Assembly: GCF_036227265.1 (NCBI RefSeq)
Contig: NZ_CP109446.1
Span: 7,333,001-7,397,000, forward strand
From: Streptomyces sp. NBC_01476
Lineage (GTDB): Bacteria > Actinomycetota > Actinomycetes > Streptomycetales > Streptomycetaceae
DNA: 64,000 nucleotides
Direction of reading: 5' to 3'
Within the stretch, counting starts at the first letter, position 1, and each line of letters starts with the position of its first letter. The translations under genes were made by a program, and so were the position numbers. This document shows positions 1 to 64,000 of this stretch, piece after piece. The notes beneath the pieces were generated by a model that searched no databases, had not been told where the DNA came from, and was given only the letters and a program-made list of their open reading frames with translations.

Positions 1-1056
1 CACGATGCGGCGCTGTCTGCCGGCCGGTGTCTGGGCGACGCCCGGGAGCTTCAGCGCTCCGTCCACCCCGCCGACCGACTGCAGGCCCAGCGTCATCATG
101 ATGATGACGTCGGGTCTGGTCTTCGCCAGCGCCTCCGCGTTGAGCGGGCTGAAGCCCTTGATCCCGGCCCGGGTCGCCACGTCCACCCCGCCGACCGCGT
201 CGATCAGCGAGTCGGCGCCGGAGCCCTGGCCGAAGATGTAGTACACACCGGCCTGGCCGCGGACGTAGAGGAACTCCACGCGGAGCCGCCGCGCGGGCTC
301 GGCCGGGACCACCTTCGCGATCTGCGCTTTCTCGGCCGCGATCTGGGTGTCCAGCCGGTCGCCGAGCAGCTTGCCCTCGGCCCGTACGCCGAGGGCCGCG
401 GCCACCTGGTCCACCAGGGGCCGCACGGTGGCGATCCCGCGCTTGGCGTCGACGACGACCACCGGGATGCCGGCCGACCGCATCTGCAGGACCACGTCCC
501 AGGGGCCGAGCGTGCTGTCGGTGATGAGCACGGTGGGGTGCAGTTTGAGGATGGCCTCGGCGTTGAGCTGATGCGTGCTGCCGGTGACCACGGGCAGCTT
601 CGCCGCCTCCGGGAATCCGGTGGACTGGTCGCGGCCCACCAACTCGCCGCCCAGGCCCAGTCCGTAGACCGTTGCCGACAGCGTGCCGTACAGGTCGAGG
701 GCGAGGATGCGGTCGACGCTGCGGACGGTCACCTTGGTGCCCTGGTTGTCGGTGACGGAGGCCGGCAGCACCGGATGCGGGGCCGTGGTGACCGGGGTGA
801 TGTCGGCGTCGGCCACCGTCGCCGTCGTGGGCCCTTGGTACGTCCTCGGATCGGCCAGCGGCTTCAGCTGCGACCACGGAAGGACCGGATTGCGCGTCGC
901 GGTGACCGAGCCGCCCGCCGCGGTCGGCGCGGAGCCTCCGCCGCCGCAGGCGGTGGCCGCGGCGGCGAGCACCAGGGCCGCGGTGACGGCGGCGACGCGG
1001 CGCGGAGGCGGCCGCAGCCGCCACTTTCGGATGATGCCAGGCCGAACCGCGCCCAT
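1..1056 (-). CDS. Hemin/iron-chelate ABC transporter substrate-binding lipoprotein (partial)
   Basis: The gene runs off the left edge; 352 codons are visible, read leftward from an ATG at 1056. It opens with a lipoprotein signal: basic residues (RKWRLRPPPRR), a hydrophobic stretch and a lipobox ending at Cys37 (ATACG), so the mature protein is probably anchored on the outer face of the membrane. The body has the layout of metal-chelate binding proteins of ABC importers. Residues 273-290 (YIFGQGSGADSLIDAVGG) and the following GIKGFSPLNAEAL resemble HmuT-type hemin binders more than ferrichrome binders; that ligand is inferred. An iron box lies about 75 bp upstream, so repression by an IdeR/DmdR-type regulator is expected. 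Permease and ATPase partners would lie outside the window. Confidence 0.75.
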   Translation of the reverse strand, partial: MGAVRPGIIRKWRLRPPPRRVAAVTAALVLAAAATACGGGGSAPTAAGGSVTATRNPVLPWSQLKPLADPRTYQGPTTATVADADITPVTTAPHPVLPASVTDNQGTKVTVRSVDRILALDLYGTLSATVYGLGLGGELVGRDQSTGFPEAAKLPVVTGSTHQLNAEAILKLHPTVLITDSTLGPWDVVLQMRSAGIPVVVVDAKRGIATVRPLVDQVAAALGVRAEGKLLGDRLDTQIAAEKAQIAKVVPAEPARRLRVEFLYVRGQAGVYYIFGQGSGADSLIDAVGGVDVATRAGIKGFSPLNAEALAKTRPDVIIMMTLGLQSVGGVDGALKLPGVAQTPAGRQRRIV

Positions 1057-1130
1057 GATGCCCCCACACTCCCCGGCCGTGCCGGACCGACGCTCCCCTG
1101 ACGGCCCACAGCAAGATCGCTGAATTGAAC

Positions 1131-1149
1131 TTAGGTAAGGCTAGCCTTA
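1131..1149 (-). promoter_or_regulatory. Iron box (IdeR/DmdR-type operator)
   Basis: TTAGGTAAGGCTAGCCTTA is a 19-bp interrupted palindrome that matches the actinobacterial iron-box consensus TTAGGTTAGSCTAACCTAA at most positions. It sits 75 bp upstream of the lipoprotein start at 1056, where it would cover the promoter. The site is read directly from sequence; binding by an iron-dependent repressor is inferred from the known consensus. Confidence 0.85.
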
Positions 1150-1429
1150 CTTTCTCTGAATGCAAACCCCTGCCGCACATTTCGCAGCCGGCCGGTGGGG
1201 TCTTGCCCGGGCGCGCTGCCTGCGGGGACGTGCCGAAGGGAGCGCGGCGGGGCCGTGCTCCGGGGCCGACCGCACCCGGTGTTCGGAGACCCGGTCGCGG
1301 ACGCGGAACGGCAACTCGGCTTCCCCGCAAGAGAGTTCGGCGGCGCTGCGGCAGGCGGCGGGAAAGCGCCCCGCGGGTGACTTCCCGCACCGACCCGAAG
1401 GCGGCGCGGGCGCGCCCGGTGGCTTTCGT
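1150..1429. other. Intergenic stretch without a recognisable gene
   Basis: Together with 1057-1130 this is a 373-bp gap between the iron-regulated lipoprotein gene and the convergent end of the LysR gene. Apart from the iron box I see no coding frame with believable codon use, no strong hairpin and no repeat. The open frames through it are GC-driven shadows. Confidence 0.6.
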
Positions 1430-2329
1430 TCAGTCCAGCGGCGGCTGGTCGAACGCGGAGATCAGGGCACCGACGTCGCGGCGCCGGGAGGTGGCCGGCC
1501 ATACCGCCCAGGTGCGGCGCACCAGCGGGTGGCCGGTGAGCGGCGACCACACCACGCTGTCGGGGATGGACTGCGACCAGTGCGGGGGTGCCAGCGCGAA
1601 GGCCTGCCCCGCGCTGACGGCCGCGAGCTTCACCTCGGCGATCAGCGCCTGCCCTTCGGGCGCGTCGGGGCCGAGATCCAGACCGTGGCTGCGCAGGATC
1701 GCCGTCAGCTCGTCGTACCAGGCGGGGCTGCCCGCGCGGGGGAAGCCCAGCCACTCCAGACCGGCGAGCGCGTCCAGCGCGATGCCCTCGGGGCCCACGA
1801 GTTCCGCCGCCCGCTCCCTGGCCAGCAGGACGCCCAGCGCCTCCCTGACCACCAGCAGCGCGTCGAAGTCCTGCCCGGGCGGACGCTCCCGCAGCAGTCC
1901 CACATCGAGTTCGCCCTGCTGGAGCGCGGCCAGCTGGCTGGAGGTCGACAAGTGGCGCGCCTGCACCCGGGTGCCGGGGTCGGCCTCGGCCAGGCGGGCC
2001 AGCGCGGTGGTGAGCACCTCGGTGGGCAGCTCCAGCGGGATGCCGAGCCGCAGCACCCCGCCGCCCGCCGCCGCGTGACGGGCCATGGCGCGTACCGCCT
2101 GGTCGTGGCGGGCGACCAGGGCACGGGCCTCGCCGAGCAGTGTCGCCCCGGCGTCCGTCGGCCGTACGCCGGTGCTGCTGCGGACCAGGAGCTTCACGCC
2201 GAGCTGGCGCTCCAGCCCGCCGACGGTCTGGGAGAGCGCCGGCTGGCTGATGTGCAGGCGGCGGGCGGCGGCGGACAGCCCGCCCTCTTCGACCACCGCG
2301 ATGAACGCCCGCATCTCCCGCATCTCCAT
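1430..2329 (-). CDS. LysR-family transcriptional regulator
   Basis: A 299-residue protein of normal LysR length. The N-terminal winged helix-turn-helix is clear: FIAVVEEGGLSAAARRLHIS followed by QPALSQTVGGLERQLG near residues 8-45. A substrate-sensing domain follows (GGVLRLGIPLELPTEVLT onward). The frame opens 12 codons further upstream, but the ATG at 2329 (MEMREMRAF) places the HTH where LysR proteins normally have it, so I chose it. It is divergent from the crotonase-family hydrolase at 2491, with 161 bp between them, the usual arrangement of a LysR activator and its target. The inducer is unknown. Confidence 0.9.
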   Translation of the reverse strand: MEMREMRAFIAVVEEGGLSAAARRLHISQPALSQTVGGLERQLGVKLLVRSSTGVRPTDAGATLLGEARALVARHDQAVRAMARHAAAGGGVLRLGIPLELPTEVLTTALARLAEADPGTRVQARHLSTSSQLAALQQGELDVGLLRERPPGQDFDALLVVREALGVLLARERAAELVGPEGIALDALAGLEWLGFPRAGSPAWYDELTAILRSHGLDLGPDAPEGQALIAEVKLAAVSAGQAFALAPPHWSQSIPDSVVWSPLTGHPLVRRTWAVWPATSRRRDVGALISAFDQPPLD

Positions 2330-2490
2330 GACCCCATCGCACCACGCCGCAGGCCCCGGGGCCACGCACTGCCAGAGGATCCGCTTATGGCGCCCCTCGG
2401 CCCGCTGTCTTGCCGGGGCCTTGGGGTTCAGGGCATCGGAGAGTTCCCTGGTGAGAGAGCACCACCCGATCGTTTCGAGGAGTCCTTCAC

Positions 2491-3252
2491 ATGAACACCC
2501 AGCCCGCGTACTTCACCGCGTTCGAGAACCTGGCGATGGAGCGGACGCCCTCCGGAGTCCTCACGGTGCGTTTCCACACCGGCGACGGCCCGGCGACCTT
2601 CACCGGCCGGCTGCACACCGACTTCCCCCGCGCCCTGTACGAGATCGGTGAGGACCGCGGCAACCGCGTGCTGGTCCTGACCGGAACCGGCGACCGGTTC
2701 ATGACGGACATCGACGGCGCCAGCCTCGGCGACATCACCAGGCCCGCTGAGTGGGACCGCACCATTTCCGAAGGCCGCCGCGTCATGCAGCGCCTGGCCG
2801 ACCTGGAGATGCCGATCGTGGCCGCCGTGAACGGGCCGGCCACCATCCACAGCGAGTATGCCCTGATCTCCGACATCGTCATCGTCTCCGACACCACCGT
2901 CTTCTCCGACTTCCCCCACCTGACTTTCGGGATCGTCCCCGGCGACGGCATCCACATCGTGTGGGAGGAGGCCCTCGGCCTCAACCGGGCCCGCTACCTG
3001 ACCATGACCCACGGTTCCTTCACCGCCGAGCAGGCCGAACGCTGGGGCGCCGTGGCCGAGGTCGTCGCCCAGGACAAGGTCCTCCTGCGCGCCCGCGAAC
3101 TCGCCGAGACGCTGGCCGCGAAGCCGCAACTGCTCACCCGCTACCTCGCGGTGACACTCCGTCAGCGCATCAGCCGGCGGATCGCCGAGGGCACCCAGCT
3201 CGGCATGGCCCTGGAGGGCCTCACCGCCGCGGACCTCGCCCACCAGGGCTGA
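2491..3252 (+). CDS. Crotonase-superfamily beta-diketone hydrolase-like protein
   Basis: A 253-residue enoyl-CoA hydratase/isomerase fold protein, preceded by GAGGAG. Beyond the generic fold it resembles 6-oxocamphor hydrolase: AAVNGPATIH at 111-120, SDFPHLTFGIVPGDG at 139-153 and HIVW just after. The residues that in 6-oxocamphor hydrolase are His122, His145 and Asp154 fall here at His120, His143 and Asp152, a constant offset of two. This suggests retro-Claisen C-C cleavage of a cyclic or linear beta-diketone rather than hydration of an enoyl-CoA. The substrate cannot be read from sequence. The divergent LysR gene probably controls it. A plain enoyl-CoA hydratase is the alternative. Confidence 0.75.
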   Translation: MNTQPAYFTAFENLAMERTPSGVLTVRFHTGDGPATFTGRLHTDFPRALYEIGEDRGNRVLVLTGTGDRFMTDIDGASLGDITRPAEWDRTISEGRRVMQRLADLEMPIVAAVNGPATIHSEYALISDIVIVSDTTVFSDFPHLTFGIVPGDGIHIVWEEALGLNRARYLTMTHGSFTAEQAERWGAVAEVVAQDKVLLRARELAETLAAKPQLLTRYLAVTLRQRISRRIAEGTQLGMALEGLTAADLAHQG

Positions 3253-3320
3253 CCCGATTCCCGCGGTGCGGGACGCGGGGACCGCCGGCGGGGCGGCGGA
3301 CCGCGCCCGGCCGGCCCGTC

Positions 3321-4184
3321 TCAGTCGTGCGGGACGATGGCGACCGGGCAGACGGCGTGATGAAGGGCCGCGTGGGTGACCGGGCCGATGCGGATGACGG
3401 CGGGGGCGGGCCGCCTGCGGCGGCCGACGACCAGCAGGACCGTGCCGTCGGCCGCCTCGATCAGGCGCTGCGCCACCGGTCCGTCGACGACGGTCTCCTT
3501 CACCTCGACGCCGGGGAAGCGGGCACGCCACGGCGCGAGCATCGCGGCCAGCCCCTCCACCTGCTCGATCCGCAGCTCGCGCGCCAGCTGGGGTCCTGGC
3601 GGCGGCGCGGCGTAGCCGTACTCCCGGTGCCGGTCCCAGACGTGGAGGGCGCGCACGGTGGCGCCCCGGGCCGCCGCGGACGCGAAGGCGAAGGCGAGCG
3701 GCGGGTCGTCGGGGCGGCCCAGGTCGAGACCGACGACGACCTCCCTGCGGCCCGTTTCCCGCGCCGCGCCCTCCGCGCGGACCGCCACCACCGGCCGCTC
3801 GGAGCGCGCCGCCACATGCAGGCCCACCGAGCCCTGGAAGAATCCGTACATCTCGCCGAGGCCCCGCGAGCCGAGCACCACCATCTCCGCGGTGGCCGCC
3901 GCCTCGACCAGGACGTTCATCGGCGTGCCGGCGACCTGCCGCACGGTGATGTCCAGCCCCTGGTGACGTTCGGCGAGCTCTTTGCCGGCCTCCCGCACCT
4001 GGTTCTCCTCCCAGAAGCGCAGCCCCTCCGGTGCCGGTGAGAACTGCACATTGCTGATCGGCGCCTGCCAGACATTGAGCAGCTCGACCGGCAGGTGCCG
4101 CAGCGCCGCCTCCTCACCGGCCCACCGCGCGGCCGCAAAGCTCTCAGCGGAGCCGTCCACTCCGACCAGCACGGGGTTCGCCAT
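3321..4184 (-). CDS. Universal stress protein, tandem UspA domains (1)
   Basis: A 287-residue protein made of two UspA domains in tandem. The first begins NPVLVGVDGSAESFAAARWA and ends with the ATP-binding G-2x-G-9x-G(S) loop (GSRGLGEMYGFFQGSVG). In the second domain (VVVGLDLGRPDDPP onward) the loop is degenerate (GRRRRPAPAVIRIGPV). I chose the ATG at 4184 because AGGAGG lies 8 bp ahead; the frame reaches 10 codons further. In mycobacteria and streptomycetes such proteins belong to the DevR/OsdR hypoxia and dormancy regulon. The gene is divergent from the alcohol dehydrogenase and opens the stress cluster. Confidence 0.92.
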   Translation of the reverse strand: MANPVLVGVDGSAESFAAARWAGEEAALRHLPVELLNVWQAPISNVQFSPAPEGLRFWEENQVREAGKELAERHQGLDITVRQVAGTPMNVLVEAAATAEMVVLGSRGLGEMYGFFQGSVGLHVAARSERPVVAVRAEGAARETGRREVVVGLDLGRPDDPPLAFAFASAAARGATVRALHVWDRHREYGYAAPPPGPQLARELRIEQVEGLAAMLAPWRARFPGVEVKETVVDGPVAQRLIEAADGTVLLVVGRRRRPAPAVIRIGPVTHAALHHAVCPVAIVPHD

Positions 4185-4525
4185 CTTCGGTACCTCCTGA
4201 GACGTTGATTTCACCCATTCGTTGGGAAAGCGACCTATTAGAGCCGATTATCCCAGGTCATCCCTGGGGACGGCCAGGGCCGGTCAGTCCATGGCAGGTG
4301 CCGTTGGGCCCTGCCGTGATGCCGCCGGCCGGTCGTACGGCGATACGGCACACGGCCCCGACAGAGGGACCGGTCGGCCCTGGCGGGCGTCGGGACCCGG
4401 GCGCAGGCTGGACAGAGAGGGACGGAACCGGCGTCCGGGTGACTGCCGCCGCACGTGCAGAAGTGGCCCCGCGGAGCGGACCACGAAGAACACCACGTCC
4501 CAGAAGAACACGAGGAGTTGGCACC
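4185..4525. other. Divergent promoter region between usp and alcohol dehydrogenase
   Basis: This 341-bp divergent space serves two outward genes. It contains a DevR-box-like palindrome at 4365-4381 and several GGGAC/GTCC half-sites around 4275-4310 and 4390-4400. No believable coding frame is present: the long open frames reaching in from the right have no conserved content. Confidence 0.6.
4365..4381. promoter_or_regulatory. DevR/OsdR-box-like palindrome
   Basis: AGGGACCGGTCGGCCCT has arms AGGGAC and GGCCCT around a 5-bp centre, close to the DevR-type core GGGAC-N4-GTCCC although one base longer in the spacer. It lies 145 bp before the alcohol dehydrogenase start. Assignment to the DevR-like regulator at 15419 is inference. 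Confidence 0.35.
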
Positions 4526-5626
4526 ATGAAAGCACTCGTCTTCGACGGTCCGGGCCGATCCGCCTGGCAGGACGCCCCCGACCCCGGCATCAAGGACCCC
4601 GCGGACGCGATCATCCGCGTCGAGGCGGTCACCATCTGCGGCACCGACCTGCACATCCTCAAAGGGGACGTGCCCGAGGTGCGGCCCGGCACGATCCTCG
4701 GCCACGAGGCCGTCGGCGAGGTCATCGAAACCGGCAGCGAGGTCCACGACTTCCAGCCGGGCGACCGGGTGCTGGTCTCCTGCATCAGCGCGTGCGGCCG
4801 GTGCCGCTTCTGCCGGGAAGGCGCCTACGGACAGTGCCGTGGCGGTGGCGGCTGGATCCTCGGCCACACCATCGACGGAACACAGGCCGAGTACGTGCGC
4901 GTACCCTTCGCCGACCTGTCACTCCATGCGCTGCCGGCCTCGGTGAACGCCAAGGACGCGGTGCTGCTCGCCGACATCTTCCCCACCGCCTACGAAGTGG
5001 GCGTACTCAACGGTGAGGTACGGCCCGGGGACACGGTGGCCGTGGTCGGGGCAGGTCCGGTCGGACTGGCCGCGATCGCCACCGCGAAGCTGTACTCGCC
5101 GGAGCGGATCATCGCCGTCGACCTCTCGCCCACCCGGCTGGACGCCGCGAAAGAGCTCGGCGCGGACGCCGTCGCCACGGTCGAGGAGAGCGCGCAACTG
5201 GTCGCCGACCTCACCGGCGGGCTGGGCGCGGACGTCACCATCGAGGCGGTCGGGGTGCCGGAGAGCTTCGAGCTGTGCACCCGCATGGTGCGCCCCGGCG
5301 GCCACCTCGCCAACGTCGGCGTGCACGGCGCGCCGGTCACCTTGCACCTGGAAGACCTGTGGGCGAAGAACGTCACCATCCGCACCGGACTGGTCGACAC
5401 CTCCTCCACCCCGACCCTGCTGCGGATGCTCATCGACGGCAGGCTCCCCGCGTCCTCCCTGGTCACCCACACCTTCGAACTCGACCGGATGGACGAGGCG
5501 TACGACATCTTCGCCCGGGCGGCCGACACCGGCGCGCTCAAGGTCGTACTCGGCGAACCGGCGCACGACACCGTGAGCGTCCGGGACGAGACGATCCCCG
5601 GCGCCGAAAGGCCCGACGAGAGGTAG
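4526..5626 (+). CDS. Zinc-dependent alcohol dehydrogenase
   Basis: A 366-residue medium-chain dehydrogenase starting at an ATG preceded by CGAGGAG. Catalytic zinc ligands are visible at Cys38 (TICGTDLH) and His60-Glu61 (LGHEAVGE). The structural zinc lobe has Cys90, Cys93, Cys96 and Cys104. The Rossmann motif is VVGAGPVG, followed by an acidic IIAVDLSPTR that favours NAD(H). The class interconverts alcohols and aldehydes or ketones. The gene sits between a universal stress protein and an XRE-flavin protein, with only 5 bp to the latter, so the two are probably co-transcribed. A role in fermentative redox balance during oxygen limitation is inferred from the neighbours. Confidence 0.93.
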   Translation: MKALVFDGPGRSAWQDAPDPGIKDPADAIIRVEAVTICGTDLHILKGDVPEVRPGTILGHEAVGEVIETGSEVHDFQPGDRVLVSCISACGRCRFCREGAYGQCRGGGGWILGHTIDGTQAEYVRVPFADLSLHALPASVNAKDAVLLADIFPTAYEVGVLNGEVRPGDTVAVVGAGPVGLAAIATAKLYSPERIIAVDLSPTRLDAAKELGADAVATVEESAQLVADLTGGLGADVTIEAVGVPESFELCTRMVRPGGHLANVGVHGAPVTLHLEDLWAKNVTIRTGLVDTSSTPTLLRMLIDGRLPASSLVTHTFELDRMDEAYDIFARAADTGALKVVLGEPAHDTVSVRDETIPGAERPDER

Positions 5627-5631
5627 CCCCC

Positions 5632-6294
5632 GTGACTCAGGCTTCGAGCGCATCCGCGCAGGGCGACGTCGGACGGCGGCTGGCGCAACGGCGCGAGCAG
5701 CTCTCGCTGACCCGGACGCAGGCCGCAGAACGGGCCGGTGTCGACCCGGGCTACCTGGAGTACGTGGAGGAGCAGCCGGGAGCCTCGCCCGGGGCTGAGT
5801 TCCTGCTGCGTATGGCCGACGCCCTCGACACGACGCTGTCGCATCTGCGGGGCGGCGACACCGGGCTGCCCCCCGGCACCGGCCGGGCCGCCCGGAACCC
5901 GCGCTTCACCGAACTGGACGCGGCCGAGTGCCGTGCGCTGATGGCGGACCACGGTGTCGGCAGGATCGGGGTCCGTACGCCGGAGGGTCCGGCGATCGTG
6001 CCGGTCAACTACGACGTGGTGGACGGCGCGGTCGTCTTCAGGACGGCGCCCGGCAGCGCCCCGTCGCTGGCGGCGGGGCACGAGACCGCCTTCGAGGTCG
6101 ACCGGATCGACGATGCGCTGAGCCGGGGCTGGAGCGTTCTCGTCACCGGCCCAGCCGCCCGGGTCACCGACCCCGAGACCGTACGGCACCTGACGGCCCG
6201 GGCGTACACGACCCCCTGGGCCGGGGGAGAGCGTGACGAGTGGATACGGCTCGAACCGGCACGTGTCAGCGGGCGCCGCATCACCACCCGCTGA
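5632..6294 (+). CDS. XRE helix-turn-helix fused to pyridoxamine-phosphate-oxidase-like domain
   Basis: A 220-residue two-domain protein starting at a GTG 5 bp after the alcohol dehydrogenase stop, with GACGAGAGG as ribosome site. Residues about 12-65 form an XRE-type HTH (RLAQRREQLSLTRTQAAERA followed by GVDPGYLEYVEE). Residues about 90-215 form a split-barrel flavin-binding domain of the pyridoxamine 5'-phosphate oxidase type (ECRALMADHGVGRIGV, then AIVPVNYDVVDGAVVFRT). This fusion recurs in actinobacterial stress clusters. It could be a flavin-sensing redox regulator or a DNA-tethered F420/FMN reductase; the sequence does not decide. Confidence 0.88.
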   Translation: MTQASSASAQGDVGRRLAQRREQLSLTRTQAAERAGVDPGYLEYVEEQPGASPGAEFLLRMADALDTTLSHLRGGDTGLPPGTGRAARNPRFTELDAAECRALMADHGVGRIGVRTPEGPAIVPVNYDVVDGAVVFRTAPGSAPSLAAGHETAFEVDRIDDALSRGWSVLVTGPAARVTDPETVRHLTARAYTTPWAGGERDEWIRLEPARVSGRRITTR

Positions 6295-6310
6295 CCGGGC
6301 CCGCAGGCCG

Positions 6311-6362
6311 CGTACGGAAGCCGGATACGGAAGCCGCATACGAAGGCCGCATACGAAGGAAC
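6311..6362 (+). repeat. 13-bp tandem repeat, four units
   Basis: Four 13-bp units run head to tail: CGTACGGAAGCCG, GATACGGAAGCCG, CATACGAAGGCCG and CATACGAAGGAAC. They lie in the 99-bp spacer between the XRE-flavin gene and the CBS gene and end about 30 bp before the CBS start. This could be a polymorphic spacer or part of the leader; no binding protein is known. Confidence 0.8.
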
Positions 6363-6393
6363 GGGAAAGAAAGCCACTGGAAGGCGAGACACC

Positions 6394-7080
6394 ATGAGGC
6401 AGCACCGGAACGTGAGCGACCTGATGACGACGTCGGTCGTCCGGGTCCGCCCGGAGACGGGATACAAGGACATCGCCGGCATTCTGAGCGATTACGACAT
6501 CAGCGCGGTCCCTGTCGTCGACGCGGACGACCGGCCGCTCGGCGTGGTCTCCGAGGCCGACCTGATGCGCAAGGAGTCCGCACACCCCGACCCCGAGGGA
6601 CTGCTCGCCGCCGCACGGCCCTCGGAGCGCACCCGCGCACGGGCCACCGCCACCGACGCCGCCGGGCTGATGACCAGCCCCGCGGTCGTCGCGCACCCCG
6701 ACTGGACGGTTGTCGAGGCGGCCCGCGTGATGGAGGAACACCACGTCAAGCGGCTCCCGGTGGTGGACGGAATCGGCACCCTGGTCGGCATCGTCAGCCG
6801 GGCGGACCTGCTGCGGCTCTTCCTCCGCAAGGACCACGCGATCCGCGAGGAGATCGCCGGCGATGTGCTGGACCGTACGCTGCGGATATCGCCCACCGAG
6901 GTCGATGTCGAGGTCGCCGACGGCCGGGTGACCCTGCACGGCACGGTCGAACGCCGCAGCCTGATCCCGATGGCGAAACGGCTCTGCGAGGGGGTCGACG
7001 GTGTCGTGGATGTCACCGAGGACCTGGACTACCGCACCGCCGACGCGGCGCCCTCCCCCGAGCGGGCCGCCCGCCGGTAG
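6394..7080 (+). CDS. CBS-pair and BON domain protein (1)
   Basis: A 228-residue soluble protein. Two CBS motifs form a Bateman module: VSDLMTTSVVRVRPETGYKD from residue 7 and AAGLMTSPAVVAHPDWTVVE from about 88, each ending in the typical GVVSEADL or GIVSRADLL. A BON domain follows at about 150-215 (DVEVADGRVTLHGTVERRS). CBS pairs bind adenosine nucleotides, so the protein probably senses energy charge. BON domains in bacteria associate with membranes or phospholipid. It lies downstream of the XRE-flavin gene and upstream of the flavodoxin, and has a close relative at 14048. No catalytic domain is attached, and its partner is unknown. Confidence 0.92.
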   Translation: MRQHRNVSDLMTTSVVRVRPETGYKDIAGILSDYDISAVPVVDADDRPLGVVSEADLMRKESAHPDPEGLLAAARPSERTRARATATDAAGLMTSPAVVAHPDWTVVEAARVMEEHHVKRLPVVDGIGTLVGIVSRADLLRLFLRKDHAIREEIAGDVLDRTLRISPTEVDVEVADGRVTLHGTVERRSLIPMAKRLCEGVDGVVDVTEDLDYRTADAAPSPERAARR

Positions 7081-7154
7081 CCGCTCACCCCATGACCGCG
7101 CCGGCCCGCAGCCGCGGGCGCCGGCCAGGACCGAGCACCGAAGAGGTGATGGGC

Positions 7155-7670
7155 ATGACAGGGCCACGTGTTCTTGTCGCGTACGCGTCGAAGAACGGGT
7201 CCACGGCACAGATCGCCCAGTGGATCGGCGAGTCTCTCGCAGGTCAGGACATCCAGGCCGATGTACGCCCGGCCGCCGAGGTCGGCGACCTCGGCGGATA
7301 CGACGCCGTGATCCTCGGCTCGGGCCTGTACGCCGGCCGCTGGCTGCGTGACGCGATCCGGTTCACCCGCCGCCACCGCAAGGCCCTGCTGGAGATGCCG
7401 GTCTGGCTGTTCAGCAGCGGTCCGCTCGATGCCTCCGCGGCCGAGCGCACCGTTTCCCCCGTCCGGACCGCCACGAGGGCCGCAGAACGGGTGGACGCCG
7501 CCGATCACATGACCTTCGGCGGCCGGCTGACCGACGGCGCCCACGGCTTCGTCGCCCGGCAGATCCTCGCCAAGAACAAGGGCGGCGACTTCCGCGACCG
7601 CGAGCAGATCCGTACCTGGGCGCTGAAAGTGGGCGACGACGTCGCCGCGGGCCGGCACGAGCTGATCTGA
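7155..7670 (+). CDS. Flavodoxin-domain protein (HemG/menaquinone-dependent type)
   Basis: A 171-residue flavodoxin fold. The FMN phosphate loop is VLVAYASKNGSTAQIAQWIG at residues 6-25, and the second flavin loop is ILGSGLYAGRWLRDA. The length and the FSSGPLD segment resemble the HemG-like protoporphyrinogen dehydrogenase family. Two starts compete at 7149 and 7155. The second stands 8 bp from GAGG and the first only 2 bp, so 7155 is preferred. The oxidant would be menaquinone by analogy with HemG, and the substrate is not certain. Its place between two CBS proteins suggests electron handling under low oxygen. Confidence 0.85.
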   Translation: MTGPRVLVAYASKNGSTAQIAQWIGESLAGQDIQADVRPAAEVGDLGGYDAVILGSGLYAGRWLRDAIRFTRRHRKALLEMPVWLFSSGPLDASAAERTVSPVRTATRAAERVDAADHMTFGGRLTDGAHGFVARQILAKNKGGDFRDREQIRTWALKVGDDVAAGRHELI

Positions 7671-7759
7671 GCCGCACCCGGGCGCCGGCCGGCCGGAACC
7701 GGCGGCACGGCGCCCGGGAGCACGGCGCCCGGGAGCACCACGCCGAACAGGAGGGAACC

Positions 7760-8380
7760 ATGACCGACTCCCCGCGTACCGTCGGCGACGTCATGACACA
7801 CGGCGCCGTCGCAGTGGGCCGCGACGCCGGCTTCGAGGAGATCGTCGGGACGATGCTGCGCTGGCGCGTCGGCTCCCTTCCCGTACTGACGGGCGACGGC
7901 CGGGTCGTCGGCGTGGTCGCCGAGGACGACCTGCTGACCGAGGAGGAGCTGGGCGGCGGTGACCCGGGCGGGAACGGCCCGCTCCGCGGCGCGCCGGCTC
8001 CCGCCAGGACCGCGGCCACCGCGGAACAGCTGATGACCGCCCCTGCGGTGTGCGTGCACGCCGGGACGACGCTCGCCGAGGCGGCCCGGGCGATGGCCCG
8101 GCGCCGGATCAGGCGGCTGCCGGTGACCGACGCCGAAGGAATCCTGCGGGGCAGCGTCAGCCGCCGTGACCTGCTGAAGGTCTTCCTGCCCGCGGACGGA
8201 CCCCCGGTGCCGGAGAACGGACCCCCGGTGCCGGAGAACGGACCCCCGGTGCCGGAGAACGGACAGCCGGGCGTCACGGGCCGTGGCGGCCCGCCGGGCG
8301 GGGGAGCGGACGCAGGCGGGTCAGCCGGCCGCGGGGGCCGTTCGACCCGTGGTGGCGGGGGCGGCGGAGGACGACCGTGA
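7760..8380 (+). CDS. CBS-pair protein with repeat-bearing C-terminal tail
   Basis: A 206-residue protein with two CBS motifs (VGDVMTHGAVAVGRDAGFEE at 8-27; AEQLMTAPAVCVHAGTTLAE from 88) and no BON domain. After the second CBS the sequence leaves any conserved fold. Three copies of the heptapeptide GPPVPEN are followed by a long glycine-rich tail ending in eight glycines. The heptads are encoded by an exact 21-bp tandem repeat, so the tail probably varies between strains. The start has AACAGGAGGG ahead. The nucleotide-binding role is inferred from the family. The next gene is a universal stress protein 54 bp on. Confidence 0.9.
   Translation: MTDSPRTVGDVMTHGAVAVGRDAGFEEIVGTMLRWRVGSLPVLTGDGRVVGVVAEDDLLTEEELGGGDPGGNGPLRGAPAPARTAATAEQLMTAPAVCVHAGTTLAEAARAMARRRIRRLPVTDAEGILRGSVSRRDLLKVFLPADGPPVPENGPPVPENGPPVPENGQPGVTGRGGPPGGGADAGGSAGRGGRSTRGGGGGGGRP
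8198..8260 (+). repeat. 21-bp in-frame tandem repeat, three exact units
   Basis: Three identical 21-bp units starting GGACCCCCGGTGCC encode GPPVPEN three times in the tail of the CBS protein. Each unit is seven codons, so changes in copy number keep the frame. Confidence 0.95.
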
Positions 8381-8434
8381 GAGCAGAGCCCGCGGTGGCG
8401 GACATCGTGGGACGACGCCTGGAGGCGAGACGCG

Positions 8435-9271
8435 ATGACACGGTATGCGGTGGTCGGGTTCGACGGTTCGGGAGCGAGCGTCGCAGCCGTGCGGTGGGCA
8501 GCCGCCGAAGCGGTGACGCGGGAGCTGGCGCTGCGGATCGTCACCGTGGTGCCCGCGGTGCCGCTCGGGACGGCGAGCGTCCCCAGCGGGAAGCGCCGGC
8601 ACGTCACGGAGATCACGCTCGACGGCGTCGTACGGGACCACCCCGGCCTTGACGTGGTGACGCGGGAGATCCCCGGGGAGCCCGCGCAGGTGCTGAACGA
8701 GATCGGGCACGGCGCCGAGGTGCTGGTGCTGGGAACGCGGGGCGCGGGCGGGTTCGCCGGGCTGCGGGTGGGGGCGGTGGCGCTGGGCGTGGCGAGCGGC
8801 GCTCCCTGCTCCGTGGTGCTCGTTCCCGTGCCGGTCCTCGCCGCGGCGCGGGTGCCCGAGGTGGTGGTCGGCGTCGATGCCAGGAACCCCGACGGAAAGG
8901 CCCTGGGCGCGGCCTTCGACGCGGCCCGGCTGCGGGAGGTGCGGCTGCGCGCGATGCACGCCTGGCACCTGCCGCCCGCCTACGAGGACGCCCTGCTGAC
9001 CGCGGTCGAGGAGGACCGGGCGGAGTGGGAGGACGCGGAGGCGCTGCTGCTGGACGACGCACTGCGCGGCTGGCGGGAGAAGTACCCCGGGGTCGCCGTC
9101 CTGCCCGATGTCCGTCTGCTCGGTCCGGCCGACGCGCTGGTACGCGCTTCCGCCGACGCCGGACTCCTGGTCGTCGGCCGCGGACCACGGCACAGCTCGG
9201 GACTCGGCTCGGTCGCCCACGCCGTAGCCCACCACAGCGCGTGCCCGCTGCTGCTGGCCCCGCGGCACTGA
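8435..9271 (+). CDS. Universal stress protein, tandem UspA domains (2)
   Basis: A 278-residue double UspA protein starting at an ATG behind CTGGAGGCGAG. Domain one starts RYAVVGFDGSGASVAAVRWA and carries the nucleotide loop GTRGAGGFAGLRVGAV. Domain two starts VVVGVDARNPDG and ends LLVVGRGPRHSSGLGSVAHA, a looser version of the loop. It is probably a cytoplasmic ATP-binding stress factor, as known for double-domain Usps of actinobacteria. It is the last gene of the plus-strand run 4526-9271 and is followed by a strong hairpin shared with the convergent GAPDH gene. Confidence 0.92.
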   Translation: MTRYAVVGFDGSGASVAAVRWAAAEAVTRELALRIVTVVPAVPLGTASVPSGKRRHVTEITLDGVVRDHPGLDVVTREIPGEPAQVLNEIGHGAEVLVLGTRGAGGFAGLRVGAVALGVASGAPCSVVLVPVPVLAAARVPEVVVGVDARNPDGKALGAAFDAARLREVRLRAMHAWHLPPAYEDALLTAVEEDRAEWEDAEALLLDDALRGWREKYPGVAVLPDVRLLGPADALVRASADAGLLVVGRGPRHSSGLGSVAHAVAHHSACPLLLAPRH

Positions 9272-9285
9272 CGGCCGGCCCTCGC

Positions 9286-9322
9286 ACAGGAGGTCCGCCC
9301 CGATTCGGGGCGGACCTCCTGT
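9286..9322. terminator. Bidirectional terminator hairpin
   Basis: A perfect 16-bp stem (ACAGGAGGTCCGCCCC with GGGGCGGACCTCCTGT) closes a 5-base loop. It lies between the convergent universal stress protein and GAPDH genes, 15 bp after one stop and 22 bp after the other. There is no T-tract, as is normal in streptomycetes. Confidence 0.88.
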
Positions 9323-9343
9323 TGCCGGACGCGCACCCCGGCG

Positions 9344-10363
9344 TCACAGGCGGGAGCCGACGTAGCCGGTCAGATCGAGCAGCCGGTTGCTGTAACCCCA
9401 CTCGTTGTCGTACCAGCCGAAGACCTTGACCAGCCGGCCGTGCACCTGGGTCAGCGGGGCGTCGAAGACACACGACGCCGGATCGCCGATCACGTCGCGC
9501 GAGACGATCGGCGCGGTGCTCACCCGCAGGATGCCGGCCAGCTCGCCCCCGGCGGCCGCCGCGAAGGCGGCGTTCACCTCGTCGACTGTGGTCTCCCGGT
9601 CCAGCAGGACCGTCAGATCGGTGAGGGAGCCGTCCTCGACCGGTACCCGTACGGCGATGCCGTCCAGCGTTCCGGCGAGCTCCGGCAGCACCAGGCCGAC
9701 GGCGCGGGCCGCGCCGGTGCTGGTGGGGATGATGCTCAGCGCGGCCGACCGGGCGCGGCGCAGGTCCTTGTGCGGGCCGTCCAGCAGGGACTGGTCGTTG
9801 GTGTAGCCGTGGACGGTCGTCATCAGGCCGCTTTCGATCCCGAAGCTGTCCTGCAGGACCTTGACCATCGGGGCCACACAGTTCGTCGTGCACGACGCGT
9901 TGGAGACGATGTCGTGCCGGGCCGGGTCGTACTCCGTGTGATTGACGCCCATCACCAGCGTGGCGTCCACATCCTTGCCCGGCGCGGAGAGCAGCACCTT
10001 GGCGGCGCCTGCCTTGAGGTGCGCGGCGGCCTGGTCGCGGGTACGCAGCCGGCCGGTGGATTCGATGACGATGTCGACACCGTGGTCGGACCAGGACAGG
10101 GCGGCGGGGTCGCGGTGGGCGGTCACCGCGACGCGGTGACCGGCCACGGTGAAGCCGTGGTCGTCGTGGGTGACGGGCGCCTGGAGCCGGCCGTAGGTGG
10201 AGTCGTACTCCAGCAGGTGGGCGAGGGTCGCGACCGGGGCGATGTCGTTGACGGCGACCACCTCGACCCCGGGCGCGTTCCCTGAGGTCTCACGGGCCAG
10301 GAGCGCACGCAGGTAGCCGCGCCCGATCCGGCCGAAGCCGTTGATGCCTGCACGAACAGTCAT
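9344..10363 (-). CDS. gap: Type I glyceraldehyde-3-phosphate dehydrogenase
   Basis: A 339-residue enzyme of full length. The NAD-binding motif is GINGFGRIGR at 7-16, and the acidic residue of VAVND at 37-40 indicates NAD rather than NADP. The catalytic cysteine is Cys158 in SNASCTTNC. The enzyme oxidises glyceraldehyde 3-phosphate to 1,3-bisphosphoglycerate in glycolysis. In this setting it is probably a second, condition-specific copy, since housekeeping gap genes usually sit with pgk and tpi, which are absent here. It is convergent with the universal stress protein and follows the DoxX gene on the same strand. Confidence 0.96.
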   Translation of the reverse strand: MTVRAGINGFGRIGRGYLRALLARETSGNAPGVEVVAVNDIAPVATLAHLLEYDSTYGRLQAPVTHDDHGFTVAGHRVAVTAHRDPAALSWSDHGVDIVIESTGRLRTRDQAAAHLKAGAAKVLLSAPGKDVDATLVMGVNHTEYDPARHDIVSNASCTTNCVAPMVKVLQDSFGIESGLMTTVHGYTNDQSLLDGPHKDLRRARSAALSIIPTSTGAARAVGLVLPELAGTLDGIAVRVPVEDGSLTDLTVLLDRETTVDEVNAAFAAAAGGELAGILRVSTAPIVSRDVIGDPASCVFDAPLTQVHGRLVKVFGWYDNEWGYSNRLLDLTGYVGSRL

Positions 10364-10421
10364 GTCTGTCGCTTCCTTTCGCCGGAGGACCGGCGGTCGG
10401 GATGAGGGATCTGACAGGGAT

Positions 10422-10450
10422 CAGGGCGCCGCCGCGTGCGGGGCGCCCTG
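10422..10450 (-). terminator. Terminator hairpin after the DoxX gene
   Basis: The arms CAGGGCGCC and GGCGCCCTG form a perfect 9-bp GC stem around an 11-base loop, 21 bp past the DoxX stop. It would separate doxX from gap. Confidence 0.6.
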
Positions 10451-10470
10451 TGGTGTGGCCCCGGGGGTGG

Positions 10471-11115
10471 TCACTGGAGCCAGGGGGTGGTGCGGATGAG
10501 GGGGAGGCGGGCCCAGGTGCGGGCGAGGCCCCAGGTGGTGCCGGCGGCGGTGAGGGCGAAGGCGATCATCGCGAGGGCGTAGAGGAAGTGGTAGTCGACC
10601 AGGGGGTTGGAGGAGCCGCTGGGGTCGCCGTTGGTGAGGTGCTGGGCGGGGGGCCATTCGGCGGCCCACATCATGGCCATGAGGATGGTGCCGCCGATGG
10701 CGGTGATGCGCAGGGCGATGCCGGTGGTGAGGGCGATGCCGAGGCCGAGGAGGGCGAGCATGAAGGTCCAGTCGGTCCAGGTCTGGCCGGCGATGGTGTG
10801 GAAGAAGGACTGGAGGGGGCCGGCGGAGACGTTGGAGAGGAAGCCCTTGGTGGGGGAGCCGCCGTCGGTCCAGCCTTTGCCGGTGGCGGTGGCGTAGTGC
10901 CAGCCGAAGAGCTTGTCGAGGAAGGCCCACAGGAAGATGAAGCCGGTGGCGATGCGGAGGACGGCGAGGGACCTGGCGGCTGCGGTGGCGTGGGTGGTGG
11001 CGGCTGTGGTGCTGGCGGTGTCGGTGTCGGTGTCGGTGTCGGGGGTGGTGGGGGTCTTGGTGCGGATGGGGAGGTGGAATCCGGTGTGGAGGCGGATGTG
11101 GTTGTGGAGGGTCAT
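10471..11115 (-). CDS. DoxX-like integral membrane protein
   Basis: A 214-residue membrane protein with about four hydrophobic segments. These include LAVLRIATGFIFLWAFLDKL, the long FMLALLGLGIALTTGIALRI region and FLYALAMIAFALTAAGTTWG. The pattern and the DKLFGWHYAT motif fit the DoxX/DoxD family, which is linked to quinone-dependent oxidation and redox stress in some members. The start at 11115 has CAGGGAG ahead. The N-terminus holds a TDTDTDT run encoded by GTGTCG-type hexamers, so this segment may vary. The longer frame reaching to 11823 overlaps the divergent acetyltransferase and is not real. Function in this cluster is unknown. Confidence 0.85.
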   Translation of the reverse strand: MTLHNHIRLHTGFHLPIRTKTPTTPDTDTDTDTASTTAATTHATAAARSLAVLRIATGFIFLWAFLDKLFGWHYATATGKGWTDGGSPTKGFLSNVSAGPLQSFFHTIAGQTWTDWTFMLALLGLGIALTTGIALRITAIGGTILMAMMWAAEWPPAQHLTNGDPSGSSNPLVDYHFLYALAMIAFALTAAGTTWGLARTWARLPLIRTTPWLQ

Positions 11116-11308
11116 GGTGGCTCCCTGGTCGGTGGGGTGGTGTCCGGCTACGGGATGACTGTCCCGTGGTGGGGGGTGGTGGCGCTGGAGGCCCAGGGCC
11201 CGTGTCCGAGGGCCGAACGGCCCGGCTGGAGGGTCCCGGACAGCTCTGCCCGGGAGACCGCGTACCGCCGGATCGTGGGAGGCGGAAGATCGCGGAAGGG
11301 GACCCACC
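11116..11308. promoter_or_regulatory. Divergent promoter region, doxX / acetyltransferase, with two DevR-like boxes
   Basis: This 193-bp space carries two palindromes of DevR type: GGGATGACTGTCCC at 11152-11165, which keeps GGGA and GTCCC with the canonical 4-bp centre, and GGGCCGAACGGCCC at 11210-11223. They face two outward genes of the stress cluster. Binding by the regulator at 15419 is an inference. Confidence 0.45.
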
Positions 11309-14017
11309 ATGACGCAGACCCACGTCCAGGAGACCGGGGTACACGCCCTGCTCACCGACGGCACGACCGTACGCATCCGGCCGGTGCGGGCCGGGGACAC
11401 CGGCAGCGTCCTGAGACTGTACGAGGAGACGTCCGCCGAGCCCCCGCAGTCGCGCCTGTCGCAGGCGAACCGCGCCGCCGGGATACGGGCCGCCGAGCGG
11501 CTCTTCGGCCGGACCGCTCCCGCGCACCAGGCCCTGGTGGCCCTGCACGGTGAGCGGCTGGTCGGCGTGGCCGAGTACGACACCGCCGGGACCCCGGACA
11601 CCGCCGAGCTCTCCCTCGCCGTGACCGGCGGCTTCCGGCACCGCGGGGTCGGCACCCTGCTGCTGGAGCACCTCGCCGACGCGGCCCGCACCGCGGGCAT
11701 ACGCGCCTTCGCCGGCGGCATCCTCACCACCGACCAGCACCTGCGGCAGCTGATCACCGACCTCGGCATGGCGGTCGAACAGAAGCAGGAGGACGGCGAG
11801 GTGCGCTGCACCATCGCGCTCACCGAGGGCGAGCCCTACCTGTCGGCCGTCGACCGCCGCACCGGCACCGCCGACCGCGCCAGCCTGCGTCCCCTGCTGC
11901 GCCCGCGGTCGGTCGCCGTCATCAGCGCCGCGACCTCACCGACGTCGGTGGGCCACACCGTCCTGCGGAAGATCCACGACGGGGGCTTCACCGGGCAGGT
12001 GTACGCGGTCAATCCGCACGTCCAGGCGATCCTCGGCGCGCTCTGCCACCCGTCGATCACGGACCTGCCCCATCCGCCGGACCTGGCGGTCCTCGCCGTG
12101 CCCGCGGCCCTCGTGCCCGAGACCGCAGAACAGTGCGGTGCGGCCGGCGTCGGGGCGCTGGTGGTCCTGTCCGCGGGACTCGACACCGTCCAGGCCGTCA
12201 GGCTGAAGAGCGCCTGCCGGCACTACGGCATGCGCATGGTCGGCCCCGACTGCCTCGGGATCGCCGTGACGGACGAGGCCGTACGGCTGGACGCCACATT
12301 CGCGCCGCACCGGCCGCTCCCGGGCACCGCGGGGGTCGCCGTGCAGTCCGGCGGTGTCGGCACCGCGCTGCTCGGCGCGCTGACCCGGCTCGGCATCGGC
12401 GTCTCCGACTTCGTGTCACTCGGGGACAAACACGATGTCAGCGGCAACGACCTCCTGCACTGGTGGGAGCGCGACGGCCGCACCACGATGGCGCTGCTCC
12501 ACCTGGAGTCCTTCGGCAACCCGCGGGCCTTCGCCCGGACCGCACGGCGGGTCGCCCGGCGGATCCCGGTGCTGACCGTCGACGCCGGCCGGTCCGCCGT
12601 CACGGGGTCCACGGGCTCCGCGGGCTCTGCCGTGTCCCCCGGCTCCGCCGCGACTCCCACGATGAGCCGGCAGGCGCTGTTCACCCAGGCAGGCATCATC
12701 GCCACCGGCACGATCGGCGAACTCGTCGACACCGCCGCCCTGTTGCACGCCCAGCCGCTGCCCGCCGGCGCCCGCGTCGCCATCGTCTCGAACGCCGGCG
12801 GTGCGGCGGCGCTGGCCGCAGGCGCCTGCGGGGAAGCGGGACTGACCGTCCCGGATCTGCCGCGTGAACTGGTCGCCGAACTGCTGGACATCCTGCCGCC
12901 CGGCTCCGTGCCGGACAATCCGGTGGACGCGACTGCCGCGGTGGGGGAGAGGGCGCTGAGCGACTGCGTGGACCGGCTCAGCGCCCACGGGGCGGTGGAC
13001 GCGGTGATCGTCGTCCTCGCGCCCACCGCCCTGGCCGCGGCCACCGGCGACAATCCGCTGCAGGCGCTGATCAACACCGATCCGGACCGCCGGCCGCGCA
13101 CCGTCGCCGCCGTACTCCTCGACCAGGCCGAACAGGTCCGCCTGCTGCACGGCAGGCAGGGCAGTACGGTCCCGGCCTACGCCGACCCCCGCTCCGCCGC
13201 ACAGGCCCTCGCGCACGCCGCGGGCCGGGCCCACTGGCTGGCACGGCCCGCGGGTGCCCCGGCCGACACGGCGGACGCCGACCCGGCCGGAGCCCGGGCA
13301 GTCGTCGAGCACTTTCTCGGCGAGCACCCGGCCGGCGGCTGGCTCGACCCGGTGCGCTGCACGGAACTGCTCGCCCACTACCGGATCCCCCAACTCCCCA
13401 CCGCCTTCGCGGAGAACGAGAACCAGGCGGTCGAAGCGGCACACGACCTCACCGGCGGCGCCGGACGGGCGGCCCTCAAGGCGTACTGGCCGGGTCTGCG
13501 GCACAAGAGCGACCAGGGAGCCGTACTCCTCGACCTGGACGGAGACGACGCCGTCCGCGCCGCCTACCGCGACCTCGCCGCACGGTTCCGCGACGTCATG
13601 ACAGGTGTGGTCGTCCAGCCGATGGCACCGCGCGGCACCGAACTCGTCGCCGGAGTCACGCAGGACGACGTCTTCGGGCCTCTGGTCCTGTTCGGTCTCG
13701 GCGGTGCGGCGACCGACCTGCTCGGCGACCGCGCCGCCCGCCTGGCTCCCCTCGACCGGGCGGATCTGCGGGACCTGATCACCTCACCGCGGTGTGCGCC
13801 GCTGCTCTTCGGCTACCAGGCCGGCGGGCCCGCCGACCTCTACGGCCTGGAACGCCTGCTGGCGCACCTGTCGGCCATGGCCTGCGATCTGCCGCAGCTC
13901 GCCGAGGTCGACCTGGATCCCGTCGTCGCACGTCACGACGGCGTGACGGCGGTGGACGTCCGCATCCGTGTACTGCCACGACAACCCCGTGACCCCTACC
14001 TCCGCCGCCTGCGCTGA
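11309..14017 (+). CDS. GNAT / NDP-forming acyl-CoA-synthetase-like protein acetyltransferase
   Basis: A 902-residue three-part protein. Residues about 15-170 are a GNAT acetyltransferase (LSLAVTGGFRHRGVGTLLLE is the acetyl-CoA loop). Residues about 190-480 are the CoA-binding and ligase part of ADP-forming acyl-CoA synthetases (PRSVAVISAATSPTSVGHTV, GPDCLGI, VAVQSGGVGTALLG). From about 650 an ATP-grasp domain follows (ALKAYWPGLRHKSDQGAV). The architecture is that of Pat/PatZ lysine acetyltransferases with the GNAT at the N-terminus. Where true synthetases carry the phosphorylated His (SHTG), this protein reads SPGSA, so CoA ligase activity is probably lost and that part is regulatory. A likely target is acetyl-CoA synthetase. 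Confidence 0.88.
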   Translation: MTQTHVQETGVHALLTDGTTVRIRPVRAGDTGSVLRLYEETSAEPPQSRLSQANRAAGIRAAERLFGRTAPAHQALVALHGERLVGVAEYDTAGTPDTAELSLAVTGGFRHRGVGTLLLEHLADAARTAGIRAFAGGILTTDQHLRQLITDLGMAVEQKQEDGEVRCTIALTEGEPYLSAVDRRTGTADRASLRPLLRPRSVAVISAATSPTSVGHTVLRKIHDGGFTGQVYAVNPHVQAILGALCHPSITDLPHPPDLAVLAVPAALVPETAEQCGAAGVGALVVLSAGLDTVQAVRLKSACRHYGMRMVGPDCLGIAVTDEAVRLDATFAPHRPLPGTAGVAVQSGGVGTALLGALTRLGIGVSDFVSLGDKHDVSGNDLLHWWERDGRTTMALLHLESFGNPRAFARTARRVARRIPVLTVDAGRSAVTGSTGSAGSAVSPGSAATPTMSRQALFTQAGIIATGTIGELVDTAALLHAQPLPAGARVAIVSNAGGAAALAAGACGEAGLTVPDLPRELVAELLDILPPGSVPDNPVDATAAVGERALSDCVDRLSAHGAVDAVIVVLAPTALAAATGDNPLQALINTDPDRRPRTVAAVLLDQAEQVRLLHGRQGSTVPAYADPRSAAQALAHAAGRAHWLARPAGAPADTADADPAGARAVVEHFLGEHPAGGWLDPVRCTELLAHYRIPQLPTAFAENENQAVEAAHDLTGGAGRAALKAYWPGLRHKSDQGAVLLDLDGDDAVRAAYRDLAARFRDVMTGVVVQPMAPRGTELVAGVTQDDVFGPLVLFGLGGAATDLLGDRAARLAPLDRADLRDLITSPRCAPLLFGYQAGGPADLYGLERLLAHLSAMACDLPQLAEVDLDPVVARHDGVTAVDVRIRVLPRQPRDPYLRRLR

Positions 14018-14047
14018 GCAGCCGACCCGCACCCACAGGAGCGCACC

Positions 14048-14761
14048 ATGAAGCACCGCAAGGTCGGAAACGTCATGACCAGCGACGTCGTCCGGGTCCG
14101 GGAGACGACTCCGTTCAAGAAGGTGGCGGCTCTCCTGGCGCAGCACCGCATCAGCGGAGTCCCCGTCGTGGACGACGACGAGAAAGTGGTCGGCGTCGTC
14201 TCCGCGTCCGACCTGATCGCCCGCCAGGCCCAGGACGGCGAGGGGAGCCCCCACCACCGGTGGCCGCCGGCCTTCCGCACCACCGCGCCGGGGACCGAGG
14301 CCCTGACCGCCGGCCGGCTCATGTCCGCGCCGCCGGTGACCGTGCACGCCGACGAGTCGATCGCCGCCTCGGCCCGCACCATGGCCGAGCACCGGGTCGA
14401 GCGGCTGCCGGTCCTCGACGAGGAGGAACGGCTGGTCGGCATCGTCACCAGGCGCGACGTACTGCAGGTGTTCCTCCGCCCCGACGCCGACATCCGTGAG
14501 GACGTCATCCGGGACGTCTTCGTCCGCACCCTGTGGCTCACCCCGCTCGAAGCCGGGGTGAAGGTCACCGACGGTGTGGTCACCCTGGAAGGCAGGCTGG
14601 AGCGGGAGAGCGATGTGGCCATCGCCGGGCACGCGACCGCCAGGATCGACGGTGTCGTCGCCGTCGACAACCGCCTCACCAGCCGCTTCGACGACTCCCA
14701 CCTGCGGGCCGCCCAGTCGACGACGCACGGTGTCGCCGACAGGTGGCTCCACAGACTCTGA
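14048..14761 (+). CDS. CBS-pair and BON domain protein (2)
   Basis: A 237-residue paralogue of the protein at 6394. CBS motifs begin VGNVMTSDVVRVRETTPFKK (residue 6) and AGRLMSAPPVTVHADESIAA (about 92). The BON domain lies at about 155-220 (GVKVTDGVVTLEGRLERES). It starts 30 bp after the acetyltransferase stop, behind ACAGGAGCG, so it is probably in the same transcript. Adenine-nucleotide sensing is inferred from the family. Adjacency to an acetyl-CoA-using enzyme suggests an energy-charge input to protein acetylation, but nothing in the sequence proves it. Confidence 0.92.
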   Translation: MKHRKVGNVMTSDVVRVRETTPFKKVAALLAQHRISGVPVVDDDEKVVGVVSASDLIARQAQDGEGSPHHRWPPAFRTTAPGTEALTAGRLMSAPPVTVHADESIAASARTMAEHRVERLPVLDEEERLVGIVTRRDVLQVFLRPDADIREDVIRDVFVRTLWLTPLEAGVKVTDGVVTLEGRLERESDVAIAGHATARIDGVVAVDNRLTSRFDDSHLRAAQSTTHGVADRWLHRL

Positions 14762-14781
14762 AGGATCCGAAGGAGGCCATC

Positions 14782-15249
14782 ATGAGAACCGCCGCACCCA
14801 CCAACCTCTTCGCCGGCCTGCCGGGGCCGGGCCGTGAACGCCTGCTCGACCTCGGTCAGGACGTGTCCTTCCCGGCGGGCACCAGGATCTTCGAGGAAGG
14901 GGAGAACGCTGACCGCTTCTGGATCGTCCGCACCGGCTCGGTGACCTTGGACGTACCCGTCCCCGGCCGCCGGCCGGCCGTGGTGGAGACGCTCGGCCCC
15001 GGTGACCTGCTCGGCTGCTCCTGGCTCTTCCCGCCGTACACCTGGCACCTGGGAGCCGAGGCGCAGAGCGACGTACGCGCCCTGCTGTTCGACGCCACCG
15101 TGGTGCGCGCGCTGGGCCACGCCGACCTGGAGTTCGGCGAGGCGCTGGCCCGCCGGGTCGCCGCGATCATCGCCCACCGTCTGCAGAGCGCCCGGATCCG
15201 GCTGCTGGACCTGTACGGACCGTCCGTCGCGGGGAAGCACTCGCCATGA
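14782..15249 (+). CDS. Stand-alone cyclic-nucleotide-binding domain protein
   Basis: A 155-residue protein consisting of one Crp-type beta-roll ([55 protein letters not shown]). It ends shortly after the long helix ([20 protein letters not shown]). No helix-turn-helix follows, so it cannot bind DNA on its own in the Crp way. The start has AAGGAGG ahead. The usual phosphate-cassette residues are poorly conserved, and ligand binding is uncertain. Similar short proteins occur in actinobacterial dormancy clusters. It lies between a CBS-BON gene and the DevR-like regulator. Confidence 0.85.
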
Positions 15250-15418
15250 CCGGCGGTCCAGGACCGTCCGCGGCCTGACGCACGGGGGTCCGAGCGGTGG
15301 GACGGGCTGCCCAACGGTCCGTTCCACCCGTTCCACCCTGGTGCCGGGAGGCCCGCTGAGCGATGATCGGAGATCCAAGGCGGCATCGGGCCGGCAGACG
15401 ACAGATGAAGGTCCGCAC

Positions 15419-16117
15419 ATGGACGAGACAAGGCGATTCTCGGCAGACTCCCCGATCCGGGTCTTCCTTGTCGACGACCACGAGGTCGTACGGCGGGGCG
15501 TCCACGACCTTCTGGACGCCGAACCCGACATCGAGGTCGTGGGCGAGGCCGAGTCCGCCGGTCACGCCCTGGCCCGCGGACCGGCGCTGCGGCCCGACGT
15601 CGCGGTCCTTGACGTACGCCTCCCCGACGGCAACGGCATCGCGGTCTGCCGTGAACTGCGCTCCGCCATGCCGGCGCTGGCCTGCCTGATGCTCACCTCG
15701 TTCGACGACGACGACGCGCTGCTCGACGCGATCATGGCCGGCGCGGCCGGCTACGTACTGAAGCAGATCAGGGGCTCCGACCTGGTCTCGGCGGTCCGTA
15801 CCGTGGCCGCCGGCCAGTCGCTGCTCGACCCGGCCACCACCGCGCGCCTGATGAGCACCCTGCGTGCGGAGCGGCCCGGGGCCGATCCCGAGCAGGAGGC
15901 GCTGGCCGCGCTCTCTCCCCGCGAGCGCGAGATCCTCGGCCTGATCGGCGAGGGCCTCACCAACCGCCAGATCGGCAAGCAGCTCTTCCTCGCCGAGAAG
16001 ACGGTCAAGAACAACGTCTCCCGGCTGCTGGCCAAACTCGGCGTGGAGCGGCGCGTCCAGGCCGCCGTCATAGCCACCAACAGCGGCAACCCGGACACCG
16101 GCAACCCCCGCCGCTGA
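15419..16117 (+). CDS. devR: DevR/DosR/OsdR-like NarL-family response regulator, orphan
   Basis: A 232-residue response regulator. The receiver domain begins [20 protein letters not shown], and the phospho-acceptor is Asp65 in [13 protein letters not shown]. The LuxR-type HTH is near the C-terminus ([20 protein letters not shown], then [20 protein letters not shown]). This is close to mycobacterial DosR, including RLPDGNGI and FLAEKTVKN. DosR switches on the hypoxia/dormancy regulon, whose typical members (universal stress proteins, CBS proteins, flavoproteins) surround the gene. Unlike devRS or osdRK loci, no histidine kinase is adjacent. An upstream alternative start within the same frame is less likely. 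Confidence 0.93.
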
Positions 16118-16189
16118 CGCGGCGGCCAGGACCCGGCGCCGGCGTTCCGCCGAACCGGTGCGATCGGTGGGCCGGTCGGCCGCACGGAA

Positions 16190-16203
16190 GGACCTTTGGC
16201 CCC
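16190..16203. promoter_or_regulatory. DevR-box-like site upstream of the third usp
   Basis: GGACCTTTGGCCCC, preceded by A, agrees with the DevR core GGGACTWWAGTCCC at about 10 of 14 positions when aligned one base to the left. It lies 63 bp before the universal stress protein start. Assignment is inference. Confidence 0.4.
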
Positions 16204-16266
16204 TCCAGCGGCGTGCCCGAGGCGGCCAGGCTGAAATGGAGGAAGAGCGAACGAGGAGGTCGGGTC

Positions 16267-17178
16267 ATGACCCGCATCATCATCGCCGGCCTGGACGGTT
16301 CCCCGGAAAGTCTCGCCGCGGCCGACTGGGCCGCCCGTGAGGCGCTGCGCCAGGGACTGCCGCTGCGTCTGATCCACGCCGGCACATGGGAGCGCGCCGG
16401 GTACACCGCTCATGTGCCACGTGCCGACCCTGACCCGCGGCGGGATCAGGAGGAGCGGATTCCGCGTGATGCCAGGGCCGGTCTGCACCGCCGCTACCCG
16501 GATCTCCATGTGGAGGCCGACCAGATCTCGCAGCAGCCGGCGACCGCGCTGCTCTCCGCGGCGGAAGAGGGCGGGCTGCTCGTCCTGGGTTCGCGGAGGC
16601 TGAGCCCCGTCGCCGGATTCCTGGTCGGCTCGGTGGCGCACACGGTCGTCGCCAACGCGGTGCGGCCGGTGGTTCTGGTGCGCGCAGGCCAGGCGGAAGC
16701 GGACGAGCATCTGCCGGACCTCACGGGAAGCCGGTCCACCCGCTCCCGGTACCGAGACGTGGTGCTGGGTCTTGACCTCGCCAGGCCCGACGAGACCGTG
16801 CTCCGGTTCGCTTTCGAAGCCGCCGCCGGCCGGGTGGCACCGCTGCGTGTCGTGCACGGCTGGAACCCTCCGGCCTCCGTGGGCTACTCCGCGTTGGCCA
16901 TGGCGCCTGAGCTGACCGATGAGGTGAAGGCGGAGGAGGACGACGCCCTCGCGACCGCGCTGAGTCCCTGGCGGGAGAAGTATCCGGACGTCGCGGTCGT
17001 CGCCGAGGCCGTCATCGGCCCGCCCGCGCACCATCTGGTCGAGGCAGCCGCCAACGCCTCTCTGGTCGTTGTCGGCCGCCGCATGCGCGACGCGGGTACC
17101 GGCCCGTTCCTCGGCCCGGTCACCCACGCGCTGATGCACCGTTCTGCGGCGGCCGTCGCCGTCGTCCCGCACGACTGA
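16267..17178 (+). CDS. Universal stress protein, tandem UspA domains (3)
   Basis: A 303-residue double UspA protein. The ATG at 16267 stands behind GAGGAGGTCGGG; 18 upstream codons are open but lack a ribosome site. Domain one is TRIIIAGLDGSPESLAAADW with loop GSRRLSPVAGFLVGSVAH. Domain two is DVVLGLDLARPDET with loop GRRMRDAGTGPFLGPVTHA, and the protein ends in AVVPHD like the Usp at 3321. It immediately follows the DevR-like regulator and has a DevR-box-like site upstream, so direct activation is likely. It is convergent with the nuo operon. Confidence 0.93.
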   Translation: MTRIIIAGLDGSPESLAAADWAAREALRQGLPLRLIHAGTWERAGYTAHVPRADPDPRRDQEERIPRDARAGLHRRYPDLHVEADQISQQPATALLSAAEEGGLLVLGSRRLSPVAGFLVGSVAHTVVANAVRPVVLVRAGQAEADEHLPDLTGSRSTRSRYRDVVLGLDLARPDETVLRFAFEAAAGRVAPLRVVHGWNPPASVGYSALAMAPELTDEVKAEEDDALATALSPWREKYPDVAVVAEAVIGPPAHHLVEAAANASLVVVGRRMRDAGTGPFLGPVTHALMHRSAAAVAVVPHD

Positions 17179-17331
17179 GCCGGCGCGCTGCCCCGCGCGC
17201 GAGGGCTGGCCTGCCCGGTGACCGGCTTGCCCGCGCTTCTCAGGCGGAGGGGCGCTCGCGCCATGGCGGACGCCGGTGACGTCCCGTGCTGCCGCCGACC
17301 ACGAACGTACGCCGGAAGACCGCACACGCCG

Positions 17332-18762
17332 TCAGCGCAGCAGCAGAGCTCCCGTGGTGAGCGGGAGGAGGGCGCCGCCGGCGATCCCGAGGGCGAGGGA
17401 GCCCGCGCCCGCGGTGTAGGCGGCCGCGGCGGCCCAGCGGCCCAGGACCGCTTGGGCGTCAGCGGCGAGGCCGTCGTCGGGGTCGGTCCGGAAGACCGGC
17501 CCGAGCCAGCGCAGGTAGTAGAAGAGGGACGCGACGGTGTTGACGACGGCGAGGACCGCGAGCCAGGTGCGGCCGCCGTCGACGGCGGCGCTGAAGACCT
17601 CGAGTTTGCCGAGGAAGACCCCCGTGGGCGGGGTCCCGACCAGGCCGAGGAGACAGATGACCAGGACGGCCGCGAGACCGGGGCGCCGGCGGCCCAGGCC
17701 GCGGTAGTCCTGCAGGGCCCGGGCGTGCGGCAGTTCGGTGACGACCGCGAAGACACCGAGGTTGGTGAGCGCGTAGGCCGCCAGATAGAAGAGCAGGCCC
17801 CGCTGGGCGAGGCCGCTCCGGGTGGCGACGGCCAGGGCCATCAGCAGATAGCCGGCCTGGCTGACGGTGGAGTAGGCGAGCAGCCGCTTGACGGAGGTCT
17901 GGAAGAACGCGGCGAGGTTGCCGAGGGTCATGGAGGCGGCGGCGAGAACGGCAAGCAGCAGCGGCCAGTTGACGTCGGTGCCGGACAGGGCCTGGTGGAG
18001 GAGACGGTACGCCGCGATCAGTCCGCCGGCCTTCGGCAGCGTGGTGACGTACCCGGCGACCGGGGCCGGCACGCCGTCGGTGACGTCGGGGACCCAGAAG
18101 TGCGCCGGCACGCCGCCGATCTTGAACAGCAGCCCGGCCAGGACGGCGACGAAACCGACGGCGACCAGGCCGTAGGAGGCGCCCGGCAGGGCCGTGCGCA
18201 GTCCTGCGTAGCCGGTGGCGTGGCCCGCCCCGTACAGTACCGCGGTCCCCGCCAGCATCACGGCGCCCAGTAAGGCGCCCACCAGGTAGTACTTCAGGGC
18301 CGCTTCGGTGCTCGCCGCGTCCTTGGCGAAGCCGGCCAGCGCGTAGGCCGGGATGCTCGCCAGCAGGTAGCCCGCGAAGGCCATCAGCAGGTCGTTGGCG
18401 CCGATCATGGCGAGTGTGCCCGCCGCGGAGAGCAGCAGCAGTACGTAGTACTCGGTCTCACGTTTGTGCCGGCGTACGGTCTCCACCGACATCATCAGCA
18501 CCAGCAGGAGAGCGCCGAGCACCGTCAGGCGCCCCATTCCGGTGGCGGCGTCCACCGCGAAGGTGCCGCTGAACACCGTCTGCTGCCGGCCGGTGGCCAT
18601 GGTCACCGCCGTGCAGACCAGCCCGGTCACGCAGGCCACCGCGGCCAGCACCCCGACCGCCCTCTGGCGGCGGCGGGGCAGCCACGCTCCGGCGACCAGG
18701 CCGATCACCGCCGCGGCCACCAGCGCGATCTCGGGGAGCAGGGCGGCCAGATTCTGGTTCAC
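17332..18762 (-). CDS. nuoN: Complex I membrane subunit NuoN-like
   Basis: A 476-residue antiporter-like subunit starting at a GTG that overlaps the nuoM stop by 4 bp. The proton-channel core is present: GYLLASIPAYALAGFAKDAA, EAALKYYLVGALLGAVMLAG, LLFKIGGVPAHFWVPDVTDG and SVKRLLAYSTVSQAGYLLMA. It is the last gene of the nuo operon. It normally forms the pumping module next to NuoK in the membrane arm. The frame stays open for 1150 more codons upstream, but that part is arginine-rich shadow of nuoM and nuoL. Confidence 0.93.
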   Translation of the reverse strand: MNQNLAALLPEIALVAAAVIGLVAGAWLPRRRQRAVGVLAAVACVTGLVCTAVTMATGRQQTVFSGTFAVDAATGMGRLTVLGALLLVLMMSVETVRRHKRETEYYVLLLLSAAGTLAMIGANDLLMAFAGYLLASIPAYALAGFAKDAASTEAALKYYLVGALLGAVMLAGTAVLYGAGHATGYAGLRTALPGASYGLVAVGFVAVLAGLLFKIGGVPAHFWVPDVTDGVPAPVAGYVTTLPKAGGLIAAYRLLHQALSGTDVNWPLLLAVLAAASMTLGNLAAFFQTSVKRLLAYSTVSQAGYLLMALAVATRSGLAQRGLLFYLAAYALTNLGVFAVVTELPHARALQDYRGLGRRRPGLAAVLVICLLGLVGTPPTGVFLGKLEVFSAAVDGGRTWLAVLAVVNTVASLFYYLRWLGPVFRTDPDDGLAADAQAVLGRWAAAAAYTAGAGSLALGIAGGALLPLTTGALLLR

Positions 18763-20261
18763 CGGGCGACCAGTCCCACCACGGTGCGGCTCGCGGGTTC
18801 GACGACATCCAGCAGGAAGCGGGGGAGCACCCCGATGACCAGGGCCAGGAACAGCAGCGGGACGATCGCGGACGACTCGGCGGCGGCCAGATCGCCGAAG
18901 CCGCCGGCACCGGTGGACGCCGGCAGCCGCTCGGGGCCGAGGAACATCTGGCGCAGAGCACGCAGGAACAGGGCCGCGGTGAGCAGGATTCCGGTCAGGG
19001 CGATGCCGGTGGCGGTGGCCTGGGAGGCGAGGCTGCCGGTGAAGATCTGGAACTCGGCGGTGAAGCCGGACAGGCCCGGGATGCCGAGGCTGCCGAAAGC
19101 GGCCACCGCGGTGAGGGCGGCGAACCGCGGTGAGGGCCCGGCGAGCCCCGAGTAGGCGCCGATGGCGTACGTGCCGCCGCGGTCGTGGAGCACACCGGAG
19201 AGCAGGAAGAGCGCCCCGGTGAGCAGCCCGTGACTGACCATCTGGGTGACCGCGCCGGTCACCGCCAGGGACCGGGCCTGGGTGTCGGTCCCCGCGAGCA
19301 CCCCGGCGGCGCCGACGGCCAGGATCACATAACCCATGTGGTTGACGCTGGTGTAGGCGATCATGCGTTTGAAGTCCGTCTGCGCCAGGGCGACCAGGGC
19401 GCCGTAGACCACCGACACGGCTCCGACGACGATGAAGACCAGGGCGTAATGCCGCCAGCTGCCGGGCAGCATCGGCATCGCGATCCGCAGGAATCCGTAG
19501 GTGCCCATCTTCAGCAGCACCCCGGCGAGGACGGCGGAGCCGGTCGCGGGCGCTTCGCTGTGCGCCGGAGGCAGCCAGGTGTGGAACGGCACGGTCGGGG
19601 TCTTGACCGCGAGACCGACGCCGACCGCCAGCAGGACCAGGGCCGCGTAGGCGCCGCGGCCCGCCAGAGGAGCGGTACGGGTCAGCTCGACGATGTCGAA
19701 GGTGTGCGGCGAGGCGGCCAGGTACAGGCCGATGAAGCCCAGCAGCAGCGCCAGCGACCCGGTGAAGGTGCAGAGGAAGAACTTCAGCGCCGCCGCCCGC
19801 GCCGCCGCACCATTGCCCCAGCCCGCGATGACGAAGAACATGCCCGCGATCGCCAGGTCGAAGAAGACGAAGAACAAGATCAGGTCGAGCGCGACGAACA
19901 GCCCCACGCAGACCGTCTGCAGGAACAGGAACAGGCACACGTAGGCACGCACCCGGCGGGTCTCGCGCAGCGCGTAGACGGCGACGGCGAGGAACAGCAC
20001 GCACGTCAGCGCCACCAGCGGCAGGGACAGTCCGTCCACCCCGACGTGGTAACCGACGCCGGCGCCGGGAATCCAGCGCGCCCGCTCCTGGTACTGCGTC
20101 CCGCCGCCGGTGTCGAAACCCGCCCACACCGCGACGACCAGCGCGAGGTCGGCCGCGGCGGCGCCCACCCAGGTCCACCGGTAGACCCGGTCGGGCAGGG
20201 CACGCAGCCCCAGCAGCACGGCGCAGACGAGCAGCGGCAGGAAGGTGATGACGGTCAGCAC
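18759..20261 (-). CDS. nuoM: Complex I membrane subunit NuoM-like
   Basis: A 500-residue antiporter-like subunit. It begins MLTVITFLPLLVCAVLLGLR and carries the quinone-oxidoreductase core (VKTPTVPFHTWLPPAHSEAP, LLKMGTYGFLRIAMPM, DFKRMIAYTSVNHMGYVILA). Length and motif order are normal for NuoM. The start is 6 bp after the nuoL stop and the end overlaps nuoN by 4 bp, so translation is coupled. It should work as a proton-pumping part of the membrane arm. Confidence 0.95.
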   Translation of the reverse strand: MLTVITFLPLLVCAVLLGLRALPDRVYRWTWVGAAAADLALVVAVWAGFDTGGGTQYQERARWIPGAGVGYHVGVDGLSLPLVALTCVLFLAVAVYALRETRRVRAYVCLFLFLQTVCVGLFVALDLILFFVFFDLAIAGMFFVIAGWGNGAAARAAALKFFLCTFTGSLALLLGFIGLYLAASPHTFDIVELTRTAPLAGRGAYAALVLLAVGVGLAVKTPTVPFHTWLPPAHSEAPATGSAVLAGVLLKMGTYGFLRIAMPMLPGSWRHYALVFIVVGAVSVVYGALVALAQTDFKRMIAYTSVNHMGYVILAVGAAGVLAGTDTQARSLAVTGAVTQMVSHGLLTGALFLLSGVLHDRGGTYAIGAYSGLAGPSPRFAALTAVAAFGSLGIPGLSGFTAEFQIFTGSLASQATATGIALTGILLTAALFLRALRQMFLGPERLPASTGAGGFGDLAAAESSAIVPLLFLALVIGVLPRFLLDVVEPASRTVVGLVAR

Positions 20262-20267
20262 GGGCGG

Positions 20268-22166
20268 TTACCTCACCAACAAGGCGATCAGGGTCAACAC
20301 CGCGAAGCTGACCGCGGCCTGGGTGTAGTACTGGTGCAGCAGCCCGGTCTGCGGGCGGCGCGCCCACCTGCCGAGCCGGCGCGCGCCCGCGGCGGTCGCG
20401 CGCACCAGGGCGTCGATGCCGTCGTCGTCGAGCCGGGCGGCGGTCCGCGCCGCCGCGAGGCCGCCGCGGGCGGTCATCCGCACCGCCCCGTCCACGATCC
20501 GGTCGTCGAAGGCGGCCACCGCCCGGGCCAGGCCGAGCACCGGGCGTACGACCAGGGCGTGCGCGGCCCGTTCGAGGTGGAGCCATCCTGCCGCCCATTC
20601 CCGCAGGACGCCGGGGACCGGTACGAGGCGGCCTCCCCACCACCACGCGAGCGCCCCGGCCCCCAGGGCGACCCCGGCGGACAGGCCGAACTGCCAGGGA
20701 CGCGGGCCGGCTTCGCCGGACGCCCCGACCGTGTCCGCCAGCGCGGCGGAGACACCCGGCAGCGCCAGCACGCCGAGCGTGGCCGCGGCGAAGGCGAGCA
20801 GGAGCAGCGGCGGGCGCATCGCGGGGGCGACCTTCCGGGTGCCGGTCTCTTCGGTGTCGTAGCGGGCCCCGGCGTCCCCGGCGCCTCCGGCGTCCTCGGC
20901 GTCCTCCGGCAGCGGGCGCAGCACGTACCAGAGGGCCTTGACGCTGTAGCCGGCCGAGACCGCGGCAGCCGCGAGGCCGACCGCGTACAGGGCGGCATCC
21001 TCGTGGTGAGCGGCGGCCAGGGTCTCGTCCTTGGTCGCCCACAGGGACAGCGGCGGCAAGCCGGCGAGCGTCAGCGCCCCGAGGGTGAACGCGATTCCCA
21101 CTACCGGGTACGCACGCGCGGCGCTGCGCAGCGCGGTGAGCCGCTTGGTGCCCAGTGCGCTCAGCCAGGCGCCCGCGGCGAGGAACAGCCCGGCCTTGGT
21201 CGCCGCGTGCGCGACGAGTTGGGCCGTTCCGGCCGCCACACCGCCGCTGCCTGCCGCGAGCACGATGAATCCGACCTGGGCGCAGGTGGAAGCCGCCAGC
21301 AGTTGCTTGAGATCGGGCTGCGCGACCGCGACCACACCCAGTGCCAGCGCGGTGGCGGCCCCGGTCCAGGCGACCAGCGGCCCGGCCCAGCCGGTCGCGG
21401 CCAGCAGCGGATGGAGCCGCAGCAGCAGATACGCCCCGGCGGCGACCATGGTGGCCGAGTGGAGGAGCGCGGAGACCGGGCTGGGTCCCTGCATGGCCCG
21501 CGACAGCCAGAAGGAGAAGGGGAGTTGGGCCGACTTGCCGGCGGCGGCCAGCACCACGCCGGCCGTCACCACGTGGAGCCACGGCGTACCGGGGTCCGCC
21601 AGCCTGTCGAGTCGCAGGGAACCCGCGCCGCCCGCCACCGCGGCGCCGGCCGCCAGATACAGGCCGAGGTCGGCGGTCCTGGTGGTGAGGAAGGCGGCGT
21701 CCGCGGCCCGCACCCGGTGCTCCTGCCGCCACCGGAAACCGATCAGAGCCCAACTGGTGGCCCCCATCACCTCCCAGGCCATCAGCAGCAGCGCCAGCGT
21801 GGTCGCGGTGACCGTGACCAGCATCGCGCCGGCGAACAGCAGCATCAGCCCGAAGAACCGGCCGCGGTCCGCGCTCTCTTCGAACTCGCCGGCCGAGAAG
21901 AGCAGCACACAGGCGGTCACCGCGGCGACCGTGATCACCATGACGGCGGACAGCCCGTCCACCCGCAGCCCGGCCCTGACCCCGGCGAACAGCGGTGCGC
22001 TCACGGCGGGCCGGGCGACCGCCGCGCCGACGGCCAGACCCAGCGTGACGACCGCGGCGGCGACACCGGCCCAGGAAGCGGCGCCGTCGGCGCGCCGGCC
22101 CGCAAGAGCGAGCCCCGCCCCGGCGCCGAGCGGTACGGCGGTCAAGAGCCACAGCAGGGCGCTCAT
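20268..22166 (-). CDS. nuoL: Complex I membrane subunit NuoL-like
   Basis: A 632-residue distal pump subunit. Its core includes LLMAWEVMGATSWALIGFRW, AAAGKSAQLPFSFWLSRAMQ (the HTWL-type helix), DLKQLLAASTCAQVGFIVLA and GLPPLSLWATKDETL. A long hydrophilic stretch after about residue 440 and an amphipathic C-terminal part correspond to the lateral helix region. It is convergent with nothing, is preceded by nuoK with a 4-bp overlap and lies upstream of nuoM. It is somewhat more diverged than standard NuoL, as expected for a second-type complex. Confidence 0.93.
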   Translation of the reverse strand: MSALLWLLTAVPLGAGAGLALAGRRADGAASWAGVAAAVVTLGLAVGAAVARPAVSAPLFAGVRAGLRVDGLSAVMVITVAAVTACVLLFSAGEFEESADRGRFFGLMLLFAGAMLVTVTATTLALLLMAWEVMGATSWALIGFRWRQEHRVRAADAAFLTTRTADLGLYLAAGAAVAGGAGSLRLDRLADPGTPWLHVVTAGVVLAAAGKSAQLPFSFWLSRAMQGPSPVSALLHSATMVAAGAYLLLRLHPLLAATGWAGPLVAWTGAATALALGVVAVAQPDLKQLLAASTCAQVGFIVLAAGSGGVAAGTAQLVAHAATKAGLFLAAGAWLSALGTKRLTALRSAARAYPVVGIAFTLGALTLAGLPPLSLWATKDETLAAAHHEDAALYAVGLAAAAVSAGYSVKALWYVLRPLPEDAEDAGGAGDAGARYDTEETGTRKVAPAMRPPLLLLAFAAATLGVLALPGVSAALADTVGASGEAGPRPWQFGLSAGVALGAGALAWWWGGRLVPVPGVLREWAAGWLHLERAAHALVVRPVLGLARAVAAFDDRIVDGAVRMTARGGLAAARTAARLDDDGIDALVRATAAGARRLGRWARRPQTGLLHQYYTQAAVSFAVLTLIALLVR

Positions 22167-22468
22167 CCCTTGAGGTCCTGGGCCGCGTCGGCCATGTCCA
22201 CCTGCCGGGCACGGAAGATCGCGGTCGTGACGGCGAAGCCGATCGCCATCTCCACCGCCATCGCGACCAGCGCCGCGACGACGACCACCTGCCCGCTTCC
22301 CGTGGCGGGGGCGAGAAAGTGCCAGAAGGCGGCGGCGCCGACGACGATGCCGCCGATCATCAGCTCGATCCCCATCATGATCATGACGATCGACTGCTGG
22401 GACAGCGCCCCGAACAGGCCGATCGAGAAGAGCCCGGCCGCCAGCAGCAGGAACAGCTCCAGGATCAC
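22163..22468 (-). CDS. nuoK: Complex I membrane subunit NuoK-like
   Basis: A 101-residue, three-helix protein of exact family length. It begins MILELFLLLAAGLFSIGLFG, followed by IVMIMMGIELMIGGIVVGAA with the conserved Glu of helix 2 and a second Glu in AVEMAIGFAV of helix 3. Both glutamates are needed for proton translocation in characterised NuoK. It overlaps nuoJ and nuoL by 4 bp each. Confidence 0.95.
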   Translation of the reverse strand: MILELFLLLAAGLFSIGLFGALSQQSIVMIMMGIELMIGGIVVGAAAFWHFLAPATGSGQVVVVAALVAMAVEMAIGFAVTTAIFRARQVDMADAAQDLKG

Positions 22469-23025
22469 CGGCCCACCCCTCCGCCCACCGGGTCGCGCGC
22501 CGGACGCTGATCGAGGTCGTCGCCGAACCGGTCGTACCGCCCCCGTCGCGTGGCCAGTACGGTGGCCCCCACCATCGTGGCCAGCAGGACGAACCCGAGC
22601 GTGATCATCGTCAGCATCTGGCCGCCCATCAGCGACTCACCCAGCTGGAACGTCGTGTCCGCGGGCCGGGTGCCGGTCCGCTCCGGCCACCGCACCAGCA
22701 GGATGCCGGCGGCCAGCGCGACGAAGACCCCGGCACTGATGACAAGCGAGCCCCGCTTGTTGTGGACCATCGACATCTGCGTCAGGCCGGCCGGATCCAT
22801 CATGTAGGCGACCATGAACACCGCCATGACGACCATCTCCATCACCATCATCAGCACGGTGACCAGGCCCAGATAAGGCAGCCCCAGCACCACCACCTCG
22901 CCGCCGGCACAGACCAGCGACGCCAGCAGCGCGAACGTCGCGCGCGCCATCGAACCGACGGAGAACACCAGCAGGGCGGCCACCAGGGCGAGGACGGCAA
23001 GCACCCCGAACAGCACAGCGGACAC
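22465..23025 (-). CDS. nuoJ: Complex I membrane subunit NuoJ-like
   Basis: A 186-residue protein starting at a GTG (SAVLFGVLAVLALVAALLVF) with TAGGAGAAC 6 bp ahead; the longer frame to 23286 runs into nuoH and is rejected. The helix GLPYLGLVTVLMMVMEMVVM corresponds to the pi-bulge helix 3 of NuoJ. Two further hydrophobic helices follow (SLVISAGVFVALAAGILLV; MLTMITLGFVLLATMVGATV). It ends with a charged tail. It starts 11 bp after nuoH. Confidence 0.92.
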   Translation of the reverse strand: MSAVLFGVLAVLALVAALLVFSVGSMARATFALLASLVCAGGEVVVLGLPYLGLVTVLMMVMEMVVMAVFMVAYMMDPAGLTQMSMVHNKRGSLVISAGVFVALAAGILLVRWPERTGTRPADTTFQLGESLMGGQMLTMITLGFVLLATMVGATVLATRRGRYDRFGDDLDQRPARDPVGGGVGR

Positions 23026-23036
23026 GGACCGTTCTC

Positions 23037-23966
23037 CTACCGGTTGAGTACGACCAACGCCGGCACCAGAGCCTGGAGGACGGCCAGCGGGACGAGGACG
23101 ACCCAGGCGAACTCCACGTACCGGTCGGCACGGACCATCGGAAACCGCCGCTGTATGCACACCAGCGCCACCAGTACGGCCAGGGTCTTGAGCAGCGACC
23201 ACGCCCAGGGGGCCGGCCCGGGCCCCGCACCGCCGCCCAGGAACAGCGGCACCGCCATGGCCGCGCCGGCCGCCAGCCACAGCCACCGGCCCGCCTGCAG
23301 GAGCAGGCGGTCGGCGCCGCTGGTGTCTCCCAGTACCCCGCCGGCGATGTCACGGCCCGCCGGGTAGGAGAACGGGCCGAGGAAACTGAACGCCGACACG
23401 CTCGTCAGAAAGACCGCGAAGGCGAACGGCATCCAGACCGCGAACCACAAGCCGTGCTGGGCGGCGACCACACCGCCCACCCGCAACGACTGCGCTCCGG
23501 TCGCCGCCGAGATCAGCGCGAACATCAACGGCAGCTCGTACGCGAGGCCCTGAGCGAGATACCGGTAGCCGCCGATCAGGGAGAAGGCCGCGTTCTGCCC
23601 CCACCCGGACATCCACAGCCCCGCCCAGGTCAGGACCTCCATCGCGTTGAACCACACCACGCCCACCGAGAGGTCACCGACGGTGCGCCGCCCGAACGGG
23701 ACGACCAGGACCGCCAGCACCGCGGCCACCGGTACGGTCACCACGCCTGCCCGCCGCAGCAACGTGTCCGAGGACGGCGTACGCCGCGGCTGCGCCACCA
23801 GCAGCCGCGGCACCTCCAGCAGCCGGCGCCCCGCCGTGACCACGCCGGCCGGCCGGCCCGCCTCCCGTGCGATCAGCAACGCGTCGGCGGCCACCGCGAA
23901 CACCGCGAGAGCCGGCAGCAGGGCCGGGGCGACGAACAGCGACCACCAGGGAGCGGCGTCAACCAC
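23037..23966 (-). CDS. nuoH: Complex I membrane subunit NuoH-like
   Basis: A 309-residue protein of the NuoH family, starting at GTG with a short overlap with the upstream gene. Eight or so hydrophobic helices are present. Recognisable parts include FSLIGGYRYLAQGLAYELPL, the equivalent of the quinone-cavity helices, and RRFPMVRADRYVEFAWVVLV, which matches the end of NuoH (RxxxPRxRxDQLMxxxWK). Some conserved charged residues differ from canonical NuoH, consistent with a divergent type of complex. NuoH normally connects the peripheral quinone-reducing arm to the pumps. Confidence 0.9.
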   Translation of the reverse strand: MVDAAPWWSLFVAPALLPALAVFAVAADALLIAREAGRPAGVVTAGRRLLEVPRLLVAQPRRTPSSDTLLRRAGVVTVPVAAVLAVLVVPFGRRTVGDLSVGVVWFNAMEVLTWAGLWMSGWGQNAAFSLIGGYRYLAQGLAYELPLMFALISAATGAQSLRVGGVVAAQHGLWFAVWMPFAFAVFLTSVSAFSFLGPFSYPAGRDIAGGVLGDTSGADRLLLQAGRWLWLAAGAAMAVPLFLGGGAGPGPAPWAWSLLKTLAVLVALVCIQRRFPMVRADRYVEFAWVVLVPLAVLQALVPALVVLNR

Positions 23967-25317
23967 GGGCCGCCGCCGGGAGTTGAGCCGCGAGTTCGTC
24001 CGGGTCCGGGTCGAGGCTGGCGACGATGAGGCGGGCCGCCGCCACTTCGGCTCCCGCCAGCAGGCGCGGGAGCACGGCCGCGAGGGCGGCGGACGGCGGG
24101 CGCGGCCCGTCGAGCCGGCCGCGGGGGCCGTGGGGGGCGGCAGGGTCGTGCGGGCTTCGATCGTCCGGCCGGCGTTGATCGGACGGCCGGCTGTGATCGT
24201 CCGGCCTGTCCTGATCGGCCCGCCGGTTCCGGTCGTTCCGCCTGTCCCGGTCGTCCCGCCTGTCCTGATCGTTCGGCCGGCTGTGGTCGTACAGTCGGCG
24301 CCGGTCGCCGAGCGGGCGCCGGTCGTTCAGCCGGGTCCGGTCGTCAAGCCGGGCTACGTCGTCGACCACAGCGGTGAGCCACTCCCGGTAGCGGGCGGGC
24401 ACGTCGCCGTCCGCGCGGGCCGCAGGACCGCTCACGCCGGCGGCCTCCGCTTCCGCCCGGGAGAGTTCTCCCATGCCGCGGGTCAGCCAGTACAGGGTGC
24501 GGGACCGGCCGGTCCGCCGGGCGAACCGCTCGGCCCGCGGCCGGACGGCGGCGGCTTCCGCCCCCGCCACCAGGTCGTCGCGCAGCCGGCGCGCCGCGGT
24601 GGCCTGCCCGGGCCAGCCCGCCACCGCCAGGAACCGGCCCAGACTGTCCAGATGGGCGGCGGCCCTGCGGCGGGCGGCTTCGCCCAGCAGCACCTCTTCG
24701 CCCGCCGCGGCCCGCGTCCACGGCTCGGTCCAGTACGGGGAGACGGCCGCGGTGGCCCCCCACAGGGACTCCGCGAGGTCGGCCCGCTGGATCACGTCGC
24801 CCTGGAGAGTGAGACGCATCGTCAGACCGGCGGGCCAGTCGGGAAGGAAAGGACCGAAGGAGAGGTGGACTCTGTCCAGGGCCAGGCCGTCGCGGTCCGG
24901 GCCCCGTTCGGCCATCGCCGGGCCGGCCGGCATCCCCGTCCCGTCACCGTGGCCCCCGCCGTGGTGGTGGGTGCCCTCGCCATGGCCCTCGATGCCGGGC
25001 CGGGGCAGTGGCGTGGCCAGTGACACGCGGGACGCCGCGACCGCCGCGGCGACCTCGTCCGCCGTCCGCGCGTGCGCCCGGACCCGGGGAGCGGGCATGT
25101 CCCGCCACAACCGGTCGACCGCGGGCTCCAACGACGGGCCGACGGCGCCCGCGACGAACAGGACGTTCGCCTCCGCCGGGGTACGGGCCTCGGGCAGATC
25201 CCGTCGCCGCAGCTCCCGTTCGGCCGCCAGCCGTACCGCGGTCGCGCCCGGCATCGTGAGCAGCAGTACGCGCGGCCGGGCCGCGGTCGCGCGCAGCAGC
25301 ACAGCCCTCAGGTCCAT
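23959..25317 (-). CDS. Cysteine-free NuoB/NuoD-related fusion protein
   Basis: A 452-residue hydrophilic protein between nuoA and nuoH, where nuoB-C-D would be expected. Residues about 48-75 (ANVLFVAGAVGPSLEPAVDR, LWRDMPAPR) look like the middle of NuoB. Residues about 150-185 (DRVHLSFGPFLPDWPAGLTM, RLTLQGDVIQRAD) look like the start of NuoD. TRGMGELSRAEAEAAGVSGP near 290 resembles a later NuoD segment. A His-rich linker (HGEGTHHHGGGHGDG) joins the halves. The protein has no cysteine at all, so it cannot hold the N2 iron-sulfur cluster. About 11 hexapeptide repeats rich in Asp and Arg follow near 325-390. It probably caps the membrane arm; a catalytic role is doubtful. Confidence 0.7.
   Translation of the reverse strand: MDLRAVLLRATAARPRVLLLTMPGATAVRLAAERELRRRDLPEARTPAEANVLFVAGAVGPSLEPAVDRLWRDMPAPRVRAHARTADEVAAAVAASRVSLATPLPRPGIEGHGEGTHHHGGGHGDGTGMPAGPAMAERGPDRDGLALDRVHLSFGPFLPDWPAGLTMRLTLQGDVIQRADLAESLWGATAAVSPYWTEPWTRAAAGEEVLLGEAARRRAAAHLDSLGRFLAVAGWPGQATAARRLRDDLVAGAEAAAVRPRAERFARRTGRSRTLYWLTRGMGELSRAEAEAAGVSGPAARADGDVPARYREWLTAVVDDVARLDDRTRLNDRRPLGDRRRLYDHSRPNDQDRRDDRDRRNDRNRRADQDRPDDHSRPSDQRRPDDRSPHDPAAPHGPRGRLDGPRPPSAALAAVLPRLLAGAEVAAARLIVASLDPDPDELAAQLPAAARG
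24155..24350 (-). repeat. 18-bp imperfect tandem repeats encoding Asp/Arg hexads
   Basis: About eleven 18-bp units encode hexapeptides such as RDDRDR, RNDRNR, RADQDR and PDDHSR near the C-terminus of the NuoB/D-like protein. The units vary in sequence but keep period and frame, so this is an expanded charged linker. Confidence 0.8.
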
Positions 25318-25658
25318 CGCAGCGCACCTTCCCGCCAGGCGTGGGCGACACCGGCAAGCAGCACCGTGAGGAAGGTGAACATCTCGATCACCGCGCTGGG
25401 CCCCATGGCGGAGATGACCCGTGTCCACGGGTACATGAAGACCATCTCCATGTCGAAGGCCAGGAAGAACATCGTGACGGTGTACCAGCGCGGATGGAAG
25501 CGGCTCACCGCGTGCTCGCTCGGCTCAAAACCGGAACCGAACGGCTGGGCGACCAGCGGGTCCGACGTCACCCGGAGCCACCGGGCAGCGCCGTAGACCC
25601 CGCCCACCGCGAGCAGCGCCACGCCGAGCAACGACAGGGCCGCGGTGAACCCGCTCAC
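25308..25658 (-). CDS. nuoA: Complex I membrane subunit NuoA-like
   Basis: A 116-residue, three-helix protein. It has the NuoA signatures [20 protein letters not shown], the first matrix loop, and [20 protein letters not shown] with VFMYPW, the helix 2 motif. The Cys of the usual YECG loop is replaced (FGSGFEP). It is the first gene of the minus-strand operon and overlaps the next gene by 10 bp. Confidence 0.94.
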
Positions 25659-26032
25659 CGGCTGCGCCAGGCGTCACGCCGGTGGTCCCGGCGCCGCCGG
25701 AACCGGGCCCCGCCGTCTGCCGGCCTGCCGTGCGCCGTGCCGTCGCCCCACAACACCCGTACCGCTCCTCTTCCTTCGGACTTGACCACCGCGCGGGGCG
25801 CTTTACCGCTTTGTCGCTTTGCCGCCCCGGGAACCGCCGAGCCTTTCGCCCCGGCGGACGCGTCTTCTTCGGACCACGCCAAGATGCTCCCTTTGAACCG
25901 GTATGCCGTGGGGGAGGCGCGCCAGTCCTCCGCCGCCCGCGCCCACACGCCCGAAGCCGGGACGTCGCATTGCGAGACGGTCTGCGTGACGCGTACCACT
26001 CTCCGGGCGCTTCGGTTGGGGCATGCGCGAGC
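25659..26032. other. Divergent intergenic region, nuoA / ComB-like gene
   Basis: A 374-bp region between two outward genes that should hold both promoters. I see no convincing operator or hairpin. The open frame entering from the right has no conserved content and its codon use breaks down before 26033. Confidence 0.5.
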
Positions 26033-26743
26033 ATGATCGGAATGGACGCTCGTTTCCTTGGCACCGCTGATCTGGCCGAAGCACCTTCCGTGGCGGTCGT
26101 GGTGGACGTCATGCGGGCTTTCACCGTGGCCGCCTGGGCCTTTGCGCAAGGGGCGGAAAAGATCGTTCTTGCCGAGTCGCTGGACGAAGCCCTGGCGCTC
26201 AAGGCGCGCCACCCGGATTGGGTGGCGCTCAAGGACGGCCCGCCCGCACCCGGGTTCGACGCCGTCAACTCCCCGGGCCTGCTGCGGTCCGTTGACCTCG
26301 GCGGACGGACCGTGGTGCAGAAGACCACGGCCGGGACGGTCGGCGCCCTTGCCGTCAAGGAGGCGCCGCTGGTGCTGTGCGCCGGCTTCGTGGTGGCGGA
26401 GGCAACGGCTCGGCTTTTGCGGACGCACGGGAGCGATGACATCACCTTCGTGGTTACCGGCGACCATGGCCAGGCCGACGAAGACCTGGCGTGTGCTCAG
26501 TACATCGCCCGGCGGGCCACCGGAGCCGGGACGGACCCTGCCCCGTTCCTCCGCCGCGCCGCCGCGTCGCGCGCCGCCGCCGAACTGACGGAGGGGGTGC
26601 GCCAGGGAGCCCATCCGGACGACGTCGCACTCTGTCTCGAACTCGACCGGTTCCCCTTTGCCATGGTGGCGACCCCGGAAGGCCCGCTCATGGTCCTCCG
26701 CCCCCACGCGATGCCTTCGCCGACCACCGGGCACCCGGCCTGA
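26033..26743 (+). CDS. ComB-like 2-phosphosulfolactate phosphatase family protein
   Basis: A protein of 236 residues (233 if the ATG at 26042 is used; neither start has a strong ribosome site). It matches the ComB family: [20 protein letters not shown] near the N-terminus with the acidic motif DVx[20 protein letters not shown], then [13 protein letters not shown], corresponding to TTNGT with Asn replaced by Ala, and [19 protein letters not shown]. ComB makes sulfolactate in coenzyme M biosynthesis, which streptomycetes do not use, so the true substrate here is probably another phosphorylated acid. It stands alone, divergent from the nuo operon. Confidence 0.8.
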
Positions 26744-26904
26744 CCGCCGGCGGGCGGATACTTCACCGTGCGAGAGCGCCCGGTTGTGCCTGTCAGGCTC
26801 CGCGCCAGGGCGATTCTCCGGGCCGCGGGCGGGAGCGGGCCTTGGCGGCGGGCCCGTTGCCGGGTGGGCGCGCGGGTTGTCGCGCGGGGCGCGGGCGGTG
26901 GGGG

Positions 26905-27534
26905 TCAGGCGTCGGGCGTCGCGCGCTGGGCGTCGTGGGAGAGGCTGCGCGCGATGGCGGCCGCGTGGGCGGCGATGTCGTCGACGGTGGCGTGCCGTCG
27001 CCGGAGGAAGCCGGTGCGGAGGAGCGTGGCGTAGCCCTGTGCCCCGGCGATCTGCCGTTCCAGCAGGTTGAGCGCACTTTTGCCGTCCCCGCCGGTGATC
27101 TGCAGTGCGGCGGGCAGCATCGCGTCCATGACGCCTCGTCCGGCGTCCAGCAGGTCCTGGCTGTCCGCGCCCTGCAGTTCGTCGGCGAAGATCAAGTCGA
27201 AGCCCGAGCCGTGTTCCGCGGCGAAGCGAGCGTAGGCGGCTGCCGCCGCGGAAGCGGACTCGACCGGGTCGGCGGTCCCGTCGGGGCCGGTGACGGCCGC
27301 TTGGGCCTGGTGGAGTTCCCTGGTCAGCTGGCGTGCCGCCGCGATGGCGCACGCGATCAGCAGGGCCTGCCGGCTGGCGAAATGACGGTAGGGAGCGGCG
27401 CTGCTGACCTCGGCCCGCCGGGCGACCTCGGCCACCGTAAGCGCCGGGATGCCCTGCTCCGCGATGACCTCCAGTGCCGTGGCGACCAGGACGGCCTTGA
27501 GGTCGCCGTGGTGATACGTGCTGCGCTTCGGCAC
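26905..27534 (-). CDS. TetR-family transcriptional regulator (WHG type)
   Basis: A 209-residue repressor. The HTH is at about residues 28-52 (ALTVAEVARRAEVSSAAPYR, then HFASRQALL). The all-helical C-terminal part is of the type often named TetR_C_33/WHG. A clear inverted repeat at 27554-27573 sits 20 bp upstream of the start, so the gene is probably autorepressed. The next plus-strand gene begins at 27846, too far for an obvious shared operator, so the controlled gene is uncertain. The ligand is unknown. Confidence 0.9.
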   Translation of the reverse strand: MPKRSTYHHGDLKAVLVATALEVIAEQGIPALTVAEVARRAEVSSAAPYRHFASRQALLIACAIAAARQLTRELHQAQAAVTGPDGTADPVESASAAAAAYARFAAEHGSGFDLIFADELQGADSQDLLDAGRGVMDAMLPAALQITGGDGKSALNLLERQIAGAQGYATLLRTGFLRRRHATVDDIAAHAAAIARSLSHDAQRATPDA

Positions 27535-27553
27535 GGGATCGCCTCCTGACTCA

Positions 27554-27573
27554 ATGTAAGAGGTAGCTTACAT
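27554..27573. promoter_or_regulatory. TetR operator candidate
   Basis: ATGTAAG and CTTACAT are perfect 7-bp arms around AGGTAG, just upstream of the TetR gene. The AT-rich arms stand out against the GC background. It is the expected size and place for an autoregulatory TetR operator. Confidence 0.75.
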
Positions 27574-27845
27574 CGACTTTCCGCGGGGCGCCACCTCCGG
27601 CCCCGCTTCCGTCGGTGCGCGCCGCGCCGCGCCGCCCCTTTGCGCCGCAAGGAAAGGAGGAGCCGGCGGTCGGTTCGGGGTGGTAATCCGATCGTCCGCC
27701 CGGCAGTTGGTCAGTTTTTCGCGTGATCTTCACCTGTGGCAGCCGGGCCACGTCTCCGAGCAGGGGTTCTGATCGTCCTTGATACCTCTCGCCCCCCGGG
27801 CGTGAGCACCTGGCCGGTCACCCCCTGAAGCAGCCGTGAGGATCC
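27574..27845. other. Non-coding stretch before the phosphodiester glycosidase gene
   Basis: Together with 27535-27573 this gives a 311-bp gap. Besides the TetR operator it shows a short AT-richer segment around 27710-27735 and no gene. It probably holds the promoter of the secreted protein at 27846. Confidence 0.5.
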
Positions 27846-29534
27846 ATGAACGAGAAGAAGCGCCCCGCGCCCTCCGGACCGGGCGCCGTACCGCGCCGCC
27901 GCGACGTACGCATGCGGACCGTGTGGACCGCCGCCGCCGTGCTGGCCGCAGTCGCGCCGTTCGCGCTCTCCGGGACGGCCGCCGCGCAGGCCACGACCGC
28001 CGCTGCCGCGGCGCCCGCCACGTCCGCCATGTCCGCCGCGCACGGACCGGTGACGGCGCGGTGGACGACGCAGAACGTGGCCCCCGGCGTCCAGGTGCGC
28101 ACGGGCACCATCCGTAACGCCGCCGCCACCCCGGCCTGGACCGTCACCGTGCAGGCCCCGGCGACCAGCCGGCTCACCGGCGCCGCGACCTGGGCCGAGG
28201 TGGGCCCGCGGTCCTGGGCCACCGCCACCGCCGCGCAGTTGCAGGCCGCCGGCTTCCAGCCGCGCACGGAGACCGTACGGTGGCCGGGCTACACCGACAC
28301 CCCGCACGGCACGATGGGCCTGCGGGTACGCGTGGGAACGTACGCGAGCCAGGCCGAGGCGCAGGCCGCCGCGGCCACCGTCGCCGCGGCCGGGTTCCAC
28401 GCGGTCGCCGAGTGGACCGGTTACGAAGCCGGCCAGACCGCGGACGTGGAGAACATCCACGTCGCCGTCATCGACCCGCGGAAGTTCACCGGCACCGTCG
28501 AAGGCACCCACGACGGCAACATCGCCCAGCGCGAGACCACGTCGTCGGTGGCCGCCAAGCTCGGCTCCCTCGTCGGCGTCAACGCCGGGTTCTTCGTCAC
28601 CTCCGACTCCGACGGCGTCCAGGGCACCCAGTCCGGCATCGCCGCGTACGACGGGCAACTGGAGTCGATGGCCGCGGGTTCCCGCGCCGCCCTGGTCATC
28701 GACGACGGCGGGCGGCACGTCCGGGTGGCGGACCTGACGTCCACGGTCACCGCCCACGCGGGCGCGTCGAGCTACGCCGTGCAGGGCGTCAACCGGGTCC
28801 CCGGCACCGTACGGGACTGCGGACGCCCCGGCCTGACGCCGAGTCCGCTGCCCTGGCAGGACGTCACCTGCCACACCACCGACGACCTGGTGCGGTTCAC
28901 GCCCGCCTTCGGTGCGGACCTGCCCACCGGCGCCGGCACCCAGGCGGTGCTCGACGCGGCAGGCCGTGTCGTCTCCAACGGCGCGCGCGGGGGCCGGGTC
29001 CCGGCCGGCGATACGGTCCTGCAGGGCATCGGCACCGCGGCGGCCTGGCTGACCTCGCACGCCACGCCCGGGCAGCGCGTCCAGGTCAGCGAGTCCGTAC
29101 GCGACACCGCCGGCCGACCCGTCCCGCTCGGCCGCGGTGACAGCATCGTCAGCGCCGCGCCCACGCTGGTGAAGAGCGGGCGCGTCAGCATCGACGCGGC
29201 GGCCGAGGGCACGGTCGACCCCCGGGACCTCTCGTTCGGATACGCCTGGGCCAACACCCGTCAGCCGCGCACCATGGCCGGCGTCGACGCCGCCGGCCGT
29301 CTCCTCCTGGTCACCGTCGACGGCCGCCTCACCGGCGGCAGCGAGGGCTACACCCTCCAGGAGGGCGCCGAGTTCATGCGTTCCCTCGGCGCGGTCCAGG
29401 CCCTCAACCTGGACGGCGGCGGCTCGACCGCGATGGCGGTGAACGGCAGTCTCGTCAACGCGACGTCGGACGCCACCGGTGAGCGTCCCGTCGGTGACAC
29501 CCTCCAGATCCTGCCGCAGCGCCGCACCCGCTGA
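27846..29534 (+). CDS. Secreted phosphodiester glycosidase family protein with SPOR-like domain
   Basis: A 562-residue exported protein. The signal peptide has a basic start and the core VWTAAAVLAAVAPFALSGTA with cleavage near AAAQA. Around residues 125-205 there is a SPOR-like repeat (WATATAAQLQAAGFQPRTET; GLRVRVGTYASQAEAQAAAA). The C-terminal half is the NAGPA-type domain: LGSLVGVNAGFFVTSDSDG, the RTMAGVDAAGRLLLVTVDGR stretch and the hallmark NLDGGGSTAM with Asp at about 523. The family cleaves phosphodiester-linked sugars, as in the uncovering enzyme of lysosomal tagging or bacterial exopolysaccharide turnover. SPOR domains bind denuded peptidoglycan, so a cell-wall polymer is a likely substrate. 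Confidence 0.9.
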   Translation: MNEKKRPAPSGPGAVPRRRDVRMRTVWTAAAVLAAVAPFALSGTAAAQATTAAAAAPATSAMSAAHGPVTARWTTQNVAPGVQVRTGTIRNAAATPAWTVTVQAPATSRLTGAATWAEVGPRSWATATAAQLQAAGFQPRTETVRWPGYTDTPHGTMGLRVRVGTYASQAEAQAAAATVAAAGFHAVAEWTGYEAGQTADVENIHVAVIDPRKFTGTVEGTHDGNIAQRETTSSVAAKLGSLVGVNAGFFVTSDSDGVQGTQSGIAAYDGQLESMAAGSRAALVIDDGGRHVRVADLTSTVTAHAGASSYAVQGVNRVPGTVRDCGRPGLTPSPLPWQDVTCHTTDDLVRFTPAFGADLPTGAGTQAVLDAAGRVVSNGARGGRVPAGDTVLQGIGTAAAWLTSHATPGQRVQVSESVRDTAGRPVPLGRGDSIVSAAPTLVKSGRVSIDAAAEGTVDPRDLSFGYAWANTRQPRTMAGVDAAGRLLLVTVDGRLTGGSEGYTLQEGAEFMRSLGAVQALNLDGGGSTAMAVNGSLVNATSDATGERPVGDTLQILPQRRTR

Positions 29535-29718
29535 CGCTCCCCCCGGGGTCGCCCGCCGGTGCTCCCGGCCCGCGGCCCCGGGTCCGGCGGGCCGGGACGG
29601 GACATCCGCGTGGCCCGCCCCGTCCCGGAGGCCCCGCGGCGGCGTCCCGGAACCCGACGTCGTGCCGGCAGACCGGAGAGCCGGAACGCCCCCGCAGGGG
29701 CCGCGCGCACCTCCCCGC

Positions 29719-29925
29719 TCAGCCTGCGGCGAGCGACACCGCCGAGCGGATGCCGCGTACGTAGTCCCGCTGGCGTCCGCACGCCGCGAAATGGCCGCCG
29801 GCCGGAGACTCCTGCCAGTCCCGTACGGTGCAGAACCGTTCCGCGAACTCCCGGGGCACGTTCACCGGGTCACGGGGGAAGCCGGCGCACGCGGTGGGCG
29901 CCCCGATCCGGCCCCAGGGCTTTCC
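29719..29925 (-). pseudogene. C-terminal remnant of an epoxide hydrolase
   Basis: About 68 codons that end in a stop at 29719 read like the last part of an alpha/beta epoxide hydrolase: GRIGAPTACAGFPRDPVNVP, then REFAERFCTVRDWQESPAGG with HFAACGRQRDYVRGIR. This matches the cap-to-catalytic-His end of the family, with GGHFAA carrying the catalytic His. Nothing upstream encodes the nucleophile or the oxyanion region: the frame runs straight into the adjacent dehydrogenase gene. It is gene debris beside an SDR gene, presumably left by a recombination event. Confidence 0.75.
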
Positions 29926-29959
29926 GCCGCCCTCCGCGCAGGGGGTGAACGACGTGCCC

Positions 29960-30988
29960 TCAGGCGGGCCTCGCCCCGGTGAGCCGTTCGCTGAGGTCCC
30001 ACAGGTCTGCCGCCGTGCCCGGGTCGATGGCGTGGGGCGCGACACCTACCGGCCAGCTGGTGCGGCCCTCGACGGTGTCGTCGTCGGCGGCCAGGGGGGA
30101 GATGTCGTTGTTCTCGCAGTAGACACCGCCGTAGCCGTCGAGCTGCGGGCTGGTGGCGCACCAGACGCTGGTCGAGGCGCCCTGCTCGGCTGTCTTGGCG
30201 CCGCGTTCCGGGTCGATGATCGGCTCGCCGCGGTCGTCGATGAGGTTCATCGCCCGCCGGTCGGTGTCGGTGGCCCACGGTGAGAGGTCGGTGGTGATGA
30301 TCGATCCGGGATGCAGGGAGAAACCCCGGATGCCGTCGGGTTCACCGCGCCGGTCCAGATCGAGCGCGAAGAGGATGTTGGCCGTCTTGGACTGCGCGTA
30401 GCCCATCCACTCGTCGTACGGGCGACGGTCGAAGTTCGGATCGTCCAGGTGCACGGGGGAGAGCCGGTGCGCCCAGGCCGACACGGCGACGACACGGGCA
30501 CCCTGGGCCCGTCGCAGGGCCGGCCACAGCCGTACCGCGAGCTGGAAGTGGCCGAGGTGGTTGGTGGCGAAGTGGGCCTCGTACCCGCGGGCGTCGCGGG
30601 TCAGCGGCACCCGCATGATGCCGGCGCTGTTCACCAGGATGTGCACCGGGCGTTTCGCGGCGAGCAGGTCGTCGGCGAACCTGTCGACGCTCACCGGGTC
30701 GATCAGGTCCAGGTGGGCGATCTCGACCCGGTCGATCCCGGCGAGCCGGGCGCGGGCCTTGTCCGGACAGCGCACCGGAACGACGACCGTGGCTCCCGCC
30801 GCGCTGAGTGCCCGGGTGGTCTCCAGGCCGATACCGGAGTGGCCACCGGTCACCACGGCGGTGCGGCCGCTCAGGTCGATGCCGTCAGTGCCGTCAGTGC
30901 CGTCGATGCCGTGAATGCCGTGAATGATGTCAAGGGCGGTGTTCGCGGCGCTGAAGCCGGAGCCGATGGGGTGCTGCAGGCTGGTCAT
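29960..30988 (-). CDS. Short-chain dehydrogenase/reductase (1)
   Basis: A 342-residue SDR of the retinol-dehydrogenase-like group. Cofactor motif TAVVTGGHSGIGLE near residue 44, NSAGIM, and the catalytic YAQSK with the upstream Ser (VVAVSAWAHR). The ATG at 30988 is preferred to a GTG at 31039. The N-terminal linker contains IHGIHGIDGTDGTDGID, encoded by 9-bp tandem units. It is 115 bp downstream of the second SDR gene on the same strand, and the pair is likely controlled by the divergent AraC gene. Substrate unknown. Confidence 0.88.
   Translation of the reverse strand: MTSLQHPIGSGFSAANTALDIIHGIHGIDGTDGTDGIDLSGRTAVVTGGHSGIGLETTRALSAAGATVVVPVRCPDKARARLAGIDRVEIAHLDLIDPVSVDRFADDLLAAKRPVHILVNSAGIMRVPLTRDARGYEAHFATNHLGHFQLAVRLWPALRRAQGARVVAVSAWAHRLSPVHLDDPNFDRRPYDEWMGYAQSKTANILFALDLDRRGEPDGIRGFSLHPGSIITTDLSPWATDTDRRAMNLIDDRGEPIIDPERGAKTAEQGASTSVWCATSPQLDGYGGVYCENNDISPLAADDDTVEGRTSWPVGVAPHAIDPGTAADLWDLSERLTGARPA
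30875..30928 (-). repeat. 9-bp in-frame tandem repeat, six units
   Basis: Six 9-bp units (GTCGATGCC, GTCAGTGCC twice, GTCGATGCC, GTGAATGCC, GTGAATGAT on the plus strand) encode tripeptides GID, GTD and GIH just before the SDR cofactor domain. Confidence 0.9.
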
Positions 30989-31102
30989 GGGTTGTGCACT
31001 CGCTTCCACAGAGGTGAGATTTCCACGGTCGGCCGTCACTCCCCGGGCCGCCTCCGCGAGGGCGACGCGGTCGCGGGTTCCTGGTGCGGCCCGGGGGAGA
31101 GG

Positions 31103-31876
31103 TCAGACGACGCCGCCGGAGGTGTGGACGATCTGCCCGTCGATCCATCGCAGATCGAGCGCCACGGCCAGGACCACGTCGGCGATGTCGTCGGGGACGC
31201 CGACGCGGTCCAGCGGGGAGAGCGCCTGGATGGCGGCTCGCGCGGCCTGCGGGTCAGGGGCACGCCGCAGGTCGGCCTCGAACATGTCGGTCACGGTGGG
31301 GCCGGGGGCGACGGCGTTGACGGTGATGCCGCGCGCACCGAGTTCACGGGCCAGCACGACGGTGAACGCCTCCACGCCGGCCTTGGAGGCGGCATAGGCG
31401 GCGTACTGCGGCGGCAGGTTCCTGGTGATGGCACTGGAGATGTTGACGATCGCGCCGCCGTCGCGCAGGTGCCGTGCGGCCTGCTGTCCCACGAACATCG
31501 TGCCGAGCAGGTTGGTCTCCACGGCGGCACGCATGTCCGCGACGGTCAGTTCCGTGACGGAGGCGGTCGCCAGCACCGCGGCGGCGTGCACGACGACGTC
31601 CACCTGGCCGAGGCGCTGCCGGGTGGTCCGGAAGAGCGAGGCGACGCTGTCGGCGTCGGCCACGTCGGTCTGTACGGCGATGGCGTCACCGCCACGGCTG
31701 ACGATGTCCTCCACCAGGTGTTCGGCCGTGCCGGTGTTCGAGCGGTACGCGATGGCGACGGTGTGTCCCGCCGCCGCGAACCGCTCCGCGATCCGGCGGC
31801 CGATCCCGCGCGATCCGCCGGTGACGATCACGACGCGGCGGTCCGTCGCGGGGGCGGGCTGTTCTGAGCTGGTCAT
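31103..31876 (-). CDS. Short-chain dehydrogenase/reductase (2), FabG-like
   Basis: A 257-residue SDR of classical length, starting MTSSEQPAPATDRRVVIVTG. It has VTGGSRGIGRRIAE for the cofactor, ISSAITRNLPPQYAAYAASK with catalytic Ser, Tyr and Lys, and ITVNAVAPGPTVTDMF. FabG-like enzymes reduce 3-oxo compounds or oxidise alcohols with NADP(H). The start is 73 bp from the divergent AraC regulator, and the gene probably heads a two-gene operon with the SDR at 29960. The upstream extension of the frame overlaps the AraC gene and is not real. Confidence 0.92.
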   Translation of the reverse strand: MTSSEQPAPATDRRVVIVTGGSRGIGRRIAERFAAAGHTVAIAYRSNTGTAEHLVEDIVSRGGDAIAVQTDVADADSVASLFRTTRQRLGQVDVVVHAAAVLATASVTELTVADMRAAVETNLLGTMFVGQQAARHLRDGGAIVNISSAITRNLPPQYAAYAASKAGVEAFTVVLARELGARGITVNAVAPGPTVTDMFEADLRRAPDPQAARAAIQALSPLDRVGVPDDIADVVLAVALDLRWIDGQIVHTSGGVV

Positions 31877-31949
31877 ACGGAGATCGTCGCCGGGGCCGGG
31901 GCCCGGCGGCTTCCGTGCCCGTCCGGGAAACCGGTGCGATAGTACGAAT

Positions 31950-32906
31950 ATGAGGGATGACCTGGGAACGGTGTTCGACCTGCTGGAAGTCAACGGGGTG
32001 ATCTCCGCCGGCTTCACCGCGGGCGGCAGGTGGCGCACCCGGTTCCACCCGACGGTGCGGCTGAAGCTGCTCGCCGTCGCCCGCGGAAGCGCCCGGGTCT
32101 CCGCGGACGACCGCGGCGAGTCCGTGGTGGCCGGTGCCGGGGATGTCGTGGTCATGAACGGCTGCGGGTCGGTGCTGGTCGAGGACGCACGGGACGGCGG
32201 CGGACTGCAGAGGTCCTTCGTCCACCCGCCTGGCCAGGCGTTTTACCATGCCGGGTGCGGTGAGGACGTCGTCGTGGTCGGCGGTCACATCGACCTGGCC
32301 GACGGGACCGACGCGCTGGTCGCGGGCCTCGGCGGTGCTCTGCTGCACCTTCCGGCCGGCCGTGACACCGCCAGACTGGCCGGCACCTTGCACCATCTCG
32401 TCGACGAGGCCATGGCGGAGCGCGTGGCCTCGGAGCCGGCGAGCAGGCTGCACGCGCGCCTGGTCATCCTCGAAGTGCTGCGCGCCATGGTCGAGGACGG
32501 CGAGTCCGTGCCCGTCGGGTGGGCACGCGGCCTCCTGGACGACGGCATCCGCCCGGCGCTGCGCGCGATGCACGACGACCCCGGGCGGGCCTGGCGCCTC
32601 GAAGAGCTCGCCCACCGCTCGGCCATGTCACGCACCGCCTTCGCCGAGCGGTTCACCGCCCTGGTCGGGAAACCGCCGCTGTCCTACCTGACCGGCTGGC
32701 GGATGTACGTCGCCCGGCGCGCGCTGCGGCAGAGCGACGCGCACATCGACGAACTCGCCCTCCAGCTCGGCTACTCGACGGCCGGCGCCTTCAGTACCGC
32801 TTTCCGCCGCGAGGTCGGGGAATCCCCGCGCGCGTACCGTTCCCGCCACGGCAGCGGCCCCGCCACCGCCCGGCTGACCGGCTCCGCGGGCCACCGCTCC
32901 CGGTGA
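31950..32906 (+). CDS. AraC-family transcriptional regulator
   Basis: A 318-residue regulator. The N-terminal half is a cupin-like sensor (GRWRTRFHPTVRLKLLAVAR, GDVVVMNGCGS). The C-terminal half has two HTH motifs (WRLEELAHRSAMSRTAFAER and IDELALQLGYSTAGAFSTAF) ending RAYRSRHG. No ribosome site precedes the ATG; GATAGT stands 6 bp before it, so the message may be leaderless. It is divergent from the two SDR genes, which are its likely targets. The effector is unknown. Confidence 0.9.
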   Translation: MRDDLGTVFDLLEVNGVISAGFTAGGRWRTRFHPTVRLKLLAVARGSARVSADDRGESVVAGAGDVVVMNGCGSVLVEDARDGGGLQRSFVHPPGQAFYHAGCGEDVVVVGGHIDLADGTDALVAGLGGALLHLPAGRDTARLAGTLHHLVDEAMAERVASEPASRLHARLVILEVLRAMVEDGESVPVGWARGLLDDGIRPALRAMHDDPGRAWRLEELAHRSAMSRTAFAERFTALVGKPPLSYLTGWRMYVARRALRQSDAHIDELALQLGYSTAGAFSTAFRREVGESPRAYRSRHGSGPATARLTGSAGHRSR

Positions 32907-32954
32907 TCCGGGGACCGCCGGGCCGCAAGAGCGGCCGCGGGGAACGGACCGGGC

Positions 32955-33500
32955 TCAGAACTTCAGGTCGGCTGCGTGCTGCAGCCGGGCGCCCATGTTC
33001 CGCTCCATCATCCGCAGCGCCGCGTCCGCCAGGTCCTGGTGGATGTGGGCCACGGCGTCCTGGAGCACGGTCAGCTCCAGGTGGCGGATGTGGGCGTCCA
33101 GCGCGGAGTAGAGCACGCACTGCTCCGTCACCTGACCGCAGAGCACGATGTGCCGGATGCCGTTCTGCTGGAGCAGATACTCCAGCGGTGTCTGGAAGAA
33201 GATCGAGTGGCGGGCCTTGACGACGAACAGGGAATCCTCGTCCGGCAGCACCGGCTTCACCAGGTCCGCGTACTGTCCCCGCAGTGCCGTCTCCACCAGC
33301 TCGTCGTGGTGGGAGCGCCAGCGGCCGAAGTTGTCGTTGACGTAGATCACGTCGGTACCGCTCCTGCGTGCGGTGTCGATCGCGGTCCGGACGGCGGGCA
33401 GCGCCTGGCGTACCGACGCGACCAGCGGCTCCGCGTCGGGGTGGTCGTAGGTGTTGATCATGTCGATGACGACGAGTGCGGAGGTGTGATCACTGCCCAT
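32955..33500 (-). CDS. Isochorismatase-like cysteine hydrolase
   Basis: A 181-residue enzyme of the cysteine hydrolase superfamily. The catalytic triad is visible: Asp13 (LVVIDMINTY), Lys95 (FVVKARHSIF) and Cys128 (CGQVTEQCVLYS). The start at 33500 has GGAGGATG at a good distance; the frame continues upstream for 27 codons. Family members hydrolyse vinyl ethers or amides, such as isochorismate, nicotinamide or N-carbamoyl compounds. Lack of the nicotinamidase metal-site His cluster argues against a nicotinamidase. It is convergent with the AraC gene. Confidence 0.9.
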   Translation of the reverse strand: MGSDHTSALVVIDMINTYDHPDAEPLVASVRQALPAVRTAIDTARRSGTDVIYVNDNFGRWRSHHDELVETALRGQYADLVKPVLPDEDSLFVVKARHSIFFQTPLEYLLQQNGIRHIVLCGQVTEQCVLYSALDAHIRHLELTVLQDAVAHIHQDLADAALRMMERNMGARLQHAADLKF

Positions 33501-33544
33501 ACCGACATCCTCCCCCCGCCGGGGCGCGGGGACATGTCGGGCGG

Positions 33545-33724
33545 GGCCGGGCTGCCGGGTGAGGTCCAGGAGGGCGGCCACCAGCCGGCCGGCGAAGGCG
33601 CTGTCGTCGGCGTCGGCGCGCTGGGCGCTGACTTGTGGCCGGCGCGGACCGCGTCGCCGATCAGGGCCTCGGCCGGCGCCAGGGCTTCCAGCGCCGGGGC
33701 CTGCACGTGGTCCGTATGCCGCAC
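33545..33724 (-). other. Possible frameshifted small gene
   Basis: On the minus strand a GTG at 33724 opens a stretch with good codon use (RHTDHVQAPALEALAPAEAL, then IGDAVRAGHK). Near 33628 the good codon use moves to another frame (SAQRADADDSAFAGRLVAAL, then LDLTRQPGPAR), as if one base had been lost. No family is recognised. It may be a decayed small gene; it may also be chance in GC-rich DNA. Confidence 0.25.
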
Positions 33725-33761
33725 CCGCCCGGAAACCGGGCCGCGGGGCGCGGCAGTGGTT

Positions 33762-34007
33762 CTAGCCCTCCGTGGCCGGCGCGGCGGCGCCGTCGCCGTC
33801 GCGGAACCGCCGCAGCCGCGCGGTCAGCAGCCGGATGACCGGGGTCCGGGCCCGGTGCCTGCTCTCGTACCGGAGAACGCTCTCCACCTCGTCAGGACCC
33901 AGGTCCCGCAGGGAACTCTCGATCGCGATTTTCGGGAGGTGCGGGTAGCCGACTATCGGGACTTCCGCTGTGGCCGGGCCGGGCAGCTCACCATCGAACA
34001 GTTCCAC
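33762..34007 (-). CDS. Small DUF8129-like protein
   Basis: An 81-residue protein. The core PIVGYPHLPKIAIESSLRDL, GPDEVESVLRYESRHRAR and TPVIRLLTARL resembles the small actinobacterial domain in which a tyrosine/aspartate-led strand is followed by two helices with a YE-x-x-H signature (DUF8129). No function is established for the family. It lies between the isochorismatase-like gene and an ABC exporter on the same strand; the 58-bp spacing to the exporter stop suggests a separate unit or a downstream position in its operon. Confidence 0.65.
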   Translation of the reverse strand: MELFDGELPGPATAEVPIVGYPHLPKIAIESSLRDLGPDEVESVLRYESRHRARTPVIRLLTARLRRFRDGDGAAAPATEG

Positions 34008-34065
34008 TCATATCATCTCCAAAGTCCTTGGTCCGCCTTCCCCGGTCATCCTGGGCCAAACCCCC

Positions 34066-35883
34066 CTACCGCACGGGGCTCTCGGTGCCCGCGGTGTCGT
34101 CGAGGAAGCCGCCCGACTGGTGCTGCCACAGTTTCGCGTAGGCGCCGTCCGAGGTGAGCAGTTCCTGGTGCGTGCCCTGTTCGAGGATCCGCCCGCGGTC
34201 GAGGACGACGAGCCGGTCCATGGTGGCGACCGTGCTCAGCCGGTGCGCCACCACCAGCGCGGTCCGTCCCTCCATCAGCCGCCACAGCGCCTCCTGGACG
34301 AGGAGTTCGCTCTCGGAGTCCAGCGCGCTGGTCGCCTCGTCCAGCAGCAGGATCGGCGCGTCACGCAGGACCGCTCTGGCCAAGGCGACGCGCTGGCGCT
34401 GTCCGCCGGAGAGCTTGACACCGCGTTCGCCCACCATGGTGTCGAAGCCGTCCGGCAGTGCGTCGGCGAACTCCGTGACATGGGCGACCTCGGCCGCGCG
34501 GCGGATCTCGGCGGGGGTGGCATCCGGCCGGGCGAACGCGATGTTCTCCCGCAGCGTGCGGTGGAACATCGCCGGGTCCTGCGGCACATAGGCGATCAGG
34601 CTGCGCAGGTCGGCCTGGCGCAGCCTGCTGATGTCCTGGCCCCCGATCAGGATGCGGCCCGCGTCGACGTCCGTGATCCGCAGCAGCAGCCGGATGAGCG
34701 TGGTCTTGCCGCCGCCGGACCGGCCGACGAAACCGACCTTCCCGCCGCTGGGCACGGCCAGGTCGAGACCTTCGAAGAGCGGTTCCGCGCCCGCGTGGGC
34801 GAAGACCACCTGCTCGAAGCGGACGTCGGCGCCCCGGGACCGCAGCGGCTCCGGCGACGGCGGATCGACCACGGTCGGCGGCGTCCGCAGCAGTTCGGTG
34901 AACTGCGCGGCCTCGGTCATCGAGCTCTCCAGCCGGCGGTAGATCTGGTTGAACTCGAACATGACCCGCGTCGCGTTGCTGTAGTACGTGAAGGCGACCA
35001 CGACCTCCTCCACACTGTGCCGGCTCCCGCCCAGCGCGACCGCGAGCAGCAGACCCAGCGCGTTGGTGAGCACGGACAGCGGCGCGACCAGCGTGTCGAT
35101 GCGCAGGTTGCCGTAATCCCATGACCGCAGCGTGAGCCGGCGCGATTCCGCGACACGCGACCGGTGTTCGGCCGCCTCGCGCTCCTCGGCGGCGAACGCC
35201 CTGACCGTGTCGATGTTCATCAGGCTGTCCGCGACGTGACCCGACACCCGGGCGATGGCCTCCTCACGGCGCCCGACGAGCGCCTGACGGCGGCGGATCA
35301 ACGGTGTCACCACCAGCCCCGTCAGCGCGATCATCCCTACCAGCCCGACGACCAGGAGCGGTTGGTAGCGCCACAGCACCACAGAACCGAACACCAGCGG
35401 CACGAGGCTGCCCACGACCGAGAACGTCAGCGTGTCGACGAACTCCTCGAAGCGGGAGGCGAAACTCAGCACCCGCTTGGTCAGCGACCCGGCGAAGTTG
35501 TCGTGGAAGAAGGCGGCGTCCTTGGCGAACAGCTCGTCCATGCCGATCACGTACAGCTGCTCGATCCCCAGGGCGTCCAGGCGGTTCAGGCAGTGCAGGC
35601 CGAGCCGCCACAGGGTCTCCGCGAGCAGCAGGACACCGGCGAAGCCGAGGACGTAGGGCAGCGTCGAGCCGATGGCGAGGCCGGCGTCGCCTGCGATACG
35701 GCCGACGAGCTTGGCGATGACGAGCGGCGCGATGTAGTTGATCCCGATGTTGCCCAGCGCCGGGAGCAGCATGCCCGGCACCGTCAGCCACCGTAACCGG
35801 GTCAACTCTCCTGTGTAGTACCGCAGTGCCAGGAACACCGAACCCCTGTCCGGTGAATCCTTGCGCGATTCAGGCGATCCCAT
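34066..35883 (-). CDS. ABC exporter, fused permease and ATPase
   Basis: A 605-residue half-transporter. About six membrane helices occupy residues 25-320 (LTVPGMLLPALGNIGINYIA; LVVGLVGMIALTGLVVTPLI; LSVLTNALGLLLAVALGG). The nucleotide-binding domain has Walker A GRSGGGKTT, signature LSGGQRQRVALARA, Walker B ILLLDEATSALD and the switch His in VVAHRLST. It works as a homodimer or with a second half-transporter and would export lipids, peptides or drugs. No partner half-transporter or substrate gene is adjacent. It is divergent from the F420-type oxidoreductase gene. Confidence 0.95.
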   Translation of the reverse strand: MGSPESRKDSPDRGSVFLALRYYTGELTRLRWLTVPGMLLPALGNIGINYIAPLVIAKLVGRIAGDAGLAIGSTLPYVLGFAGVLLLAETLWRLGLHCLNRLDALGIEQLYVIGMDELFAKDAAFFHDNFAGSLTKRVLSFASRFEEFVDTLTFSVVGSLVPLVFGSVVLWRYQPLLVVGLVGMIALTGLVVTPLIRRRQALVGRREEAIARVSGHVADSLMNIDTVRAFAAEEREAAEHRSRVAESRRLTLRSWDYGNLRIDTLVAPLSVLTNALGLLLAVALGGSRHSVEEVVVAFTYYSNATRVMFEFNQIYRRLESSMTEAAQFTELLRTPPTVVDPPSPEPLRSRGADVRFEQVVFAHAGAEPLFEGLDLAVPSGGKVGFVGRSGGGKTTLIRLLLRITDVDAGRILIGGQDISRLRQADLRSLIAYVPQDPAMFHRTLRENIAFARPDATPAEIRRAAEVAHVTEFADALPDGFDTMVGERGVKLSGGQRQRVALARAVLRDAPILLLDEATSALDSESELLVQEALWRLMEGRTALVVAHRLSTVATMDRLVVLDRGRILEQGTHQELLTSDGAYAKLWQHQSGGFLDDTAGTESPVR

Positions 35884-36294
35884 CCCATCCCAACCCTGCG
35901 TGGTCGTGCGGGAATCCGCGAAGCCGCTGCCTCACCGGCCCCGCGGAGCCTGCTTCTGAGTGCCCGCGCTCCGGTCCTCCCCTTGTCGTCCGGCCGGGGC
36001 GCCGCGGGTGAGCCCCGCCGAACTCGTGACGCCCCATCCGTTGCACGGGCGGGCCGGGAGACGCAGTGTCCCGTGACGGCGCCCGCACCGTCCAAGCGTT
36101 TTCTCTTCGCGCTTGTGAGCTGGGGTGTTGCCGGAAGCGGGATGCGTCGTGCGAAAGATTCACTGGACCTGGGCCGCTCGGCGCTCGCAGAGTGTGACGC
36201 ACGGGACAGCGGCCGTCGAAAGCCGTCCCGGGCCGGCCGGATCCTCCGCGACGGCAACGTTCTCAGCCGCCAGAACCGTCCGAGGAGCATCTCC
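35884..36294. other. Divergent intergenic region, ABC exporter / LLM oxidoreductase
   Basis: A 411-bp region serving outward genes. Frames on both strands are open here, but none shows conserved motifs or a ribosome site, and GC skew by codon position is weak. A small protein cannot be excluded. No clear operator was seen. Confidence 0.45.
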
Positions 36295-37221
36295 ATGGGG
36301 ACCACCACCGTGATCGACGCGGCCCGCCGGGCGCTGGGGCCGGTCGGGGTGACCTTGCCGGTCTCGTTCACCACCGCCCTGTCCATCGACGCGCAGCGCA
36401 AGGCCGTCGACCGGCTGGAACGCGCCGGCTACCGCGCCGTCTGGACCAACGAGGTCATCGGCGGCAAGGACGCCCTCGTCCAGCTGGCCGTCCTCCTGGC
36501 AGCCACGGACCGGATGGTGTTCGGCACCGGCGTCGCCAACATCTGGGCCCGGCAACCCCCGACCATGCACGGCGCCGCGGCCGTGCTGGCCCAGGCGTAT
36601 CCCGGCCGGTTCGTGCTCGGCATGGGCGTCGGATACCCGCAGCAGGCGGCGAGCGTGGGCCTGGAATTCGGTACCCCGCTGGCCACCCTGCGCGCCTACC
36701 TGAACCGGATGGCCGCCCCGACCCAGCCGCCCGCGCCCGACGTCCCCTATCCGCGGATCATCGCCGCGAACGGACCGAAGATGCTCGCGCTGGCCGGCGA
36801 GATCGCCGACGGAGCGCTGCCCGCGGTGCAGCCTCCCGAGTTCACCGTGCGGGCGCGGCGGACACTCGGCCCGGACAAGCTGCTCGTCATCGGACTGTCG
36901 GTGGTCCCGGACGACGACCGGGACCGGGCGAGGGCCGTGGCGCGGCAGCGGATGGCGGAGGCCCTCGACCGCCCGTCGTACGCCGCCGCCCTGGCCCAAC
37001 TGGGCTACTCCGAGCGGGAGATCACCGAGGTGGGTGACCGGCTGGTGGACGCGGTCATCGCCCACGGCGATCCGGCCGCAATCGCGGACAGGGTACGCGA
37101 ACACCTGGCGGCAGGCGCGGACCACGTGACGCTGCTGCCGCAGATCGGCACCGCGTTCTCGGTGGGGGTGGACCAACTGGAGTGGCTCGCCCCGGCGTTG
37201 ACCAGCATTGACCGGCGCTGA
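36295..37221 (+). CDS. LLM-class (F420-dependent type) oxidoreductase
   Basis: A 308-residue TIM-barrel protein of the luciferase-like superfamily, starting behind CGAGGAGC. Recognisable parts are AVDRLERAGYRAVWTNEVIG, MVFGTGVANIWARQPPTMHG and GRFVLGMGVGYPQQ, the order seen in F420-dependent actinobacterial reductases (TIGR03620-type). It would use F420 or FMN with an unknown organic substrate. The C-terminus runs into a 10-bp tandem repeat that also forms the stop-codon region. It is the only gene between the exporter and the crcB pair. Confidence 0.85.
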   Translation: MGTTTVIDAARRALGPVGVTLPVSFTTALSIDAQRKAVDRLERAGYRAVWTNEVIGGKDALVQLAVLLAATDRMVFGTGVANIWARQPPTMHGAAAVLAQAYPGRFVLGMGVGYPQQAASVGLEFGTPLATLRAYLNRMAAPTQPPAPDVPYPRIIAANGPKMLALAGEIADGALPAVQPPEFTVRARRTLGPDKLLVIGLSVVPDDDRDRARAVARQRMAEALDRPSYAAALAQLGYSEREITEVGDRLVDAVIAHGDPAAIADRVREHLAAGADHVTLLPQIGTAFSVGVDQLEWLAPALTSIDRR

Positions 37222-37260
37222 CCGGCGCTGACTGGCATTGGCCGGTATTGGCCAGCATTG
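37201..37260 (+). repeat. 10-bp tandem repeat, six units, across a stop codon
   Basis: Six 10-bp units of the type ACCGGCGCTG / GCCAGCATTG run from the last codons of the oxidoreductase into the 3' flank. The period equals one helical turn. Change in copy number would shift the frame and alter the C-terminus. Confidence 0.85.
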
Positions 37261-37541
37261 AGTACGGCGGGCTCCGGGCGACGCGGCAGGCCGCCGGCCG
37301 CTGACGCCGTGGCGGCCCGCCGGCCGCTCAAGAATCCACGGGCCCGCGTCAGCGCACGGCTGACGGAGTTCCGCACCCATTCCCCGGCACACCGCCGGAT
37401 CGCCGGATCGCCGGAACACGAAAAGCCCGGGGCTGGAGTGGCGATCGGTCAATTCCCCGCAGAACATCTATCCTCTGCGGGTGCACTGCTCCCCGGGGAT
37501 TTCCGGTACCGGTCGATTCATGGGTGGATGAGGGGTCTTCG
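37261..37541. other. Leader region of the crcB pair
   Basis: This 281-bp stretch holds a hairpin at 37456-37481 and short GATCGCCG repeats near 37390-37410. crcB genes are often controlled by a fluoride riboswitch, but I could not fit the conserved GGNGAUG and CUGAUGNCNUCU parts to this leader. No gene is seen. Confidence 0.5.
37456..37481 (+). other. Strong hairpin in the crcB leader
   Basis: CCCGCAGA pairs perfectly with TCTGCGGG around a 10-base AT-rich loop (ACATCTATCC). It lies 60 bp before the crcB start and could be a terminator for upstream transcription or an attenuator element. Its role is not known. Confidence 0.45.
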
Positions 37542-38039
37542 ATGGCGTCGGACAGTCTGCCGCACCATAAAAAAGAGCCGATGAACTGCGACTTCGACGC
37601 GCTCGCCGCCAACGAGCACCGCTGGCGGGCGCGTGGCGCCGATGTGATCGCCGTGGTCGCCGCCGGCGGGGTAATCGGCGCCGAGGCCCGTTATCTCGCC
37701 TCCCGTCTCTGGTCCGATCCGGCCGGCCGTTTTCCGTACACGACCTTCGGGGTGAATCTGACCGGCTGTTTCCTGATCGGTGTTCTCCTGGTCGTCGTCA
37801 GCGATATGCGCACGGTCAACCGCTTGGTGAGGCCGTTCCTCGCGACGGGCGTGCTGGGCGGCTTCACGACCTTCTCCACGTACGCCGTGGACAGTCAGCG
37901 TCTGATCGCCACCGGGCACCCGGGCCCGGCGCTTGTCAACATCCTGGGCACCATGGCAGGGGCGTTGGCCGCCGTGAGCACTGGGGCGCTCACCACACGC
38001 CGTATCGTCGCGCTCCGCAGCGCCCGCCGCGCCCGGTGA
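37542..38039 (+). CDS. crcB: CrcB/Fluc fluoride channel subunit (1)
   Basis: A 165-residue, four-helix membrane protein with an unusually long polar N-terminus. Family motifs are present: GVIGAEARYLASRL, FPYTTFGVNLTGCFLIGVLL with the conserved Asn, and FLATGVLGGFTTFSTYAVDS, the Phe-box and Na+-site segment. The ATG at 37542 has GAGGGG at good spacing; GTG at 37524 and ATG at 37581 are alternatives. Fluc proteins form dual-topology dimers that let fluoride leave the cell. The next gene encodes the second subunit with a 4-bp overlap, so a heterodimer of opposite orientations is likely. Confidence 0.93.
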   Translation: MASDSLPHHKKEPMNCDFDALAANEHRWRARGADVIAVVAAGGVIGAEARYLASRLWSDPAGRFPYTTFGVNLTGCFLIGVLLVVVSDMRTVNRLVRPFLATGVLGGFTTFSTYAVDSQRLIATGHPGPALVNILGTMAGALAAVSTGALTTRRIVALRSARRAR

Positions 38040-38407
38040 ACGCTCTGTGGGTCGCGCTGGGCGCGGCGCTGGGGGCACCCATGCGCTACCTGATCGACAA
38101 GCAGGTGCAGGGCGCGTGGAAGACGGTGTTCCCCTGGGGGACGCTGGCGGTCAACGCCCTGGCCAGTCTGGTGCTGGGCCTGGTCACCGGGCTCGTCCTC
38201 GGCGGTGCCCCCGGCGCACTGCTCGAAGGTCTGGGGGTCGGACTGTGCGGAGCGCTGTCGACGTACTCGACCTTCTCGTACACCGCCCTGCGGCTGTTCG
38301 AGGACGGCTTCAGGTTCTACGCCGTGGCGGACGTCGCGGTGTCGATCATGGTGGCCCTCGGAGCCGCCTCCTTCGGACTGGCTCTCGGCACGTACGCGAC
38401 GGCCTGA
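38036..38407 (+). CDS. crcB: CrcB/Fluc fluoride channel subunit (2)
   Basis: A 123-residue partner of the preceding gene, starting at a GTG that overlaps its stop by 4 bp. It has GAALGAPMRYLIDKQVQ, FPWGTLAVNALASLVLGLVT and LCGALSTYSTFSYTALRLFE. These correspond to the arginine loop, pore asparagine and Phe-box of Fluc channels. Paired genes of this kind give antiparallel heterodimers in many Gram-positive bacteria. Confidence 0.94.
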   Translation: MNALWVALGAALGAPMRYLIDKQVQGAWKTVFPWGTLAVNALASLVLGLVTGLVLGGAPGALLEGLGVGLCGALSTYSTFSYTALRLFEDGFRFYAVADVAVSIMVALGAASFGLALGTYATA

Positions 38408-38443
38408 GGATTTCCTCTCCGCCGCGGCTGCCCATCAGGGCCC

Positions 38444-38761
38444 CTACGACAGCGGTTCGTGATGCGCCCAGACGACCTTGTACGGGTACCGGGACTGCCA
38501 GCGCTGGATGAACTCCTCAAGTCCGGGCGTGCTGAACGCCGCGTTGAGCGCGTCGAGGTCGGCGAGACCGAACCGCACGACCGCGCTGGCGACGAAGAGG
38601 GGAGCGTGGTCGTCCCCCGGCACGCGGATGTGGCGCTGTGCCGCGAACTCCTGGATGCGCCCCGAGCCCGTCATCAGACTTTCCATGTCTTTCAGATACT
38701 GATCGAGGTCGGCGTCGGGGATGGATGGATCGAACGAGACAATCATCGTGTGGCTGATCAT
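38444..38761 (-). CDS. Dabb/EthD-like ferredoxin-fold protein
   Basis: A 105-residue protein. It starts ISHTMIVSFDPSIPDADLDQ and contains VRFGLADLDALNAAFSTPGL and YPYKVVWAHHEPLS, the alpha-beta barrel pattern of the Dabb/EthD group of small dimeric proteins. Members act as stress proteins, monooxygenases or cyclases. The long open frame upstream of its start is the antisense of the LysR and aldo-keto reductase genes and is rejected. It is divergent from the LysR gene at 38831, which is its likely regulator. Confidence 0.7.
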   Translation of the reverse strand: MISHTMIVSFDPSIPDADLDQYLKDMESLMTGSGRIQEFAAQRHIRVPGDDHAPLFVASAVVRFGLADLDALNAAFSTPGLEEFIQRWQSRYPYKVVWAHHEPLS

Positions 38762-38830
38762 GGGTCCATCGAACCGCCGCCCGGCGGTGAAGTCCAAGAC
38801 CGGTCGGATCTTCAGCGATAACCTGCAGGC

Positions 38831-39712
38831 ATGATTGATCTGGAGGCGCGCGAGCTCGAGTACTTCGTGGCGGTCGCCGAGGAGCTGCACTTCGGCCGTG
38901 CCGCGGTCCGTCTGTCGATCGCGCAGCCCGCACTGTCGAAAGCGATCCGGCGGATCGAGGCGCGGCTGGGTGTGCAGCTGCTCAGCCGGTCGAGCCGGCA
39001 TGTCGCGCTCACCCCGGCCGGGGAGGCGCTGCTGCACCACGGCCGCCACGCGCTCAACGCGGTCAGCGCCGCGGCCCAGGCCGCGCGCCGGGCCGGTGAT
39101 GCCCAGGCTCACCTGCGGCTGGTGATCAAGCCGGGCGGAGACGCCCATCTGCTCTCCGGGATCCTCGCGGAGTACGCCGCCCGGCCCGACGCACGCCGGG
39201 TGGACATCCTCTTCGGCGGTGCCACCGACCGCGCCGACCACGTGCGCGACGGCAGGGCCGACGTGGCGCTGCTGTACGCGCCGTTCGACGACCTCACCGG
39301 GCTCGCGTCCGAGACGCTGTTCGTCGAAGGGCGCGTCGCGCTCCTGCCCCGCGGCCACCGGCTGGCCGCACGGACCGAGGTGCGGCTGGCCGACCTCGAG
39401 CACGAGACGCTGGCGCGCTGGAAAGGCGTGCGCTGGACGGGAGTGCCCGACGACGGCAGCGGGCCGGAGATCGCGGACGGCGCGCAGATGGTCCAGCTCA
39501 TCATGCTCGGCCGGATCATCGCGGTGCTCCCGCGCTCGCTCGTCGAGCCCGTCCACCCCGGGCTGGTGTACGTCCCGGTGACCGGCGCGGCGCCCAGCCG
39601 CCTGGTCGTCGCCTGGTCGGAGCTCGACCGCCGGCCACTCGTCGCCTCGTTCGTCGAGGCGGCGGTCGCAGTGGCGGCCGGCTTGGGGGCCCCGCGGCAG
39701 GACGCGGGCTGA
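38831..39712 (+). CDS. LysR-family transcriptional regulator
   Basis: A 293-residue LysR protein. The winged HTH reads ELEYFVAVAEELHFGRAAVR with IAQPALSKAIRRIEARLGVQ. The sensor half has ILFGGATDRADHVRDGRADV. No ribosome site precedes the ATG, and TAACCT lies at 38819-38824 at the distance of a -10 box for a leaderless message. It is divergent from the Dabb-type gene, 69 bp apart. Its last codons lie inside a 15-bp tandem repeat (GDAG end). Confidence 0.9.
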   Translation: MIDLEARELEYFVAVAEELHFGRAAVRLSIAQPALSKAIRRIEARLGVQLLSRSSRHVALTPAGEALLHHGRHALNAVSAAAQAARRAGDAQAHLRLVIKPGGDAHLLSGILAEYAARPDARRVDILFGGATDRADHVRDGRADVALLYAPFDDLTGLASETLFVEGRVALLPRGHRLAARTEVRLADLEHETLARWKGVRWTGVPDDGSGPEIADGAQMVQLIMLGRIIAVLPRSLVEPVHPGLVYVPVTGAAPSRLVVAWSELDRRPLVASFVEAAVAVAAGLGAPRQDAG

Positions 39713-39805
39713 GCGGACCCGGGCTGAGCGGACGCGGGCTGAGGGGAGGCGGATTGCGCGAACGCGGGCTGTGCCGGGACGGGGTGGGGGAACGCGGGTT
39801 GCGGG
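39701..39805 (+). repeat. 15-bp tandem repeat, about seven units
   Basis: Seven 15-bp units run in phase. The first three are nearly identical (GACGCGGGCTGAGCG type) and the rest drift (AACGCGGGCTGTGCC, AACGCGGGTTGCGGG). The array begins in the last codons of the LysR gene and ends just before the aldo-keto reductase stop. Confidence 0.85.
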
Positions 39806-39813
39806 GCCGTGAC

Positions 39814-40842
39814 TCAGGCGGCGGCGCGTTCCGTGGCCGGCCGGCGGCGGAGGGCCGGGTGCTGGAGCGCCGGCGGCAGGTAGGCGGAGCTGTCGGGTGC
39901 GCCGACGTCCGTGCCGGGCGGGACGATCGCGTCGATCCGGTCGAGGATCTCGTCGGTGAGGGTGACGTCGACGCCGGCGAGCAGGTCGTCGAGCTGCTCC
40001 ATCGTGCGCGGCCCGATGATCGCGCTGGTCACCCCGGGATGGGCGATGGCGAACGCCATCGCGAGGTGCGTCATCCGCAGACCGGCCTCTTCGGCGAGCG
40101 GAATGATCTGCTCGATGGCATCGAGCCGGCGCTCGTCGCCGAAGGACTGGAAGACGGCGGCACGGCGGAGGTCGGTCTGCTGCCCCTTGCGGATGCGTCC
40201 GGTGAGCATCCCCTTCGCCAGCGGGCTCCACACCAGCGTGCCCATTCCGTAGCGCTGGGCGACGGGCAGCACCTCGGATTCGATACCGCGGTTGAGGATC
40301 GAGAAGGTCGGTTGTTCGGTGCGGAACCGTTCCAGACCACGCCGCTCCGCCACCCACTGGGCCTCCACGATGTCGGAGGCGGGCATCGTGGACGACCCGA
40401 TCACCCGGACCTTGCCGCTGTGGATCAGGTCCGAGAGCGCCGAAAGCGTGTCCTCGATGTCGGTGTCGGGGTCCGGCCGGTGGATCTGGTAGAGGTCGAT
40501 GTGGTCGGTCTGCAGGCGGCGCAGCGAGTTCTCGACCGCGGTCATGATCCAGCGCCTGGAGTTGCCCCGCTGATTGGGGTCGTCACCCATCGGGAGATGC
40601 AGTTTGGTCGCGAGGACGATGTCGTCGCGACGTCCCTTGAGCGCCTTGCCGACGATCTCCTCCGACTCGCCGCGGGAGTACGCGTCGGCGGTGTCGACGA
40701 AGTTGATCCCCGCGTCCAGTGCTCTGTGGATGATGCGGACCGACTCGTCGTGGTCGGGGTTGCCCAGGGCGCCGAACATCATCGCGCCGAGCGCGTAGGG
40801 ACTGACCTTGATGCCGGTGCGGCCGAGGGTGCGGTAGTGCAT
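39814..40842 (-). CDS. Aldo-keto reductase
   Basis: A 342-residue TIM-barrel NADPH-dependent reductase. The catalytic tetrad is Asp50, Tyr55, Lys80 and His121 (NFVDTADAYSRGESEE; VLATKLHLP; DLYQIHRPD). The cofactor segment IIGPRTMEQLDDLLAGVDVT lies near the C-terminus. It reduces aldehydes or ketones; the exact substrate is unknown. It is divergent from a TetR gene, and the 129-bp space holds two copies of an inverted repeat. Derepression by a reactive carbonyl or drug-like ligand is likely. Confidence 0.94.
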   Translation of the reverse strand: MHYRTLGRTGIKVSPYALGAMMFGALGNPDHDESVRIIHRALDAGINFVDTADAYSRGESEEIVGKALKGRRDDIVLATKLHLPMGDDPNQRGNSRRWIMTAVENSLRRLQTDHIDLYQIHRPDPDTDIEDTLSALSDLIHSGKVRVIGSSTMPASDIVEAQWVAERRGLERFRTEQPTFSILNRGIESEVLPVAQRYGMGTLVWSPLAKGMLTGRIRKGQQTDLRRAAVFQSFGDERRLDAIEQIIPLAEEAGLRMTHLAMAFAIAHPGVTSAIIGPRTMEQLDDLLAGVDVTLTDEILDRIDAIVPPGTDVGAPDSSAYLPPALQHPALRRRPATERAAA

Positions 40843-40911
40843 ACGGTTTCTCCTGCCGTGGTGGCCGGGGGCGTGGTGGGCGCTCCGCCGATGCCGTAAC
40901 CTGAGGTTAAG

Positions 40912-40952
40912 CGGAACGCCTTTCCGGAACTATACGGAACGGCTTTCCGGAA
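40912..40952. promoter_or_regulatory. Twin TetR operators, aldo-keto reductase / TetR
   Basis: CGGAACGCCTTTCCGGAA at 40912-40929 and CGGAACGGCTTTCCGGAA at 40935-40952 differ at one base. Each is an imperfect palindrome (GGAA / TTCC arms). The copies are 23 bp apart, about two helical turns. They lie in the divergent space 20-60 bp from the TetR start and would control both genes. Confidence 0.8.
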
Positions 40953-40971
40953 AAGCAAGCGAAGGAGTGTC

Positions 40972-41616
40972 GTGACGGAGAACGCGGCGCCGACCGGCGC
41001 AGGCATGACCGGCCCCGCAGGTCCGGGCACGCCCGAACGCGCGCCGCGCCGGCTGCGGGCCGACGCACAGCGCAACATCGACTCCCTGCTCGAAGCGGCG
41101 AAGGCCGTCTTCGTCACGTCGGGCGTGGACGCGCCCGCGAAGGAGATAGCCGACCTGGCCGGCGTCGGGGTCGGCACGCTGTACCGGCACTTCCCGCAGC
41201 GCTCGGACCTGGTGAAAGCCGTGTTCCAGCGCGAGGTGGACGCCTGCGCGGACGCGGGCCCGGCGCTGGCCGCCGCGCATGAGCCGGGCGTCGCGCTCAC
41301 CAAGTGGCTCCACCGTTACACCGAGTTCGTCGCGACCAAACGAGGACTCGCCGCGGCACTTCACTCGGGCGATCCGGCGTTCGACGCCCTGCCCGGCTAC
41401 TTCATGGGGCGGCTCGGGCCCACCCTCGGCGCCCTGCTCGACGCCGCCTCGGCGAGCGGCGAGATCCGCTCCGACGTCACCCCCAAGGACCTTCTGCTCG
41501 CCGTCGCCAATCTCTGCCTGCCCGTGGCGGACGAGGGGGTCGTCTACAGCCGCCGCATGGTCACCCTGCTCATCGACGGCCTGTACTACGGCGCCGCGGG
41601 CCGGCCCGGCTCCTGA
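40972..41616 (+). CDS. TetR-family transcriptional regulator
   Basis: A 214-residue repressor starting at GTG behind GAAGGAGTG. The HTH is near residues 50-75 (DAPAKEIADLAGVGVGTLYR, then HFPQRSDLVKAV). The C-terminal ligand domain has HSGDPAFDALPGYFMGRLGP. It is related to the TetR protein at 56775; both share the RRLRADAQRN/RADARRN lead and HFP-x-R-x-DL. It is divergent from the aldo-keto reductase. Its stop is immediately followed by the truncated carboxypeptidase. Confidence 0.92.
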   Translation: MTENAAPTGAGMTGPAGPGTPERAPRRLRADAQRNIDSLLEAAKAVFVTSGVDAPAKEIADLAGVGVGTLYRHFPQRSDLVKAVFQREVDACADAGPALAAAHEPGVALTKWLHRYTEFVATKRGLAAALHSGDPAFDALPGYFMGRLGPTLGALLDAASASGEIRSDVTPKDLLLAVANLCLPVADEGVVYSRRMVTLLIDGLYYGAAGRPGS

Positions 41617-42563
41617 ACTCGCGCGCGGACACGCCGGATTCCCGCCGGCCGGCACCGCGCACGGCTCAGCGGTCACCGCGTGGCGGTCCGAACGCGGCGC
41701 CCGAGGAGCGGGCCGCCGACATCCACGCGGCCTTCGCCGACCCCGGCATCAAGGCGGTCATCGCCAGTGTCGGTGGCGACGACCAGATCACCGTCCTCCC
41801 GCACCTCGACCGCGAGCTTCTCCGCGCCAACCCGAAACCGTTCTTCGGCTACAGCGACAACACGAACCTGCTGCTCTTCCTGCGGAACCTGGGCATCGTC
41901 AGTTACCACGGCGGCTCCGTGATGGTCGAACTCGGGCGCCCCGGCGCGATGAACCCACTGACCGCGGCCTCACTCCGGGCGGCGATGTTCACCTCGGACA
42001 CGTACGAACTCACCCCCGCGAGCACCTCCGGAGACGTCAACCGCCCCTGGCAGGACTCGCACACCTTCGCCTCCGAACCCGCAGCGGAACCCGCCGACGG
42101 CTGGAGCTGGCACAACGCCGACCGGGTGGTCGAAGGCGCCGGCTGGGGCGGCAATCTGGAGATCATCTCCTGGCTGCTGATGGCGGACCGCGAAGTAGAA
42201 CCACCCGACACCTACGCCGGCGACGTCCTTTTCCTGGAGACCTCGGAGGAGATGCCGAGCGCGCAGGAGGTCTACCGGATCCTGCGGAACATGGGCGAAC
42301 GCGGGCTGCTGCGGCAGTTCCCGGCGCTGCTGATGGGCCGTGCGAAGAGCTGGTCGTTCGAGAAGCGGCTCGCCACCCAGGACAAGGCGGCCTTCCGCCG
42401 CCGGCAGCGGGAGGCCGTCCTGCGGGCCCTCCACGAGTACGCCCCCGACACGATGGCCGTCTTCGACGTCGACCTGGGCCACACCGACCCGCAACTCGTG
42501 ATCCCCGTCGGCGGCCGGATCCGCGTGGACGGCCTTTCCCACCGGATCCGCGTCACGTACTGA
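41617..42563 (+). pseudogene. 5'-truncated LD-carboxypeptidase (S66/MccF family)
   Basis: From about 41690 the frame encodes the S66 peptidase body: RAADIHAAFADPGIKAVIAS, VGGDDQITVLPHLDRELL, FFGYSDNTNLL with the nucleophile Ser, then EGAGWGGNLEIISWLLMA with the catalytic Glu, and VDLGHTDPQLVIPVGG with the His. The first 60-70 residues of the family (YPP-x-L-x-GD-x-V start and the first strands) are missing. Between the TetR stop and this point the frame has no ATG, GTG or TTG start. The gene is therefore 5'-truncated, though catalytic residues are intact and read-through translation is conceivable. Confidence 0.85.
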
Positions 42564-42673
42564 ACGCAAACCCCCGCGACCAACCCGCTCGCCTCGGGAG
42601 CAGCCGGCGCTCTCCGCCCCGCTCGGCGCCTCCCAATGCCGCGAGCACGGCGACGCCGTCATCCTGCTAACGG

Positions 42674-44029
42674 CTACTCCGAAACAGTCGATCCGGTTGT
42701 CGCATCAACGTAGCTGATCGACTGGACTTGAGTTCCGTCGGGCTCCACATAAGAGACAACGTACTCCGTACGCCACGCACTTGTGCGGTCGTCAGCGCGC
42801 AGGGAAACCTCTGCCACCTTTAAATTCTGGCCGTCGTGCAGCAATTTTCCGATGGATTCCCGAGCTCTCCTGACCGCCTGGGACTTCGTGATTTTGACGG
42901 GCGGAAGGCCGGTCGGATCGCCGATATCAGCGCTGACCAACTGCGAGATTCTACCTGCGCGATTGATCTCGACGTCGAGCCTCATGGGCATGAGGACGCC
43001 TGCCGTGTTCAGCCGCCGCCAGCTCACCATCCACCCCAGTTTTGCATCCGGATCGACGGGGGCCACTGTGCTCCGCGATCCCTGCAGAGCCTCGGGGTGG
43101 TATTGGTGCGCATACTTCGTAGCAATGGCGAGTGCCTCGGCACCCGTTGTGGGAGGTTTTCCTGCGCCGTCGACCGGAAAACTCTCGCTCGTTGTCCTGT
43201 CCGAGTTCTCGAATGAAACTGTCAGTACCTGATTGTCGGGCCACGTCAGTGCCGCGTTTGCTTTTCCGCCATCAAGGATCATCCCAATCGTTCCGCGGTC
43301 GCTTCCTCCGCCGACGGGTGGTTGGAACTGAACCTTGGTGATCGCATATCGATCCCCGAAAGACGCGTGCATTGCCTCCTGCGCAGCGGATTTCTGGCTG
43401 CCGCTGGCAAATTGGATGCTCGTGGAGTCCATGGAAATGAACTGAACGGCAGTGATTCCTATGATCGCAGCGGCAACAGCGACAGCGGTAAAACTGTATG
43501 CGGTTGGGCGCCAATGCCGCTCGAGGGGCACTGCGGAACCAGGCTTGTTCAATATCGCCCATGCGATGGCAGCGCCCACGGCGGCGCCGGCGACATTCAT
43601 GGTGAAGTCGCTGCTGTCGCAATTTCGTCCGATTCCGGGAACTGCGGCCTGGGCCAGTTCCGTGCCCATGGAGAGGGCCGCGCAGCCCGCGACGGTTGGC
43701 AGTACCGACCGCGTAGCGAGTACGCCGGCTATGCCAATCGGAAGGAACATCAACAGGTTGAGAAGCCCTTGCTCCGTGAGTAGGGGTTCGAAGACGTCGC
43801 GGTTGACAACGCAGGTACGGGTCGTATAGCCGCCGTTCGGCAGGAGCAGGGTGACGGACACCTCGGCGGCGACGAGGGCGGTGAGCCCAGCGAACTCCCA
43901 CGGCCGGACTCCCCGACGGCGCGCAATCGAAAATGCCGCGCACGCCAGCAGCAGCGCGCCGACGAGAGCGGAGAAGAGAAACCAGGACTGGCCGCGTAAT
44001 GCTGCGGAAAACACGTGGTGCCCATTCAT
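42674..44029 (-). CDS. VanZ-like membrane protein with soluble C-terminal domain
   Basis: A 451-residue protein. Residues 1-200 hold five or six hydrophobic helices with a VanZ-like pattern (NLLMFLPIGIAGVLATRSVL; GTELAQAAVPGIGRNCDSSD; FTMNVAGAAVGAAIAWAIL). The rest is soluble, rich in Asp and Ser, with two PepSY-like segments (AEALAIATKYAHQYHPEALQ; ITKSQAVRRARESIGKLLHD). VanZ-type proteins are linked to glycopeptide tolerance, but this fusion has no known role. The codon use is much less GC-biased than elsewhere, pointing to recent acquisition. The start at 44029 lacks a strong ribosome site. Confidence 0.8.
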   Translation of the reverse strand: MNGHHVFSAALRGQSWFLFSALVGALLLACAAFSIARRRGVRPWEFAGLTALVAAEVSVTLLLPNGGYTTRTCVVNRDVFEPLLTEQGLLNLLMFLPIGIAGVLATRSVLPTVAGCAALSMGTELAQAAVPGIGRNCDSSDFTMNVAGAAVGAAIAWAILNKPGSAVPLERHWRPTAYSFTAVAVAAAIIGITAVQFISMDSTSIQFASGSQKSAAQEAMHASFGDRYAITKVQFQPPVGGGSDRGTIGMILDGGKANAALTWPDNQVLTVSFENSDRTTSESFPVDGAGKPPTTGAEALAIATKYAHQYHPEALQGSRSTVAPVDPDAKLGWMVSWRRLNTAGVLMPMRLDVEINRAGRISQLVSADIGDPTGLPPVKITKSQAVRRARESIGKLLHDGQNLKVAEVSLRADDRTSAWRTEYVVSYVEPDGTQVQSISYVDATTGSTVSE

Positions 44030-44077
44030 TCAGGGGGTGTGCCGCCCGCATCGGCGGCACACCCCGACTTCATCGGG

Positions 44078-44506
44078 TCAGCAAGTGGCCGGAGGGGTCT
44101 GGTATAGGCCGGAGGAAGCCTTCAGGAGGCCCACCGTCGACGTGCAGTAGGCGACGCCGGACCAACTTGCGTCCACGCTCTGACCAGAACTGATGGTCTT
44201 TGCGCCAGCGTACACGGAAGAGGATCCCTTTCCGTACCCGACCGCAGCGCTGGTGGCGGACCCGCCTGTCTTGTAGTATGCCGTTTCCGCGATGTCGTTG
44301 GTGTACTTGTAGTGCTGAAGCACACCGTTGGAAAGCGACGTGCAGGTAAAGTAGTGCTCGATGTAGCCGCTGCTGGGGCAGCCGGTTGTTCCACCGATCT
44401 GCGGAGAAGCCGACGCCGCCTCGGAAGCGGCTCCGGAGCCAAGCGCCACCATCGTCACACAAGCGATCGCGGCGACGCGAGAGATTGCACTCTTACCCAG
44501 GTCCAT
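44078..44506 (-). CDS. Small secreted protein, lower GC
   Basis: A 142-residue exported protein of unknown function. The signal peptide core is VAAIACVTMVALGSGAASEA with cleavage near ASA. The mature part has four cysteines (GCPSSG, FTCTSL, AYCTST and a terminal Cys), so two disulfides are likely. It is rich in Ser, Thr, Tyr and Gly, with no long hydrophobic stretch. A ribosome site AGAGAGGTAGGAG lies upstream. It precedes the VanZ-like gene on the same strand with a 48-bp gap. Codon use is low-GC like that gene. Confidence 0.75.
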   Translation of the reverse strand: MDLGKSAISRVAAIACVTMVALGSGAASEAASASPQIGGTTGCPSSGYIEHYFTCTSLSNGVLQHYKYTNDIAETAYYKTGGSATSAAVGYGKGSSSVYAGAKTISSGQSVDASWSGVAYCTSTVGLLKASSGLYQTPPATC

Positions 44507-45382
44507 GCTCCTACCTCTCTTTTCTGAAGAGTTGCAAGAGATGAGGTAACGCGCAATAAGTATCCACGAGTGCCCCCACCCTTAGGCGGCCACCGGGACC
44601 GCCACGGAAGTGATCCTACGTAACAACAGTGTGTTGGGCAACAAGTTCTTCTACGTCCCGCAGTCGACCGTTTACTTTCCGCCATCAATGGCTGCGGCGG
44701 TGAGTTTCCGCCATGGCCGACGGCTGGATAATCATGGATTTTCGAGACTCGTTGAGCATGGCAAATAAATCTCCCCAAAGGGGATATATCGATCGAGAGC
44801 CTCTGCGGTACAAGGCCATTTCGCTTGTCTTTGCGACAAGGTGGCCGGACTCTTGAAGGGTGGTTCGTGCGCTCATAGGAACCGTGCCCGAAGACCACGC
44901 AGAGGTGGTCGACGGGCCGCCGAAGTACGGCGGTGGGTTCGTTTTCGGTCAGCTGGATACGTAGGGATCCCGGTGCGTGGACGATCACCGCAGCGCAGCG
45001 CTTCGGCACCGTGGTGGCCGCCGTCATCGACCGGTTTTACCCCGTAGTGAACTGCCCCGCCGCCTGGCTTCGCAGAGCGCCGGACTCCGGTTTGTCGAGG
45101 GCACCGTGATCCCGGCCGAAAGTCGACTGGCAGCCAGTGGGCGGTGAGCCCGGGCCGGCGTGGCATCACTGCTCACACCCAACTACGGTCGACGGCTGGC
45201 CACCGATCTCCAGCGGCCATGGGAACGCCGGGAGCTTCGCCGGTCAGTTCCGCATGGCCGGTTCACGGCTGGTGGTCCACCCGTCGATCATGCATCAGTG
45301 CGCGCGGCTATGACGTCGCGCCTGATCGACAACGCCACCATGCGGCGCGTGTGGACGCGGTCGGAAGACCGTCGCCGGTGGG
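44507..45382. other. 876-bp region without a supported gene
   Basis: The left part (44520-44850) is AT-rich for this genome and probably contains the promoter of the secreted protein. The right part (44880-45380) is GC-rich with frames open for at most 100-200 codons on each strand, none with a ribosome site or recognisable motif. Stops interrupt the plausible plus-strand reading near 45050. It may be degraded sequence at the edge of the low-GC island. No repeats, tRNA or integrase were seen. Confidence 0.5.
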
Positions 45383-46423
45383 TCATCGTCGGTGGTGGTT
45401 CGGGTTGGTCGGGGCGGGGAGTTCGCCGGAGCCGCGGGGGATCAGCCGGGTCTCCACCGTGATCGTACGGGCCCGTGAGCGGTCGCCCGCCAGGCGCTCG
45501 ACTGCCGTCGTGCCCGCCAACTCGCCCATCGCCACCGGGTTCTGGGCGACGACGGTGAGCGCGGGCTCCAGGATCTCCGCCATCGGCACGTCGTCGAAGG
45601 CGACCACCGCGACGTCCTTGCGGCGGCTGCGGGCGACCTCGGCCACCACACCGATGGTCATCACGTTGTTGCCGGACAGCAGCGCCGTCGGCGGGTCGGA
45701 AAGGGACAGCAGCCGGGTCGTCTCCTCGGCGGCGCCGGACGGGTCGTGCGCGTTGGCCACCAGCGCCCGGTCGTAGGGCAGGCCGGCGGCGGCCAGCGCC
45801 TCGCGGTACCCCGCCAGACGTTCCCTGCGGGTCCACAGCCGGGTCGGCAGGTCACCGATGAAGCCGATCCTGCGGTGGCCGCGGGCGATCAGATGGGCCA
45901 CACCGCCCTGCGTACCGGACCGGTTGGAACTCACCACCGTGTCGGTGGTCAGGCCGTTGCCCGGCCGGTCAAGGAAGATGACCGGCATCCCGGCGGCGCG
46001 GGGCGCCTTGAGCTGGGAGTGGTCGGCGCCGACCGAGGGCACCACCATGAGCACGCTGACCCGCCGGGCCAGGAACGTACGGGTCAGGGCGTGTTCACGC
46101 TCCGGGTCGTCGTCGGACGAACCCATCAGCAGGGTCAGGCCGCGGCTGTGCACGGCGTCCTCGATGCCGCCCGCGACCGCGCCGAAGAAGGGGTTGCCGA
46201 GGTCGGGTACGACCAGCCCGACCGTCGTGTCGGGTCCGCCGACCCGGATACTCCTGGCCATCAGGTTGGGCTGGAAGCCGAGCTTGGCCACGGCCGCCAG
46301 CACCCGCTGCCGGGTCTCGGGGGAACTGGGCCCGTCCTCGTTGAGCACCCGGGAGACGGTCTTGGCGCTGACCCCCACCTCGCGGGCGACATCGGCCAGG
46401 GTCGGGCGGCGGGCCGCTGCCAT
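45383..46423 (-). CDS. LacI-family repressor of the fructan/fructose locus
   Basis: A 346-residue repressor of normal length. The HTH is TLADVAREVGVSAKTVSRVL at 8-27 with the hinge helix near ARSIRVGG. The sugar-binding half shows the periplasmic-binding fold (VGLVVPDLGNPFFGAVAGGI; AVVAFDDVPMAEILEPALTV). It is the last gene of the importer operon, 77 bp behind the ATPase. The tandem LacI-type operators at 49664-49693 and 51092-51121 fit this protein. The effector is probably fructose or a phosphorylated derivative, judged from the adjacent fructanase and kinase. Confidence 0.94.
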   Translation of the reverse strand: MAAARRPTLADVAREVGVSAKTVSRVLNEDGPSSPETRQRVLAAVAKLGFQPNLMARSIRVGGPDTTVGLVVPDLGNPFFGAVAGGIEDAVHSRGLTLLMGSSDDDPEREHALTRTFLARRVSVLMVVPSVGADHSQLKAPRAAGMPVIFLDRPGNGLTTDTVVSSNRSGTQGGVAHLIARGHRRIGFIGDLPTRLWTRRERLAGYREALAAAGLPYDRALVANAHDPSGAAEETTRLLSLSDPPTALLSGNNVMTIGVVAEVARSRRKDVAVVAFDDVPMAEILEPALTVVAQNPVAMGELAGTTAVERLAGDRSRARTITVETRLIPRGSGELPAPTNPNHHRR

Positions 46424-46500
46424 GAACCACCTTCTTCTGTGGGCGCTGACGGGGCCCGGCCGCAGTGCGGCCGGGCCCCGCGGACTTCGGTTTCCGCGGA

Positions 46501-47480
<980 letters not shown>

Positions 47481-47484
<4 letters not shown>

Positions 47485-48476
47485 CGCGACCCCCTCCGGG
47501 AGAGCTGGTCGACGGTGACGGCGAGGATCACCAGGACTCCGGTGACCAGCGTCTGGTACACGGAGGAGACACCCATCAGCTGCAGGCCGTTGCGGAAGAC
47601 ACCGACGATGAGCACACCGACGAACGTGCCGAGCACCGTGCCCCGGCCGCCGAAGAGGCTGGTGCCGCCGAGCACCACCGCGGTGATGCTGTCCAGGTTC
47701 TCGGTCTGCCCGGCCTGCGGGTCGCCGACACCGGTCCGCGACACCAGCAGCAGCGCCGCCACGCCGTAGACCAGGCCGGCCACCGCGTAGATCCCGACGG
47801 TGAGCCGGGAGACCCGGATACCGCTGAGCCGGGCGCTCTCCGCGCTGTTGCCGAGCGCGTACACATGGCGGCCCCAGGCGGTGCCGTTGAGCGCGTAGGC
47901 GAAGACGAGGAAGAGCGCGACGGTGAGCAGCGAACCGTAGGTGACATCCGTCCTGCCCAGCGGGAAGGTCTTGCCGAGCGCGGTGAGCGGGCCCGGCAGC
48001 CCGGTGACGGTCTGCTCGTCGGAGTAGATGTGCGTCAGCGCGAAGGCGACGTTGAGCATGCCCAGGGTGACGATGAACGGCGGCAGCGGCACCAGCCGCA
48101 CCAGCAGGCCGTTGACCAGACCGAACCCTCCGCAGACCACGATGCCGGTCGTGATGGCGAGCAGCGGCGGCAGCGAGCCCTCGGCGGCGAGCCTGGCCAT
48201 CAGGATGCCGCCGAAGGCCATGACGGCGCCGCAGGACAGGTCGATACCGGCGGTGAGGATGATCAGCGTCTGGCCGATGGCGAGGGTGCCGACCACCATG
48301 ACCTGCTGGAGGATCAGCGAGAAGTTCCCGCCGGAGAGGAACTGGTCGGTGGCCGAGGAGAAGAAGACACAGGCGAGGACCAGGGCCGCGAACGGCCCCG
48401 CGGCGGGCGCCGTGAGCAGCCGGCGCAGCGCGGTCGGCTCCTTCGCCCGGGCGTAGAGCGTGGTGGAGGCAGTCAT
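47481..48476 (-). CDS. Sugar ABC transporter permease (FrcC/RbsC-like)
   Basis: A 331-residue permease of the BPD_transp_2 group with eight or more helices. Motifs include QTLIILTAGIDLSCGAVMAF, VNGLLVRLVPLPPFIVTLGM, YALGNSAESARLSGIRV and TAVVLGGTSLFGGRGTVLGT, the consensus loops of ribose/fructose permeases. It lies 44 bp after the lipoprotein gene and overlaps the ATPase start by 4 bp. Confidence 0.94.
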
Positions 48477-48520
48477 GGGCTTCCTTGCCGGAGGTGCGGG
48501 GTGACGGGTGGTGCGCGCGC

Positions 48521-49549
48521 TCAGCCCCAGCAGTTCTGCAGGCCGAAGGCGCTGTCCTTGGCGTCGATGCCGGACTGCGGTTTGTCGGTGATGAGGTTGA
48601 CACCGGTGTCGGTGTAACCACTCGCCTTCTGGCCGCTCTTGGCGAAGGCGGCCACGGCCTTCACACCGTCGGCGGCCATCTTCAGCGGGTACTGCTGGGC
48701 GGTGGCCGCGATGCTGCCGTCCTTGACCGCCTTGACGCCGGTGCAGCCGCCGTCGATGGCGACGATCATGACGTCGTTCTGCCGGCCCTTCGCTTTGATC
48801 GCGGTGAACGCGCCCAGCGCGGCAGGCTCGTTGATGGCGTAGACCAGGTTGATGTCCGGCGCCTTCTGCAGGCAGGTCTCCATCGCGGTCTGGCCCTTGG
48901 CCTGGTCGCCGCCGGTGTCCTGCGAGCAGACGACCGAGGGGTCGGAGTCGGTGACGCCGAATCCCTTGATGAAGCCGTCGTGCCGCTGCACGCCGACCGA
49001 GACACCGGGCGCGAGGTCCAGCGTGGCGATCTTCGCCTGCTTGCCGGCCATCGCCGCCTTGGCGTACGCGCCGATCAGCTCGCCCGCCTTCTCGTTGTCG
49101 GTGGCGAAGAGGGCGTCCACGGCGCTCTGCGGTTCGGGGGGCGTGTCCAGCGCGATCACCAGTACGCCCTTGGCGCGCGCCTTCTGGATCGCCGGGACGA
49201 TCGCCTTGGAGTCGTTGGGGGTGATCAGCACACCCTTGACCCCGGCCGCGACCATGTTCTCGAGCGCGGTGACCTGGCTGGCGTTGTCACCGTCGAACTT
49301 GCCTGCCGCGGTGGACAGTTGGATGCCCTCGGTCTTGGCCGCCTGCTCGGCGCCCTGCTTCATCTTGACGAAGTACGGGTTGGTGTCGGTCTTGGTGATC
49401 AGGCCGACCTTGACCTTGCCCCCGGACGACGAGCCGCTGCCGGACCCGGACCCGGAACCGGAACCGCATGCCGCCAGGGACAGGGCAAGGCCGAGTGCGC
49501 CGACGGCGAGAACCGGACGCGGAAGGGCCGGACGAGGTCTGCGGGACAT
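48521..49549 (-). CDS. Sugar ABC transporter substrate-binding lipoprotein (FrcB-like)
   Basis: A 342-residue lipoprotein. Signal peptide with lipobox LSLAAC (Cys28), then a (GS)-repeat linker. The binding fold starts KVKVGLITKTDTNPYFVKMK and continues with ITPNDSKAIVPAIQKARAKG, VIALDTPPEPQSAVDALFAT and VGVQRHDGFIKGFG, as in fructose and ribose binding proteins. The ATG at 49549 has TAGGGAG ahead. It is the first gene of the importer operon, divergent from the PfkB kinase gene, and the twin LacI operators lie between them. Confidence 0.94.
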   Translation of the reverse strand: MSRRPRPALPRPVLAVGALGLALSLAACGSGSGSGSGSGSSSGGKVKVGLITKTDTNPYFVKMKQGAEQAAKTEGIQLSTAAGKFDGDNASQVTALENMVAAGVKGVLITPNDSKAIVPAIQKARAKGVLVIALDTPPEPQSAVDALFATDNEKAGELIGAYAKAAMAGKQAKIATLDLAPGVSVGVQRHDGFIKGFGVTDSDPSVVCSQDTGGDQAKGQTAMETCLQKAPDINLVYAINEPAALGAFTAIKAKGRQNDVMIVAIDGGCTGVKAVKDGSIAATAQQYPLKMAADGVKAVAAFAKSGQKASGYTDTGVNLITDKPQSGIDAKDSAFGLQNCWG

Positions 49550-49663
49550 GCGGAACTCCCTACGAGAACGCGGGTGGAGTGAGCGGTTCGGCGTACGCGG
49601 TGGGGACGCGGCACGCCGGCGGTGTGCGGTGGTGACAGGGGACGGGCAGGCCCGCCCGGGCAA

Positions 49664-49693
49664 TGCCATCGTTGACACATGTCATCGTTGACA
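49664..49693. promoter_or_regulatory. Tandem LacI operators, importer / kinase promoter region
   Basis: Two 14-bp operators, TGCCATCGTTGACA (49664-49677) and TGTCATCGTTGACA (49680-49693), stand 16 bp apart. Each has the LacI-type central CG and TGTCA/TGACA arms. The pair lies 115 bp from the lipoprotein start and 158 bp from the kinase start. The same pair in opposite orientation precedes the fructanase. Confidence 0.9.
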
Positions 49694-49851
49694 CCGCTTG
49701 CGGAGGATGATGGACTCCCGCTCCGGCAACGTCAATGCCCCTCGGTCATCACGAGTTGGCAACATGGCGGGCCGCCGCCGGGTGGCGCCGCTCGGCCGGC
49801 GCCCCGGCCAGGACCGCCGACCCCACGTCCCACCTGGAGGAACGAACCGTC

Positions 49852-51018
49852 ATGCAGCCGCCGCGCCGGGTCACCGTCCTGGGAGAGTGCGTCGCCGATG
49901 TCTTCACCGAGGAGGCGGATCCCGGCACGGTCGACCCGGGCCCCGGGCCTGGCGCGGATGGCCCGGTCCTCGGGCCCGGCACGGATGCTCACGCTGCCGC
50001 CCCCGGCACGGACGACCCGGCCCTCGTGCCTGGCGCGGATGCTCAGGCCGGCAGGTCAGGCGCCGCCACCCACCCCGGCACGGCGGCCTCGGCCGCCCGC
50101 CCCGGCGCCGCCACCCAGGCCCTGCGGCTGCGGGTCCTGCCCGGTGGCGGGCCCGCCAACACCGCTGTGGGGCTTGCCCGGTTGGGCACGCCGACCCGGA
50201 TGCTGGCCCGGCTGTCCGGTGACGTCTTCGGACGGCACTTCCGCGCCCACCTGCTCGCCTCGGGCGTGGATCTGTCGGCCGCGGCCACCGCTGCCGAACC
50301 CAGCACGCTCGCGGTGGCCGACATCGGCGCCGACGGCCAGGCCACGTACTCCTTCCACGCCCAGGGCACCGCGGACTGGCAGTGGACGCGGGCCGAACTG
50401 GACCCGGCCGGCCTGCGCGACTCGGTGTGCGTGCACACCGGTTCGCTCGCACTGGTCCGCGACCCGGGCGGTGTGCTGGTGGAGGAACTGCTCACCGCGG
50501 TGCGTCCGCACGCCACGGTCAGCATCGACCCCAACATCCGTCCCGCGCTGGTGGATCCGGCGCTCTACCGGCAGCGGCTGCCCGGCTGGTGCGCGGTCGC
50601 CGACATCCTGCGGCTGAGCGAGGACGACCTCGGCGCGATCGCCCCCGGGCTGCCGCCGGAGGCCGCGTGCGACGGCTTCCACGCCGCGGGCGCCCGGCTG
50701 GTGGTGGTCACACGGGGCGCGCACGGCGCACTGGCCTCGCTGGACGGCCGCCGGGTGACGGTGCCCGGGGTGCCGGTCGCGGTGGTCGACACGGTCGGGG
50801 CCGGGGACTCCTTCACCGCCGGGCTGCTGCACCACCTCGGCGCGCACGGACTGCTCGGCGGCCGGCTCGGCGGGCTGGACCTCGCCGGAGTCGCTGCGGC
50901 CTGCGCGTACGCGGTCCGGGTGGCCGCGCTGACCTGCGCGGTCGCCGGTCCCAACCCGCCCTGGGCAGATCAGGTCGAGAAGGCGCGCGGCGGCCCCGGC
51001 GTGCCCGCGGAGCGCTGA
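49852..51018 (+). CDS. PfkB-family sugar kinase with low-complexity insert (fructokinase-like)
   Basis: A 388-residue kinase starting behind CTGGAGG. The fold starts VTVLGECVADVF at residues 8-18. Then a 69-residue Gly/Pro/Ala/Asp insert (residues 21-89) interrupts it before RLRVLPGGGPANTAVGLARL. The active site is VVDTVGAGDSFTAGLL with catalytic Asp319. A normal PfkB fructokinase is about 320 residues, so the insert explains the extra length. It probably phosphorylates fructose released from fructan. It is divergent from the importer and shares its operator region. Confidence 0.92.
   Translation: MQPPRRVTVLGECVADVFTEEADPGTVDPGPGPGADGPVLGPGTDAHAAAPGTDDPALVPGADAQAGRSGAATHPGTAASAARPGAATQALRLRVLPGGGPANTAVGLARLGTPTRMLARLSGDVFGRHFRAHLLASGVDLSAAATAAEPSTLAVADIGADGQATYSFHAQGTADWQWTRAELDPAGLRDSVCVHTGSLALVRDPGGVLVEELLTAVRPHATVSIDPNIRPALVDPALYRQRLPGWCAVADILRLSEDDLGAIAPGLPPEAACDGFHAAGARLVVVTRGAHGALASLDGRRVTVPGVPVAVVDTVGAGDSFTAGLLHHLGAHGLLGGRLGGLDLAGVAAACAYAVRVAALTCAVAGPNPPWADQVEKARGGPGVPAER
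49912..50118 (+). repeat. Degenerate in-frame repeats inside the kinase
   Basis: Several copies of a CCCGGCACGGAYG / CCTGGCGCGGATG motif encode PGTD and PGAD units (PGADGP, PGTDAH, PGTDDP, PGADAQ). The stretch interrupts the kinase fold after its first strand. Confidence 0.75.
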
Positions 51019-51091
51019 ACTCCCGTTCCCCGATCCCGTCCTGAGTGTTGACGGGGTCACGGCACGGGCTCATCATCGGTCATCGATCGGA

Positions 51092-51121
51092 TGTCAGCGA
51101 TGACATGTGTCAACGATGACA
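51092..51121. promoter_or_regulatory. Tandem LacI operators, fructanase promoter
   Basis: TGTCAGCGATGACA (51092-51105) and TGTCAACGATGACA (51108-51121) are spaced 16 bp, the mirror image of the pair at 49664-49693. They end 33 bp before the fructanase start and would block its promoter. Confidence 0.92.
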
Positions 51122-51154
51122 TCAATCTGACGGCATCCGGAGAGGGTTCATCAC

Positions 51155-53575
51155 ATGCGTCGAAGAGTCTGCGTGCTGCTCATCGCCCTGGTCGCGGGCC
51201 TGGCTGCTTTCCTGCCGAGCACGCCCGCGGTGGCCGGCACCGCGTGGGACTACCCCGAGTTCCCGTACCAGCCGACCACCTACAGCGAGCCGTTCAGGGG
51301 CCAGTTCCACTTCAGCTCGCAGCAGGGATGGATGAACGACCCGAACGGGCTGGTGTACGCCAACGGGCTGTACCACTTCTTCTACCAGCACAACCCGCAC
51401 GGCCTGACCTGGGACACCATGCACTGGGGCCATGCCACCAGCCCCGACCTGGTGCACTGGACGCAGAAGCCGATCGCGATGGAACCCGGCGTCCACCCGG
51501 GCGACCTCTGGTCCGGCGGCGGCGTGGTCGACAAGGACAACACCGCGGGCCTGAAGACCGGTTCGCTCGACCCGATCGTGGTCTTCTCCAACACCAATGG
51601 CGTCAGCGTCTATTACAGCAACGACAACGGGCAGACCTTCCAGGCGTACGACAAGGGCCGCAAGGTGGTCACCGTGCCCAGCGGTGTGAACAGCCGCGAC
51701 CCCAAGGTGTTCTGGGACGCCGCCCGGCACCGGTGGGCGATGGTCGTCTGGTCCGACGAGGGCGGGAACGGGGTCAGCATCTACACCTCGCCGAACCTGC
51801 TCGACTGGACGTTCGCCAGCCGCTTCCAGGCGCCCTGGCTCTTCGAGTGCCCCGACATGTACCCGCTGCCGCTGGACGGGCACGCCGACCGGCAGCGGTG
51901 GGTGCTCACTTCGGCCTCCAGCCAGTACGCGGTCGGCACCTTCGACGGCACCACCTTCCGCACCGACTGGACCCAGCCGCAGCAGATGAACCTGGGCACC
52001 ACGTACGCCGGCGGCAGCTTCTACGCCGCCGAGACCTTCACCAACACCCCCGGCGGCCGCACCGTGCAGATGGCCTGGGAAGGCGGCAACCAGGGCAGCA
52101 CCTGGACCGGCAACGCGACCTTCCCGGCGACCCTCAGCCTGGTGACCACACCCGACGGGCCGCGTGTCACCCGTACCCCGGTCGCCGAGCTCTCCTCGCT
52201 CGCCTCGGACAGCCGCACCTGGAAGAACCAGACCATCGACGCGCGCAAGGGTGGCAACCTCTTCGCCGACGTCAAGGCGGACACCTACGAGATCACCGCC
52301 CAGTTCGACGTGAAGGGCGCCACCGCCGCGCGGTTCGGCTTCGACCTGCACGCGCGCTCCGACGGCACCGCTGACCGCAGCGTGGTCTACGACACCGCCG
52401 CGCAGACCCTCTACGGCAAGCCGCTCGCACCGAGGAACGGCAAGGTCACCCTCCAGCTCCTGGTGGACCGGGGCCAGTTGGAGATCTACGCGGACGGCGG
52501 CCTCTACTCGCTCTCGGACAACGTCAACTTCGACTCCGCCGCCGACAGCCAGGGCATCCGGCTCTTCGCGACCGGCGGCAAGGTCAAGCTCGACAGCGCC
52601 ACCTTCACCCGGCTCAACAGCAGTTGGGGCACCGCCCAGTCCACCCTCAACAGCAATCTGAAGGGGCCCTGGCACGCCTCCGGCGGCACCTGGAGCGATG
52701 TCGCGGGCGGCAAGCAGGCGGCCACCAGCGGGGACGGCTTCTATCTGAGCGCGAGCAGCGCGACCGACGCCGTCTACCAGGGTGACATCACGCTGGGCAC
52801 CGCGCAGGCGGGTGGTCTGACCTTCCGGGCGAACGCCGCGGGCGCCGGCTACACGGCGACCATCGACGCCGCCGGCGTGGTCAAACTGTGGCGCCCCGGC
52901 AAGGACATCGCCGTGTACAGCACCCCCGTCAGCAAGGGAGTCGCCCACCATCTGCAGGTGCGGACCGACGGGTCCCGTATCAGGGTCTGGTTCGACAACG
53001 GAGCCGATCCCGTCATCGACGCCACCGACAGCACCTACGCCAGTGGCCTGTTCGGCGTGAACACCTTCAACGGCACCTCCACCGTGCAGAATCTGAACAC
53101 CGGACCGGCCGGCTTCACCGCCTTCGCCGCCGGGCAGTGGACATCGCACGGCGGCGCGTGGACGGTCACTCCGGCGGGCCTGCACGGCAGTTCGGCACAG
53201 GACGGGTTCTATCTGAGCGACCGGACGGGCACCGACTTCACCTACGAAGGGGATCTGTCGGTGACCAACGGCACCGCGACCGGGCTGACCTTCCGGGCCG
53301 ACTCCTCGGGCGCCGGCTACACCGCGAACATCGACACCAGCGGCGTGGTGAAGCTCTGGCGGCCGGGCCGGGACATCGCCGTCCACAGCACTCCGATCGT
53401 GGAGGGCCGCACCTACCACCTGAAGGTGCGGACCGACGGGTCCCGTATCAGGGTGTGGTTCGGCGACGGAGCCGATCCCGTCATCGACGCCACCGACAGC
53501 GCCTACACCAGCGGTCTGTTCGGGGTGAACACCTTCGCGGCCGGCACGGTCGCGCAGAACCTCACCCTGAGCTGA
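51155..53575 (+). CDS. Secreted GH32 fructanase (levanase/inulinase type) with two C-terminal repeat modules
   Basis: An 806-residue exported enzyme. Signal peptide VCVLLIALVAGLAAFLPSTP with AVA-G cleavage. The GH32 catalytic residues are all visible: nucleophile Asp62 in WMNDPNG, transition-state Asp182 in SRDPK, and acid/base Glu231 in FECPD. The beta-propeller and beta-sandwich occupy residues 45-500. Two similar modules of about 150 residues follow (about 500-655 and 656-806), concanavalin-like carbohydrate-binding domains that share VVKLWRPGKDIAV-type cores and a near-identical 65-bp DNA segment. It hydrolyses levan or inulin outside the cell, and the importer takes up the products. Confidence 0.95.
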   Translation: MRRRVCVLLIALVAGLAAFLPSTPAVAGTAWDYPEFPYQPTTYSEPFRGQFHFSSQQGWMNDPNGLVYANGLYHFFYQHNPHGLTWDTMHWGHATSPDLVHWTQKPIAMEPGVHPGDLWSGGGVVDKDNTAGLKTGSLDPIVVFSNTNGVSVYYSNDNGQTFQAYDKGRKVVTVPSGVNSRDPKVFWDAARHRWAMVVWSDEGGNGVSIYTSPNLLDWTFASRFQAPWLFECPDMYPLPLDGHADRQRWVLTSASSQYAVGTFDGTTFRTDWTQPQQMNLGTTYAGGSFYAAETFTNTPGGRTVQMAWEGGNQGSTWTGNATFPATLSLVTTPDGPRVTRTPVAELSSLASDSRTWKNQTIDARKGGNLFADVKADTYEITAQFDVKGATAARFGFDLHARSDGTADRSVVYDTAAQTLYGKPLAPRNGKVTLQLLVDRGQLEIYADGGLYSLSDNVNFDSAADSQGIRLFATGGKVKLDSATFTRLNSSWGTAQSTLNSNLKGPWHASGGTWSDVAGGKQAATSGDGFYLSASSATDAVYQGDITLGTAQAGGLTFRANAAGAGYTATIDAAGVVKLWRPGKDIAVYSTPVSKGVAHHLQVRTDGSRIRVWFDNGADPVIDATDSTYASGLFGVNTFNGTSTVQNLNTGPAGFTAFAAGQWTSHGGAWTVTPAGLHGSSAQDGFYLSDRTGTDFTYEGDLSVTNGTATGLTFRADSSGAGYTANIDTSGVVKLWRPGRDIAVHSTPIVEGRTYHLKVRTDGSRIRVWFGDGADPVIDATDSAYTSGLFGVNTFAAGTVAQNLTLS

Positions 53576-53652
53576 CCGGCGGGCTCCGGCGGATCGGCTG
53601 ACCGCAGGCAGCTCACCGCGCTGCGTCGCTTTGCGAGAGCTGTCCGTGTTTC

Positions 53653-53689
53653 CCTGCGAGGACCGGTTCGTGGAGCCGGTCCTCGCAGG
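53653..53689 (+). terminator. Terminator after the fructanase gene
   Basis: CCTGCGAGGACCGG pairs perfectly with CCGGTCCTCGCAGG around a 9-base loop, 78 bp after the stop. It is a strong GC hairpin and marks the end of the fructan locus. Confidence 0.85.
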
Positions 53690-53825
53690 CCAGAGCCTGT
53701 TTTCGAGCCTTTGTAAAATGTGGTAAAAATTCCTTTTGCTATATGCTGGTAACAGCGGCGAAACATGCCCGACAGCTCCGCCAGGCAAGGGCGGAGGGGC
53801 CGCCGAGTTCGCCGGTGGAGAGGCC

Positions 53826-56744
53826 GTGGATGATCCGGTCGCACACGTGTCGGTCCTCGACCAAGCCGTCCAGGCCAGTGAACGGTTGAAGCTCTTCGAT
53901 GCCCTGAACCACGACCTCAGCGACGTGGAACTGCTGTCCTTCGCGGTGCAGCAGGCTGTCGCGGGCCTGTCCGGTCTGGGCGGTATGGCACACCGGTCCC
54001 GTCCGTTCGACCGTACGCTCCGGCTCGCCGCCGCTTCCGGTCTCCCGCGGGAGGTCGCGGAACCCTGGGCGGCGATCGAGTGGAAGGACGACGCCTGCCC
54101 GGCGAGAGCCGTGCGCGAGGGGACCCTGCAGTGGCAGCCCGCCACGGAGTGCGGGCTGTCCGGTGGCCTGGCGACCGTGCCCGGACACGGCTTTCCGCAG
54201 GGCGCGGGCTTCGTCGCCGTACCGCTGAACGGCCCGGACGGGACCATCGGCGCGCTCACGGTCCTGATGATGAGCGCGAGCGGGCCGACCCCTGAGCAGC
54301 GTGACTTCCTGGTGGCGCTCACCGACGCCGTCGCCGGCCGCCTGCTGAACACCCGGCCGATGCTGTTTCTCCGGCCGGGCTGGTGGCAGGTGCCGACCGG
54401 CTCGCAGGAGCAGGAGGCGGTACGGCCGACAGGTGTCGGCTCGTGGGAGTGGGAGATCAGCACCGGCCGGCTCCTCGCGGACGATGTCGCGCTCCACGTG
54501 GGAGGTATGACCCGGGAGGGCTACGACGACCGGATCCAGACCTGGCTGGACCTCATCCACCCGGACGACGCGGCCGCGGTCGTCGCCGAGATCGAGCGGT
54601 CCATCGCCGAACACAGCGCTTACAGCGTCGAGTACCGGATCCGCCGGCCGGACGGAAATCTGGTGTGGATCGAGGCTCGTGGGTTTGTCACCTACGACGA
54701 CCAGGGCGAACCCCAGCGGATGGCCGGCACGCTGTGGGAGAGCACCGAGACGCGGATGGAACGCGACGCCGTGGGCCGTGCGCTGCGGCACATGAGCGAC
54801 GGCTTCCTCGCGGTGGACGACGAGTGGCGCATCCTCTACTGCAACGCGGAAGCGGAACGGCTGTTCGGCGCCACCCACCGGCTGCTCGGCCGCGCCCTGT
54901 CCGAGGCGGTGCCCGACATCGACGCTTTCGGTTTGGCGGAGAGCCAGGAGGCCACCGGCGACGGGCCGGTCGGCTTCGACGTACAGGCGCCGGCGAACCA
55001 GCGCTGGTACCACATGCGTGTGCTGCCCGTGCCCGGCGGCCTGACGATCTACTTCACCGATGTCACCGACGAGCGGGCAAGGCGGGCCGAGGAAGCCCGT
55101 GTCGCCCGGATGGAAGCCGAACGCGCCGCGCACGTCTCCGACTTGACCACTGCCCTCGGCCGGGCGGTCACCACCCGCGATGTGCTCAACGCGGTGGCGG
55201 ACCGGGTGCTGCCGCTGTTCCGGGCTTCCGGACTGATGCTGGACGCGGTCGAAGGCGACAGCCTGCGGTCGGTCGGTGCCGTCGGCTACGTTCCCTCGTT
55301 CGTCGACCGGATGGACGGGACCCCCCTCGACGACTTTCCCCCCGCCGCGCAGGCGCTGCGCGACCACTCGCCGAAGTTCATCGCCTCGGCCGAGGAGTAC
55401 GTCGGGCTTTACCCGCGGCTCGCGGAGGTGCGGGCGGAAGGAGGGAAGCAGGCCTGGGCGTTCGTCCCGCTGATCGCCCTCGGGCGGGCCGTCGGCGTAT
55501 GCGTCCTCGCCTTCGACGAACCACGTGAACTCACCGAGGACGAACGCTCGCTGCTCGTCACCTTCAGCGGGCTGGTCGCCCAGGCATTCGAGCGCGCCAG
55601 GCTTTATGATGCCGAGCACCGCCGGTCCCAGGAACTCCAGTACGGCATGCTCCCGGGGGCACTTCCCGAACTGCCCGCCGTCACCGCGGCCGCCCGCTAC
55701 CTCCCGGCCGGCGAAGGCATCGAGGTGGGCGGCGACTGGTACGACGTCATCCCCCTGTCGTCGGAACGCGTGGCTCTCGTCATCGGCGACGTCATGGGCC
55801 ACGGACTGTCGGAGGCCGTCACCATGGGCCGGCTGCGCACCGCGGTGCGGACGCTGGCCGACCTGGAGATCCCGCCGGACGAACTCCTCGCCCGGGTCAA
55901 CAGCCTCGTCATCGAACTCGGCGACACCTTCTACGCCACCTGCCTGTACGCCATTTACGACCCCACCACCCGCGGCCTGTCCTTCGCCAGCGCCGGGCAT
56001 CCGCCGCCCGTCATCGCCCAGCCCGACGGCGGCGTCGGCATCGTCGACCACGACCCGGACGCGCCGCTCGGCGTGGCCACGCCGCCGTTCGCCACCACCG
56101 ACGTGGTGCTGACCGGCGAGAGCACGATCGTGCTCTACACGGACGGCCTGGTCGAGTCGGCCGCCAGGGACATCGACGCGGGGACGGCCCATCTCGCGCG
56201 GACGCTCGCCGAGAAACTGCCCGCTCCCGGAACCCGGACCGCTCTGTCCGAGGTCGAGCAGCTGGCACGCCTGTGCCGTACCCTCACCGGGTCCGTGCCG
56301 CCGCAGGGCGAACGGACAGGGGACGACGCGGCCGTGCTCGTCGCCCGTACCCACGCCCTTGCCGCCGACGACATCGCCGACTGGACGCTTCCCGATGACG
56401 CCATCGCCGCCAAGGAAGCGCGTGACCACGTGCGGGACCAGCTGTCCGCGTGGCACATGGACGACCTGGCGATGACCACGGAACTCCTCGTCAGCGAACT
56501 GGTCGGCAACGTCATCCGCCACGCCAAGGGCCCCGCCAGACTGCGGCTGCTGCGCGGCAAGGCGCTGGTGTCCGAGGTGTACGACGGCAGCCTGACGACA
56601 CCGCAGATCCGGCACGCCTCAGAAACCGACGAAGGCGGACGAGGACTCCAGCTGGTCGCCACGCTCGCCCACCGCTGGGGCGCTCGCTACACCCCCACGG
56701 GCAAGTGCATCTGGACCGAGCAGACGCGTACGGGACCTGAGTGA
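53826..56744 (+). CDS. Multi-sensor PP2C phosphatase with C-terminal ATPase (GAF-PAS-PAS-GAF-SpoIIE-HATPase)
   Basis: A protein of about 972 residues. An N-terminal GAF-like region (ELLSFAVQQAVAGLSGLGGM) is followed by a PAS domain (VGSWEWEISTGRLLADDVAL; VEYRIRRPDGNLVWIEARGF), a second PAS (MSDGFLAVDDEWRILYCNAE), a GAF (FVPLIALGRAVGVCVLAFDE), the SpoIIE/PP2C core (GIEVGGDWYDVIPLS; VIGDVMGHGLSEA) and an anti-sigma-type ATPase (TTELLVSELVGNVIRHAKGP). Such proteins release sigma factors by dephosphorylating anti-anti-sigma proteins and can also act as anti-sigma kinases. The frame opens with TTG at 53736; GTG 53826 has GGAGAGG close by and is my choice, without certainty. AT-rich DNA upstream (53705-53745) is probably the promoter. 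Confidence 0.9.
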   Translation: MDDPVAHVSVLDQAVQASERLKLFDALNHDLSDVELLSFAVQQAVAGLSGLGGMAHRSRPFDRTLRLAAASGLPREVAEPWAAIEWKDDACPARAVREGTLQWQPATECGLSGGLATVPGHGFPQGAGFVAVPLNGPDGTIGALTVLMMSASGPTPEQRDFLVALTDAVAGRLLNTRPMLFLRPGWWQVPTGSQEQEAVRPTGVGSWEWEISTGRLLADDVALHVGGMTREGYDDRIQTWLDLIHPDDAAAVVAEIERSIAEHSAYSVEYRIRRPDGNLVWIEARGFVTYDDQGEPQRMAGTLWESTETRMERDAVGRALRHMSDGFLAVDDEWRILYCNAEAERLFGATHRLLGRALSEAVPDIDAFGLAESQEATGDGPVGFDVQAPANQRWYHMRVLPVPGGLTIYFTDVTDERARRAEEARVARMEAERAAHVSDLTTALGRAVTTRDVLNAVADRVLPLFRASGLMLDAVEGDSLRSVGAVGYVPSFVDRMDGTPLDDFPPAAQALRDHSPKFIASAEEYVGLYPRLAEVRAEGGKQAWAFVPLIALGRAVGVCVLAFDEPRELTEDERSLLVTFSGLVAQAFERARLYDAEHRRSQELQYGMLPGALPELPAVTAAARYLPAGEGIEVGGDWYDVIPLSSERVALVIGDVMGHGLSEAVTMGRLRTAVRTLADLEIPPDELLARVNSLVIELGDTFYATCLYAIYDPTTRGLSFASAGHPPPVIAQPDGGVGIVDHDPDAPLGVATPPFATTDVVLTGESTIVLYTDGLVESAARDIDAGTAHLARTLAEKLPAPGTRTALSEVEQLARLCRTLTGSVPPQGERTGDDAAVLVARTHALAADDIADWTLPDDAIAAKEARDHVRDQLSAWHMDDLAMTTELLVSELVGNVIRHAKGPARLRLLRGKALVSEVYDGSLTTPQIRHASETDEGGRGLQLVATLAHRWGARYTPTGKCIWTEQTRTGPE

Positions 56745-56774
56745 TCCCGCGACCGGGGCCGGGGCCGGCCGGGG

Positions 56775-57365
56775 TCAGTTCGGCCGGCGGAGCCCTGCGA
56801 CGAGGAGGCCGACGAGCCGGCGTGAGTCGTAGCGGGGGTCGCTGCCGGCGCCCGCGCACAGGCTCGCGACGCCGCGCATGAGTTCGTGGGCATCGATGTC
56901 GGAGCGGATCTCGCCCGAACCGGCCGCGGCGTCGAGGAGTTGGGTGCACACGGGCAGGAGCCGGTCGAGGAAGTAGGAGTGCAGCGGGTCGAAGCAGGGG
57001 TCGTCGGACTGCAGTACGGCGGCCAGGCCGAGTTTGGTGACCAGGAAGTCGACGAAGAGGTCGATCCAGCGTCCCAGTGCGGCGTGCGGCGTATCGCCGC
57101 TCGCCAGCAGGGCGGGGCCGGCTTCTGCGAGGGCTTCGACCTGGTGCCGGTAGACGGCGACGATGAGATCCGCCCGCGTCGGGAAGTGGCGGTAGATCGT
57201 CGCCGTGCCGACGCCGGCCTTGGCCGCGATGTCACGAATCGGCGCTTCCACGCCCGAGGTGACGAAGACCGCGGCAGCCGCGCCGAGCAGGGTCTCCTCG
57301 TTGCGCCGTGCGTCCGCCCGCTTGGGCCGGGCGGCACGTCCCGTGTTCCGGTCGCTGTCGGTCAC
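56775..57365 (-). CDS. TetR-family transcriptional regulator
   Basis: A 196-residue repressor. GTG at 57365 (TDSDRNTGRAARPKRADARR) has GAGAGGACAGG ahead, while the TTG at 57422 would lie inside the operators. The HTH is EAPIRDIAAKAGVGTATIYR with HFPTRADLIVAV. The gene is divergent from the alpha/beta hydrolase, with two perfect operators between them. It resembles the TetR protein at 40972. Confidence 0.92.
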   Translation of the reverse strand: MTDSDRNTGRAARPKRADARRNEETLLGAAAAVFVTSGVEAPIRDIAAKAGVGTATIYRHFPTRADLIVAVYRHQVEALAEAGPALLASGDTPHAALGRWIDLFVDFLVTKLGLAAVLQSDDPCFDPLHSYFLDRLLPVCTQLLDAAAGSGEIRSDIDAHELMRGVASLCAGAGSDPRYDSRRLVGLLVAGLRRPN

Positions 57366-57398
57366 CGCACCTGTCCTCTCGCTGCCGACTTTGCTAAA

Positions 57399-57438
57399 CG
57401 GGACATCGTCCCGTATCGTCAATCGGGACAGTGTCCCG
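57399..57438. promoter_or_regulatory. Twin TetR operators, TetR / hydrolase
   Basis: CGGGACATCGTCCCG (57399-57413) and CGGGACAGTGTCCCG (57424-57438) share CGGGAC and GTCCCG arms around 3 bp, 25 bp apart. AAA/TTT flank them. They lie 34 bp from the TetR start and 130 bp before the hydrolase. Confidence 0.88.
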
Positions 57439-57568
57439 TTTTTTCATGATGGCAGACCGGGCGCCGGCGGCCAAACCGCGCACGCCCACCGCGCTTGCCG
57501 CAGGACGGAGCGCGCCGCGTCGAAACCGCCCACTCGATCCGTGAGACAACGGAAAGGAAGACCCTTCC

Positions 57569-58513
57569 ATGACCGAACCGGATCCGGCGGCCGGCGAGCC
57601 CGCCCTGAGCGCCGGCGCTCCCGTCGTCTCGGTGAAGCCGATTGCGCTCCCCGCGCCAGGCCGCGGCGAGGACCTGCTGGTGAAAGTCTCCGCGCCGGCC
57701 ACCGGGCACGATCTGCCGGTCATCGTGTTCTCGCACGGCTTCGGCTCGTCGATGGACGGCTACGGACCCCTGGCCGACTTCTGGGCCGCGCACGGCTTCG
57801 TGGTGATCCAGCCCACCCATCTCGACTCGAGGACGGTGGGCCTTGCTCCGGACGATCCCCGCACCCCACGGATCTGGCGTGTCCGCGTCGAGGACATGAA
57901 GCGCGTGCTCGACCGGCTCGACCTCCTGGAGGCCGCCGTTCCCGGCCTCGCCGGGCGCCTGGACCGGAGCCGCATCGCCGCGGCCGGCCACTCCTTCGGC
58001 GGCCAGACGGCCGGAAACCTGCTGGGCCTGCGGGTCCTCGATCCGGAGAGCGGGACGGCAGAGGACCTGTCCGACGCGCGGGTCGGAGCGGGGGTGCTGC
58101 TCGCCACGGCCGGCCGCGGCGGAGCCGACCTGACACCGTTCGCAGCCGAGCACTACCCGTTCATGAACCCGAGCTTCGCGGACATGACGACGCCGGCCCT
58201 CGTGGTCGCGGGGGACCGGGACGACTCCCCGCTGACCGTTCGTGGACCGGACTGGCTCGCCGACCCGTACGCCCTGAGCCCCGGCGGCAAGAGCCTGCTC
58301 ACGGTCTTCGGGGCGGAACACTCGCTCGGCGGCATCCCCGGCTACGAGGCCAGGGAGACGACGGACGAGGACCCCGGACGGGTCGCCCTGATCCAGCGGG
58401 TCACCTGGGCCTACCTCCGCCACGCACTCGGCATCGAGGACTCCAGCTGGCAGGCGGCGCGCAAGCGCCTGTCGCAGAGCTCCGCCCCCCTGGGCCGGAT
58501 CGAATCCAGGTGA
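57569..58513 (+). CDS. Alpha/beta hydrolase (chlorophyllase/dienelactone-hydrolase-like)
   Basis: A 314-residue cytoplasmic hydrolase. The oxyanion segment is VIVFSHGFGSSMDGYGPLAD, the nucleophile Ser142 lies in AAGHSFGGQT, the acid is Asp in VVAGDRDDSPL, and the His is in FGAEHSLGG. It resembles bacterial relatives of plant chlorophyllase. It starts behind GGAAAGGAAG and is divergent from the TetR gene, so it is the likely target of that repressor. Substrate not known; an ester or lactone is expected. Confidence 0.88.
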   Translation: MTEPDPAAGEPALSAGAPVVSVKPIALPAPGRGEDLLVKVSAPATGHDLPVIVFSHGFGSSMDGYGPLADFWAAHGFVVIQPTHLDSRTVGLAPDDPRTPRIWRVRVEDMKRVLDRLDLLEAAVPGLAGRLDRSRIAAAGHSFGGQTAGNLLGLRVLDPESGTAEDLSDARVGAGVLLATAGRGGADLTPFAAEHYPFMNPSFADMTTPALVVAGDRDDSPLTVRGPDWLADPYALSPGGKSLLTVFGAEHSLGGIPGYEARETTDEDPGRVALIQRVTWAYLRHALGIEDSSWQAARKRLSQSSAPLGRIESR

Positions 58514-58552
58514 CCCCGCGGACGGCACGCGCCTGGACTCCCGGACGGTGTG

Positions 58553-58764
58553 TCAGTGGTGGTGGCCGCGCCGGCCGGGGGTCTCCACGGGGGTCGCGCC
58601 GGGCCGGGTCCACTGCGGTACGGGGCGGCTGGTCGGGCCCCAGGTGGCGACGACGTCGGCGTCCGAGCGCCAGTACCAGCAGGCCTGGCCGACCGCGGAC
58701 GGGTGGCCTTCGCGGACGGCTTGCCGGGAAGGTCGCCGCTCGCGGTGCCTGACGTGCTCGTCAT
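58553..58764 (-). pseudogene. Small gene interrupted by a frameshift
   Basis: An ATG at 58764 with CGGAGGACACC upstream opens MTSTSGTASGDLPGKPS in one frame. From about 58715 a different frame has almost only G/C third positions and reads VREGHPSAVGQACWYWRSDA, then DVVATWGPTSRPVPQWTRPG and a stop at 58553. That second frame has no start codon of its own. The span is 212 bp, not a multiple of three, so one base has been lost or gained. The Trp- and Tyr-rich core looks like a conserved small actinobacterial protein, but I cannot name the family. Confidence 0.5.
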
Positions 58765-59097
58765 GGTGTCCTCCGGGTGTCTCGCTGCGGACAGCGTCGT
58801 ACGGGGTCCGGGGACGCTCACCGGACCAGACTCCTGCCGCGGCCGGAACTCATCGCACCCCGGGAACCCGGTTCCCGCAGCCGGTCCGTGTACGCGGTCG
58901 GCCGGCCGGCCGCCGCTGACCCGGGGTCCCGGCAGGGCACCGGTGGTATCGCCGCTCACCCGTCCGGACGGCTGAGCCGGGCGGGGGCGCCCGGCCGCGG
59001 CCAGGATGGCAACTGCCGGACCGTGCGCCGTACCGGCGGGCCCGTGAAGCCGGGCGCGACAGGTTCGCTCCGGTGTCCTACGTACGAGGGAGAGGTA
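58765..59097. other. Divergent intergenic region before the Rieske gene
   Basis: A 333-bp region between the frameshifted small gene and the Rieske oxygenase. The plus-strand frame is open throughout but has no ribosome site before 59098 and no conserved content. No operator or hairpin is obvious. Confidence 0.5.
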
Positions 59098-60255
59098 ATG
59101 ACCGAGACCGGCTCCGAGGGGGCTGCGACCGTCACTGCCCGTGCCGTGGGCGACCGGCCCGCCGGCCACCGCGACCCGGAGCCCGCCGGCCTGGCCGATC
59201 TGCGGCGCGTCGGGGCGAACCCGGACTTCTGGTACCCGGTGGCCGTCTCGGGAGGCGTACGGCGCGGGAAGGTGCTCGCGACCGCGTTCGCGGGGGAGCG
59301 GATCGCGCTGTACCGGGGGCGGAGCGGCCCCGTCCACGCGCTGGAGGACCGCTGCGCCCACCGTCAGGTGCCGCTGAGCATGGGCGTGGTCGAGGGCGAT
59401 GTGCTGCGCTGCTGCTACCACGCATGGGCGTACCGCGGCGACGGCCGGATCTCGCAGATCCCGTACCTGTCCAAGGGCGACGGACGGCCGCCGCGCGGGG
59501 TGCGGGGTTATCCCGTCCGCGAAGCCTACGGGCTGGTGTTCGTCTTCCCTGGCGACCCGGAGAAGGCGGCCCGCACCCCGCTGCCCGAACTGCCCGAGCA
59601 CGGCTCGCCGACGCACAGGACGATGACGTTCTCCCGGACGGTGCGCTGCCACTACTCGTTCATGCACGAGAACCTGCTCGACATGAACCACCAGTTCCTG
59701 CACCGCGGTGTGGTCGGCAAGCTCCACCCGGAACTGCTGGGGCACCGGACCGACGCGCGGTCGGTGGAGGCCCGTTACCTCTTCACCCACACCGGTGGCA
59801 AGCGCAACCGCGGCGCCGCGCTGCTGGCCGCCGAGGGTATCGGCGGCGACTCCGCGGACGTGATGACCATCCGCACCGAGTACCCGTACCAGACTCTCGA
59901 CCTGGTCCCGGAGAACGCCGAGCGTCCGGCCTTCCGGCTGTGGGTGGCGTACGTCCCCGAGGACGCCGAGCAGCGCACCTGTCACGCGTACGGCCTGCTC
60001 ATGATCGAGAAGCCGCGGATGCCGGGGGTGCTGCAGCTGGCCTGGCCGCTCCTGCGGCGCTTCACCGAGCGGGTGTTCGCCGAGGACCGGATGGCCGTCG
60101 AGGCGGAGCAGCGGGCCTGGGACGAGCAGGGCGAGGACCGCAATCACGAGATCTTCCCGCTGATCCTGGACGTCCGCCAGGTGCTGCGGTCCAACGGTGT
60201 CCCTCTCGGCCCGCAGCCCGCCGCGTGCGGCCACCGGCCGGACGTCTGCGGCTAG
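59098..60255 (+). CDS. Rieske-type aromatic ring-hydroxylating oxygenase, terminal component
   Basis: A 385-residue oxygenase starting behind CGAGGGAGAGG. The Rieske cluster ligands are Cys86 and His88 (RCAHRQVP), then Cys105 and His108 (RCCYHAW). The mononuclear iron site is ENLLDMNHQFLH with two His and an acidic residue. This is the vanillate O-demethylase/oxygenase-alpha layout. The enzyme uses O2 and electrons from a reductase to hydroxylate or demethylate an aromatic, sterol-like or other substrate. No ferredoxin or reductase gene is adjacent, so electrons must come from elsewhere. Downstream is a convergent methyltransferase. Confidence 0.9.
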   Translation: MTETGSEGAATVTARAVGDRPAGHRDPEPAGLADLRRVGANPDFWYPVAVSGGVRRGKVLATAFAGERIALYRGRSGPVHALEDRCAHRQVPLSMGVVEGDVLRCCYHAWAYRGDGRISQIPYLSKGDGRPPRGVRGYPVREAYGLVFVFPGDPEKAARTPLPELPEHGSPTHRTMTFSRTVRCHYSFMHENLLDMNHQFLHRGVVGKLHPELLGHRTDARSVEARYLFTHTGGKRNRGAALLAAEGIGGDSADVMTIRTEYPYQTLDLVPENAERPAFRLWVAYVPEDAEQRTCHAYGLLMIEKPRMPGVLQLAWPLLRRFTERVFAEDRMAVEAEQRAWDEQGEDRNHEIFPLILDVRQVLRSNGVPLGPQPAACGHRPDVCG

Positions 60256-60317
60256 GACCCCCGTCGGAGCGGCTGGGGGTTGCCGCGGTGAGCCTGCCTG
60301 CCAGCCGCCCCCGGGAC

Positions 60318-61160
60318 TCAGCTGGCGCGCTGCCCGATCCGCAGGACACTCAGGTAACGCCGCGCCACCCGGTCCCCCATCCGCGTGCGGATACGCTCGG
60401 CGATCGCGTCGAGCAGGGGCTCGCGGATCTCGCGGTCGAGCGCGCGGTACAGCGACGTCGAGCGGAGCAGATCGGCGAAGCCTTCGCCGTCGAACCACTG
60501 GACGGTCGGGTGACAGCGCGCGGTCGCCGGCCCGAACAGGCCGCTGGGGTCGCCTGCCTGCCCCCAGTCCTCCAGGCCCCAACCCTCCAGTCCCCGGCCC
60601 TCGTTGGCCGCGCGCACCTCGTCTTCGAGGGGCGGATGCCCCCAGCCGGGGTTCCCGGGGGAGAACCGCTCGTGGAGATCGGCGGTCCCCGCGTACACCT
60701 CCGGCTCGCCCGGCCGGCGCACAACGATGTTGCTGAGCACCGCCATCCAGCCGCCGGGACGGAGCACGTCATGCGCTCGGCGCGGGCCGGTCGACGGATC
60801 GATCCAGTGCCATGACGACGCGGCCACCAGGGCGTCGAAGCGCGCACCCCGGTCGTCCCACTCCTCGAAGGTCGACGTCTCGACGGCGACGTTGCCGAAG
60901 GCGGCCAGCCGCCGGCGGGCGAGCGCGGCCAGCTCCGCGCCCGGTTCGACGGCGGTCACCGCGTACCCGAGCGCGGCCAGCGAACGCGTCGCCTGGCCGG
61001 TACCGCACCCCACTTCGAGCACCGGCGCTCCTTCACCGAGGCCGGCGAGGCTGACGAGATCCGCGAACAACTCATCGGGATAGCCCGGCCGGACCCGGTC
61101 GTAGAGCTCCGGCACCTCGTTGAAGACCCGGCTGAGGTCGTGCCGCCCCGCGCCCGTCAT
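60318..61160 (-). CDS. Class I SAM-dependent methyltransferase
   Basis: A 280-residue methyltransferase starting at 61160 behind CAGGGGGTG. Motif I is VLEVGCGTGQATRSLAALGY, followed by VTAVEPGAELAALARRRL, and DALVAASSWHWIDPSTGPRR marks the UbiE/Methyltransf_11 group of small-molecule enzymes. The C-terminal part is Trp-rich (EGWGLEDWGQAGDPSGLFGP). The first 44 codons of the open frame lack a ribosome site and overlap the upstream spacer. It is convergent with the Rieske gene; substrate unknown. Confidence 0.9.
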   Translation of the reverse strand: MTGAGRHDLSRVFNEVPELYDRVRPGYPDELFADLVSLAGLGEGAPVLEVGCGTGQATRSLAALGYAVTAVEPGAELAALARRRLAAFGNVAVETSTFEEWDDRGARFDALVAASSWHWIDPSTGPRRAHDVLRPGGWMAVLSNIVVRRPGEPEVYAGTADLHERFSPGNPGWGHPPLEDEVRAANEGRGLEGWGLEDWGQAGDPSGLFGPATARCHPTVQWFDGEGFADLLRSTSLYRALDREIREPLLDAIAERIRTRMGDRVARRYLSVLRIGQRAS

Positions 61161-61312
61161 CGCACCCCCTGAGAAACCGCCACCGTCCGCACCCCGCGGC
61201 CGGCCATCCTCCCACGGGGAAACCGGGGTGGTGCCGGCCGGGCGAGTGGGCGTTGGCATACTCCGTTGGCGTCCCGGAACACCATCCGACAACGAGGGAC
61301 CCGGATCACATC

Positions 61313-62617
61313 ATGAACATCGCCGGCGGGCATCGGCTAGGGGCCGGGCAGAGTCTGCGGCGGCAGTCGCTGACCTCGCTCAACGACGCCTTCACGCTCA
61401 ACCATGACGGATTCGACGATCTGATACTGCTGCGCAACCGCGACCGCGAGCCACTGTGGTGGTCGAGCGCGTTCAGCCCCGCGGACCGGGGGCGGAAGAA
61501 GACCGGGACCGGCGTCAGCGACGTCACCCTGCGACCGGACGGCGACCTCGTGGCGCACGACGAGGACGGCACGCCGCTGTGGTCCACCGGCACGGCCGGC
61601 AGCGGTGCGGAAGTGCTGGAGGTCTGCGACGACGGCGATGTCGTCCTGCTGGACGGTGCCGGCCGGGTCGTGTGGCGCACCGGCACGGCCGTCGCCCGGC
61701 CCGAGCCGTCGCCGTTCTCCGTGGCGCGCGGCGACCGCATGCTGGTCGGGCAGAGCCTGGCCGACCAGAGTCTGACGTCGCCGAACGGCGCGTACGTCCT
61801 GGTGCACGGCCGGCAGTACGGCGGCACCTTCATGTACGGACCTGACGGCCTGGTGACCAGCTGGTTCTACCAGGTCCCGGCGCTCTGCCCCGACCCGTTC
61901 GGAACCCGGCTGGCGCTGGCCGAGGACGGCCTCTTCCTGCTCTTCGCGGACGGCGCACGGAGAGCCTGGGACAGCCTCACGACCCCCCGGTTCCCCTTTC
62001 ACCCCCGGCAGTTGGTCGTCCGTGACAGCGGCGACCTGGAGATGCTGGACGCCGACGGCGAGGTGATGTGGCGCAACGGGCGCAAACGCGACAGCCCCGG
62101 GTTCGCCGCGTCCTCGAACGGCTCCCGCTCCCGCCCCCGGGCGAAGCGCGCCGACCCCGCTCCCGCGGCGCCGGCCGGTACACCGCGACTGCCGTCGGTC
62201 CCGCTGGTGCCGCTGGTGCGCACCGACTTCTCCGACGACGACGCGTGGGCCGTGACATGCCTTCAGGTGACCGCGCCGCGCCACCTGTCGGGCGACGACG
62301 TCTTCTCCGCGAACGTGGAGCCCGTTGACGACGCCGCGTTCGACGGGCTGACCGCGGCGCAACTCGTCCAGCTGGTGCCGGCGGACGAGCCGTGGGAGCT
62401 GCTGCTCATCGCGGACGGGACCACCATGGCGTCCTCCGAGCACCATGTGATGGTCGTCGACCTCGACCTGGACGACGAGCACCGTGGCCGGACCTTCCGC
62501 GCGTCGCCGCCTGCGGTGCAGGAGGTCGAGAACAACCTGTCGATCGCCAACATGGACTGGGAGGACTTCGCGGACTCGGCGGACGAGGACGGAGTCGTAC
62601 GTCCCATGCTCTCCTGA
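61313..62617 (+). CDS. B-type lectin and DUF6924 fusion protein
   Basis: A 434-residue protein without signal peptide. Residues about 1-115 and 135-270 are two bulb-type (mannose-binding GNA-like) lectin units. They read GHRLGAGQSLRRQSLTSLND with VTLRPDGDLVAHDEDGTPLW, and GDRMLVGQSLADQSLTSPNG with LVVRDSGDLEMLDADGEVMW. A disordered Arg/Ser/Pro linker follows, then from about 305 a DUF6924 domain (VPLVRTDFSDDDAWAVTCLQ; LLLIADGTTMASSEHHVMVV; ENNLSIANMDWEDFADSADE). Neither the fusion nor DUF6924 has an assigned activity. A cytoplasmic carbohydrate-recognition or immunity-like role is possible. No ribosome site stands out (ACGAGGGAC). Confidence 0.85.
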   Translation: MNIAGGHRLGAGQSLRRQSLTSLNDAFTLNHDGFDDLILLRNRDREPLWWSSAFSPADRGRKKTGTGVSDVTLRPDGDLVAHDEDGTPLWSTGTAGSGAEVLEVCDDGDVVLLDGAGRVVWRTGTAVARPEPSPFSVARGDRMLVGQSLADQSLTSPNGAYVLVHGRQYGGTFMYGPDGLVTSWFYQVPALCPDPFGTRLALAEDGLFLLFADGARRAWDSLTTPRFPFHPRQLVVRDSGDLEMLDADGEVMWRNGRKRDSPGFAASSNGSRSRPRAKRADPAPAAPAGTPRLPSVPLVPLVRTDFSDDDAWAVTCLQVTAPRHLSGDDVFSANVEPVDDAAFDGLTAAQLVQLVPADEPWELLLIADGTTMASSEHHVMVVDLDLDDEHRGRTFRASPPAVQEVENNLSIANMDWEDFADSADEDGVVRPMLS

Positions 62618-63016
62618 CGGGCCCTTCGCCGTGGCCGGCGGGCGCGGCCCCCGGGGAGCGGCGGCGGGGGTCGCCCATCGCCCCCGTCGCCCCCCGCGGA
62701 TACCAACCCCCGTCGCCCCCCGCGGATACCAAAACGGCGCAAGATCGCCGTAATCCCCGCCGGTGATTAAAGGTCCGTTTAAGGACGGCCGGTTGCTGTT
62801 CCCAGCCTCTTGGATTGGCGTGCACACTACATGCGGCGCTCACTGAGTGCTGCCCGCACGGTTATCCCTCCATACGGCCCTCCACCTGGGAGATGTCATT
62901 ACTGACATAACCGGCATACGCAATTCCCATGGCCCTACGTGCTGTTCCTCCGGCAGGGGTCCCGGCCGCCCCGCCGACGCCACCGCGGTGATCCGCCAGG
63001 ACGAAAGCAGGGTTCA
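62618..63016. other. Intergenic region with repeat and promoter of the subtilase gene
   Basis: A 399-bp gap. It starts with a 26-bp direct repeat (62681-62731), continues with AT-richer DNA around 62760-62900 that probably holds the promoter, and ends in the start region of the subtilase. No gene is seen. Confidence 0.55.
62681..62731 (+). repeat. 26-bp direct repeat, two units
   Basis: CCCCCGTCGCCCCCCGCGGATACCA is present twice, 26 bp apart (62681-62705 and 62707-62731), with a single A between. It lies 64 bp after the lectin stop. A terminator or slipped duplication is possible. Confidence 0.9.
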
Positions 63017-64000
63017 GTGAATCGAGTTCGACTGGCCACGCTGGCGACAGCGTTCACCGCGGGCATATCGCTCGCCCTGGCCGGAACCGGCGGCGCGTCC
63101 GCCGCTTCTCCCGAGCCGCTGGCTCCCGCGGCCTACGGCGCCGACGCGGGCGGCCCGGTCATCGTGGTACTGGCCGACCAGCACGCCGACCTCAAGCTGA
63201 AGGCCCAGGGCGCCGCCCGTACCTCGGCCACCCGGTCCGACCAGCGGTCGATCGTGTCGGACATCAAGGCGGGCGGCGGCAGCGACGTACGCCAGCTGGT
63301 CAGCGTCAACGCGGTCGCCGCCCACCTGTCGGCCGCGGAGGTCCGCCGGCTGCGCGGCAACCCGGCCGTCGCCGAGATCCTCCCCGACGAGACGATCACC
63401 GTCGCACCCGGGTCGAGCGTGCCGCACACGAAGCCGGCGAAGCTGAACCCGGCCCTGTGCCCGGCCCGCCCGGACAAACCCTTCACCGAGCCCGAGGCGC
63501 TGTCGGTGGTACGCGCCTCGTCGGACGACCCGAAGGCCGGCCCGGAGGGCAATGACATCGCGACCGGCAAGGGCGTGATCGTCGCCAACGAGGGCATCAA
63601 CGATCTGGCGGGCAACCCGAACTTCATCCGCAAGAACGGCACACCGGTCGTCCTGGACGCGCCGGACCCGACCGCGGACCACAGCGACGGCGAGTTCTAC
63701 GGTGACGCCTCGTCGATCGCCGGACAGGGCACCGTCGTCTACGACTACTCCCAGGAACTCCCGTTCTCCGGCCTGCCCCAGGGCTGCACATTCACCATCA
63801 AGGGCGTCGCACCTGACGCCTCGCTGGTCGACAGCTCGGTGATCGACACCCCGCCGAGCGGCTCCGACGGCGCGGTGCAGCAGTCCGAGTCGGAGGTCGT
63901 CGCCGGCATCGACAACGCTGTCGTGACCGAGCACGCGGACATCATCTCCGAGTCCTACGGCTACACCCCCCGGCCCGGCCGCTACGCGGTCTTCTACGCC
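63017..64000 (+). CDS. Secreted subtilase-like (S8) peptidase, partial
   Basis: The gene is cut by the right edge; 328 codons are visible. Start GTG at 63017 (NRVRLATLATAFTAGISLAL) has a weak ribosome site. A signal peptide with ASA-A cleavage is followed by an inhibitor-like prodomain (GPVIVVLADQHADLKLKAQG; AAEVRRLRGNPAVAEILPDE). The mature part begins GKGVIVANEGINDLAGNPNF. Where classic subtilases have the catalytic Asp (VAVIDTG), this reads VANEGIN, so the acid may be Glu. GEFYGDASSIAGQGTVVYDY and AVVTEHADIISESYGYTPRP follow. The His and Ser regions are partly beyond the edge. Confidence 0.8.
   Translation, partial: MNRVRLATLATAFTAGISLALAGTGGASAASPEPLAPAAYGADAGGPVIVVLADQHADLKLKAQGAARTSATRSDQRSIVSDIKAGGGSDVRQLVSVNAVAAHLSAAEVRRLRGNPAVAEILPDETITVAPGSSVPHTKPAKLNPALCPARPDKPFTEPEALSVVRASSDDPKAGPEGNDIATGKGVIVANEGINDLAGNPNFIRKNGTPVVLDAPDPTADHSDGEFYGDASSIAGQGTVVYDYSQELPFSGLPQGCTFTIKGVAPDASLVDSSVIDTPPSGSDGAVQQSESEVVAGIDNAVVTEHADIISESYGYTPRPGRYAVFYA

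Follow-up and report, generated by a model that had tools for sequence, protein, structure and literature searches.

What can the membrane arm of complex I do when the subunits that would supply its electrons are missing? The question is raised by an operon of Streptomyces sp. NBC_01476 lying in a 64,000-nucleotide stretch of DNA (the window, whose numbering is used for all positions), and it bears on the coupling of the complex I quinone site to distant proton channels, a central open question. Gene positions and Pfam matches confirm the initial annotation of this operon as nuoA, H, J, K, L, M and N without nuoB, C, D, E, F, G or I: eight genes, all on the minus strand and ending at 17332, lie in the order nuoA-X-H-J-K-L-M-N, and all seven Nuo subunits are named by Pfam. 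Neither open reading frames nor Pfam place NuoC, I, E, F or G in the operon, and none is found between A and N in the clusters of relatives. The genome records name these products NADH-quinone oxidoreductase subunits. As read from its genes, the operon is an intact, redox-free relative of complex I that has lost the electron-carrying and quinone parts. It probably uses the proton gradient to move copper rather than electrons, a role suggested by a methionine-rich membrane core and by relatives that lie amid copper-resistance genes.

The gene between nuoA (25308..25658, minus strand; 116 aa; Pfam Oxidored_q4, E 3.1e-25) and nuoH encodes X (23959..25317, minus strand; ATG at 25317, stop at 23959), a fused and shortened subunit of 452 aa for which NuoB-like and NuoD-like segments had been claimed. 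In a single-sequence scan, X matched NuoB at residues 35-78 (E 0.029) and NuoD at residues 269-304 (E 0.13), both below threshold and at the expected place. A family profile built from 21 members matched NuoB among PDB sequences at E 1.9e-5, and the AlphaFold model of X (pLDDT 81.2, pTM 0.79) superimposes on mycobacterial NuoD with a Z of 23.3 and an rmsd of 2.7 over 237 residues. Modelled alone, residues 1-105 (25003..25317, minus strand; pLDDT 90.0) found NuoB-type chains in Foldseek with a best E of 1.8e-4. The NuoB part is thus supported by profile and the NuoD part by predicted fold, and structure prediction, the check proposed for X, matched both folds.

The two domains flank a linker containing His and Met (residues 105-140; 24898..25005, minus strand), in which the reported His-rich stretch is real and spans residues 111-126. 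Rubrobacter-type relatives carry a heavy-metal-binding domain at this site, PF19335 scoring above the cut-off inside X at 5/5 such loci; outside that type, X has a His/Met-rich linker in its place. The NuoD-like part (approximately residues 140-446; 23980..24900, minus strand) retains a NuoD-like C-terminus, and its quinone-site motif HPSTHG has become PFLPDWPAG. Throughout the Streptomyces X family HPxTHG is replaced by GPxLxxWPxG, and none of the distant X sequences read has the motif either. The NuoB-like domain has no Fe-S cysteines, and this copy of X contains no cysteine at all, the four ligands of cluster N2 included. Its description as cysteine-free therefore stands for this copy and does not extend to the family, since the frames read from relatives contain 0 to 8 cysteines; the family alignments show no invariant cysteine column. 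By these features X is a NuoB/NuoD relic unable to hold N2 or to take electrons in the usual way, as had been proposed.

A survey of relatives recovered the same fusion widely. The order X-H-J-K is found in 27/27 Streptomyces relatives, with L-M-N following K in 26 (the remaining contig ends after K) and nuoA preceding X in 26 (the remaining contig starts inside X). Clusters of this kind are also found in actinobacteria outside Streptomyces and on plasmids, three of the carriers being Pseudomonadota strains. The search listed 203/396 genomes, most entries being short matches to ordinary NuoB (positions ~36-82). Plasmid records with a close NuoM numbered 21, of which 18 were opened and H6, H7 and H9 (M. 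avium, identity the same as H5) were excluded. Throughout, many of the compared sequences are near relatives of one another and a few loci belong to two sets, so the counts do not represent independent events; L094 and L170 are apparently one plasmid record, counted once per set, and a single strain contributed both L126 and L171. An IS3 element interrupts X in one plasmid copy, and in two others several genes are missing from the annotation. Three plasmid copies in all thus appear broken or incompletely annotated.

The pump subunits had been judged intact, and L, M, N and K do retain nearly all of their listed proton-path residues. All of these genes are on the minus strand. The antiporter-type NuoL-like subunit (20268..22166; 632 aa) keeps the listed residues except H334, which is Gln; the NuoM-like subunit (18759..20261; 500 aa) keeps the main ones, with E144 changed to Asp; the NuoN-like subunit (17332..18762; 476 aa) has Leu at the E133 equivalent and Gln at H305 and retains its lysines; and the NuoK-like subunit (22163..22468; 101 aa) retains the equivalents of E36 and E72. 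In the NuoH-like subunit (23037..23966, minus strand; 309 aa), the E157 equivalent is retained and the quinone-side residues E36, D72, D213, E216 and E218 are lost.

New residues have become fixed in the subunits between these ends. The NuoJ-like subunit (22465..23025, minus strand) has a methionine-rich third helix, MMVMEMVVMAVFMVAYMM, with a new Glu. Residues M27, M60, M65, M68, M72, M76, M77, M85, M87 and M138 together with E64 and H89 occur in 52/52 family members (the window, 27 Streptomyces, 16 distant and 8 plasmid loci, ten plasmid loci not being included) and M61 in 51/52, and each of them, M61 included, is found in no more than one of 33 canonical NuoJ sequences, one of which repeats the host nuo1. 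The Met fraction of NuoJ is 0.091 in the family versus 0.029 in canonical proteins. Similarly, NuoK M29, M31 and M70 are present in 52/52 family members versus 0/33 canonical sequences, and NuoA His55, Met72 and Met75 in 51/51 family members and in none of three canonical NuoA. The window copy has all of these fixed Met and His residues. The Met content of H, L, M and N is lower than that of three canonical sequences each. Taken as a set, the eight NuoJ TM3 positions showed no significant one-sidedness (1326/20000 random sets were equally good). Methionine can also have other roles, a point against a copper reading.

The neighborhoods of many relatives point to copper. Counting CsoR, HMA, metal P-type ATPase and multicopper oxidase genes as copper-type, at least one lay within 6 kb at 10/17 distant loci (Fisher 5.6e-5), 14/18 plasmid loci (3.2e-7) and only 5/28 Streptomyces loci (0.066), compared with 0/20 control stretches; some of the test loci supplied genes for the HMMs and therefore match by construction, and the controls, hand-picked positions in 14 genomes that also contain test loci, are not matched to plasmids but come from chromosomal or unplaced sequence and exceed the test loci in length (12 kb versus 8-10 kb). 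The scan found no copper-type gene at 7/17 distant and 4/18 plasmid loci, nor within 6 kb of the window copy. Annotation likewise places copper or heavy-metal genes near 14/18 opened plasmid copies. Potassium-channel-family genes adjoin two plasmid copies. At 16 distant loci, a set from which L092, L102 and the X fragment of L103 had been removed (the two loci by hand), 72 flanking genes were scanned; HMA (7), CsoR (6), E1-E2 ATPase (5) and Hydrolase (5) were the commonest Pfam families, within the 25 commonest of 62. HMA accounted for 2 of 100 genes flanking 22/28 Streptomyces loci (25 commonest of 113 families; L028, L033, L040, L042, L049 and L052, near duplicates or short, omitted), and no copper family appeared in 100 control genes among the 25 commonest of 140. 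Copper linkage within Streptomyces is weak.

Putative regulatory sites add to this picture for some copies. CsoR-type sites before nuoA were found at 15/60 loci scanned and not found at 45/60, the scan being run without L049 and L167 (no nuoA match) and L171 and with almost no upstream sequence for L126. Sites within 350 bp upstream of nuoA occurred at 10/27 Streptomyces, 2/17 distant and 3/16 plasmid loci, and they are far denser there than in the rest of the same loci. The site pattern agrees with the S. lividans consensus, for which the available text of PMC3902906 reports an intact TAC/GTA pair as necessary for CsoR binding; unlike that pair, most streptomycete sites upstream of nuoA have TGC at one end. 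No CsoR-type site was found in the nuoA promoter of the window, where the best match is 7/10. The host genome has a single exact operator site, directly before a copZ-copA-like pair, and the exact pattern is not over-represented genome-wide (1 site; 3 per strand for the reversed control).

Taken together, these features make it slightly better than an even bet that the operon encodes a redox-free complex I relative acting as a proton-driven Cu(I) exporter, in a branch often associated with copper. We infer a mechanism in which X, the former Q-module (NuoB plus NuoD) shrunk to a scaffold, would cap NuoH and NuoA and bind metal through its linker, which is His/Met-rich or, in Rubrobacter-type relatives, a true heavy-metal-binding domain. 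The former quinone-to-pump channel in NuoJ, NuoK and NuoA would have been rebuilt with fixed Met as a Cu(I) path, and inward proton flow through L, M and N would drive the metal out. The metal-ligand motifs on which this scheme draws, PF19335 in X of five relatives and the fixed Met and His of NuoJ, K and A, are present at the sequence level. The broader proposal, that a complex I membrane machine has become a metal pump loaded with Cu(I) from X and is spreading between phyla on plasmids within copper islands, stands for us at about even. The initial annotation offered three options: a dead complex, a pump driven by an unknown partner, and a complex I-derived antiporter. The last comes nearest; the copper context, the metal domain and the Met-rich core go beyond it.

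Another role for copper is possible, although we regard it as unlikely: the complex may be a redox-free antiporter, for protons or for cations against protons, that is induced by copper. Metal on X would only sense or gate it, and under copper stress it would protect the membrane potential or pH instead of moving copper. The retained antiporter-type residues, the location of the metal-binding parts of X in a hydrophilic subunit, the copper gene context of relatives and the potassium-channel-family neighbors all suit such a role, but it leaves unexplained why Met, a soft-metal ligand, is fixed specifically in NuoJ, NuoK and NuoA.

Copper is dispensed with altogether if the operon is a salt or osmotic adaptation system transporting protons or sodium, as others have proposed for Salinispora, Kocuria and sponge Streptomyces. 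In the sections available, these reports list the partial nuo operon nuoAHJKLMN among "marine adaptation genes" and link it to strains of marine or saline origin (PMC3314556, PMC4018334, PMC6002675, PMC6676996), and the scores of L, M and N against Mrp-type models lend this some support. We nevertheless consider it improbable, since the same sections identify neither the hypothetical protein nor a copper context, and relatives from soil and sputum isolates adjoin copper or heavy-metal genes. In favor of the copper reading, one strain among the published carriers of the operon comes from mine fluids rich in copper (PMC6676996, in the part available). The accessible part of PMC6002675 has copD (copper resistance) and nuo among marine adaptation genes, in two different genome regions. 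Among the open-access titles and abstracts listed for copper or CsoR together with nuo or NADH-quinone oxidoreductase, none linked the cluster to copper, and no description of it was found in the portion available of PMC12361115, consulted on incomplete complex I.

Very improbable is a redox pump with electron input borrowed from nuo1 or nuo2 subunits or from another redox partner. The host genome contains a normal complex I as well, and its nuo1 cluster, its nuo2 cluster lacking D, E, F and G, and an orphan nuoD provide canonical B, C, D and I genes. Intact nuoB/C/D/I elsewhere, once considered able to complete the complex, thus exist, but completion is disfavored because X occupies the place of NuoB/NuoD; supply by nuo1 or nuo2 was rejected on this ground and on the loss of the quinone side of NuoH, which extends to nearly all of the 27 Streptomyces relatives. 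Fe-S/FAD oxidase families, which could favor such a partner, make up 2/100 Streptomyces flanking genes. The suggested driving partner found no support, no recurrent electron-transfer gene lying beside the cluster among the 25 commonest flanking families of distant or Streptomyces loci. A hydrogenase or formate dehydrogenase partner was also rejected: hydrogenase-like genes are ~0.9 Mb from the operon in the host genome, and formate dehydrogenase lies near the Halomonas copy, a single case. Finally, a dead or dying complex, to which X as the most changed part and the damaged or incompletely annotated plasmid copies might point, is scarcely credible and was rejected because gene order, proton-path residues and invariant residues are conserved across relatives and phyla, in line with the earlier judgment that decay is unlikely.

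If the preferred reading of a proton-driven Cu(I) exporter is true, the operon would be a natural minimal system, its redox module discarded, for asking what the membrane arm does alone, with a coupling channel rebuilt from metal-type ligands and a possible proton-driven route to bacterial copper resistance. An operon annotated as NADH-quinone oxidoreductase and discussed in print, in the portions available, as salt adaptation is re-read here: X is a NuoB/NuoD fusion, and many relatives have a copper context. The copper context, the metal-binding domain in X, the Met-rich NuoJ and the CsoR-type sites before nuoA are what this analysis adds.

Compared with known systems, the operon shares with respiratory complex I the membrane arm A, H, J, K, L, M and N and most proton-path residues, whereas it lacks C, E, F, G and I, has NuoB and NuoD fused without Fe-S or quinone-site motifs, and is Met-rich in J and K. 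Mrp-type multisubunit cation/proton antiporters, which are related to the membrane arm of complex I, have L/M/N-type subunits and no redox part. The operon resembles them in both respects, but it has retained NuoH and NuoA together with a Q-module relic; its L, M and N score best as Nuo, and Pfam found no match to the small MrpE/F/G-type subunits among the eight proteins. NuoJ as an Mrp-type subunit was rejected, its profile matching nine NuoJ/ND6-type chains only in the PDB. The NuoD-like subunit of energy-converting [NiFe] hydrogenases has cysteine ligands for the NiFe site, none of which is possible in cysteine-free X. Ctr1 and CusA are copper transporters with Met-lined paths, and CopA proteins are copper ATPases. 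Soft-metal ligands in the membrane and putative copper-sensor control of some copies link the operon to these, but its proteins belong to other families and its drive would be a complex I-type antiporter chain. The closest counterpart, matched by gene order, is the partial nuo operon in the available part of PMC6676996, with the same genes and a protein between nuoA and nuoH called only "hypothetical" (white genes, per the legend, lack homologs in UniProt or PDB); there the function is attributed to salt, whereas here the protein is a NuoB/NuoD fusion and many relatives have a copper context.

Pfam named all seven Nuo subunits of the operon (minus strand, 25658 down to 17332). Between nuoA and nuoH lies X (ATG at 25317, stop at 23959), a protein of 452 residues with no cysteine and a His-rich stretch at residues 111-126. 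As a single sequence, X gave weak matches only, to NuoB near its N-terminus and to NuoD within its C-terminal half. When the PDB was searched with a profile built from 21 relatives, it matched Thermus NuoB (E 1.9e-5), many further NuoB-type chains and, more weakly, NuoD-type chains (E 0.015-0.032), one match reaching near the NuoD C-terminus. At E <=1 the NuoD Pfam model was matched by 15 of the 21 relatives (best E 7e-5) and two NuoB models by 12 and 11 (best E 8.1e-5 and 2.6e-5, respectively), and 6 of 10 more distant X proteins passed Pfam's own NuoD cut-off. In an AlphaFold model from a 25-sequence alignment (pLDDT 81.2, pTM 0.79), residues 138-444 superimposed on mycobacterial NuoD (Z 23.3, rmsd 2.7, 237 residues); residues 1-105, modelled separately (pLDDT 90.0), matched NuoB-type chains (best E 1.8e-4) from complex I, formate hydrogenlyase, MBH and MBS. 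By profile and predicted fold, X is NuoB plus NuoD, in agreement with the NuoB-like and NuoD-like segments claimed by the initial annotation. Since X of the Streptomyces family has a GPxLxxWPxG segment in place of the HPSTHG motif that the host's orphan NuoD shows, and no alignment of this family has an invariant cysteine column, X can have neither cluster N2 nor a normal quinone site, as had been claimed for N2. The window's X has an Arg/Asp-rich low-complexity insert (DDRDRRNDRNRR and similar; X residues ~330-394, window ~24136-24330) that most relatives lack.

The host genome (8.4 Mb, one contig), in which the window occupies 7.33-7.40 Mb, also carries a nuo1 cluster, with A, B, C, D, H-N and three genes assigned by position to the E/F/G place, and a nuo2 cluster (locus L054, G000:C1:4921419-4931125), with A, B, C, H and I-N and without D, E, F and G. 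The orphan nuoD (locus L002, 380 codons, G000:C1:3346925-3348067) lies 1.6 Mb from nuo2 and perhaps completes an 11-subunit complex I with it. Hydrogenase-like large and small subunit genes (locus L006, G000:C1:8270195-8273542) are unlinked to the operon.

Residues of the membrane arm were surveyed, in E. coli numbering, across 26-27 Streptomyces relatives. All 26 keep E144, D178, K229, H254, K305, H338, K342, K399 and D400 of NuoL (H334 is Gln in 22), K234, H241, K265, R273, H322, H348 and E407 of NuoM (E144 is Asp in all), and E104, E154, K158, K217, H224, K247 and K395 of NuoN (17332-18762). In NuoN, H305 is Gln and the E133 equivalent is Leu in 26/26; no other antiporter-type residue surveyed is lost as clearly as E133. 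NuoK retains E36 in 27/27 and has Glu (23) or Asp (4) at position 72. On the quinone side, R25/R26 of NuoK are Gln in 27/27. NuoH, on the same side, keeps E157 in 27/27 and has Glu at position 228 in all 27 relatives and Asp in the window copy, but Glu is found at position 36 in one of 27 and D213 likewise in one, D72 and E216 are found in none, and E218 falls in a gap. Judged from these alignments, the pump side is largely intact, as had been claimed of the pump subunits, and the quinone side is dismantled.

Putative metal sites occur in X, NuoJ, NuoK and NuoA. The heavy-metal-binding domain PF19335 scored above cut-off in all five Rubrobacter-type X proteins (frames of 620-786 codons as read; two copies in one), between the NuoB and NuoD parts, and the annotation of two named Rubrobacter plasmid copies reads heavy metal-binding domain protein. 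Many other X relatives have a His/Met-rich linker at this place (e.g., MDHGSMDHGGMDMPMP). We compared NuoJ and NuoK from 52 members of the family (the window copy and copies from Streptomyces, distant actinobacteria and Pseudomonadota) with 33 canonical sequences, numbering NuoJ from 23028, which gives one more than numbering from the GTG at 23025. M27, M60, M65, M68, M72, M76, M77, M85, M87, M138, E64 and H89 of NuoJ were present in 52/52, M61 in 51 and M134 in 42. Among the 33 canonical NuoJ, any one of these residues occurred in 0 or 1. M29, M31 and M70 of NuoK were found in 52/52 versus 0/33, and M72, M75 and H55 of NuoA, missing in three canonical NuoA, in 51/51. NuoH, L, M and N showed no Met enrichment over three canonical sequences each. 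In a J+K tree the 52 members grouped on a long branch (support 0.96), with the Pseudomonadota copies as a single nested clade (0.93).

A wider search for X in 396 genomes of the phylum, in which most matches were ordinary NuoB, led to 18 examined regions that included clusters of the same gene order, several adjoining CsoR, metal ATPase, CopZ-like, DUF305, CopD or multicopper oxidase genes. The top-ranking Pfam families among 72 genes flanking 16 distant loci were HMA (7), CsoR (6), E1-E2 ATPase (5) and Hydrolase (5); HMA (2) was the sole copper family among those listed for 100 genes flanking 22 Streptomyces loci. No copper family was among the 25 commonest listed for 100 control genes from 20 stretches in 14 of the same genomes, at hand-picked positions not matched to the plasmid loci. 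A frame-independent scan within 6 kb for CsoR, HMA, metal ATPase and multicopper oxidase found a copper-type gene at 10/17 distant, 14/18 plasmid, 5/28 Streptomyces and 0/20 control loci, the relatives not being independent. At loci L036 and L045, nuoA is preceded on its own strand by a large FAD/Fe-S oxidase-type gene of ~1000 codons, at distances of 1.3 and 2.5 kb, respectively; at other loci no such gene was observed as a regular neighbour.

A close NuoM was encoded in 21 plasmid records, including Halomonas, Acuticoccus and Roseivivax (Pseudomonadota). Of 18 examined, 16 were annotated with the whole A-to-N set, and nearby annotation included copper or heavy-metal genes in 14, DUF305 only in one and neither in three. 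The nuo annotation is absent from a Rhodococcus plasmid (L167) and partial in an Ornithinimicrobium plasmid (L168), although both encode a close NuoM; either the two operons are damaged or their gene tables are incomplete. An IS3 element splits X in an otherwise whole annotated set on a Pseudarthrobacter plasmid (L166, 3551-6947). In two Pseudonocardia plasmids (L129, L165), annotated X begins at the DRDGL region (212 codons in L129) and lacks the NuoB-like part, through either mis-annotation or genuine loss. In a copper-resistance region of a Halomonas plasmid (L124, 14803-17075), egtB and egtD (ergothioneine synthesis) come directly after nuoN and share its strand.

The type-2 consensus of Streptomyces CsoR is given as ATATACCCCTNAGGGGTATAT in the consulted part of PMC3902906. 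Its core (TRCCCC-N3-GGGGYA, <=1 mismatch) was found within 350 bp upstream of nuoA at 15/60 loci (10/27 Streptomyces, 2/17 distant, 3/16 plasmid), with a density at the Streptomyces loci of 1.06 per kb versus 0.019 per kb in the rest of the same sequences. The only exact match in the host genome, at 3.204 Mb, precedes a gene pair that, from its motifs, we take to be copZ-copA-like. The window's nuoA promoter has no CsoR-type site, so this copy is controlled otherwise or expressed constantly. On the opposite strand downstream of the operon (11309-17178) lie a 902-codon gene and CBS-type, cyclic-nucleotide-binding-type, response regulator and universal stress protein genes (the last called by Pfam, the rest by eye); the set, which resembles dormancy/hypoxia regulons, might be a clue to control of the window's copy.

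Building on the observed homology, residues and genomic context, we lean modestly towards a proton-driven Cu(I)/Ag(I) mechanism, comprising the placement of X, metal binding, transport, the ion, its direction and coupling. Protons would enter via L, M and N, the drive would pass through the kept charged-residue chain and NuoK, and Cu(I) (or Ag(I)) would move along the Met/Glu/His path of J, K and A; X would cap NuoH/NuoA on the cytoplasmic side, with its linker or heavy-metal domain supplying the metal. In the Streptomyces subset, which includes the window, copper linkage is weak, and that subset may have shifted to another metal or use. The main rival, a copper-controlled proton or cation antiporter for which the metal would merely be a signal, strikes us as rather improbable.

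A pattern scan for X over one genome per species (84,980 species), which reaches close relatives only, recovered 27, every one from Streptomyces. X was followed by nuoH, J and K in 27/27 and then by L, M and N in the 26 with a contig long enough, and was preceded by nuoA in 26, the remaining contig starting within X; the flanking genes for the most part differ from locus to locus. On this gene order the operon is conserved and decay, already considered unlikely in the initial annotation, is rejected. The partial nuo operon is described, with X not identified, in the consulted portions of PMC3314556, PMC4018334, PMC6002675 and PMC6676996, the last giving the order nuoA, hypothetical protein, H, J, K, L, M, N; these portions propose that it serves salt adaptation through proton or sodium transport.
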